A program made the translations under genes and the position numbers. 33,576 nt of DNA from an uncultured Bacilli bacterium. GTDB lineage: Bacteria; Bacillota_I; Bacilli_A; RF39; UBA660. The stretch's first letter is position 1, and each line of letters opens with the position of its first letter. Positions 1-33,576 of this stretch are shown here, one piece after another. The notes below the pieces were generated by a model, which saw only the letters and a list, made by a program, of their open reading frames with translations, had not been told where the DNA came from and ran no database searches. The DNA lies in contig CANQGF010000008.1 of assembly GCA_947601485.1 (NCBI GenBank), positions 1 through 33,576 on the forward strand. Direction: 5' to 3'.

Positions 1-14
1 TTATATTTAAACTT

Positions 15-53
15 AAACAAACCTAGGTTTTACCTAGGCTAAATTGTTTTTTT
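15..53 (+). terminator. Probable intrinsic terminator of an upstream gene
   Basis: Two CCTAGG arms (22-27 and 33-38) pair across a five-base loop. An outer AAACAA/TTGTTT stem (15-20 with 44-49) is followed by a T run. The left part also holds the 12-base palindrome AAACCTAGGTTT (19-30). The gene it would end lies outside the window, so the assignment is inferred from shape alone. Confidence 0.5.
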
Positions 54-95
54 GAAATTTTTCATGTTTTTATCCTGAATATTATTTAGTTACAC

Positions 96-122
96 ACTTT
101 TTTAGAAATTAATCATAAATTA
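96..122 (+). promoter_or_regulatory. Sigma-K-like (late mother-cell) promoter for the coat gene at 152
   Basis: AC at 96-97, a 16-base spacer, and CATAAATTA at 114-122 fit the sigma-K pattern AC-N16/17-CATAnnnTA known from Bacillus. It lies 30 bases upstream of the CotY/Z-like start. In an AT-rich genome the -10 alone could arise by chance; the correctly spaced AC and the identity of the gene make it more credible. Confidence 0.5.
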
Positions 123-151
123 ATAATGAGAATACATGAAAGGGTGAAAAG

Positions 152-613
152 ATGAATAATAATAATTCAGGAAGTTCAAATTCAAATAGTTCTGGCAACT
201 GTATTAATGAAATTTTAAGTATTATTTTAGTATTACAAGAAAATGCTTGTCCAGATAACTGCTTAGATACTTGCGATAGACCAATGCTTGGTGGAGGTAG
301 TAATTGCCTAGTATGTAATACAAGACCAGTAATGCTTTATACTTGCTCGGGAAATGGTACTCCATGGAGTATGCCAATAAGTAAAGATGTTACTACTAAT
401 TGTAGTGGAGAACCAATCGGTGCTACTTGTTCAACAGTATTTAGAGTTGAAAAAATTGAAGGTAATTGTTGTACATTTAGAGTTCTTGCTCCTAATACTG
501 ATCCAACAAGCCTTTATCCATATGTAACAACAAACTCATTCTTCACAATGGACTGTGGCTGCTTGTGTGCCATTAGATGTCTTACTGATACTTATGTAGA
601 TTGTGTTTGTTAA
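152..613 (+). CDS. Cysteine-rich spore coat protein, CotY/CotZ family
   Basis: The protein has 153 residues. An Asn/Ser-rich start (residues 2-16) leads into a domain with 17 cysteines, including CC and CxC clusters near the C-terminus (DCGC, DCVC). The CINEIL opening, the cysteine spacing and the 'ST.FRVEKI...CCTFRVL' core match the CotY/CotZ family, which crosslinks by disulfides into the outer coat/crust layer of endospores. AGGGTG precedes the ATG by about seven bases. A sigma-K-like promoter lies upstream and a terminator follows, so it is probably monocistronic. The family call rests on composition and pattern; CotY and CotZ cannot be told apart here. Confidence 0.8.
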   Translation: MNNNNSGSSNSNSSGNCINEILSIILVLQENACPDNCLDTCDRPMLGGGSNCLVCNTRPVMLYTCSGNGTPWSMPISKDVTTNCSGEPIGATCSTVFRVEKIEGNCCTFRVLAPNTDPTSLYPYVTTNSFFTMDCGCLCAIRCLTDTYVDCVC

Positions 614-631
614 AATAGCAAAGTGTAAATG

Positions 632-657
632 AAACCATAAGCAATTATGGTTTTTTT
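632..657 (+). terminator. Intrinsic terminator after the coat gene
   Basis: AAACCATAA (632-640), loop GCAA and TTATGGTTT (645-653) form a perfect 9-bp stem with a tetraloop, followed by a T run. It lies 18 bases after the coat gene stop. Confidence 0.85.
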
Positions 658-693
658 AGTTGATAAAATATTATTAAAGGATTTACCAAACTA

Positions 694-702
694 TGTTATA
701 AT
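694..702 (+). promoter_or_regulatory. Extended -10 promoter for the Nudix gene
   Basis: TGTTATAAT is a perfect extended -10 (TGnTATAAT). No good -35 is seen 17 bases upstream. Initiation near 709 would leave a leader of only about ten bases before the ATG at 720. Confidence 0.5.
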
Positions 703-719
703 TAATTAGATGAATTGTT

Positions 720-1214
720 ATGAGAGAAAGTATTAAAATAAAAAGTGATAATTATAATTTTAAATTTAGAGTATCGGGTCTTGTTATAAATAATAATAAA
801 TTATTATTAGTTGATATGGATGATAGTGGCTTTTTGTGTTTACCTGGAGGATATGTAGAACTTGGAGAAACAACCGAACAAGCTATATGTAGGGAAATGC
901 AAGAAGAATTAGGTTATAAATTAGAAATAATAAAATATTTAGGAGTAGTAGAAAATTTTTTCGTTAATAAAAACAATAGAAAAATGCATGAAATATGTTT
1001 TTATTATTTATTAAAACCATTTAAGGAAGAGGATGCAAAATATAATGATTATATCTTAATTGAAAATGATAAAGGGCATAATATAAAATTAAATTTTAAA
1101 TGGATTAATATTATTGAATTAGATAATTATGACATTCGTCCTGAATTTTTAAAAAAGATTGTAAAAAATAATAAGCCAATAATTATTGATCATATCATAT
1201 TTAATGAATTATAA
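720..1214 (+). CDS. Nudix hydrolase
   Basis: A 164-residue single-domain protein. The Nudix box is complete at about residues 43-65: GGYVELGE, then ICREMQEELGY, fitting GX5EX7REUXEEXGU; its glutamates bind the divalent metal. It should hydrolyse a nucleoside diphosphate linked to another moiety, but the substrate cannot be read from the sequence. The N-terminal strand (FRVSGLVINNNKLLLVDM) is typical of the fold. No clear Shine-Dalgarno precedes the ATG, and the promoter predicts a very short leader. It has no obvious functional link to its neighbours. Confidence 0.85.
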   Translation: MRESIKIKSDNYNFKFRVSGLVINNNKLLLVDMDDSGFLCLPGGYVELGETTEQAICREMQEELGYKLEIIKYLGVVENFFVNKNNRKMHEICFYYLLKPFKEEDAKYNDYILIENDKGHNIKLNFKWINIIELDNYDIRPEFLKKIVKNNKPIIIDHIIFNEL

Positions 1215-1284
1215 AAGATTGATGTTGTTTCAATAAGTATAATTTTTATGTTATTATATTGTTGAAGTAGAAAGAAGTGAAATA

Positions 1285-1524
1285 ATGATTTTTGATATTA
1301 TTGGTTGGATAGGAATGATTATGGTTTTAGTTCCATACTTATTATTATCTCTAAATAAAATTGATAATGGAGTTTTATTTCAAGTGTTGAATTTGTTATC
1401 GTCTTTATTAATGGCTATCGGATTATTTCCTAAAAATGCTTGGTTTTCTTTTGCTCTTCAAATTATATGGGGAGTCATTGCTATTGTTGGTTTAATAAAA
1501 TTATGTAATAAGAAAAATAATTAA
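1285..1524 (+). CDS. Small membrane protein, CBU_0592-like
   Basis: 79 residues, nearly all hydrophobic, with three short membrane segments (about residues 3-22, 31-48 and 53-72). The 'IGW.G......PY.LLS.......L.FQ.LNLL.S......' pattern is that of the small CBU_0592-like family of unknown function, often found alone or fused to other membrane domains. A GAAGTGA sequence lies upstream of the ATG. It is followed by about 136 bases of AT-rich spacer without a gene. Confidence 0.6.
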   Translation: MIFDIIGWIGMIMVLVPYLLLSLNKIDNGVLFQVLNLLSSLLMAIGLFPKNAWFSFALQIIWGVIAIVGLIKLCNKKNN

Positions 1525-1661
1525 TAACAATTTCTAAAAAAAGTAAACTAATAAAATAAATAGTTTTAAATATTTGATAGTAATAGCTTAATGTTAAAAA
1601 AAGCAATATTTTGTAGAAATAATTAGAAAAATATTTTATAATGGTAAAAGGAGGATATGAT

Positions 1662-2312
1662 ATGAAAAAAAATATATTGATAATTGGACTATTAATAATG
1701 TTATTAATTCCTATTAATGTTAAAGCAAAATTTGATTCATTGAATTTAGAACAATCTCTTAAAGCAGAAGGTATAACTCCAAATTTAGGGGATTACCAAG
1801 AAAATGATAAACAAGTAACAATTTATTTATTTAGAGGTCAAGGATGTACTCATTGTGAAGATTTTTTAAATTATTTAAATAGTATAGTAAATACTTATGG
1901 TAATTATTTTAAACTTCGATCTTTTGAAGTATGGCATAATAAAACCAATGATAAATTAAAAAATGCTGTTGGTAGTTATTTAGGATATGATGTTAACAAT
2001 GAAAATGAGTTTGGAGTACCTTTTATTGTTATTGGTAACAAATCATTTATTGGATATAGAGAAGAATCAAATGAAGAAATTCTTAATGCAATTACTGAAG
2101 AGTATAATAGTGAAGAAAAACATGATATTTTAAAATTATTAATAGATTATGAAGAAGAGGAGATGAATGATATGACCATTGTTATGTGGGTAGGAATAAT
2201 TGTTGTTGTTTGTACAGTAGTAGATATTATATTAAAGAGTGTACAAAATAAGAAATTAAATGAAAGATTAGATAGTATAGAAAGAGTAATTAAAATAAAA
2301 AATAGTAAATAA
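1662..2312 (+). CDS. Membrane-anchored thioredoxin-fold protein (CTHC)
   Basis: 216 residues from the ATG at 1662, chosen because AAAGGAGG (1647-1654) ends seven bases upstream; an in-frame ATG at 1641 lies before that site and inside a TATAAT. A signal peptide (KKN, hydrophobic core, VKA-K) is followed by a thioredoxin-like domain with active site GCTHC (about residue 62) and a cis-proline strand (GVPFIVIG). A Glu-rich linker leads to a C-terminal transmembrane helix (about residues 174-196) and a Lys-rich tail. It should act outside the membrane in thiol-disulfide exchange; reductase and oxidase cannot be separated. It opens a cluster with a cyclophilin and a second thioredoxin protein. Confidence 0.75.
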   Translation: MKKNILIIGLLIMLLIPINVKAKFDSLNLEQSLKAEGITPNLGDYQENDKQVTIYLFRGQGCTHCEDFLNYLNSIVNTYGNYFKLRSFEVWHNKTNDKLKNAVGSYLGYDVNNENEFGVPFIVIGNKSFIGYREESNEEILNAITEEYNSEEKHDILKLLIDYEEEEMNDMTIVMWVGIIVVVCTVVDIILKSVQNKKLNERLDSIERVIKIKNSK

Positions 2313-2316
2313 TTTT

Positions 2317-2342
2317 AAAAGTAAATCTTTAGATTTACTTTT
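2317..2342 (+). terminator. Perfect 12-base inverted repeat, terminator-like
   Basis: AAAAGTAAATCT (2317-2328), TT, AGATTTACTTTT (2331-2342) is a perfect hairpin ending in T4. It lies just after the CTHC protein stop and only 10 bases before the next Shine-Dalgarno, so it may attenuate rather than fully end transcription. Confidence 0.6.
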
Positions 2343-2364
2343 AATGTTTAAAAAGGAGAGACTA

Positions 2365-2769
2365 ATGAAAAATAAAACTTTTATTATTATTGTTGTGGTT
2401 ATTTTACTTGTAGGAATAGGTGGTTATTTTTATTTAAATAGAGAAAGTTATCAAATTAAACTTCCTGTTTATAATGATTTAGTTAGCTTAAATTTTGAAA
2501 GAGGAAGCAATGGTTCTTTGGTGGGTAGTGAAGAAGCCATCAATGATGTTTATAATATTTTAAAAAAATTAAGTAATAGTCATAAAAAAAGCGTGAATGA
2601 TACACCTAAAGTTAGTGATTATATTAAAATTGTTTTTAATTATAGTGAAGTTGCTGCCACAACTGTTTATGCCTATAAAGAAAATAGCCATTATTATATA
2701 GAGCAACCATATAATGGTATTTATAAAATAACTAAAGACGATTTTAATAAAATAGAATCATATTTATAA
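2365..2769 (+). CDS. Membrane-anchored DUF5301-like protein
   Basis: 134 residues from the ATG at 2365, which has AAAAGGAGAG eight bases upstream; the in-frame ATG at 2344 precedes that site. One N-terminal membrane segment (residues 4-25) is followed by a small extracytoplasmic domain. The ordered features 'LP.Y..L.SL', '.SEEAI..VYNIL', 'SVNDTP..SDYIKI.F' and 'YYIEQPYNGIYKI' recall the DUF5301 family of Bacillota, whose function is unknown. It sits 12 bases before the cyclophilin gene. The family call comes from memory of the pattern and is moderate. Confidence 0.55.
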   Translation: MKNKTFIIIVVVILLVGIGGYFYLNRESYQIKLPVYNDLVSLNFERGSNGSLVGSEEAINDVYNILKKLSNSHKKSVNDTPKVSDYIKIVFNYSEVAATTVYAYKENSHYYIEQPYNGIYKITKDDFNKIESYL

Positions 2770-2780
2770 TTAGAGGATTT

Positions 2781-3410
2781 ATGAAAAAATATATTAAAGT
2801 TATAATTTTGATTATCTTTTGTTGTTTTTTATGTAGCTGTGGCGAAAAAGATTTTAAAGAAGGCACTATAGAAGGTTATTCTTATAAAGAAATAGATGAA
2901 GTAAGTAATTATGTTAAGATAGTTACAAATCAAAATAAAGTTATTTTAATCGAATTATATCCTGATATAGCTCCCATAACAGTTGCTCATTTTCAAGATT
3001 TAGTAAAAGAAAAATTTTATGATAATAAAATATTTCATCGGGTTGTTAAAGACTTTGTCATTCAAACTGGATCACCAGAGGGAAATAATGTTACAAGTTA
3101 TGGAGAGACCATTAAAGGAGAATTTGCCTCAAATGGAGTAGAAAATAATTTGAAACATGATGAAGGAGTACTTTCAATGGCTAGAAGTAATGATATGAAC
3201 TCAGCTAGTAGTCAATTTTTTATTTGTGTTAATACTAATGATCAAATAGGCTATTTAGATGGTAATTATGCAGCTTTTGGAAAAGTAATTGCGGGATATG
3301 AAACAGTTAAAGCAATTTCTAATGTCGCAGTTGATAATAATGATAAACCACTAACACCACAAAGTATGAAAACAGTTCGCTTTGTTGAAGTGTTAAATGG
3401 TAATAATTAA
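2781..3410 (+). CDS. Lipoprotein peptidyl-prolyl isomerase, cyclophilin type
   Basis: 209 residues. A Lys-rich start, hydrophobic segment and FLCSC-G lipobox place the mature N-terminal cysteine at about residue 20, so this is a surface lipoprotein. The cyclophilin domain follows: 'IELYPDIAPITVAHF', 'FHRVVKDFVIQTGSP' with the catalytic arginine in FHRV, 'ASSQFFICV' and 'LDGNYAAFGKVIAGYE'. It should isomerise Xaa-Pro bonds in secreted proteins. Its place between two thioredoxin-fold membrane proteins suggests a folding cluster at the outer face of the membrane. GAGGA lies before the ATG. Confidence 0.88.
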   Translation: MKKYIKVIILIIFCCFLCSCGEKDFKEGTIEGYSYKEIDEVSNYVKIVTNQNKVILIELYPDIAPITVAHFQDLVKEKFYDNKIFHRVVKDFVIQTGSPEGNNVTSYGETIKGEFASNGVENNLKHDEGVLSMARSNDMNSASSQFFICVNTNDQIGYLDGNYAAFGKVIAGYETVKAISNVAVDNNDKPLTPQSMKTVRFVEVLNGNN

Positions 3411-3413
3411 TTA

Positions 3414-3443
3414 TTTACAATAGCGTTATTTTTATAGTAAAAT
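3414..3443 (+). promoter_or_regulatory. Candidate sigma-A promoter for the CPWC thioredoxin gene
   Basis: TTTACA (3414-3419), an 18-base spacer and TAAAAT (3438-3443), ending about 23 bases before the ATG at 3467. The match is fair, but the region is AT-rich. Confidence 0.4.
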
Positions 3444-3466
3444 TTGTAGTAGGTGGTAAATTAAAT

Positions 3467-4177
3467 ATGGAAAAAAGTAATAAGATTATTTTAATATTTG
3501 TTATAATTCTAACCGTGATTGTTTTAATATTATGTGGTTATCAATTATTTAAAAGACAAAGGGGTATGCAAGATGCAATTAAATTTAAAAATGAATATGT
3601 AGAGTATAATGGAAAAGTTAATAGTAGTGGTCAAACATATCCTACAGTTAATATTAGTGATGATAACAATATAAAATATTTAACAAATGAAGATGCTGTT
3701 AAAATGTTAAGTGAAGGAACAGGTGTTATTTACTTTGGTTTTAAAACATGTCCATGGTGTCGTAGTTTAATTACACCTCTTTTAGAAGTTGCCGAAGAGA
3801 AGAATGAAATTATATACTATTTGGATATTAGTGATATTAGATCAACATTTACAGTTCAAAATGGTGAATTAGAAGAAACTAAAAAAGGAACTGATAGTTA
3901 TTATCAAATTTTAGATTTATTAGCTGAATATTTAGATGATTATTATTTAACTGATAGTGAAGGAAATGATTACGCTACTCATGAGAAACGGTTATATGCT
4001 CCAACTTTAGTGGCTATTAAAGAGGGTAAAGTTACTAGTTTTCATGTTGGAACTGTTGATTCACAAGAAAGTGGCTATGATAAATTAACTAATGAACAAA
4101 TTACGGAATTAAAAGGTATTATTACAAAATTAATTGCTAGTAAAAATAGTGCTATTTGTTCACAAGATAAATGTTAA
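3467..4177 (+). CDS. Membrane-anchored thioredoxin-like protein (CPWC)
   Basis: 236 residues. One N-terminal membrane anchor (residues 6-27) is followed by a linker and a thioredoxin-like domain with the active site KTCPWCRS (about residues 93-100) and a cis-proline in YAPTLVAI. An insert of about 50 residues separates the second strand from the cis-proline strand. The C-terminus carries two further cysteines (CSQDKC) that could form an additional redox pair. It probably acts outside the cell membrane on protein disulfides. AGGTGG lies before the ATG. It completes the cluster that begins with the CTHC protein. Confidence 0.75.
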   Translation: MEKSNKIILIFVIILTVIVLILCGYQLFKRQRGMQDAIKFKNEYVEYNGKVNSSGQTYPTVNISDDNNIKYLTNEDAVKMLSEGTGVIYFGFKTCPWCRSLITPLLEVAEEKNEIIYYLDISDIRSTFTVQNGELEETKKGTDSYYQILDLLAEYLDDYYLTDSEGNDYATHEKRLYAPTLVAIKEGKVTSFHVGTVDSQESGYDKLTNEQITELKGIITKLIASKNSAICSQDKC

Positions 4178-4199
4178 ATAAAATAATTAGGTGGTTAAA

Positions 4200-4925
4200 A
4201 TGAATATACAACTTAAAGATTTTGAGGGACCTTTTGATTTGCTTTTGCATTTAGTTCGAGTAGCCAAGATGGATATTTATAATATTCGAGTTAGTGAAAT
4301 CATAGATCAATATTTAAGTTTTATTGAAAGTGTTAATACGGATGATATAGATACATCTAGTGAGTATTTAGTAATGTCTTCCGAACTTATTCATTTAAAA
4401 AGCAAAATGCTTGTTAATAAAAATGATTCGGAAGAAGATAATGAAGATGAATATTCAATTACTAGTGAAGAAGATTTGAAAAATAAAATTATTGAATATG
4501 AAAAATATAAAAATATGACAGAAACATTTAGAGAATTAGAAGACAAAAGAAATGATTACTATACTAAATTGCCTGAAAGTTTGAATCAATATATTGAAAA
4601 TGAAAAAGTTGTAAATAGTAATGTTACTTTAGATGATTTATTGAATGCTTTTTTGGAAATGCAAAAAAGAATTGATTTAAAAAAACCGATTTCCACTAGA
4701 ATTACACGAAAAGAATATAGTGTTAAAGATCGTATTATTGAGATTAGAAATTTACTAAAAAATAAAGAAAGAATTGAATTTAGTGAATTATTTGATATTT
4801 TAACACGAGAAAATGTTGTTGTTACTTTTTTATCTTTACTAGATATGAGCAAAAATAAAGAAATAACTTTAAAACAAAGTGAATTATTTAGTCCGATTGT
4901 TATAGAAAGAGTTGAAGTATTATGA
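4200..4925 (+). CDS. scpA: Segregation and condensation protein A
   Basis: 241 residues from the ATG at 4200. AGGTGG (4190-4195) is the Shine-Dalgarno, so the in-frame GTG at 4191 that it contains is not the start. The kleisin N-terminal signature 'LKDFEGPFDLLLHLV' and the C-terminal winged-helix end are present, with an acidic linker (SEEDNEDE) near residue 80. ScpA bridges the SMC dimer heads and binds ScpB in the condensin complex that compacts and segregates the chromosome. It overlaps scpB by ATGA, implying translational coupling. The TGA stop shows that the standard code is used. Confidence 0.95.
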   Translation: MNIQLKDFEGPFDLLLHLVRVAKMDIYNIRVSEIIDQYLSFIESVNTDDIDTSSEYLVMSSELIHLKSKMLVNKNDSEEDNEDEYSITSEEDLKNKIIEYEKYKNMTETFRELEDKRNDYYTKLPESLNQYIENEKVVNSNVTLDDLLNAFLEMQKRIDLKKPISTRITRKEYSVKDRIIEIRNLLKNKERIEFSELFDILTRENVVVTFLSLLDMSKNKEITLKQSELFSPIVIERVEVL

Positions 4926-5479
4926 ATTTAGTCGGAGTTTTAGAAGGCTTGTTATTTGTTATGGGTGATGAAGGAGTCACTTTAGAAGATATTTGTAGTA
5001 CTTTAGATGTTAATGTTAATAAAGCTAAAGAGCTTTTAGTAAAATTAAAAGAAGAGTATGATAAGGATAATCGGGGATTAAAAATTAGTTATTTAGGTGG
5101 TACCTTTAAATTAACTACCAAAAAAGAACATAAAGAATATTATCAAAAACTGATTAAAAATAAAGATGAAGTTTTATCGCAAGCTCAATTAGAAGTCCTT
5201 GCTATCATTGCTTATAATGAACCAATTACGAGAATTGAAATTGATGAAATGCGTGGTATAAGTAGTTCTTATATCATCAAAAAATTAATGGGAAAAGATT
5301 TAATTAAAGTTTGTGGAACAAGTGATTTACCTGGAAAACCTAATTTGTATCGAACCACAAGAGAATTTCTAGATTGTTTTGGTCTAGCTTCATTAAATGA
5401 TTTACCAGAATTAAAAAAGAATGAAGAAAAATTAGAAGCTGATTTATTTCCTAAAAAAGAAATAAAAGAAGATATTTAA
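4922..5479 (+). CDS. scpB: Segregation and condensation protein B
   Basis: 185 residues, normal family length. Two winged-helix domains are visible: residues 1-75 ('LEGLLFVMGDEGVTLEDI') and 80-165 ('LSQAQLEVLAIIAYNEPITR.EIDEMRGI'), the latter being the most conserved ScpB stretch, ending with 'GKPNLYRTT.EFL..FGL'. It dimerises and binds ScpA in the SMC complex. The ATGA overlap with scpA indicates a two-gene operon. It has an acidic/lysine tail. Confidence 0.95.
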   Translation: MNLVGVLEGLLFVMGDEGVTLEDICSTLDVNVNKAKELLVKLKEEYDKDNRGLKISYLGGTFKLTTKKEHKEYYQKLIKNKDEVLSQAQLEVLAIIAYNEPITRIEIDEMRGISSSYIIKKLMGKDLIKVCGTSDLPGKPNLYRTTREFLDCFGLASLNDLPELKKNEEKLEADLFPKKEIKEDI

Positions 5480-5499
5480 TACAATTATATTATTATTTG

Positions 5500-5508
5500 T
5501 GATATAAT
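5500..5508 (+). promoter_or_regulatory. Extended -10 promoter for tRNA-Leu
   Basis: TGATATAAT with the -10 hexamer at 5503-5508, 12 bases before the tRNA. A poor -35 (TACAAT, 5480-5485) stands at 17-base spacing. Confidence 0.6.
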
Positions 5509-5520
5509 TAATAAGGACGT

Positions 5521-5606
5521 GCTCATATGGCGAAATTGGTAGACGCGATAGACTCAAAATCTATTTTCTTATAGAAGTCTCGGTTCAAGTCCGAGTATGA
5601 GCACCA
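5521..5606 (+). tRNA. tRNA-Leu (anticodon CAA, reads UUG)
   Basis: The acceptor arms GCTCATA and TATGAGC pair fully, followed by encoded ACCA. The D arm contains GGCGAAATTGGTAGACGC. The anticodon stem ATAGA/TCTAT encloses loop CTCAAAA, giving anticodon CAA. A long variable arm (class II), typical of tRNA-Leu, precedes the T arm CTCGG-TTCAAGT-CCGAG. It is 86 bases long with CCA encoded. Confidence 0.96.
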
Positions 5607-5620
5607 TAATTTGTTAATAA

Positions 5621-5641
5621 GGACCCTTTAAGGGACTTTTT
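5621..5641 (+). terminator. Weak terminator after tRNA-Leu
   Basis: CCCT-TTA-AGGG (5624-5634) followed by C and T5. The stem is short but GC-rich for this genome and lies 15 bases after the tRNA. Confidence 0.45.
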
Positions 5642-5687
5642 ATTATAATGATAATTTTTAATGAATAAGATTAGTTAGGAGTAGAAT

Positions 5688-7259
5688 ATGCCAAAGATTA
5701 ATCAAAATTATGATTATTATAATGTTAAAAAAATAAATGATTTAAATGAATTATTAAAATTACATTTAAATAGTAAGATAGCTTTTTCTTATCAAGAAAA
5801 TGGTATAGTTATCAAAAAAACATATCAAGATTTTAATGATGATGTTACTAAATTAAGTAAATATTTTGCTAAAAATTATAAAAATAAACATATCGCTATA
5901 ATAAGTGAAAATAGTTATAATTATATTGTTACGTTTTTTTCTATTATTTTAAGTGGTAATGTTTGTGTTGTTATTGATAAAGATTTAGAAAAAGAATTAA
6001 TAAAGAAATTACTAAAAAATAGTGATACGAAAATTGTTTATTACTCATTTAACTATTGTCCATTTATTAAAGATATGAAATTAACTTCCTATCCTTTGGA
6101 AAATATTCAAGAATATATTAATTTAGGTTTAAATATTGATAAAGAATTACCTTTAACTAATAAAAATAAAGATGCAGTTATCTTTTTTACCTCTGGTACA
6201 ACTGGCGCTAATAAAGCAGTTGTTTTATCCCAAGAAAATATTGCTTCAGATATTTATGGGGCCTCATCTTTGTTTGAACCTAGTGGCTCAGTAGTTAGTT
6301 TCCTTCCTTTTCATCATGCTTTTGGTCTTATTACTGGTATTTTAATGCCTTATTACTATGGCGTAGAAGTATATCTTAATGATAGTTTAAAATATATTAT
6401 AAGAGATTTAAAAAATAATAAACCAAATACTATTTTTGTTGTGCCAGCTTTTATTGAAACTTTTTATAAGCAAATTTGGAAAAGCGTTAGACAAAAAAAG
6501 AAAGATAAATTATTGAAAGGAATGCTTAAATTAAGTAATTCTTTGCTTAAAATTAATCTTGATTTGCGAAAGAAATTTTTTAAAGAAATATTAGATGAAT
6601 TTGGGGGAAATCTTCAATATATTATTTGTGGCGGAGCCTATTTAGATAAAAAATACGTTAAATGGTTTAGAAGTATAGGTATCGAAATTTTAAATGGTTA
6701 TGGAATTACAGAATGTTCTCCTGTCGTGTCAGTTAATCGTAATTATTTTTATAAAGATGGTAGTATTGGCCAAGTATGTAGAGATGCTTTAGTCAAAGTT
6801 ATCGATAATGAAATTTGTATTAAAGGTAGTATAGTAATGAAAGGATACTATAAAGATAAGGAAGCAACAGAAGAAGTTATCAAAAATGGTTATTTTCATA
6901 CTGGTGATTTAGGTTATATAGATGAAGATGGTTTTCTATTTATTACGGGCCGAAAAAAGAATATTATTGTTTTAAATAATGGGGAAAATATTAGTCCTGA
7001 AGTAATTGAAAGTGAATTTTTAAAAGATCAAGCAGTTCAAGAAATAGTTGTTTATGAAGATAGCAATAAATTAATCGCTTGCATTTATCCAGCGGAAGAT
7101 TATTTAGCTAATCAAGAATATTTTGATGATTTATTGTATAAATATAATAAAGATAAACCAAAAAATCATCAAGTTGCATTAGTTAAATTGAGAACGAGTG
7201 AATTTATTAAAAATAATAATGGTAAAATATTACGTAATAAAGTAAGAGAGGAAGTATAA
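5688..7259 (+). CDS. AMP-dependent acyl ligase / acyl-ACP synthetase-like
   Basis: 523 residues, the usual length for a stand-alone adenylate-forming enzyme. Motifs in order: phosphate-binding loop FFTSGTTGANKA (about 165), FLPFHHAFG (about 206), GYGITECSPV (about 339), HTGDLGYIDEDGF (about 405), and GRKKNIIVLNNGENISPEVIE (about 425) with the hinge and C-terminal catalytic lysine region (NGKILR). It should activate a carboxylic acid with ATP and pass it to a thiol. The gene one base downstream is an acyl carrier protein, so ACP rather than CoA is the likely acceptor. The substrate is not readable; a fatty acid is favoured because an acyltransferase is in the operon. TAGGAG precedes the ATG. 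Confidence 0.85.
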   Translation: MPKINQNYDYYNVKKINDLNELLKLHLNSKIAFSYQENGIVIKKTYQDFNDDVTKLSKYFAKNYKNKHIAIISENSYNYIVTFFSIILSGNVCVVIDKDLEKELIKKLLKNSDTKIVYYSFNYCPFIKDMKLTSYPLENIQEYINLGLNIDKELPLTNKNKDAVIFFTSGTTGANKAVVLSQENIASDIYGASSLFEPSGSVVSFLPFHHAFGLITGILMPYYYGVEVYLNDSLKYIIRDLKNNKPNTIFVVPAFIETFYKQIWKSVRQKKKDKLLKGMLKLSNSLLKINLDLRKKFFKEILDEFGGNLQYIICGGAYLDKKYVKWFRSIGIEILNGYGITECSPVVSVNRNYFYKDGSIGQVCRDALVKVIDNEICIKGSIVMKGYYKDKEATEEVIKNGYFHTGDLGYIDEDGFLFITGRKKNIIVLNNGENISPEVIESEFLKDQAVQEIVVYEDSNKLIACIYPAEDYLANQEYFDDLLYKYNKDKPKNHQVALVKLRTSEFIKNNNGKILRNKVREEV

Positions 7260-7260
7260 A

Positions 7261-7488
7261 ATGAAAGAAGAAATAATTGCTTTAGTGTCAGAGGTTTTAG
7301 AAGTACCAAAGGAAAAAATTAATGAAAAAACTAATTTAGTGAGTGATTTAGATGTTGAATCATTAGATTTAGTTGATTTAATCGCTGCTTTTGAAACAAA
7401 ATATCAAATTGAAATCGCTGATAAAGATATCAAAAAATTACAAACAATCGGGGATATTATAAAATATATCGAAAGCAAAAATGTATAA
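7261..7488 (+). CDS. Acyl carrier protein
   Basis: 75 residues with the helical ACP pattern. The phosphopantetheine attachment site is Ser34 in DLDVESLDLVDL; the usual Asp before the serine is Glu here. The acidic second helix (LVDLIAAFETKYQIEI) is the normal partner-binding face. It starts one base after the ligase and overlaps the phosphopantetheinyl transferase by eight bases, so the three are surely co-expressed. Being tied to a ligase rather than to fatty-acid synthase genes, it looks like a dedicated carrier; I do not assign acpP. Confidence 0.9.
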   Translation: MKEEIIALVSEVLEVPKEKINEKTNLVSDLDVESLDLVDLIAAFETKYQIEIADKDIKKLQTIGDIIKYIESKNV

Positions 7489-7921
7489 GTTATATATTGA
7501 AAAAAATATATCATCAAAAAGCTTTTTAGAAAAAGTTTTAAAAGAGAATAATATCCATGATGAGATAGTATATAATGATTATGGCAAACCATATTTAAAA
7601 AATAATGAAATATATTTTAATATTAGTCATAGTCATAATGTTACTGTTTTAGTTATATCTGATGGTGAAGTGGGAGTAGATATTGAAAAAGTAACAATGC
7701 GAGAGAAAGTCATTGCTAAAATATGTACAGAAGAAGAAAAGAAATTAATTAAAAGTGCGGAAGATTTCACTTTATTATGGGTTAAAAAAGAAAGTTATGT
7801 AAAATATTTAGGCCTAGGACTTGCCTATAATTTACATGATGTTGATACACTTAAATTAGAGTTTATCACTATGCAATATGAAGATTATTATATTGCTATT
7901 TATGGAACTAATTTAAACTAA
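7481..7921 (+). CDS. 4'-phosphopantetheinyl transferase, Sfp-like (short)
   Basis: 146 residues. Conserved motifs are in order: GKPYL (about 36), FNISHS (about 48), VGVDIEKV (about 64, with metal-binding Asp and Glu) and LLWVKKESYVKYLGLGL (about 105, WxxKES). It transfers phosphopantetheine from CoA to the serine of a carrier protein, most simply the ACP it overlaps. It is shorter than Sfp (about 224 residues) because the N-terminal part is reduced; the motif core is complete. It starts inside the acp stop region (ATGTATAA), consistent with translational coupling. Confidence 0.85.
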   Translation: MYKLYIEKNISSKSFLEKVLKENNIHDEIVYNDYGKPYLKNNEIYFNISHSHNVTVLVISDGEVGVDIEKVTMREKVIAKICTEEEKKLIKSAEDFTLLWVKKESYVKYLGLGLAYNLHDVDTLKLEFITMQYEDYYIAIYGTNLN

Positions 7922-7933
7922 AGGAATGATAAT

Positions 7934-8758
7934 ATGAATTTATTATATTGTGGTGATGCCAATATTTTAGATGGTTTAATTATATCAGTATTATCTATTT
8001 TAAAAAATACTAAAGAAGTTGTTCATGTTTATGTGTTAACTATGAAATATCAAAATGAAAATAAAATTTATGAACCATTGAAAATAGAAAATATAGAAAT
8101 TCTTAATGAAATAGTTAAGGAAAAAAATCAAAATAATTTTATTAAATTAATTGATATAACTGAAGAAGTAAATAAATCATTACCAGTAGCAAATATTGAT
8201 ACTTTTTTTACTCCTTATTGTATGCTTAGATTATATGCTGATTTAGTTAATGAGATACCTGATAAAATTCTTTATTTAGATAATGATGTTGTAGCTTTAA
8301 AAGACCCGATGAAATTATACCAAATTGATAATTCTAACTATGAATTAGTTGGGGTTTTAGATTATTATGGAAGTCATATTTATAAAAAGAAACCTTTAAA
8401 AAAAGAATATCTTAATTCAGGCGTGTTACTTTTAAATATGCCAATGATTAAGAAAACAGGGCTATTTTCTAAATCGCGTCTTTTATGTCAAAATCGAAAA
8501 ATGCTTTTACCTGATCAATCAGCCCTTAATTGGTATGTCAAAAAGAAATTAATTGTGCCAAGAATTTATAATGAACAAAAGGAAGAAGATAATGAAACAG
8601 TTTTTAGACATTTTACTACGACCTTTAAATTTTGGCCTACCATTAAAAAACAAACTATAAAACCTTGGCAAATTACAGAACTTCATGATATATTAAATAT
8701 ACACTCATTTGATGATATATTAGATGAATATATTTTAATTAAGGAAAGGATGAATTAA
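7934..8758 (+). CDS. Glycosyltransferase family 8
   Basis: 274 residues. The GT8 hallmarks are clear: an N-terminal nucleotide-binding strand (LLYCGDANILDGL), the metal-binding DxD as YLDNDVVAL (about residue 115), LNSGVLLLNM (about 157) and PDQSALNW (about 195). GT8 enzymes are retaining transferases that use UDP-glucose or UDP-galactose, often in LPS, teichoic acid or glycoprotein synthesis; the acceptor is unknown. No membrane segment is present. It overlaps the next GT8 gene by one base (TAATG). Its place in an acyl-transfer operon suggests a lipid or lipid-linked acceptor. Confidence 0.88.
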   Translation: MNLLYCGDANILDGLIISVLSILKNTKEVVHVYVLTMKYQNENKIYEPLKIENIEILNEIVKEKNQNNFIKLIDITEEVNKSLPVANIDTFFTPYCMLRLYADLVNEIPDKILYLDNDVVALKDPMKLYQIDNSNYELVGVLDYYGSHIYKKKPLKKEYLNSGVLLLNMPMIKKTGLFSKSRLLCQNRKMLLPDQSALNWYVKKKLIVPRIYNEQKEEDNETVFRHFTTTFKFWPTIKKQTIKPWQITELHDILNIHSFDDILDEYILIKERMN

Positions 8759-9711
8759 TGAAAGAAATAATTCCTATTTTTTTTACGATAGATAAAGATT
8801 ATGCTCCTTATTTATCTGTTGCTATTGCATCATTGATTGATAATGCCTCTAAAGAATATAATTATAATATTCATGTCGTTTATGAATCAATTACAGAAGA
8901 CGCAATTAAAAAATTAAAAACTTTAGAAAAAGATAATGTCAAAATATTTTTTAATGAAATGAAAAAAGGATTAGAAAGTATTACTAATCGTAAAGAAAAT
9001 TTACTTCGGACTGATTTTTTTACTTTAACTATTTATTTTAGAATATTCATTCCTTTTATGTTTAAAGAATATGATAAAGCAATTTATATTGATAGTGATA
9101 CTTGTATTCCAGGTGATATATCTGAATTATATAACTATGATTTAAAAGATAATTTATTTGGTGGTTGTACGGATATATCATGTCAAGATAATCCGATATT
9201 ATGTGAGTATTTTAGATTAAATGCAGGAGCTAGTATTAAAGAATATATTAATTCTGGTGTTCTTTTAATGAATATGAAAAAATTAAGAGAAGTAGATTTT
9301 GAGAATCACTTTTTATATTTATTAAATAAATATCATTTTGACACCGTATGTCCCGATCAAGATTATATTAATGCCATGGCTTATGGTAAAATATTACATT
9401 TGCCTAATGAATGGGACGCAATGCCTACCAATGGAAATTTAGTTTTTACAAATCCTAAAATAGTTCATTATAACTTATTTTTTAAACCTTGGCATTATGA
9501 TAATGTTGATTATGAAGAATATTTTTGGAAGTACGCTAATAATTCTTTATTTAAAGATGATATATTAAAAGAAAAAGAGAATTTTACAATAGAAAAACAA
9601 GAAGCTGATAAAAAAGCTTTAGATAATTTAGTTTCTAGAGCATCAGAAATTATGAATAATGAAATTACTTTTAAGAAGGTATTTGAAAGTGGTTTAGAAA
9701 AAAGATTTTAG
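8758..9711 (+). CDS. Glycosyltransferase family 8 (second)
   Basis: 317 residues. It opens with IPIFFTIDKDYAPYLSVAI. DxD is YIDSDTCIPGDI (about residue 115), then GGCTDIS, YINSGVLLMNMKKL (about 162), CPDQDYINAM (about 198), LPNEWDAM and HYNLFFKPWHY (about 240, with the His/Lys diphosphate contacts typical of GT8). The C-terminal 60 residues are a charged helical extension. It differs clearly from the upstream paralogue, so two successive sugar additions are plausible. A GGGGT sequence for the next gene follows the stop at once. Confidence 0.88.
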   Translation: MKEIIPIFFTIDKDYAPYLSVAIASLIDNASKEYNYNIHVVYESITEDAIKKLKTLEKDNVKIFFNEMKKGLESITNRKENLLRTDFFTLTIYFRIFIPFMFKEYDKAIYIDSDTCIPGDISELYNYDLKDNLFGGCTDISCQDNPILCEYFRLNAGASIKEYINSGVLLMNMKKLREVDFENHFLYLLNKYHFDTVCPDQDYINAMAYGKILHLPNEWDAMPTNGNLVFTNPKIVHYNLFFKPWHYDNVDYEEYFWKYANNSLFKDDILKEKENFTIEKQEADKKALDNLVSRASEIMNNEITFKKVFESGLEKRF

Positions 9712-9720
9712 GGGTAAAGT

Positions 9721-10584
9721 ATGGTTATAGGTGGAAGTAAAAAAGAAGTTATTAAAAATATTGAAGAAAATATTAAAAATAATGAATTAAATAAAAAAGT
9801 TGAAGTTAATGATCCCAATTTAAGTGATGAAGAAAAAGAGGTAATTTTAAAAAAATTTTATGATAGTAAAAAACATAAATTAATCTATTTTTTTAAAAAT
9901 CATTTTGCTTATCTTTTTGTAGATGTTTTAGGAATTAAATTAAATAAATCAATTACTATTGAAGGTTTAGAAAATCTTGAAGGCATTAAAAGCGGTGCCA
10001 TAATAACAAGCAATCATTTTAATCCTTTAGACAATATGGCAATTAGAAAAATGATAAAAAAATGGAGTCATAAAAATATTTATATTGTCATTCAAGATAC
10101 TAATTTAGCTATGCCTGGATTTATTGGCTATTTAATGAATAATTTAAACAATATTCCAATATTTAAGGGTCCTAATTACATTATAAAAACGTTTAAGCCA
10201 GAGTTAAAAAGGATATTAGATAAAAATAATTATGTTTTAATTTATCCAGAAGAAGAAATGTGGTTTAATTATCGTAAGCCTCGCCCTTGTAAACGTGGTG
10301 CTTATGAGTTTGCTAGTGAAAATAATGTACCAGTTATTTCTTGCTTTGTCGAAATTAAAGATAAAGATGAAGATGATAATGAGGAATTTAGAGAAGTGGA
10401 ATATATTGTTCATGTTTTAAAACCTATTTATCCTGATAAAAATAAATCAATAAAAGAAAATAGTAAATGGATGGCTATAACTGATTATGAACAAAAAAAA
10501 GAATGTTATGAAAAAGTTTATCATCAAAAATTAAATTATACTTTTTCTTTAGATGATATTGCTGGTTATAAAAAGGAAGATTAA
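9721..10584 (+). CDS. PlsC-type acyltransferase
   Basis: 287 residues. The canonical acyltransferase motif HX4D is present as SNHFNPLDNM (His99, Asp104), with motif III as IYPEEEMW and a downstream KRGAYEFA block that contacts the glycerophosphate or acyl thioester. A charged N-terminal extension of about 50 residues precedes the domain, with a hydrophobic segment near residues 54-72. It should transfer an acyl chain to a hydroxyl, as in lysophosphatidate or glycolipid acylation. It is the last gene of the operon; its final codons form one arm of a shared terminator with the convergent gene. Confidence 0.82.
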   Translation: MVIGGSKKEVIKNIEENIKNNELNKKVEVNDPNLSDEEKEVILKKFYDSKKHKLIYFFKNHFAYLFVDVLGIKLNKSITIEGLENLEGIKSGAIITSNHFNPLDNMAIRKMIKKWSHKNIYIVIQDTNLAMPGFIGYLMNNLNNIPIFKGPNYIIKTFKPELKRILDKNNYVLIYPEEEMWFNYRKPRPCKRGAYEFASENNVPVISCFVEIKDKDEDDNEEFREVEYIVHVLKPIYPDKNKSIKENSKWMAITDYEQKKECYEKVYHQKLNYTFSLDDIAGYKKED

Positions 10585-10602
10585 TTAACTATCTTTCTTT
10601 TT
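10570..10602. terminator. Bidirectional terminator made of two convergent gene ends
   Basis: AAAAAGGAAGAT (10570-10581) and ATCTTTCTTTTT (10591-10602) pair over 12 bases with one G-U. The loop contains both stop codons: TAA of the plus-strand gene (10582-10584) and the reverse TAA of the minus-strand gene (10585-10587). Both arms are coding (KKED on plus, KKKD on minus). Confidence 0.65.
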
Positions 10603-11337
10603 ATATTTTATATATTCGTAATTATTTAATTTACTTCTTTCAACCATTGTTTTATATACTTGATCATGTAATAATTTTATATTTTCTTTTTTAGTTAAAG
10701 TTTCATTGCTTTCGAATGGTCCATCAATATAAATGGTTACTTTAGGCTTTTTAAATAATTTAGATTTAGTATAAGTGGTCGTGGCAACAAAAACTTTTTT
10801 CTTATTTTCGACAGGGTAATGAAATGATACTAGGGGATAGTCTCTAATAAAAGTAGCATAAGGCCACAAATGAGCTTCGGGATAAATAATGATGGGTTTA
10901 TTAGAACGCTTCTTAATCGCATCTTTAAATTTTAGCATATCATGTATATTATCTGGAATTGGTAATGCCCCCGCGATAGGAAGAATTTTTCCAATAATGG
11001 GGATACCTAGATTAGATGGTGAACAGATAAGATAAGGATGATGGGGAAAACAAATAATAAAAGGGTTAAAAACATCACCGAGCATTTGGGTATGATTGCT
11101 ATATAAAAAATAACCTTTTTCTTTTTTTAAAATTTTTTTATTTTTAATAGTAACATGTAAAAATAATTTAGTATAAATTAAAGAAAAAATTAAAACTATA
11201 AGATAGATAAAAAAAGCCGCTATTTGATAAAATGGATTATCGTGAATCCAAATGAAATCTTTTTTTAATTTATAGTCTTGTTTTTTAGTTTCTATAAAGT
11301 CTTCGTCTTCGGATTGATAGTAATAAATTTTCTTCAT
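10585..11337 (-). CDS. PlsC-like acyltransferase with atypical HX5D motif
   Basis: 250 residues. Transmembrane segments lie at about residues 37-59. The acyltransferase box reads SNHTQMLGD: His82 and Asp88 are separated by five residues instead of the usual four. Motif III is IYPEAHLWPY, and a substrate-binding region PSNLGIPIIGKILPIAGALPIP follows the box. It is probably a membrane lipid acyltransferase, or a relative with altered chemistry. AAGGAGG precedes the ATG and an extended -10 lies upstream. It converges on the PlsC gene of the acyl operon with no bases between the stops. Confidence 0.72.
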   Translation of the reverse strand: MKKIYYYQSEDEDFIETKKQDYKLKKDFIWIHDNPFYQIAAFFIYLIVLIFSLIYTKLFLHVTIKNKKILKKEKGYFLYSNHTQMLGDVFNPFIICFPHHPYLICSPSNLGIPIIGKILPIAGALPIPDNIHDMLKFKDAIKKRSNKPIIIYPEAHLWPYATFIRDYPLVSFHYPVENKKKVFVATTTYTKSKLFKKPKVTIYIDGPFESNETLTKKENIKLLHDQVYKTMVERSKLNNYEYIKYKKKDS

Positions 11338-11363
11338 AAGACCCTCCTTAACAAATTATAAAT

Positions 11364-11372
11364 ATTATATCA
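11364..11372 (-). promoter_or_regulatory. Extended -10 promoter for the minus-strand acyltransferase
   Basis: On the minus strand the sequence reads TGATATAAT, about 27 bases before the ATG at 11337. The -35 is poor. Confidence 0.5.
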
Positions 11373-11432
11373 AAAATGTGTGTCTTGTTTAATACAATTT
11401 TTCAAATTTATAGAGCAATATTTTCCTGATAA

Positions 11433-11441
11433 TGATATAAT
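11433..11441 (+). promoter_or_regulatory. Extended -10 promoter for the lipase-like gene
   Basis: TGATATAAT with the hexamer at 11436-11441, divergent from an identical nine-mer on the minus strand at 11364-11372. No convincing -35 is visible. Confidence 0.55.
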
Positions 11442-11477
11442 ATTTATAAGTAATAAATGAAAAGGTAGTTGAAAAAT

Positions 11478-12614
11478 ATGGCAAGCATAAATGATTATTT
11501 ACTTTGGCGGGGAGATATTCCTATTAATAGAAAATTTAAATTTAATGAAATAGATAGTATGATTTTAGCAAGATTTTCTTATTTATTGTTTAATAAAATT
11601 AAAATGCATAAAAAGGAAACTATTTTTTCTATTTCACAAAAGATGAAAGATATTCCTAATGAAGAGTTTCTTTATAATGGTGATAAAGAATTAGTTACTC
11701 ATCTTGGCTCAAGTAATCGATTTAAAAATCTTATAGTGACTGACTATGTTAAAACTAATGATAAACTAATAGAGCAACAATTTGGTGCCATTACAATTCA
11801 TCTTCCTAATAAAGAAATTTATATTTCTTATCTTGGAACTGATAACACCATTTATGGTTGGAAAGAAGACCTTAATATGTCTTTTATGGATGATGTTCCT
11901 TGTCAGTTAGCGGGAAGAAATTATGTAGAATTAATTGCTCAAAAATATCCTAATAAAAAAATTAGAATTGGTGGACATTCTAAAGGAGGCAATGTTGCCA
12001 TATATTCAGCTATAACGACTTCCGAAAAAATTCAAAAGAGAATTATAAAAGTTTATAATTATGATGGTCCTGGTTTTAGCAAAAATATAATAGATAAATA
12101 TTGTAATGGCAATATAATTGATAAAATAGAAACTTATATTCCTCAAGATTCTGTATTTGGTCGTTGTCTAAATCATAAAGCCAAAATGCAAATTATATTA
12201 AGTAATGAAAAAGGGATATTTCAACATGATATTTACTCATGGCAAGTTTTAAAAGATGATTTAATAAAGCTAGATAAAAATACTAAAATGAGTGAAGAAA
12301 TTGATGAAACTTTAACACATTGGTTAGAAAATACCACGATTGAACAAAGAAAAATATTTATTAATACTATTTTTGAAATTTTTTATTCAACCAATGTTAA
12401 TACTTTTGGTGAAATATCTAAAAACTTAACTACTAATATTGCTAAAATGTTAAAAAAATATCAAAAGATATCAAGTGAAGATAAGAAAACTATCACTAAA
12501 ATGATTAAAATTATTATTAATTCTTCAATTAGTACTATTAGTAAAAATGAATTAGTAAGATTTAATAATATTAAACAAAAATATTTTAAAAAGAAATTAA
12601 AAGAAGAAATTTAA
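11478..12614 (+). CDS. Mbeg1-like alpha/beta hydrolase (putative lipase)
   Basis: 378 residues from the ATG at 11478, with AAAGGTAG nine bases upstream; the in-frame TTG at 11469 overlaps that site. The N-terminus MASINDYLLWRGD and 'NEIDSMILARFSYL' are the signature of the Mbeg1-like (DUF2974) family. The nucleophile elbow GGHSKGGNVA (Ser about 168) fits GxSxG, and 'YNYDGPGF' and 'SVFGRCL' follow as in the family. It has no signal peptide, so a cytoplasmic hydrolase acting on a lipid or ester is the simplest reading. It lies next to the acyltransferase genes, divergent from one of them. Confidence 0.82.
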   Translation: MASINDYLLWRGDIPINRKFKFNEIDSMILARFSYLLFNKIKMHKKETIFSISQKMKDIPNEEFLYNGDKELVTHLGSSNRFKNLIVTDYVKTNDKLIEQQFGAITIHLPNKEIYISYLGTDNTIYGWKEDLNMSFMDDVPCQLAGRNYVELIAQKYPNKKIRIGGHSKGGNVAIYSAITTSEKIQKRIIKVYNYDGPGFSKNIIDKYCNGNIIDKIETYIPQDSVFGRCLNHKAKMQIILSNEKGIFQHDIYSWQVLKDDLIKLDKNTKMSEEIDETLTHWLENTTIEQRKIFINTIFEIFYSTNVNTFGEISKNLTTNIAKMLKKYQKISSEDKKTITKMIKIIINSSISTISKNELVRFNNIKQKYFKKKLKEEI

Positions 12615-12681
12615 ATTTTAGGCAAATATAATATGAAAGCTTTAAGATAATTCATAGGATATAGAGAAAGGAAATAAAATT

Positions 12682-12921
12682 ATGAATTATCGAGTATTAA
12701 ATTATCCTAATAATTATCCAATGCAAAATTTAAATGATAGATATTTTTTACTACCGTTTTTAGGTGGTGCTTTAGTTGGTGGAGCAGCAGTGGGGCTTAC
12801 AAGACCAAGACCTATTTATAACGTTGCACCATATTCAAATCAACCACCTTTTAATCCTAATATGCCATATGGTAATTATAGTTATAGTTATTACTATCCA
12901 ACTTATCCACGACCATATTAA
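12682..12921 (+). CDS. Small Gly-hydrophobic, Tyr/Pro-rich protein (coat-like)
   Basis: 79 residues. A short hydrophobic stretch FLLPFLGGALVGGAAVGL (about residues 23-40) separates an Asn/Tyr-rich head from a tail very rich in Tyr and Pro (NYSYSYYYPTYPRPY). This build is common among small spore-associated proteins of Bacillota, but I recognise no named family. GAAAGGAAA precedes the ATG. Upstream are a TATAAT (12627-12632) and a sigma-E/K-like -10, CATAGGATA (12653-12661), without a properly spaced -35. The stop abuts a bidirectional terminator. Confidence 0.6.
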   Translation: MNYRVLNYPNNYPMQNLNDRYFLLPFLGGALVGGAAVGLTRPRPIYNVAPYSNQPPFNPNMPYGNYSYSYYYPTYPRPY

Positions 12922-12946
12922 AAAAGCTTTAAATCTAAAGCTTTTT
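12921..12946. terminator. Bidirectional terminator between convergent genes
   Basis: AAAAAGCTTTA (12921-12931), loop AATC and TAAAGCTTTTT (12936-12946) form a perfect 11-bp stem with T runs on both strands. It overlaps the last base of the plus-strand stop. The minus-strand sortase stop (TAG, 12937-12935) lies at the loop edge, so its last codons form one arm. Confidence 0.85.
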
Positions 12947-13501
12947 TAAATGGGCTATAACAATTAACTGTTGTTTTTTATTTTTACAGGTTGTTAATAC
13001 TAGTGTTTTTTCATTTTGTTTTGGTATATTTATTTGACCAGTTTTAGAAACATTATAAATTTCTTTAACTTCATATTCATACAAATTATTTTGATAATAA
13101 ATATTTATATCATCATTTATAGCTAATTTATGTAAATTTTTAAAATAGGCATTAATACCATTACCAGAATGAGATGCAATTACTAAAATATTATTTTCTT
13201 GATCTGGCATAGTAGATCCTTTTAATACTTGTATATTTTTATTAACTTTATTCAATTTATTAGAAATATCATAAAATCCTTTTTTAATTTCTAATTTAGG
13301 AATTTCTAATATACCTAAATAATTATCAGTTTGTTTAATATTTTCATTAATATCTTTATTTTTTACATTTACTTTGGTAATAAAATAATTTTCTACTAAT
13401 TTATTATCATACTTTATTTTATAAAAACTATATAAATAATATGTTGTAAATAATAATATAGCAATAACCAAAATAAATTTACTAATTATTCTTTTTTTCA
13501 T
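12935..13501 (-). CDS. Sortase, Arg-less variant
   Basis: 188 residues. An N-terminal membrane anchor (residues 7-27) is followed by the sortase barrel: GILEIPKLEI, the catalytic His111 in IASHSGNG, 'LHKLAINDDINIYY' and the catalytic Cys172 in LVLTTC. The third catalytic residue, an arginine six to eight positions after the cysteine in known sortases, is missing: the segment is KNKKQQLIVIA. The only arginine in the protein is Arg4, before the membrane anchor. The gene overlaps the end of the surface-protein gene by 20 bases, so that protein is the likely substrate. The class is uncertain (B or D-like). Confidence 0.82.
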   Translation of the reverse strand: MKKRIISKFILVIAILLFTTYYLYSFYKIKYDNKLVENYFITKVNVKNKDINENIKQTDNYLGILEIPKLEIKKGFYDISNKLNKVNKNIQVLKGSTMPDQENNILVIASHSGNGINAYFKNLHKLAINDDINIYYQNNLYEYEVKEIYNVSKTGQINIPKQNEKTLVLTTCKNKKQQLIVIAHLKKL

Positions 13502-16500
13502 AAACTATCAAATAACTTAAAATACTTAGAACAATAACTATAATATTAATAATATTATCTAAATTACTATAAGTATCAGGTACATCATAGATAAGTTCTT
13601 CTGTAAGAACTTTTTTATCTACCATTTCTAGATTTACTTCTGTATTATTATCTTTAATTTCAAAATATAGTTTAGTATTATTTAAAGAATATCCTTCTGG
13701 TGCCATCGTTTCAATTAAATAATATTTTCCTATAAATAAATTATCTAGTGTAATATTTCCTGATTCATTGGTTAAGCCTTCATATATTAAAGTGGCCTTT
13801 TCTTCATTATAAGTATAGTAATAAATAGCAATTTTAGCATTTGCTAGTAATTCATTATTATCATCCTTTTTAGTAAAGGTTAATTTCCCTTTTTGTAAAT
13901 AATTTTTAAGATTTAATGTTTCACTTACTGTCATGGTATATTGGTCTTTATAAGCTAAAGTTATATAATATTTTTCTTTATCTAAAACATAATTATCTAA
14001 TGTCTTTTTTTCAATTACATAATAATCACCCAAATATAAATCACTGATTTTTATAGTTCCATTAATAGTATTATATGTTCCAATTAGGGTATCTTTTTTA
14101 AAAATTAAAGTGCCATCACCACTGTAAATATTTTTGGCGGCATATAGGCTAAAAGCTACATCATTTAGACTTACATTTTCATAATTAAAGGAATTATCTT
14201 TTAATACTAGTTGTTCTCCAACTTTATTAATAATTATTTCTCCTTTAACTTCTTTATTTGTAAACTTAATTTCTAATATATTACCTAATTTACTATCTTT
14301 AATAAATTCAGTATTTTTATCTATAGTAAATTTTATTTTGTTTTTATTCCATAAATAGCCATTTATCTTCTGATCTATTTCTTCTAATTCATAATTTCCT
14401 CCATAAAGATAATAAGGCGTATATAAATATCCATCTTTATTAGTAGCAAATTCACAAACTGTTTCAGCATTTGGATAAGTAACATTTTGACAAATATAAG
14501 TATTAGTATCTAAATCCTTTATTTTAAATTTAATTCCTTTAAGAGGTATGGCTTTTTTAGTGTCTTCATCAATTTTAATGATTTTTATTTTTGCTTTAAC
14601 CTCATCATCATTTATTACTTTATCAACTTTTCTGGTTTTAATATTAATATCAAAACAGGGGGTATCAATATTATAATTACTGCCTTTTATTTGACAAACT
14701 TGATATGTTCCATAAGGTAAATGAATACTAGCTTTACCTTCATTATCAGTTACTAAAGTATCAATTAATTGATGATTACTTTTTAAATAAATATAAAATT
14801 CTGCACCCATTTCAGCTTCGACAATACCAAGTTTACCATTGGTTTTAGTCTTGAATAAATTAAAATCATATGACCTAATTTCTTCTTTGGAATTTATCGT
14901 AACAATTTCTTGGTTGTTTTCAATTTTTACAGAATATTTTTTCTTATCAAGTTTATATCCTAAACTTGCTTCTGTTTCTTTTATATAATAATTTCCAAAT
15001 GGTAGAAGATTCGATTTAGCATATCCTTTATCATCCGTAATGAGACGATCAACCACTTTATTTTCACTATCTAGTATTTCATAAATAGCCCCCTTTAATG
15101 AAGCATCACCTTGTGGTGTATTACCAGTATCAGCATCCACTTTATATAATTCAATATAGCCTTTGATGACTTTTTCCATAGAATTAATCTTAATTATTTC
15201 CATATCATTTTTAATAGTAACATGATAGTTATTTGAATCAATTAAATAACCTTTAGGAGCTTCTTTTTCTTTGATAGTGTATTCACCAAAAGGGAGAAGT
15301 TCTGATTTAGCATATCCTTTATCATCGGTAGTGAGGCGACCAACCACTTTATTTTCACTATCTAATATTTCATAAATAGCCCCCTTTAATGAAGCATCTC
15401 CTTGTGGTGTATTACCAGTATCAGCATCCACTTTATATAATTCAATGTAGCCTTTTATGACTTTTTCCATAGAATTAATCTTAATTATTTCCATATCATC
15501 TTTAATGGTAACATGATAGGTATTTGAATCAATTAAATAACCTTTAGGAGCTTCTTTTTCTTTGACTGTGTATTCACCAAAGGGAAGAAGCTCTGATTTA
15601 GCATATCCTTTATCATCAGTTATGAGGCGACCAACCACTTTATTTTCACTATCTAGTATTTCATAGATAGCTCCTTTTAATGAAATGCTTTGATTATCAC
15701 TCTTTTTTTGTAATTCAATGTAGCCCATTATTTTATTATTTATAAAATTAAATGATTTAGTTTCATTTTCTTCCGTTAAAGTAAATTCATATAATTTATC
15801 ATCTTTATGATAACCATCTTTAACATTTAATTCTTTAATTTTATAATTGCCATAATTAAGGCCCTCACATTTTCCATATCCTTCATCATTAGTTACAATT
15901 TGGCATACTTCTTGATTTTTATCATTATATACTCCAAAAGTAACATTTGCTAACCTTTCGCTATAGTTATCAGTTTTATATACTTCAACTGTCCCATTAA
16001 TGACTTTTACTCTTGCACCACCATAAACCGGAGAGAATGAACTAAAGTAAGCTTGTTTTTGATTGTTAGTAGAATAGAAAAATCTATTTGGATTTTTATT
16101 GCCTTTTCTTTCATAGGTTATTGTTCTAATTCCACCAGTATATGGTCTAATATAAAGTCTATTATCTTTTATATAAGCCGTTGTGCCATCACCATTACAG
16201 ATTTCATAATCATCAATAACATGATTTTCATCTTCAAAAAATACTTCTTCATTAAGAAGGGCAGTTTTAGTATCATAGTTAAATGAAGGTCGTGTATGGT
16301 GAATTTCAATTAATCTTAAAATCTCATTTTTTTCTTTACTTAAATCAATATAATTACCTTCACCTCCAACTTCTGTCCATACTTCATTTTGTTGACCACT
16401 TAACTTATCCCAAATAAGCATTTGAGTGGCCATTTGATACCTTAAGGTATCATGTCCTTCATAGCCATAACCATAATAAGCATAGAGTTCTATTACTTGC

Positions 16501-16763
16501 ATTATTTCCGTATCATATGGTGCCTCACTACTTTCTACATAATCAGCATCTTCACTAATTAAAACCCCTGGTTCAATACAATAGGTAGTAACTCCATCAA
16601 TCGAATAAGTATGAAGTTCACCTGATTCTGGTGCTTTACCTCCACCTCGTCGGTAAAAGTAATACTCCGTAAATTTTTCGTCCAATTTGGTGGCATAAAC
16701 CATCTTTGGACAATTAAAAATAAAAATTAAAAATAAAATTAAAAATAGAAAATATTTTTTCAT
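13482..16763 (-). CDS. Thioester-domain surface adhesin with SpaA/Cna-B repeats
   Basis: 1093 residues. A signal peptide (residues 1-25) precedes a thioester adhesion domain: Cys62 in TTYCIEPG and Gln114 in TQMLIW, the pair that forms the internal thioester in Cys-Gln adhesins. About eight prealbumin-like (SpaA/Cna-B) domains follow; several keep the Lys (VYKTD, LYKVD) and Glu (EAPKGY, MAPEGY) of isopeptide-forming folds. Domains two to four are near-identical tandem copies. The C-terminus has a sorting signal: VPDTY, a hydrophobic helix and the charged tail EKKNN. The final residue of the motif is Tyr instead of the usual Gly. The mature protein should be covalently wall-anchored. AAGGAGG precedes the ATG. 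Confidence 0.88.
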   Translation of the reverse strand: MKKYFLFLILFLIFIFNCPKMVYATKLDEKFTEYYFYRRGGGKAPESGELHTYSIDGVTTYCIEPGVLISEDADYVESSEAPYDTEIMQVIELYAYYGYGYEGHDTLRYQMATQMLIWDKLSGQQNEVWTEVGGEGNYIDLSKEKNEILRLIEIHHTRPSFNYDTKTALLNEEVFFEDENHVIDDYEICNGDGTTAYIKDNRLYIRPYTGGIRTITYERKGNKNPNRFFYSTNNQKQAYFSSFSPVYGGARVKVINGTVEVYKTDNYSERLANVTFGVYNDKNQEVCQIVTNDEGYGKCEGLNYGNYKIKELNVKDGYHKDDKLYEFTLTEENETKSFNFINNKIMGYIELQKKSDNQSISLKGAIYEILDSENKVVGRLITDDKGYAKSELLPFGEYTVKEKEAPKGYLIDSNTYHVTIKDDMEIIKINSMEKVIKGYIELYKVDADTGNTPQGDASLKGAIYEILDSENKVVGRLTTDDKGYAKSELLPFGEYTIKEKEAPKGYLIDSNNYHVTIKNDMEIIKINSMEKVIKGYIELYKVDADTGNTPQGDASLKGAIYEILDSENKVVDRLITDDKGYAKSNLLPFGNYYIKETEASLGYKLDKKKYSVKIENNQEIVTINSKEEIRSYDFNLFKTKTNGKLGIVEAEMGAEFYIYLKSNHQLIDTLVTDNEGKASIHLPYGTYQVCQIKGSNYNIDTPCFDINIKTRKVDKVINDDEVKAKIKIIKIDEDTKKAIPLKGIKFKIKDLDTNTYICQNVTYPNAETVCEFATNKDGYLYTPYYLYGGNYELEEIDQKINGYLWNKNKIKFTIDKNTEFIKDSKLGNILEIKFTNKEVKGEIIINKVGEQLVLKDNSFNYENVSLNDVAFSLYAAKNIYSGDGTLIFKKDTLIGTYNTINGTIKISDLYLGDYYVIEKKTLDNYVLDKEKYYITLAYKDQYTMTVSETLNLKNYLQKGKLTFTKKDDNNELLANAKIAIYYYTYNEEKATLIYEGLTNESGNITLDNLFIGKYYLIETMAPEGYSLNNTKLYFEIKDNNTEVNLEMVDKKVLTEELIYDVPDTYSNLDNIINIIVIVLSILSYLIVYEKKNN
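15004..15725 (-). repeat. 291-bp tandem direct repeats within the adhesin gene
   Basis: Copies start at 15004, 15295 and 15586 at an exact 291-base period (97 codons). The first two are complete and nearly identical; the third is partial and loses the VDADTG-type linker. Each encodes one SpaA-like domain (SLKGAIYEILDSENKVV ... EAPKGYLIDSN). The exact period and high identity indicate recent duplication or gene conversion. Confidence 0.92.
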
Positions 16764-16858
16764 ATTTTTTCCTCCTTCTACTAATATATATCGCGCTTAA
16801 AGGCTAATTTCCTTTTAATTTTTGAAACTTTTTTTAAAAATCTTTAATTTGTGTTACC

Positions 16859-16874
16859 AAATCTCTAGAGATTT
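16859..16874. promoter_or_regulatory. Perfect 16-base palindrome, candidate operator
   Basis: AAATCTCTAGAGATTT is its own reverse complement and lies in the 168-base space between the divergent adhesin and clpC genes, 58 bases upstream of the clpC start. It does not match CIRCE or the CtsR heptad repeat. A repressor site is an inference. Confidence 0.4.
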
Positions 16875-16931
16875 TGCATAAAATTTTTCTAATTTTACCA
16901 TTATGAACATAGAATAGTAAGGGAGATTAAT

Positions 16932-19049
16932 ATGTTTAATAATTTTGGAGTAATTGGGTCAAATATTTTTAAAAAAGCAGAAGAAATTCGTTGTGAATTA
17001 CATCATCCTTATGTAGGAACAGAACACTTACTTTTAGCTATTTTAGCTACTGATCAAGAAATGAGTAGTTATTTAAAAGAATATGGACTTACTTATGAAA
17101 ATTTTAAAAAAGAATTAATCATGGTAGTGGGAAACGCTTCTAAATCTTGCGAAATTAATTTATATACACCGATGCTCAAAAGAGTTATTAATAATGCTTT
17201 AGAAAATGCTAAAGAAAATAATAATGGGGTAGTAACTGCCAAACATTTAATAATATCTATTTTAGAAGAAGGTGAAGGCATTGCTATACGTCTTTTGGTA
17301 AGCATGGGAATTGATATTGATGAAATATATGAAAATTTAAATAAAAATAATAAATTAATTAATAAAAAACTAGAAATCTATCAAACGGGTAATATATTAA
17401 ATGATTTTGTAAGCGATGATGAAGTAGTTGTAGGAAGAGATAAAGAAATTGATTTAATTATAGAAACACTTTTAAGAAAAAAGAAAAATAATCCTCTATT
17501 AATAGGAGATGCTGGCGTCGGTAAAACCGCAATAGTAGAAGAATTAGTTAGAAGAATTAAAAGAAGAGAAGTTCCTGATAGTCTTTTTGATACTAAAGTT
17601 GTTTCACTAGAAATGGGCTCATTAGTATCAGGTACTAAATATCGAGGTGAATTTGAAGAAAAATTAACTAAAATCATAAAAGAATTAGAAAATGATGACA
17701 AAATTATTTTATTTATTGATGAAATTCACGCTATGGTTAGTGCCGGCGGGGCAGAAGGTGCTATAACGGCAGGTGATATTTTTAAACCAGCATTAGCAAG
17801 GGGTAAAATTAAATGTATCGGAGCTACTACTTGTGAAGAATATCATAAATTCTTTTCAGGTGATAAAGCCTTAATGCGAAGATTTGAAGTTATTAATATT
17901 AGAGAGCCCAATAAAGCAGAAACAAAAATCATTTTAGATAAAGTAAAATATGAATATGAACAACATCATAATGTTATTATTCCAGAAAATATTATTGATG
18001 CAATAACTAATTATACAGATACTTTTATTAAAAATAAGAAAAATCCTGATAAAACTATCGATTTTTTAGATTCGGTATGTTCTAAAGTAAAAAATGAATA
18101 TTGTAATAATGAAGAAAAGAAAAAACTTTATAAAAAATTAGAAGAATTAAAAGTGAAAAAAAATGAATATGTTAAATGTAATGATTATGATCATGCCTTA
18201 TCTACTTATAGTGAAGAATTAGTTATTAATAAAAAATTAAAAAATTATAATAAAAATAAAAAGTTAGTAGTTAGAGAAAAAGATGTAATTAAAGTTTTAG
18301 AAAATAAAACAGGAATGATTTTTAGTAAAGAAAAATTAGATTTTTTAAATAAAATAGAAGAAGATATTAATAATTCATTTTATAATATGAATAAATATGT
18401 AAAAAGAATTAATAATTTGATTAAAGATAATTTACTCAATAAAAAAGGTTTTTTAAAAATTTATTTAAAAGGAAAAGAAGGACTTGGTAAAAGTTCTATT
18501 GCTAAAAAATATGGCGAAAGTATTCCCAATGCTAATTTTATTAGAATTGATTTAAAAGAATATAAATCGGCTTATGACATTAGTAAGTTAATGGGAACAA
18601 CTCAAGGTTATGTAGGCTATAATGATGAACATATTTTTACTAAATTAAAATATAATAATTTTAATGTTATCTTATTTGATAATTATAATGAAGCTCATGA
18701 TAATATTAAAGAGTTAATTAAAGAAATTTTAAAAGAAGGTTATATTACTGATAATAAAGGAGATACCATTTATTTTAATAATACTTTTATCTTTTTAACC
18801 GATGATATTTTAAATAAAGAAAGTATTGGATTTGATAATAAAAGTAATTTAAAAAATAATAGTGAGATTGATGAATTAGTGGATGATGTTATTATCTTTG
18901 ATAATTTAAGTAAAGATGTATTAATTAATTATTTAGAATCTAAAAAAGTATATAATAAAGAGGCAATTATTTTAAAGAGTAACTATGAAAAATGTAATTA
19001 TAAAAATTTAGATAAATTAATTAAAGAAGATAAACTGATTAATAATTAG
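16932..19049 (+). CDS. clpC: ClpC-type AAA+ unfoldase with degenerate second ATPase domain
   Basis: 705 residues, against about 810 in Bacillus ClpC. In order: Clp N-domain (1-140); D1 with Walker A GDAGVGKT (192-199), Walker B ILFIDEIH (Glu264), GATT sensor and Arg pair 316-317; a short M-domain-like coil (about 393-435); D2 with Walker A GKEGLGKS (514-521) and pore loop GYVGY (559-563). In D2 the Walker B reads LFDNYNEAH, with Asn584 replacing the catalytic Glu; sensor 1 is TDD instead of TSN; and the FRPEFLNRID arginine-finger segment and sensor 2 are absent. The ClpP-docking tripeptide survives as IGF (632-634). It should unfold substrates for ClpP using D1. AGGGAG precedes the ATG. Confidence 0.85.
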   Translation: MFNNFGVIGSNIFKKAEEIRCELHHPYVGTEHLLLAILATDQEMSSYLKEYGLTYENFKKELIMVVGNASKSCEINLYTPMLKRVINNALENAKENNNGVVTAKHLIISILEEGEGIAIRLLVSMGIDIDEIYENLNKNNKLINKKLEIYQTGNILNDFVSDDEVVVGRDKEIDLIIETLLRKKKNNPLLIGDAGVGKTAIVEELVRRIKRREVPDSLFDTKVVSLEMGSLVSGTKYRGEFEEKLTKIIKELENDDKIILFIDEIHAMVSAGGAEGAITAGDIFKPALARGKIKCIGATTCEEYHKFFSGDKALMRRFEVINIREPNKAETKIILDKVKYEYEQHHNVIIPENIIDAITNYTDTFIKNKKNPDKTIDFLDSVCSKVKNEYCNNEEKKKLYKKLEELKVKKNEYVKCNDYDHALSTYSEELVINKKLKNYNKNKKLVVREKDVIKVLENKTGMIFSKEKLDFLNKIEEDINNSFYNMNKYVKRINNLIKDNLLNKKGFLKIYLKGKEGLGKSSIAKKYGESIPNANFIRIDLKEYKSAYDISKLMGTTQGYVGYNDEHIFTKLKYNNFNVILFDNYNEAHDNIKELIKEILKEGYITDNKGDTIYFNNTFIFLTDDILNKESIGFDNKSNLKNNSEIDELVDDVIIFDNLSKDVLINYLESKKVYNKEAIILKSNYEKCNYKNLDKLIKEDKLINN

Positions 19050-19061
19050 TTTATTTTTTTT
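19032..19061 (+). terminator. Intrinsic terminator overlapping the clpC stop
   Basis: AAACTGATT (19032-19040), loop AAT and AATTAGTTT (19044-19052) form a 9-bp stem with one G-U, then A and T8. The clpC stop TAG (19047-19049) lies in the right arm, so the last codons encode the hairpin. Confidence 0.8.
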
Positions 19062-19065
19062 ATCA

Positions 19066-19437
19066 TTAATTTAATTCTTCATATTCAATATGATTACAGA
19101 CAATATAAACTAATGGTTCATTTTCATTATTAGCAAAACATATATAGTCCTTATTATTAATGTTAATATATTTTATAAAAGCGTCATTAATATAATCCCA
19201 TGAAAAAATTTCCTTGTTATTACATTGCTCTACATCATTAAAAACCATTTTTAGTTTAGTTTTGTTAGTTTCAAAATATGTATCTTTTAATATCGGTTTT
19301 CCTGACCAACCAACATCTATAAAAAGCTCTATTTTTGCTAATTTAATATCATAATTGATATTTGTTATAAAACTGTCATGAAAATTATGATAATATTCAG
19401 TAAAAGATGACAAATTTTCCTTGGTTATTAAAATCAT
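19066..19437 (-). CDS. Uncharacterised 123-residue protein with FHDS motif
   Basis: No family is recognised with confidence. The protein is soluble and acidic with alternating strands. It has 'YYHNFHDSFITNINYD' near residue 15, 'IDVGWSGKPILKDTYF' near 40, and 'LKMVFNDVEQCN' near 62. The HDS-then-strand opening recalls small immunity-type and DUF proteins of gut Bacillota, but no toxin gene is next to it. AAGGAGAA precedes the ATG and an extended -10 lies about 35 bases upstream, so it is a real, independently transcribed gene convergent with clpC. Confidence 0.65.
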   Translation of the reverse strand: MILITKENLSSFTEYYHNFHDSFITNINYDIKLAKIELFIDVGWSGKPILKDTYFETNKTKLKMVFNDVEQCNNKEIFSWDYINDAFIKYININNKDYICFANNENEPLVYIVCNHIEYEELN

Positions 19438-19472
19438 ATATTATTCTCCTTCAATTTATATATTGATAAATA

Positions 19473-19481
19473 ATTATATCA
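19473..19481 (-). promoter_or_regulatory. Extended -10 promoter for the FHDS protein gene
   Basis: On the minus strand the sequence reads TGATATAAT (hexamer 19478-19473). A weak TTCAAA (19502-19497) stands 18 bases further upstream. Confidence 0.5.
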
Positions 19482-19575
19482 TACATTTGTATTTTGTTTG
19501 AATAGAATTTTTTTTATTTAAGTAATATTTTATAAAATATGGTCTTATTTACAAATAAAACTGTTTAATAAATAC

Positions 19576-19611
19576 TAAAAAATAAAAAGATCACTATATT
19601 AAGTAATCTTT
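19576..19611 (-). terminator. Intrinsic terminator of the Ca2+ ATPase gene
   Basis: On the minus strand AAAGATTACT, a six-base loop and AGTGATCTTT form a 10-bp stem with one G-U (19611-19586), followed by a T-rich run. The left arm begins within the TAA stop codon (19612-19610). Confidence 0.8.
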
Positions 19612-22171
19612 AAATTTCAATATTTATGCCTTTTTTCTTTAAAATTATTTTACGAAAGAAGTCTATAGGTATAATACTAAAAGCTAATATGATAACAAAG
19701 ATCAGTTCAAATAAAGTCATACCATAAGTTCTAAATAAATCATGACCATTATAAATTAAGAATATTTGGGCAATAATGATAAATGTAAATATGAAAATAA
19801 ATACTTTATTTTTTAGAATATTAGAGAAAAGATTTAATCTTTCTGTTCTAGCTGTAAAAGCATTAAAAATACCTATAAATATAAATAAAGCAAAATATGA
19901 TGTCATAAAATGTTTATAATCACTTCGAAATAATTCTTTAAAAATAGGTAACTTTAGAAAAAGAATACATAAAAGAGCTGAATATAATGAATTAATAATA
20001 ATTTGAGAATACATATATTTATTAATTATAGGCTCATTTTTCTTCTTTGGTTGATGATTCATATAATATTTAAGTGGAGCTTCATAAGAGAAGGCTAGGC
20101 CCGAGAAGGTATCCATAATCATATTTAACCATAACATTTGAATGATTGTAATGGGAGTGCTAACCCCAATGTAAGAGCCAATAATAGATAAGAAAAGTGC
20201 AGTCATATTGACAGTTAACTGATAAGTAACAAATCTTCTAATACTTTTAAAAATAGTACGACCATATAAAATGGCTTTACTAATTGATAAGATATTATTA
20301 TCTAAAATAACAATATCACTAGCTTCTTTAGCTACTTCAGTACCACTTCCCATGGCAAAACCTACATTAGCTTTTTTTAAGGCTGGAGCATCATTAACGC
20401 CATCACCAGTCATTCCTACAATTTGATTCATACTTTCTAAAATAGTAACTAAACGACTTTTATCTTGAGGATAAGCTCTTGCTACTACTTTAATACGATG
20501 AATATTTTTCTTAATATCTTCTTCATCCATTTTATTTAATTCTTCACTAGTTAAAATTAAATCTTTATCATTATCCATAATGCCACAATCTAAAGCAATA
20601 TTTTTAGCAGTATCTTTAGCATCACCAGTAATCATAATAATATTAATTCCGGCATTCTTAATTAGACTAATACCTTCTTTAGCTTCACTTCTTAGTTCAT
20701 CTTTTAAAGTAACAAAGCCGATAAAAGTCAAACCATGATCAAGACTATTTCCTTTAGCTAGAGTTATAACTCTAAAACCCATTTTAGTATATTTTTCAAT
20801 TTCTCTAGTAATTAATTTAGAATTAATAATAATTTTTTCTTCACCTAAAGTATTTAGATATTTACTACATTTAGGAATAATTACTTCACTAGCGCCTTTT
20901 AAATAGATAAGATTATCAATATAAATGGCACTGTATTTATGATCACTATCAAAAGGAATATGTTTACTAATATTTTGATTATTTTTCTTGGGTTTAAAAA
21001 ATTTAATTAATGCTTTATCAGTACCATTTCCCCCGATTATATTACCATTACTAATAGTACTTTCATTATTTAACATAATGGCGTTATAAACAGTATCAAA
21101 TATTTTAGTTTTTTTAATATCATCTTCTTTTTTATAAGTTTTTAAATCGCCAGAAATAAAATTTGTTACCTCTAATATTCCTTTCGTTAGAGTCCCAGTT
21201 TTATCTGTTAAAAGATAATTAATATTACCACTTGTTTCAATACCTGTTGGTTTTCTAACTAGAACATTATCTTTAAGCATTCTTTTCATATTAGAAGATA
21301 AAACAAGGGTAATCATCATGGGAAGTCCTTCGGGAACTGCTACTATAATGATAGTTACGGATAAAGTTAAGGCATAAATTAGATAATTTAAAATAATTTT
21401 TGGTGTAGTAAGTGTATTTATAATTAAAGTCATGTCAAAGTTATTTTCAATAACTATTTTATTAAAAAGATAAGAAAGTGAAACAATAAAAGCCCCGATA
21501 TAACCAATTTTACTGATAATTTTAGCAAGTCCATATAATCTTATTTTAAGTGGAGAAGTAGGATCGTCTTCTTGAATTGCTAAAGATATTTTTCCATATT
21601 CTGTATTATTGCCAACTGCTTTAACAAGCATTTTTCCATTACCATTAGTTACCACTGAGCCTCTGAAAAGTTTGCTATTATTTGTCTTTTTTATATCTTT
21701 AGTTTCTCCAGTTAAAGCGGCTTCATTACAAGAAATAGAGCCACTTACTAAAATTCCATCGGCAGGAATGGCATCTCCGGAAGAAATATTTACAATATCT
21801 CCCACCACAACTTCATTAATTAAAATTTCTTGTAAAATATTATTTCTTAAAACTTTAACTTTAATTTTACTAGCTTCATCTTGTAATCTTTTAAATGCTT
21901 CTTCACTTCCATATTCCGAAATAGTGGAAATCATTGATGCTAACATAACGGCAATCGCAATACCCAGTGTTTCATACCAGTCATATTTTGAAAAAATAAA
22001 AAGCAATTTTATTGCTAAAGCGATTAATAATATTTTGATGATGGGATCACCTAGAGAACTTAAAAGAATTTTTAAAAAAGTTTTCTTCTTTACTTTAGCA
22101 AGTTCATTATTACCATATTTTTTACGACTTTCCAATACTTCTTCATCATTAAGACCACTATAATTAATCAT
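19610..22171 (-). CDS. Calcium-transporting P-type ATPase (type II)
   Basis: About 853 residues. In order: the N-terminal 'GLNDEEVLESRKKYGNNEL', actuator motif TGE (AALTGETK), M4 motif VPEGLPM, phosphorylation site DKTGTLT (about residue 320), hinge MTGDGVNDAPA, and M6 'LNMIMDTFSGLAFSYEAP', whose Asn and Asp coordinate Ca2+. The M6 wording is closer to plasma-membrane (IIB) pumps than to SERCA. It should export Ca2+ using ATP. Start: GGGTGAT (22188-22182) fits a Shine-Dalgarno for the ATG at 22171; the in-frame ATG at 22183 and GTG at 22186 lie inside that site, but they cannot be excluded. Confidence 0.88.
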   Translation of the reverse strand: MINYSGLNDEEVLESRKKYGNNELAKVKKKTFLKILLSSLGDPIIKILLIALAIKLLFIFSKYDWYETLGIAIAVMLASMISTISEYGSEEAFKRLQDEASKIKVKVLRNNILQEILINEVVVGDIVNISSGDAIPADGILVSGSISCNEAALTGETKDIKKTNNSKLFRGSVVTNGNGKMLVKAVGNNTEYGKISLAIQEDDPTSPLKIRLYGLAKIISKIGYIGAFIVSLSYLFNKIVIENNFDMTLIINTLTTPKIILNYLIYALTLSVTIIIVAVPEGLPMMITLVLSSNMKRMLKDNVLVRKPTGIETSGNINYLLTDKTGTLTKGILEVTNFISGDLKTYKKEDDIKKTKIFDTVYNAIMLNNESTISNGNIIGGNGTDKALIKFFKPKKNNQNISKHIPFDSDHKYSAIYIDNLIYLKGASEVIIPKCSKYLNTLGEEKIIINSKLITREIEKYTKMGFRVITLAKGNSLDHGLTFIGFVTLKDELRSEAKEGISLIKNAGINIIMITGDAKDTAKNIALDCGIMDNDKDLILTSEELNKMDEEDIKKNIHRIKVVARAYPQDKSRLVTILESMNQIVGMTGDGVNDAPALKKANVGFAMGSGTEVAKEASDIVILDNNILSISKAILYGRTIFKSIRRFVTYQLTVNMTALFLSIIGSYIGVSTPITIIQMLWLNMIMDTFSGLAFSYEAPLKYYMNHQPKKKNEPIINKYMYSQIIINSLYSALLCILFLKLPIFKELFRSDYKHFMTSYFALFIFIGIFNAFTARTERLNLFSNILKNKVFIFIFTFIIIAQIFLIYNGHDLFRTYGMTLFELIFVIILAFSIIPIDFFRKIILKKKGINIEI

Positions 22172-22256
22172 ACGATTTTGCATCACCCATATAAGTATAT
22201 GGAGTGATTATCTTTTTAAGAACATATAATATATGCTAAATTTTATAAAATGTTCC

Positions 22257-22304
22257 AAAAAAAATCAAAGAATTTTAACTTTCTTCAATAAAATTCTTTG
22301 ATTT
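22257..22304 (-). terminator. Strong terminator built into the end of trmL
   Basis: A perfect 16-bp inverted repeat (22304-22289 with 22277-22262) on the minus strand is followed by T8. The left arm and the loop are the last codons of trmL, and its TAA stop lies at the start of the right arm. Confidence 0.9.
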
Positions 22305-22784
22305 ATGAGGTTCATCAAATAATAAATTAGGATAACCTTGTTGTCTTAAGGCTTCATATATAACAATAGCAACAGTATTAGATAAATTTAGTGCTCTTAC
22401 ATCACTAGTCATTGGTATTCTTAAACATCTATCAATATAGGGTTTTAATATTTTAGGAGGAATACCAGTAGATTCTTTACCAAAAAAGAAATAGTAATTT
22501 TTACTTTTATCACTATAATCAAAAGTAGTATGAGGTTTATGACCATAACGAGTTAAAAAGTAATATTCTCCTTTGTTTTTCTCAAAAAATTCATCTATAT
22601 TTTCATATATTGTATAGTTACATTTATCAATATAATTAACACCACTACGTCTTACATATTTATCATCTAAACTAAAGCCTAAAGGTTTAATTAAATGAAG
22701 TTTAGTATTAGTGGCAATACAGGTACGCATAATATTCCCGGTATTAGTAGGAATTTCTGGCTCAAATAAAACAACATTTAACAT
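22275..22784 (-). CDS. trmL: tRNA (cytidine/uridine-34-2'-O)-methyltransferase
   Basis: 169 residues from the ATG at 22784; GGTGAT ends five bases upstream, and the TTG codon one step earlier is not needed. This is a SPOUT fold with the three conserved blocks: 'LFEPEIPTNTGNIMRTC' (about 6), 'FFFGKESTGIP' (about 98) and 'IPMTSDVRALNLSNTVAIVIYEALRQ' (about 120). Together these form the trefoil knot that binds S-adenosylmethionine. TrmL methylates the wobble ribose of the two tRNA-Leu isoacceptors with anticodons cmo/CAA-type and UAA-type; a tRNA-Leu(CAA) lies at 5521. It stands alone, divergent from ftsK. Confidence 0.93.
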   Translation of the reverse strand: MLNVVLFEPEIPTNTGNIMRTCIATNTKLHLIKPLGFSLDDKYVRRSGVNYIDKCNYTIYENIDEFFEKNKGEYYFLTRYGHKPHTTFDYSDKSKNYYFFFGKESTGIPPKILKPYIDRCLRIPMTSDVRALNLSNTVAIVIYEALRQQGYPNLLFDEPHKSKNFIEES

Positions 22785-22823
22785 CAAATATCACCAAAAT
22801 TATTATATAAATTCTATAATTAA

Positions 22824-22852
22824 TTGTCAAAAAAAAATATTTAGTTTATAAT
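22824..22852 (+). promoter_or_regulatory. Sigma-A promoter for ftsK/spoIIIE
   Basis: TTGTCA (22824-22829), an exact 17-base spacer and TATAAT (22847-22852): the best conventional promoter in the window. Initiation near 22859 would fall after the in-frame ATG at 22857, which decides the gene start. Confidence 0.75.
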
Positions 22853-22868
22853 TATTATGGTGGTCAAA

Positions 22869-25175
22869 GTGGCAAAGAGGAAAAAATCAAAAGAAGCAAT
22901 TAATAAAGGAATGAGCGTTGAACTTACTGGGTTAATTTTAGCAATAATTGGTATTATTGGTTTTGGTTTTGGCCACGTTGGAACTATTATTAAAGAATTT
23001 GCCATGTTTTTATTTGGCTCTTGGTGGTTAATTTTTGTTATTTATCTTTTATTAGTTGGTTTATATATGTTATTTAAAAGAAAAATGCCTAAATTTTTTT
23101 CTTCTAAATTAATTGGTTTTTATCTAATTGTCATAGTCATTTTAGCAGCTTCTCATTTTACATTTTTAAATAAAATTGGTACTGCTGGGGAAATTATTTC
23201 TGAAACTATTGATAGTTATATGGCTAGAAAAGAAACCATTGATATTACAAGTTCTATTTTAAATACTGGTAATACAACAATCGCTATTGGGGGAGGCATA
23301 GTGGGAGCTTTATGTGTAAGTGCCTTATATTTTCTATTTGATAAAATAGGAACTATTATAGTATTAGTAGTTATTAGTATTTTTGGCATTATAATGCTTC
23401 TTAATATTACTTTAGGTGATGTTATAGACAAAATTAAAAGCTTTATTTCAAAAAATAAAGAATATAGTCAAGATGATGAAAATGGAGAAATTAATAAAGA
23501 CAGTCTTGCCAATATAAGTGAAGAAGTAATTGAAGAACAAAATAATAAATTAAGAGATTCTAATTCGTTAAAAGAAAACGCTATTGTAGCTAGAAGTTTA
23601 GATGATGTAAAAAATTATCCGCAAGATGTAAAAGAAGTAGTCGAGGCAAGTGCGATTATAACTAATGATGAAGCGGAAAATTATCTTGCAGAAAGTGAAA
23701 ATAGTGATGCTTTTAAAGAATCAATGTCTTCATATAAACTTCCGCCTTTAAGTCTTTTAAATGAAGTTAAAAAAGATAAAAAATCAGGTCTTGATGCTTT
23801 CACATTAAAAAATAAAGATATAATAGAAAGTGTTTTAAAAGATTTTCAAATAACAGCTAAAGTAGTGGATATTCATATTGGACCAGCTGTAACCCAATAT
23901 GAAATTGTTGTGCCAGCAGGTACTAAAGTAAGTAGAATTTTATCAATCAATAAAGAAATAGCTTTAGCTCTTGCAGCCAAAGATATAAGAATAGAAGCCC
24001 CAATTCCAGGTAAAAGTACGATTGGTATTGAAATACCTAACCAAAATATTAGTGCGGTTGCATTTAGAGAAATTTTGGAAGCTAATTTAGCTAATAAAGA
24101 TAAATATGATTTAATGATTACGTTAGGAAAAAATTTAATGGGTAAACCAATCGTTGCTGATATGGCTAAAATGCCACATCTTTTAGTAGCTGGTTCCACT
24201 GGTTCTGGTAAATCTGTTTGTATTAATTCAATTATTTGCTCTCTTCTTATGAATTATAATCCTAGTTATGTTAAACTTATCATGGTTGACCCTAAAAAAG
24301 TTGAACTTACTAACTATAATGGAACACCTCATTTATTATGTCCTGTAGTAAACGATCCTAAAAAAGCATCCATTATGCTTCAAAATGTCGTTAGAGAAAT
24401 GGAAAAAAGATATGATACATTTGCTGATGCGGGAGTTAAAAAAATTAGTGAATATAATGCATATATTGAAAAAGAAAATAAAAAGAATCCTTCTGCACCC
24501 CTATCTAAAATGCCTTATATTGTTGTTATTATCGATGAACTTGCTGATTTAATGCTTGTTGCTAGTAAAGAAGTTGAAGATTCAATTATGCGTATTACCC
24601 AAATGGCAAGAGCGGCAGGTATTCATTTAATTGTAGCAACACAAAGACCATCAACAGATGTTATTACCGGAGTTGTTAAAGCTAATATTCCATCACGTAT
24701 TTGTTTTGCGGTTGCAAGTAGTATTGATTCTAGAACTGCTCTTGATATGACGGGAGCTGAAAAATTACTAGGTCGTGGGGATATGTTATATTTACCTATG
24801 GGAGAAAATACTCCTGAGAGAATTCAAGGTTGTTATATTTCTGATGAAGAAATTGAAAGATTAATAAAATATTGTTCAAAACAAATTAAAGCTAATTATG
24901 AAGCAGGTATGGCTTTAACGGAAGCTCAATCAAATACTTCAAGTGGTACTGGTAACGGTGAAGATGGATTTGATGATCCAATGTATAATGAAGTAGTAGA
25001 TTTTGCAATGCAAGTAGGAAAAATTAGTGCTTCCTTAATTCAAAGAAAATTCCGTTTTGGATTTAATAGAGCAGCGAGAATGATTGATCTTTTGGAATCA
25101 AGAGGTATCGTTGGTCCTCAAAATGGTAGTAAACCAAGAGAGGTTTTAAAGAAAAATGCTGAAGAAGATGAATAG
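22869..25175 (+). CDS. DNA translocase FtsK/SpoIIIE
   Basis: 768 residues from the GTG at 22869, chosen because the promoter places the transcript start near 22859 and GGTGGT (22858-22863) is then the ribosome site; the ATG at 22857 is the alternative. The N-terminus has four membrane segments up to about residue 185, then an acidic linker. The motor follows: Walker A GSTGSGKSV (about 443), Walker B VVIIDELADLM (about 555), then 'ATQRPSTDVITG'. The C-terminal gamma winged helix (QRKFRFGFNRAARMIDLLE) reads polar DNA signs. It pumps chromosome ends through the septum. In a spore former this would also fill the forespore; coat genes lie nearby. Confidence 0.93.
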   Translation: MAKRKKSKEAINKGMSVELTGLILAIIGIIGFGFGHVGTIIKEFAMFLFGSWWLIFVIYLLLVGLYMLFKRKMPKFFSSKLIGFYLIVIVILAASHFTFLNKIGTAGEIISETIDSYMARKETIDITSSILNTGNTTIAIGGGIVGALCVSALYFLFDKIGTIIVLVVISIFGIIMLLNITLGDVIDKIKSFISKNKEYSQDDENGEINKDSLANISEEVIEEQNNKLRDSNSLKENAIVARSLDDVKNYPQDVKEVVEASAIITNDEAENYLAESENSDAFKESMSSYKLPPLSLLNEVKKDKKSGLDAFTLKNKDIIESVLKDFQITAKVVDIHIGPAVTQYEIVVPAGTKVSRILSINKEIALALAAKDIRIEAPIPGKSTIGIEIPNQNISAVAFREILEANLANKDKYDLMITLGKNLMGKPIVADMAKMPHLLVAGSTGSGKSVCINSIICSLLMNYNPSYVKLIMVDPKKVELTNYNGTPHLLCPVVNDPKKASIMLQNVVREMEKRYDTFADAGVKKISEYNAYIEKENKKNPSAPLSKMPYIVVIIDELADLMLVASKEVEDSIMRITQMARAAGIHLIVATQRPSTDVITGVVKANIPSRICFAVASSIDSRTALDMTGAEKLLGRGDMLYLPMGENTPERIQGCYISDEEIERLIKYCSKQIKANYEAGMALTEAQSNTSSGTGNGEDGFDDPMYNEVVDFAMQVGKISASLIQRKFRFGFNRAARMIDLLESRGIVGPQNGSKPREVLKKNAEEDE

Positions 25176-25189
25176 TTCATCTTTTTTCT
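25165..25189 (+). terminator. Terminator with the ftsK stop codon as its loop
   Basis: AAGATGAA (25165-25172), loop TAG (25173-25175, the stop codon itself) and TTCATCTT (25176-25183), then T run. The 8-bp stem is perfect and its left arm encodes the last codons. Confidence 0.85.
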
Positions 25190-25231
25190 TGACACAATAT
25201 ATTTTATTATCTTAAAAATATAGAAAATAAG

Positions 25232-25261
25232 TTTGCAATGAATCTATGATTATGTTAGAAT
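25232..25261 (+). promoter_or_regulatory. Candidate promoter for the gene at 25286
   Basis: TTTGCA (25232-25237), 18 bases, then TAGAAT (25256-25261) preceded by TGT, an extended -10. A TTGACA at 25189-25194 lies further upstream, but only a poor -10 follows it. Confidence 0.45.
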
Positions 25262-25285
25262 ATTTTATGAAAGGATGATGCTTTG

Positions 25286-25888
25286 ATGAGTTCTTCAAAT
25301 AAGAATGCTACTAAAGAAAATAAAAGTAGCAGAGCAAAAAAAGTAGTAAAAAGCAGTACAAATGAAAGATACATAAAGCCTATAAATTATTTTTATGCTG
25401 TCCTAGTTCTTGTTGGGGGAATTGCTTTAGTTTGGTTTATATTTAACTGGTATAATACCAAAAGAGAAGAACAGTTAATGGTTAGTTATTTAATTTCTTC
25501 AAATACGATTGAATCAAGCATTACGGATATTAATACATTAAGTTTAATTGAGCAAGAAGCACCTTCTGCATATTTTATTTATATAAGTTATACTAAAGAT
25601 AAAAATGTTTATAATTTTGAAAAAGAATTAAAGAAATTAATTGATAAATATAAATTAAATGATATATTTTATTATTTAGATTTAACAGAATACAAAGAAA
25701 AAAATATTGATTGCCTAAATTTAGTTAAAGAAAAATTAAATATAAATAATATTAATAATTTACCAGTTATTATTTATTTTGAAAATAATATTGTTAAAGA
25801 TGTTGTTGATGGTGGCAAAAATGCGCAAATTAAAATTGCTGATGTAAAAAAGATTTTGAAAAATAATAATTTTGAAGCTGTAAATTAG
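25286..25888 (+). CDS. Membrane-anchored thioredoxin-like protein lacking CxxC
   Basis: 200 residues from the ATG at 25286; the TTG just before it is not needed, as AAAGGATG lies upstream of both. A basic Ser/Lys-rich N-terminus is followed by one membrane helix (about residues 33-54) and an extracytoplasmic domain. The domain alternates strand and helix as in thioredoxin: 'AYFIYISYTKDKNVYNFEKELKKL', 'IFYYLDLTEY', and a cis-proline-like 'NNLPVIIYFENNIVKDVVDGG'. The active-site position reads YTKDKN with no cysteine; the single cysteine lies in a helix. A non-catalytic binding or scaffold role is possible. Confidence 0.6.
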   Translation: MSSSNKNATKENKSSRAKKVVKSSTNERYIKPINYFYAVLVLVGGIALVWFIFNWYNTKREEQLMVSYLISSNTIESSITDINTLSLIEQEAPSAYFIYISYTKDKNVYNFEKELKKLIDKYKLNDIFYYLDLTEYKEKNIDCLNLVKEKLNINNINNLPVIIYFENNIVKDVVDGGKNAQIKIADVKKILKNNNFEAVN

Positions 25889-25894
25889 GCAAAG

Positions 25895-25926
25895 GCATAT
25901 AAGTCATTTGAATTATCTCATACATT
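25895..25926 (+). promoter_or_regulatory. Sigma-E-like promoter for the cotJ operon
   Basis: CATACATT (25919-25926) matches the sigma-E -10 consensus CATACAnT, and GCATATA (25895-25901) resembles the -35 KMATATT. The spacer is 17 bases, two or three longer than usual, which weakens the call. The cotJ operon of B. subtilis is sigma-E dependent. Confidence 0.45.
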
Positions 25927-25947
25927 AATGTAGGAGGTAATTTTTTT

Positions 25948-26445
25948 ATGTTATTTGATAATAACAATGTTGACTTAGATTTTGCTCTTTTAAATTTAGC
26001 TAGTCAAAGTAGTGGTATGAATAATGGTATTAGTAATATGAATGGAATGAATATGATGAATAAAATGTTTGATAAAAGTAATCCAAATATTTTACCCGCT
26101 AAAGAAGGTTTTTTAAGAGGAAATATGTTTAAAAATGAATATGTTCCTTATAAAAATTTAACTTTTATCAATATTGTTCCTAAAAGTAATAGAGAAGCCA
26201 AATTATTTAACGTAATGCAATATTCATTTGCGATTAATGATTTAAATTTATATTTAGATTTACATCCCGATGATAAAGAAGTAATGAATTTATTTGAAGA
26301 GTTAGTAAAAGAAGAAAAAATGGCTAAAAAAGAGTATATGGAATCTTATGGTCCACTTACAGTAACGGAATCTAAAGGTAATAAATTCACTTGGATTGAT
26401 AGCCCTTGGCCTTGGGATGATTTAGGAGGTAGTTCGTATGTTTAA
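25948..26445 (+). CDS. cotJB: CotJA-CotJB fusion spore coat protein
   Basis: 165 residues. The first 45 are Asn/Met-rich with no clear fold. Residues 51-70 (AKEGFLRGNMFKNEYVPYKN) match the end of CotJA, whose hallmark is a 'G.LF..LY.PY' segment. Residues 78-160 are CotJB: 'LFNVMQYSFAINDLNLYLDLHPDD', 'YMESYGPLTV' and 'FTWIDSPWPWDD'. In Bacillus and Clostridia these are two genes; here they are one frame. CotJA/JB assemble with the catalase-like CotJC in the spore coat. TAGGAGGT precedes the ATG; the gene overlaps cotJC by eight bases. Confidence 0.85.
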   Translation: MLFDNNNVDLDFALLNLASQSSGMNNGISNMNGMNMMNKMFDKSNPNILPAKEGFLRGNMFKNEYVPYKNLTFINIVPKSNREAKLFNVMQYSFAINDLNLYLDLHPDDKEVMNLFEELVKEEKMAKKEYMESYGPLTVTESKGNKFTWIDSPWPWDDLGGSSYV

Positions 26446-26995
26446 ATATGTTAAGCACACTAATTATCCAGTAAGTATAACTAAAAAAGATTTAAGAATG
26501 GCTAAATATCTAATAACACAATTTGGCGGCTCTAACGGGGAATTAGCAGCTGCAATGCGTTATTTTAGCCAAAAATTTACAATGCCTGATGATAAAGGAA
26601 GAGCCTTATTAAATGATATTGCTACGGAAGAATTAGGTCATTGTGAAATGATTTGTTCAATGGTACATCAACTTACCCAAAATGCTACGATTAAAGAGTT
26701 AGAAGAAGCAGGATTAGCTTCATACTATACAGAGCATAACAAAGGTGTTTATCCAGTTGATTCTAATGGCGTACCATTTACAGCAACATATTTTGCCGTT
26801 ACAGCTGATCCGATTGCTGATTTAATGGAAGATATGGCAGCTGAACAAAAGGCAAGAGCGGTTTATGAAAATTTAATCGATTTAACTGAAGATGAAGATG
26901 TTTTAGCCCCTCTTTTATTCTTAAGACAAAGAGAGGTTGTTCATTTTAATCGATTTAAAGAATTATATGAATATTATAAAAGCAAAGGATATTAA
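26438..26995 (+). CDS. cotJC: CotJC, manganese catalase-like spore coat protein
   Basis: 185 residues. A ferritin-like four-helix bundle with the metal ligands expected of manganese catalases: Glu in SNGELAAAMRY (about residue 35), Glu/His in ATEELGHCEM (about 66), Glu in AAEQKARAVYE (about 135), and Glu/His in QREVVHFNRF (about 168). It probably detoxifies peroxide or crosslinks the coat. A strong TTAGGAGGT lies inside the end of the upstream gene, giving tight coupling. A terminator follows. Presence of the whole cotJ set is good evidence that the lineage makes, or recently made, endospores. Confidence 0.93.
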   Translation: MFKYVKHTNYPVSITKKDLRMAKYLITQFGGSNGELAAAMRYFSQKFTMPDDKGRALLNDIATEELGHCEMICSMVHQLTQNATIKELEEAGLASYYTEHNKGVYPVDSNGVPFTATYFAVTADPIADLMEDMAAEQKARAVYENLIDLTEDEDVLAPLLFLRQREVVHFNRFKELYEYYKSKGY

Positions 26996-27002
26996 AGTAA
27001 TT

Positions 27003-27030
27003 TGAACTACTTTTAAGTAGTTCATTTTTT
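27003..27030 (+). terminator. Terminator of the cotJ operon
   Basis: TGAACTACTT (27003-27012), TT, AAGTAGTTCA (27015-27024), then T6. The 10-bp stem is perfect. Confidence 0.9.
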
Positions 27031-27090
27031 GTCTATTTTCGTCAAAAAAAGTTTAAAAAAATTAGAAAAAAAGGTTTTTTAATTTTTTTT

Positions 27091-27099
27091 TGGTATAAT
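27091..27099 (+). promoter_or_regulatory. Extended -10 promoter for the gene at 27128
   Basis: TGGTATAAT with the hexamer at 27094-27099, about 29 bases before the ATG. There is no good -35. Confidence 0.5.
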
Positions 27100-27127
27100 T
27101 AAAGAAAGAAAGTAGGAGAATAGTAAT

Positions 27128-27361
27128 ATGGCAGAAAGATTAAATGTTAATAAATTTGAGTATAATCAAAATCGAATTAAAACCTTAAAAGAAAATGAAG
27201 GCCAAAAAGTAGAACGTTATAAACGGGATAATTATGATCGTGATATTGAAAATTTAGATAGGCGTGATGAGGATAATAACAATGCTTTACTTTGGGGTTG
27301 CGTTTTAGGCTTTTTACTATTTATCGTAATTTTTGTTTTAATTGTAATCTTTACTGTCTAA
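27128..27361 (+). CDS. Small C-terminally anchored membrane protein
   Basis: 77 residues, family not recognised. The first 50 are highly charged and probably helical (repeated Arg/Lys/Glu/Asp with Asn), and a single membrane helix occupies about residues 54-76 up to the end. The likely topology is a cytoplasmic head with a C-terminal anchor. AGTAGGAGAA precedes the ATG, with its own promoter. It lies 22 bases before the UPF0316 gene and may be co-transcribed with it. Confidence 0.6.
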   Translation: MAERLNVNKFEYNQNRIKTLKENEGQKVERYKRDNYDRDIENLDRRDEDNNNALLWGCVLGFLLFIVIFVLIVIFTV

Positions 27362-27383
27362 CTTTTTTAAAAGGAGAGATTGT

Positions 27384-27896
27384 ATGTTATTATTGGAGTG
27401 CTTAAAGATATTTTTTGCTCGTATTGCTGATGTATCTTTAGGAACTTTTAGAACTATTTTATGTGTTAAAGGAAAGACAGTTGAACCTTTTGTTATTGCC
27501 TTTTTTGAAGTACTTATTTGGTATGTAGTAGCAAGAGAAGCTTTAAATACTTCGGGTAATATGTTATTTATTGCTATTTCCTATGCTCTTGGTTATGCTA
27601 CCGGAACATTAATTGGCTCCCTTTTATCTAAAGTTTTTATTAAAGGAATAGTAGGAGTACAAATAATATTAAAAGAAAATAATAAAAAATTAATTCAAAA
27701 CTTAAGAAAAATTGGTTATGGTATTTCAATAATAGAATTAAAAAATGATTATGAAGGTAAACATAAAGATATGTTATTTATTGAAACCAATACTAAAAAA
27801 TTAAAAGAATTAACTAAAATTGTTAGAGATTTTGATAAAGAGGCTTTTATAGTAGTTAATGATACTAAACTTGTATATAATGGATTTCTAAAATAG
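27384..27896 (+). CDS. UPF0316 family membrane protein (DUF5698/DUF2179)
   Basis: 170 residues. Three N-terminal membrane segments with 'ARIADVSLGTFRTILCVKGK' and 'AFFEVLIWYVV' are the DUF5698 signature. The C-terminal soluble part (about 95-170), with 'GYGISIIELKNDYEGKHKDMLFIETNTKKL', is a DUF2179 domain, a small regulatory fold thought to bind ligands. The length matches the YebE-like UPF0316 family. The function is unknown. AAAGGAGAG precedes the ATG. Confidence 0.85.
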   Translation: MLLLECLKIFFARIADVSLGTFRTILCVKGKTVEPFVIAFFEVLIWYVVAREALNTSGNMLFIAISYALGYATGTLIGSLLSKVFIKGIVGVQIILKENNKKLIQNLRKIGYGISIIELKNDYEGKHKDMLFIETNTKKLKELTKIVRDFDKEAFIVVNDTKLVYNGFLK

Positions 27897-27907
27897 CCAA
27901 AAAAGGG

Positions 27908-27936
27908 TTGTTTTAAGAGATCTTTTTTGTTATAAT
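27908..27936 (+). promoter_or_regulatory. Sigma-A promoter of the rimP-nusA-infB operon
   Basis: TTGTTT (27908-27913), 17 bases, TATAAT (27931-27936) with an extended TGT before it. It lies about 55 bases before rimP. Confidence 0.7.
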
Positions 27937-27947
27937 ATAGGTGTTTT

Positions 27948-27968
27948 AAGTGGGAATGATTCCCACTT
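27948..27968 (+). promoter_or_regulatory. Leader hairpin at the 5' end of the rimP operon mRNA
   Basis: AAGTGGGAA, loop TGA and TTCCCACTT form a perfect 9-bp stem, followed by T3ATTA. It starts about five bases after the predicted transcription start near 27943. It could stabilise the mRNA or act as an attenuator. A terminator for the upstream gene is the alternative reading. Confidence 0.55.
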
Positions 27969-27991
27969 TTATTATAGGTTTGAGGTGAATT

Positions 27992-28240
27992 TTGAAAAAT
28001 TTAGAGGAATTAAAAAAGAAATTGGAAGATGTCTTAAGGGATAAAGAAATAATTGTAGATGAAATTTATATAAAAAAAAAGCATAAACATAATTTCTTAA
28101 CCATTGTTTTAGACAAAGTAGGGGGTATTGATTTAGATGGTATTGTTGATGCTACTAAAATTATAAATCCTATAGTTGATGAATATGATATATGTGATGG
28201 TGAATACATTCTTGATGTTATGAGTAAAGAAAGAGGTTAA
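27992..28240 (+). CDS. rimP: RimP, N-terminal domain only
   Basis: 82 residues from the TTG at 27992, with GAGGTGA (27982-27988) at proper spacing. The content is the RimP N-domain: 'EELKKKLEDVL', 'LTIVLDKVGGIDLDGIVDATKIINPIVDEYD' and 'GEYILDVMSKERG', where the last block stands at the family's SSPG motif. Normal RimP has about 150 residues with a C-terminal SH3-like domain; here the protein stops right after the N-domain and nusA begins one base later, so no lost frame can follow. RimP assists maturation of the 30S subunit. Position before nusA supports the identity. Confidence 0.82.
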   Translation: MKNLEELKKKLEDVLRDKEIIVDEIYIKKKHKHNFLTIVLDKVGGIDLDGIVDATKIINPIVDEYDICDGEYILDVMSKERG

Positions 28241-28241
28241 T

Positions 28242-29357
28242 ATGGATAATAAAGCATTTATTAAAGCATTAGAAGAAATTGTTAAAGAAAAAAATATTAG
28301 TGCAGACATTGTATTTGATGCGATGACTTTAGCACTTCAAACAGCATATAAGAAAAATTTTAATTCTAAAACTAATGTTAGAGTTGATATTAATAGAGAA
28401 ACAGGAGAAATAAAAGTATTTTCTTATTTAGTTGTTGTTGATGAAATTGATGAAGGCAGTAAAGAGGTAGACGAAGAAGGAAATGTAACAGAAATAGCTC
28501 CTAAAATAAATATTGATGCCCAAATTTTATTAGAAGATGCCAAGAAAATCGATCCAAATGCTAAAGTTGGCGACACTCTTGAAAAAGAAGTTACTCCTGA
28601 CGATTTTGGAAGAGTAGCGGCAGGAACTGCTAAACAAGTAGTAAGACAAAAAATAAGAGAAGCTGAAAAAAATAGTATCATTGAAGAATTTCAAGATAAA
28701 GAAGCAGAGCTTATGCTTGGTTTAGTTGCTATGGAAGATCAAAAAAATTATTATATTGATTTAGGAAGAACGAGAGGAATGCTTCCTAAAAGTGAGATTA
28801 TACCTGGTGAAACTATTAAAATGGGTTCTAGTATTCGCGTTTATGTTACGAAAGTACAAAATGGTACTAAAGGACCTATCATTATGCTTTCAAGAAAACA
28901 TTATGGTTTTGTAAAAAGATTATTTGAATCATTTATTCCTGAACTTCAAGAAGGTGAAGTAGTTTTATATGGTGTAGCTAGAGATGCCGGTAATAGAAGT
29001 AAAGTAGCAGTTTATTCTACTAATGAAAGAATTGATGCGATTGGTTCTTGTATTGGTGAAAAAGGTAGTCGTATTGCTAGTATTTTAAAAGAATTAAATG
29101 GTGAAAAAGTTGATTTAGTTTTATACGATGAAAATCCCGAAAAATTCATAGCAAATGCTTTATCACCAGCTAAAAATGTAATTGTTAATATAACTAATGA
29201 AGAAGAAAAAGAAGCACTTGCTATTGTAACTGATGATAATTTAAGTTTAGCTATTGGTAAAAAAGGTAGTAATATAAGACTTGCAAGTAAACTTACAAAA
29301 TATAAAATAGAAATTAAGACTTTATCTCAAATTAATGCTGAAGGTAATAAAGATTAG
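28242..29357 (+). CDS. nusA: Transcription termination/antitermination protein NusA
   Basis: 371 residues. N-terminal RNA-polymerase-binding domain (1-125), S1 domain (about 135-200, 'YYIDLGRTRGMLPKSE'), and two KH domains (from 'SKVAVYS...IGSCIGEKGSRI' near 260 to 'NLSLAIGKKGSNIRLASKLT' near 350). It lacks the C-terminal acidic repeats of E. coli, as is normal in Bacillota. It modulates pausing and termination. AAGAGG at the end of rimP is its ribosome site. Confidence 0.96.
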   Translation: MDNKAFIKALEEIVKEKNISADIVFDAMTLALQTAYKKNFNSKTNVRVDINRETGEIKVFSYLVVVDEIDEGSKEVDEEGNVTEIAPKINIDAQILLEDAKKIDPNAKVGDTLEKEVTPDDFGRVAAGTAKQVVRQKIREAEKNSIIEEFQDKEAELMLGLVAMEDQKNYYIDLGRTRGMLPKSEIIPGETIKMGSSIRVYVTKVQNGTKGPIIMLSRKHYGFVKRLFESFIPELQEGEVVLYGVARDAGNRSKVAVYSTNERIDAIGSCIGEKGSRIASILKELNGEKVDLVLYDENPEKFIANALSPAKNVIVNITNEEEKEALAIVTDDNLSLAIGKKGSNIRLASKLTKYKIEIKTLSQINAEGNKD

Positions 29358-29368
29358 GAAGTATTTTT

Positions 29369-29629
29369 ATGTATGTTAAAAAGATACCTATGCGAACTTG
29401 TGTTGTAACAAAAGAAAAGTGTGAAAAAAAAGATTTAATAAGAGTTGTTCGAACTCCTGATGGAGAAGTGATTGTTGATTTAACAGGGAAAGCCAATGGT
29501 CGAGGAGCTTATCTAAAAAAAGATAAGGAAGTTTTTGCTAAAGCCCAAAAAAGCGGTATTTTAGAAAAAATTTTAGAAGTAAAAATTAGTGATGAGGTAT
29601 TTAATGAATTAAATAATTTATTAAAATAA
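29369..29629 (+). CDS. ylxR: YlxR family RNA-binding protein (DUF448)
   Basis: 86 residues. The family core is 'IPMRTCVVTKEK..KKDLIRVVRTPDGEVIVDLTGKANGRGAYL', followed by a helical tail. YlxR is a small nucleic-acid-binding protein encoded between nusA and infB in Bacillota; it binds the RNase P RNA or acts as a transcription-related factor. The ylxQ (L7Ae-like) gene that usually follows is absent; infB starts 15 bases on. Confidence 0.93.
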   Translation: MYVKKIPMRTCVVTKEKCEKKDLIRVVRTPDGEVIVDLTGKANGRGAYLKKDKEVFAKAQKSGILEKILEVKISDEVFNELNNLLK

Positions 29630-29644
29630 GGAAGGGATGATAAA

Positions 29645-31762
29645 ATGGATGTAATGAGTGTCAAAGATTATGCTAAAGATATTAATCTATCAGTTGCGGA
29701 AGTTTTAAAAAAATGTACAGAACTTGGGATTAATGTAAATAGTGGAGAAGATAACTTATCAGAAGATGATATTGTTATGTTAGATAATACTTTAAATTTA
29801 ATTAGTACTGATGATGATATTACTTATGATGAAGATGAACTTGTTGAAAATATTGCTCTTGATATCATGGAAAGTAAGAATATTTCGGAAAGTAATACAT
29901 CAAAAAAGCAAAAATTAAAGAAAAAAGATCGTACTAGTGAAAATAAAGATAATTATCAAATGCTAAAAAAAGAAATGTATAAGCATAAAGAAAAATTAAT
30001 GGATAATGCTCCATCCAATGAAAATATAGTTCTTTATAAAAAAGAAATGAGTGTTAATGATCTAGCCTTAAGTTTAAATGTTAGTGGAACAGATATTATC
30101 AAAAAATTGATGTCTTTAGGATTAATGCTTAGCTTAAATGATCCGATTGATTTTGATAATGCTGAAATTGTAGCACTTGATTATGGAAAAACTTTAAAAC
30201 CAGAAGAAACTCAAGATTTAGCTAATTTTGAAGAATTTGAAATTGTTGATCGTGAAGAAGATTTAGTTAAAAGACCACCAATAGTTACTATTATGGGTCA
30301 TGTTGATCATGGTAAAACAACTTTACTTGATTATATTAGACATTCACATGTCGTTGATAGTGAATTTGGTGGAATTACCCAACATATTGGCGCATACCAA
30401 ATAGATCATAATGGTAACAAAATTACTTTTATTGATACACCAGGACATGCTGCATTTACTGAAATGCGTGCCAGAGGGGCCAGTGTTACCGATATTGTTA
30501 TTATTATTGTTGCAGCTGATGATGGAGTTATGCCTCAAACAAAAGAAGCCATCGATCATGCTAAAATGGCTAACGTACCAATTATTGTAGCGGTTAATAA
30601 AATTGATAAGCCAGATGCTAATCCCGAAAGAATTTTAACCGAAATGGCTGAATATGGTATTACTCCTGAATCTTGGGGTGGGGATGTACCATTTATTAAC
30701 ATTTCAGCTAAAACTGGTGAAGGAGTACCTCTTTTACTTGAAACAATCGAAACTATTGCCGAAGTAAATAATTATCAAGCTAATCCTAATCGTTATGCAT
30801 CAGGGGTTGTTATTGAATCAAGACTCGATAAAAATATTGGTGGGATTGCCTCATTTATTATCCAAAATGGTACCCTTAGAATTGGCGATCCGATAGTAGT
30901 TGGTGAATACTATGGCAAAGTTAGAACTATGAAAAATGATTTAGGTGAATCTATTGCCCTTGCTTATCCATCAACACCAGTTGAAGTTACAGGTATATCA
31001 GATAATCCATCAGCTGGTGATAAATTTATGGCTTTTGAAACTGAAGCTAAAGCTAAAGAAATTGCTAGTAAAAGAAAGAATAATGCAATTTCTAAATATA
31101 AAACAGATGTTGTTTCTTTAGATGATTTGTTTAAACAAATTGAAAGTGGTGAAAAAGAGATAAATGTCTTACTTAAAGCTGATGTTAGAGGTAGTGAAGA
31201 AGCTGTAAAAAATGCATTAGAAAAAATTAAAGTTGGCGATGTTACAGTTAAAGTTATAAGAAGTGGTATTGGAACAGTTACGGAAAGTGATGTCGTTCTT
31301 GCTAATGCCTCTAATGCAATAATCATTGGTTTTAATGTTGTACCAGATCATGTAACAAAAGAAATAGCTAAAGAATATAATGTCGATATTAGATTATATA
31401 CAATCATTTACAAATTAGTAGAAGATATGGAATTAGCAATGAAAGGAATGCTTGATCCTGAATTTGAAGAAAAAGTTATCGGTAATGTGGAAATTAGAAA
31501 AATCTTCAAATTTTCTAAAATTGGTAATATAGCGGGTTGTTATGTAACTGAAGGACTTATTAAAAGCAATTCTAATGTTCGAGTTATTCGTGATGGTATC
31601 GTTTTAACTGAAGATAAAATTTCTTCTTTGCAAAAAGGCAAAGAAAGTGTTAAAGAGATGAAAAAAGGTTTTGAATGTGGTATTACACTAGAAACATTTA
31701 ACGATTTTAAAGAAGGAGATACTTTACAAGCTTTTGAATTAGTTGAGGTTAAACATGAATAA
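29645..31762 (+). CDS. infB: Translation initiation factor IF-2
   Basis: 705 residues. Two IF2-N modules (about 3-50, and 135-183 '[25 protein letters not shown]') are separated by a lysine-rich linker. The G domain has G1 GHVDHGKT (about 219), DTPGHAAF, and NKID. Domains II-IV follow, with the IF2-C '[14 protein letters not shown]'-type block (here [10 protein letters not shown]) and the final fMet-tRNA-binding domain. It positions initiator tRNA on the 30S subunit using GTP. AAGGAAGGGATGA precedes the ATG. It overlaps rbfA by eight bases. Confidence 0.97.
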
Positions 31763-32099
31763 TACGCATAAAATAGATCGTATTGCTAGTGATATTATTA
31801 AATATTTAAGTAATATTATTTATACAGAAACTAGAGATGATTTACTTAAAACAATAACTCTTACAGGAATTAAACTTAGTAAAGATTTAAGTTATGCAAA
31901 AATTTATTTTACATCTATTAGTGAATTATCTCATAAAGAAATTGAAAAAGAAATTAATGAAGCATCTCCCTATTTAAGGGGATGTCTTGCTAAAGTAATT
32001 GATATTAGAAATATTCCTGAACTTAATTTTCAATATGATGAATCAATCGAATATGGTAATAAAATTGAAAAAATAATTGATAAAATAAATAATAATTAG
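31755..32099 (+). CDS. rbfA: 30S ribosome-binding factor A
   Basis: 114 residues from the ATG at 31755. TGAGGT (31744-31749) is the ribosome site; the in-frame TTG at 31743 overlaps it and is rejected. The KH-like fold is visible: 'IDRIASDIIKYLSNIIYTE', 'LITLTGIKLSKDLSYAKIYFT'-type core (here TITLTGIKLSKDLSYAKIYF), and the C-terminal 'RNIPELNFQYDESIEYGNKIEKII'-type helix. It helps mature the 5' end of 16S rRNA. Confidence 0.94.
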   Translation: MNNTHKIDRIASDIIKYLSNIIYTETRDDLLKTITLTGIKLSKDLSYAKIYFTSISELSHKEIEKEINEASPYLRGCLAKVIDIRNIPELNFQYDESIEYGNKIEKIIDKINNN

Positions 32100-32108
32100 G
32101 GAGGTTTT

Positions 32109-32669
32109 ATGGATTTAGAACAAATGAAGATTCAAATAAACGAAAGTGGTTTTTTAGATCTTAATGAAAAAAAGATATTGCAAAGAAAGTATCATGAATT
32201 ATTTACACAAATGTATGGTAAAGATATTTATGATTCTATATTAAAACATCTTAATGAAAATACGAGATTATATGAATTTTTTAATAGTCTTTCTCATAAT
32301 AATCATTTAGCAAATATCGCACTAGAACAAGTAAATGATGGAAAGTTATCCCTATTAACCATTCATAGTAAAGATGAATTAAAGGCCGCAGCTAGAATTA
32401 GAAGGATAGATGAAAATACTGCAAGTATACCTGATGCTGTCTTTTTGGCTGATATGCGTTATAAATTAAAACTTTGGCAAAAAATTCTTAAATATGCTGA
32501 AGAATATTTTAAAGATGCACATTTTAAAGAAATGTATGTTGAAGTGCTATTAAATGATTTTGTCATGATTGCTGGTTGTTTTGATGAAGGATTTACAGAA
32601 TATGATGAAGTAAAAAGTGAGCAAACAAGAACACATTTATTTAGTAAAAAATTAGAAAGAAAAAGATAA
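32109..32669 (+). CDS. Uncharacterised protein, possible GNAT-like fold
   Basis: 186 residues. The C-terminal half resembles an acetyltransferase in layout: a strand LLTIHSKDELKAAARIRRIDE, then DAVFLADMRYKLKLWQKILKYAEEYFK (helix), then the strand KEMYVEVLLND and a final FDEGFTEYDE with the GF characteristic of the last GNAT strands. The acetyl-CoA loop R/QxxGxG/A is not evident, so catalysis is doubtful. It sits between rbfA and truB, starting ten bases after rbfA and sharing one base with truB (TAATG). Co-expression suggests a ribosome or tRNA role, but that is inference. Confidence 0.6.
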   Translation: MDLEQMKIQINESGFLDLNEKKILQRKYHELFTQMYGKDIYDSILKHLNENTRLYEFFNSLSHNNHLANIALEQVNDGKLSLLTIHSKDELKAAARIRRIDENTASIPDAVFLADMRYKLKLWQKILKYAEEYFKDAHFKEMYVEVLLNDFVMIAGCFDEGFTEYDEVKSEQTRTHLFSKKLERKR

Positions 32670-33517
32670 TGAATGAAGCAATTATCATTAATAAAGAAAA
32701 AGGCTATACTAGTAGGGATGTTGTTAATAAATTAAATAAAATTTTAAATACAAAAAAGATTGGCCATACGGGTACCCTTGATCCTCTTGCAACAGGTGTT
32801 CTTGTATGTTTAGTAAATAAATATACTAAATTAGTTGATATAATTACCAGTGAAGATAAAGAATATGTAGCAGAAATTAAATTAGGTATTAAAACAGATA
32901 CTTTAGATATTACTGGCCAAATTATAAAAGAGGCTAAAGTGCCTAGTTTAAAAAAAGAAGATATAGTTAAAGTCTTAAAAAGTTTTATTGGTTTATATGA
33001 AGAAACAGTACCTCTTTATTCAGCGGTTTCGATTAATGGTAAAAGATTATACGATTATGCAAGAAAGGGAATAGAAATTACTTTACCGAAAAGAGATGTA
33101 GTAATTAAAGATATTGAACTATTAGATTATTGTGATGATTTAATTAAATTTAGAGTAATAGTTAGTAAAGGAACATATATTAGAAGTTTAATAGAAAGTA
33201 TTTGTGAAAAGCTAAATGTTATTGGTACAATGAATAATCTTACTAGAACGAAACAAGGAAATTTTAAAATAGAGAACAGTTATACTTTAAGTGATATCGC
33301 AAAAGGAGATTATAAATCTTTAAAAATAGAAGATTTAATTAATCTAGAAAAAATAGAATTAGATAAAATTTTAGAAAAAAAAGTCAAGAATGGTAATGTA
33401 ATTGAATTAAATAAAGAAGGTTATATTTTATTTGCGAAAGAAAATGAAGAAATTGCTTTATATCATTTTCAAAATAAACAAGGAAAATTAGTGATATTGG
33501 GTGAATTCTCAAAGTAA
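32669..33517 (+). CDS. truB: tRNA pseudouridine-55 synthase
   Basis: 282 residues. The catalytic motif GHTGTLDPLATGVL has the nucleophile Asp38. Also present are 'YVAEIKLGIKTDTLDITG', 'PLYSAVSINGKRLYDYARKG' and 'VIVSKGTYIRSL'. The C-terminal region is a reduced PUA-like extension. TruB makes the universal pseudouridine of the T loop. Its usual neighbour ribF is not in the 59 bases that remain. Confidence 0.96.
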   Translation: MNEAIIINKEKGYTSRDVVNKLNKILNTKKIGHTGTLDPLATGVLVCLVNKYTKLVDIITSEDKEYVAEIKLGIKTDTLDITGQIIKEAKVPSLKKEDIVKVLKSFIGLYEETVPLYSAVSINGKRLYDYARKGIEITLPKRDVVIKDIELLDYCDDLIKFRVIVSKGTYIRSLIESICEKLNVIGTMNNLTRTKQGNFKIENSYTLSDIAKGDYKSLKIEDLINLEKIELDKILEKKVKNGNVIELNKEGYILFAKENEEIALYHFQNKQGKLVILGEFSK

Positions 33518-33576
33518 ATACAACTAACAATTTAAGTAATTAAAAGACAAAAGTAAATACAATTAAAAATCGGCTT

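Follow-up and report, generated by a model that had tools for sequence, protein, structure and literature searches.

A seven-gene cassette proposed to turn scavenged fatty acids into an acylated glycolipid in gut Bacilli and Saccharibacteria

The window, i.e. the whole stretch of 33,576 nucleotides analysed here, comes from an uncultured Bacilli bacterium of the order RF39. At positions 5688-10584 of its forward strand it carries genes for a ligase, an acyl carrier protein (ACP), a phosphopantetheinyl transferase (PPTase), two glycosyltransferases (GT8a and GT8b) and an acyltransferase (PlsC), spaced, in this order, by +1, -8, +12, -1 and +9 bases. An earlier note on this DNA had described these six tightly packed genes, and all six ORFs were found as claimed, with gaps or overlaps of at most 12 bases. 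It had overlooked, however, a seventh conserved member, the convergent gene of a second acyltransferase, AT2 (10585..11337, - strand), which accompanies the others in almost every complete locus. A tRNA-Leu (caa) gene detected by ARAGORN (5521..5606, + strand) lies at the left edge, outside the cassette, and precedes the operon by about 80 bases. It was rejected as a general integration site, because tRNA-Leu(caa) is found near the cassette only in the window, L052 and L074. A promoter and terminator scan gave no excess of promoter-like sites over shuffled sequence and no clear terminator.

The first gene (5688..7259, +) encodes an AMP-forming acyl ligase of 523 aa (PF00501, 1.3e-51), proposed to be an acyl-ACP synthetase. 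In NCBIfam it comes closest to long-chain fatty-acid ligases, all below cut-off, and its match to the Aas-type models lies far below cut-off; since the ligase stays under every NCBIfam cut-off, the acid could be another carboxylate. Among 37 operon homologues, SGTTG is present in all (37/37) and the GYGITE-type motif is also found. K513, near the C-terminus, is invariant. The acyl-ligase A4 motif HxFG occurs in 36/37, and the amino-acid A4 motif FDxS, whose Asp binds the amino group, in 0/37; a DltA-like enzyme of the same lineage, unlike the operon ligases, has FDVS. The absence of FDxS led us to reject an amino-acid or Dlt function (NRPS A domain, DltA), and the motifs suggest, as probable substrate, a fatty acid or another acid that is not an amino acid.

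The next gene (7261..7488, +) encodes a stand-alone type II ACP of 75 aa (PF00550, 2e-13), whose attachment Ser is invariant in 37/37 and which is of the type II fatty acid synthase (FAS) type (NF002148, 72.1 bits; cut-off 71). A ligase fitting an amino acid, together with an ACP grouping with NRPS carriers, had been named in the earlier note as evidence against its reading; the A4 motifs and the NF002148 match point the other way. The two genes adjoin in complete cassette loci, and the operon ACP is the sole PF00550 match in the window's genome. We infer that the ligase may be specific to this ACP and may use a fatty acid. The third gene (7481..7921, +) encodes a short Sfp-type 4'-phosphopantetheinyl transferase of 146 aa (PF01648 (ACPS), 4e-13), the sole PF01648 match in the window's genome. 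It is missing from many relatives' loci and is mostly encoded elsewhere in those genomes; a PPTase was found in 16/17 carrier genomes (none in carrier G149) versus 0/8 non-carriers.

GT8a (7934..8758, +; 274 aa; PF01501, 4e-17) and GT8b (8758..9711, +; 317 aa; PF01501, 2.5e-47) both belong to glycosyltransferase family 8 by their Pfam match and DxD metal motif, with LD[NTS]D present in 32/32 sequences of GT8a and DxD in 32/33 of GT8b. GT8a resembles LgtC, while the relatives of GT8b are WbbM (2e-36) and LgtC (9e-30); in neither case is the closest solved relative an established diacylglycerol glycosyltransferase. The acceptors of GT8 enzymes are not readable from sequence, and that of the present pair may be a lipid.

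PlsC (9721..10584, +; 287 aa) has an N-terminal extension and falls into the LPLAT/PlsC superfamily by its PF01553 match (4e-13) and its H(X)4D motif, in which H99 and D104 are invariant among 24 aligned sequences. Its AlphaFold2 model (pLDDT 86.8) is equally close to plastidial GPAT and T. maritima PlsC (Z 12.4-12.1, a tie). AT2 (250 aa) has no Pfam or NCBIfam match of its own in the window, and a PDB sequence search returned chance matches only; it was resolved by structure prediction instead, the AlphaFold2 model (pLDDT 89.7) aligning with PlsC 5kym at a VIA-align Z of 16.2. Its H82 and D88, invariant among 27 aligned sequences, form H(X)5D and thus depart from the canonical H(X)4D spacing, but the fold and the PF01553 matches of its homologues agree with an LPLAT/PlsC enzyme. 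The P-E positions are also invariant in both alignments, and by their models PlsC and AT2 both have the LPLAT fold. The carriers looked at contain a separate acyl-CoA ligase and PlsC gene set, which makes the ACP dependence of PlsC and AT2 an assumption. The intactness of the catalytic motifs, as first read from the window, was confirmed there and in the homologue alignments (ACP Ser, ligase SGTTG/HxFG, GT8 DxD, acyltransferase H/D).

The ligase, GT8a, GT8b, PlsC and AT2 genes occur together, in some cases rearranged, at 31 loci, which belong to Bacilli MAGs from gut or rumen and to others that bear the name Candidatus Saccharibacteria. With dozens of recurring loci and protein identities of 36-85%, the cassette is not due to chance. 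A gene order not conserved in relatives would have spoken against the earlier note, but this check did not refute it: the gene set is kept in relatives and even across the phylum boundary, in two main arrangements, although two sub-modules are reshuffled in several genera. The cassette is patchy, being present in ~5% of 385 genomes of the order. The FAS-type ACP was detected in 21 of these genomes, a strong AT2 in 20 and both in 19, i.e. the ACP tracks AT2 (19/20, Fisher p 6e-29). The window's own genus includes 10 strong carriers among ~20 genomes, a patchiness that marks the cassette as dispensable there.

The operon GC content is 0.37-0.49 in Saccharibacteria versus 0.23-0.27 in Bacilli, and the Saccharibacteria operons match their own flanks in composition, which argues against mis-binning. 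Apart from the names of these MAGs, their assignment rests on conserved flanks, composition and genome size, the sampled phylum having small genomes; 16S typing yielded rRNA fragments only from G149 and G007. In the ligase tree, Saccharibacteria fall into two clades, but for a single clade the AU test gives a borderline result (p 0.0475), so that either one or two transfers into this phylum may have taken place. Viral carriage was rejected, no relative of the operon PlsC having been found in viral_contigs.

The absence of fab genes, which the idea of a scavenging lineage predicts, was borne out by the window's genome, where no ketoacyl synthase (PF00109) was detected and which therefore does not qualify as having FAS II. 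The only ketoacyl synthase matches lie elsewhere in the family, one each in G007 and G082, inside a PKS-like gene cluster. FakB, PlsX and PlsY were all undetected in the window's genome. PlsX and PlsY were each found in 0/25 genomes, with positive controls detected, and in none of the 17 carriers tested, and DegV/FakB was absent from 14/14 genomes tested from the window's family. In the Saccharibacteria carriers, the only PF01553 matches are the operon's own genes. The cassette thus brings its own ACP, and usually a PPTase too, into lineages devoid of fatty acid synthesis.

Based on these observations, we propose that the seven genes form an accessory, horizontally spread cassette that turns scavenged fatty acids into an acylated glycolipid in hosts without fatty acid synthesis, a reading to which, taken as a whole, we give a probability of about 0.68. 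The PPTase would turn the cassette ACP into holo-ACP, and the ligase would adenylate a free fatty acid with ATP and load it onto this carrier, giving acyl-ACP. PlsC and AT2 would use acyl-ACP to attach two acyl chains to an acceptor based on glycerol or a sugar, and the two GT8 enzymes would supply two sugars, either ahead of the acylation or following it. The product, as we picture it, would be a glycolipid of the surface or membrane with two sugars and probably two acyl chains; the acceptor, the sugars, the product and the sequence of steps are all presumptive. The suggestion of the earlier note, i.e. a self-contained route that uses its own carrier to build an acylated glycan or glycolipid, gains support from the sequences, given the conserved gene set and a ligase and ACP that resemble neither amino-acid enzymes nor NRPS carriers.

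The cassette might instead supply membrane phospholipid, with the ligase and ACP replacing Fak/PlsX, PlsC and AT2 making phosphatidic acid for the bulk membrane, and the GT8 enzymes serving a neighbouring glycan function. The lack of PlsX, PlsY and FakB in the family and of further PF01553 matches in Saccharibacteria carriers would suit this, two acyltransferases are enough for two acylations, and their models resemble PlsC and GPAT. However, we consider it unlikely, because a cassette carried by about half of one genus is dispensable, the carriers examined possess a further acyl-CoA ligase with PlsC genes, and both GT8 genes have remained with PlsC despite rearrangement and transfer between phyla.

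Another explanation is that a protein or wall polymer carries a glycan made by the GT8 enzymes and decorated by the acyltransferases, and that no free membrane glycolipid is made. Surface glycans are common products of GT8 enzymes, GT8b is closest to WbbM and LgtC, and sortase/SpaA-like genes are located ~2.4 kb downstream of the cassette in the window. The latter genes, however, do not recur at other loci, and no transporter, flippase, polymerase, acceptor-protein or any further gene family is common to the loci of both phyla. Moreover, the usual acceptors of LPLAT enzymes are lipids or glycolipids on the inner side of the membrane, and an acylated surface polysaccharide or glycoprotein is, in our opinion, still harder to credit.

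In Clostridia, more distant ligase-ACP homologues in some cases adjoin NRPSs with an N-terminal condensation domain (directly so in E. bolteae, L078, and in L102), as expected of a fatty-acyl loading pair, and a ligase paralogue lies within a PKS-like cluster in G007, G082 and G120. That the pair feeds a lipopeptide or polyketide assembly line here as well is nevertheless very improbable, since the window's genome has no ketoacyl synthase and no multi-carrier NRPS match (its PF00550 match is single) and the conserved partners are glycosyl- and acyl-transfer genes.

The proposed acylated glycolipid bears on the question of how lipids are made by uncultured gut bacteria that lack fatty acid synthesis. 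The cassette would be a concrete, expressible seven-gene alternative to the Fak route for one lipid class, and carriers and non-carriers inside one genus provide a natural control. If the proposal is true, carriers should turn free fatty acids into a definable glycolipid, which is relevant to their culturing. Gene transfer of the cassette would link two phyla of reduced gut bacteria, and with its presence in the unrelated, tiny Saccharibacteria, the lipid diet of bacteria of this kind becomes open to test. More tentatively, and with some doubt, it may be viewed as a mobile, self-sufficient acyl-ACP pathway, equipped with an activating enzyme, a carrier and usually a PPTase, by which bacteria that have lost both FAS and ACP, ranging from Bacilli with reduced genomes to Saccharibacteria, turn host fatty acids into a new membrane or surface glycolipid de novo, and that would be, in Saccharibacteria, the sole recognisable route of glycerolipid acylation.

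No paper describing this set was found in the literature searched, in agreement with the earlier note, to which no named system with exactly this set was known. E. coli Aas and V. harveyi AasS perform the same reaction as proposed here (fatty acid + ATP + holo-ACP), and Aas also fuses a ligase and an acyltransferase; they, however, recycle acids into the housekeeping AcpP pool, whereas the cassette encodes an ACP beside its ligase. PatA of mycobacterial phosphatidylinositol mannosides shares the LPLAT fold with AT2 and PlsC (structural match Z 10-11.5) and acts on a glycolipid, but the identity is ~7-9% and both enzymes are at least as near PlsC/GPAT. The Fak-PlsX-PlsY route, by which the FAS-less order RF39 has been proposed to take up exogenous fatty acids (PMC6784871), addresses the same problem, i.e. 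the use of scavenged fatty acids, but neither the window's genome nor the family sample yielded FakB, PlsX or PlsY.

The nearest principle is that of AasR/AcpR in sphingolipid synthesis of Rhodobacteria, where AasR acylates its partner AcpR only, neither CoA nor the housekeeping ACP (PMC9386255). Membership of that sphingolipid system was rejected, as the loci of both phyla share neither serine palmitoyltransferase nor any other additional family. The consumer of AasR/AcpR is serine palmitoyltransferase, and its hosts also have a housekeeping AcpP; the cassette, in contrast, comprises two GT8 enzymes, two LPLATs and a PPTase and resides in genomes whose only FAS-type ACP is its own. In both, a ligase and a stand-alone ACP are clustered with the enzymes of one lipid pathway, and we propose that here, as with AasR/AcpR, a dedicated ligase charges a dedicated ACP and channels free fatty acid into one special lipid.

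The six genes described in the earlier note are present as reported, each family being confirmed by Pfam, but the set was incomplete: a seventh gene, AT2 (10585-11337, minus strand), lies immediately downstream, convergent with the six-gene run and with zero gap. The AT2 of the window had no match in Pfam or NCBIfam searches; its homologues match PF01553, and in a structural comparison its AlphaFold2 model (pLDDT 89.7) matches PlsC of T. maritima with a Z of 16.2 and an rmsd of 4.4 across 194 residues. The AT2 motif is His-X5-Asp, not His-X4-Asp, and is invariant in 27 sequences. Contig C8, which makes up the window, belongs to a MAG of 1.37 Mb that is 95% complete, with about 25% GC. A tRNA-Leu(caa) is found close to the cassette, possibly by chance, in three loci of two phyla (window 5521-5606; L052 3126-3212; L074 4255-4341). 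At 12935-16763 (minus strand), a sortase adjoins a SpaA/pilin-like protein of 1093 aa, the internal repeats of which are nearly identical.

Within the family of the window, a ligase of 59-100% identity was found in 6 of 145 genomes, the next-best ligases being paralogues of about 35% identity. The other five carriers have the same gene set in a single locus (without the PPTase in G082), arranged either collinearly or with the LIG-ACP-PPTase module divergent from, or convergent with, the GT8a-GT8b-PlsC module. Where the arrangement is collinear or divergent, AT2 and PlsC face each other, with an unrelated gene between them in G007; in G066 AT2 is located downstream of PlsC on the same strand. 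As the G066 ligase shares 63% identity with that of the window and its GT8, PlsC and AT2 proteins just 36-40%, the histories of the two modules are partly separate.

When 84,980 species genomes were scanned, loci were found in Bacilli from rabbit gut and rumen and in MAGs bearing the name Candidatus Saccharibacteria, the other record names being Bacilli, Erysipelotrichaceae or Tenericutes. Complete loci have the same gene set, and LIG, GT8a, GT8b, PlsC and AT2 occur together in 31 loci, including the window. More distant ligases, of 27-50% identity and from Lachnospiraceae and other Clostridia, are often still accompanied by the ACP while the glycosyl- and acyl-transfer genes are missing; two of these ligases adjoin NRPSs. 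One Saccharibacteria locus (L084, 10604-11274) carries ligase, ACP and PPTase amid ordinary housekeeping genes, without the GT8/PlsC/AT2 module.

The name Candidatus Saccharibacteria was given to carrier MAGs by several independent studies. These genomes are of 0.4-1.0 Mb, six of the loci have flanking genes in common, and the operon GC (0.37-0.49; 0.23-0.27 in Bacilli) tracks its own flanks; the identity rests on names, sizes, flanks and GC, 16S being available from too few genomes for typing. The sampled phylum of G145 has small genomes throughout, with a high-scoring GT8a in 3 of 287. In the ligase tree Saccharibacteria split into two clades, both placed among Bacilli, and Clostridia lie outside; a single clade is just marginally rejected (p 0.0475). 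From these names, sizes, flanks and GC, together with the tree, we concluded that the cassette moved between phyla, in one or more transfers of either direction.

In G000, the genome of the window, and the eight Saccharibacteria tested, the cassette ACP is the sole PF00550 match; no match was obtained in eight non-carriers searched. The PPTase is present in 16/17 carriers vs 0/8 non-carriers. Among 385 genomes of the order, a stand-alone FAS-type ACP (at least 44 bits) occurs in 21, a strong AT2 (at least 250 bits) in 20 and both in 19, by thresholds chosen after the score gap was seen; weaker ACP matches include DltC-like ones. About half of the genomes in the window's own genus lack AT2, and one (G558) has a broken stretch alone, a weak match (C10:2714-3118; E 3.4e-4) interrupted by 3 TGA and 1 TAA and perhaps a decayed copy. 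The carriers looked at also encode, away from the cassette, an acyl-CoA-ligase-like enzyme and short PlsC proteins. The ACP and PPTase distribution, this separate set and the patchy AT2 show that the cassette is accessory and self-contained.

In L123 (G099:C2), L124 (G066:C26), L129 (G007:C12) and L121-L122 (G000), in genomes without PlsX, PlsY and FakB, the acyl-CoA-ligase-like gene has one or two short PlsC genes as neighbours, and the set is likely an acyl-CoA-based phospholipid route. Absences here mean no detectable match; HMM searches miss remote enzymes, and nearly all genomes are MAGs. So understood, PlsX and PlsY were each found in 0/25 genomes, eight control genomes being positive in the same searches, and DegV/FakB in none of the 14 directly tested genomes of the family; DegV/FakB occurs in some Saccharibacteria and in G154. 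Six near-complete family genomes (G001, G002, G004, G005, G036, G094) gave no match to PF01553, PlsY or PlsX, which leaves them with no recognisable glycerolipid acyltransferase. Ketoacyl synthase had two matches in 27 genomes (G007, G082), each in a PKS-like cluster beside a ligase paralogue, and none was detected in the rest. Such clusters in this FAS-less family (L036, G082:C6; L037, G007:C1; L038, G120:C104) comprise the paralogue of about 35% identity, ketoacyl synthase, acyltransferase, carboxylase-like genes and a BirA-like gene.

The acyl-ligase motif HxFG is kept in 36/37 cassette ligases, the serine of the FAS-like ACP never varies, and both GT8 enzymes keep DxD, WbbM and LgtC being nearest to GT8b among solved structures. 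H(X)4D is intact in the cassette PlsC, whose predicted model is equally close to plastidial GPAT and PlsC. The economical reading of these genes is that the ligase would convert free fatty acid to acyl-ACP, which would feed two acyltransferases, PlsC and AT2, and that their product would bear two sugars.

The family of the window fits the Bacilli order RF39, described as lacking fatty acid synthesis (PMC6784871). FDxS was found in 0/37 cassette ligases, whereas a DltA-like enzyme of the same lineage has a motif of this type. A Dlt-like cluster in L128 (G088:C7:36000-42500) and L127 (G066:C1:5000-13000) comprises a DltA-like ligase, a PLP-dependent decarboxylase-like protein, a DltC-like ACP, an MBOAT protein and one more protein; it is unusual for a dlt-type operon to contain a decarboxylase insert. 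The AasR/AcpR pair of Rhodobacteria sphingolipid synthesis proves the principle that a ligase can be reserved for a partner ACP and a single lipid (PMC9386255).
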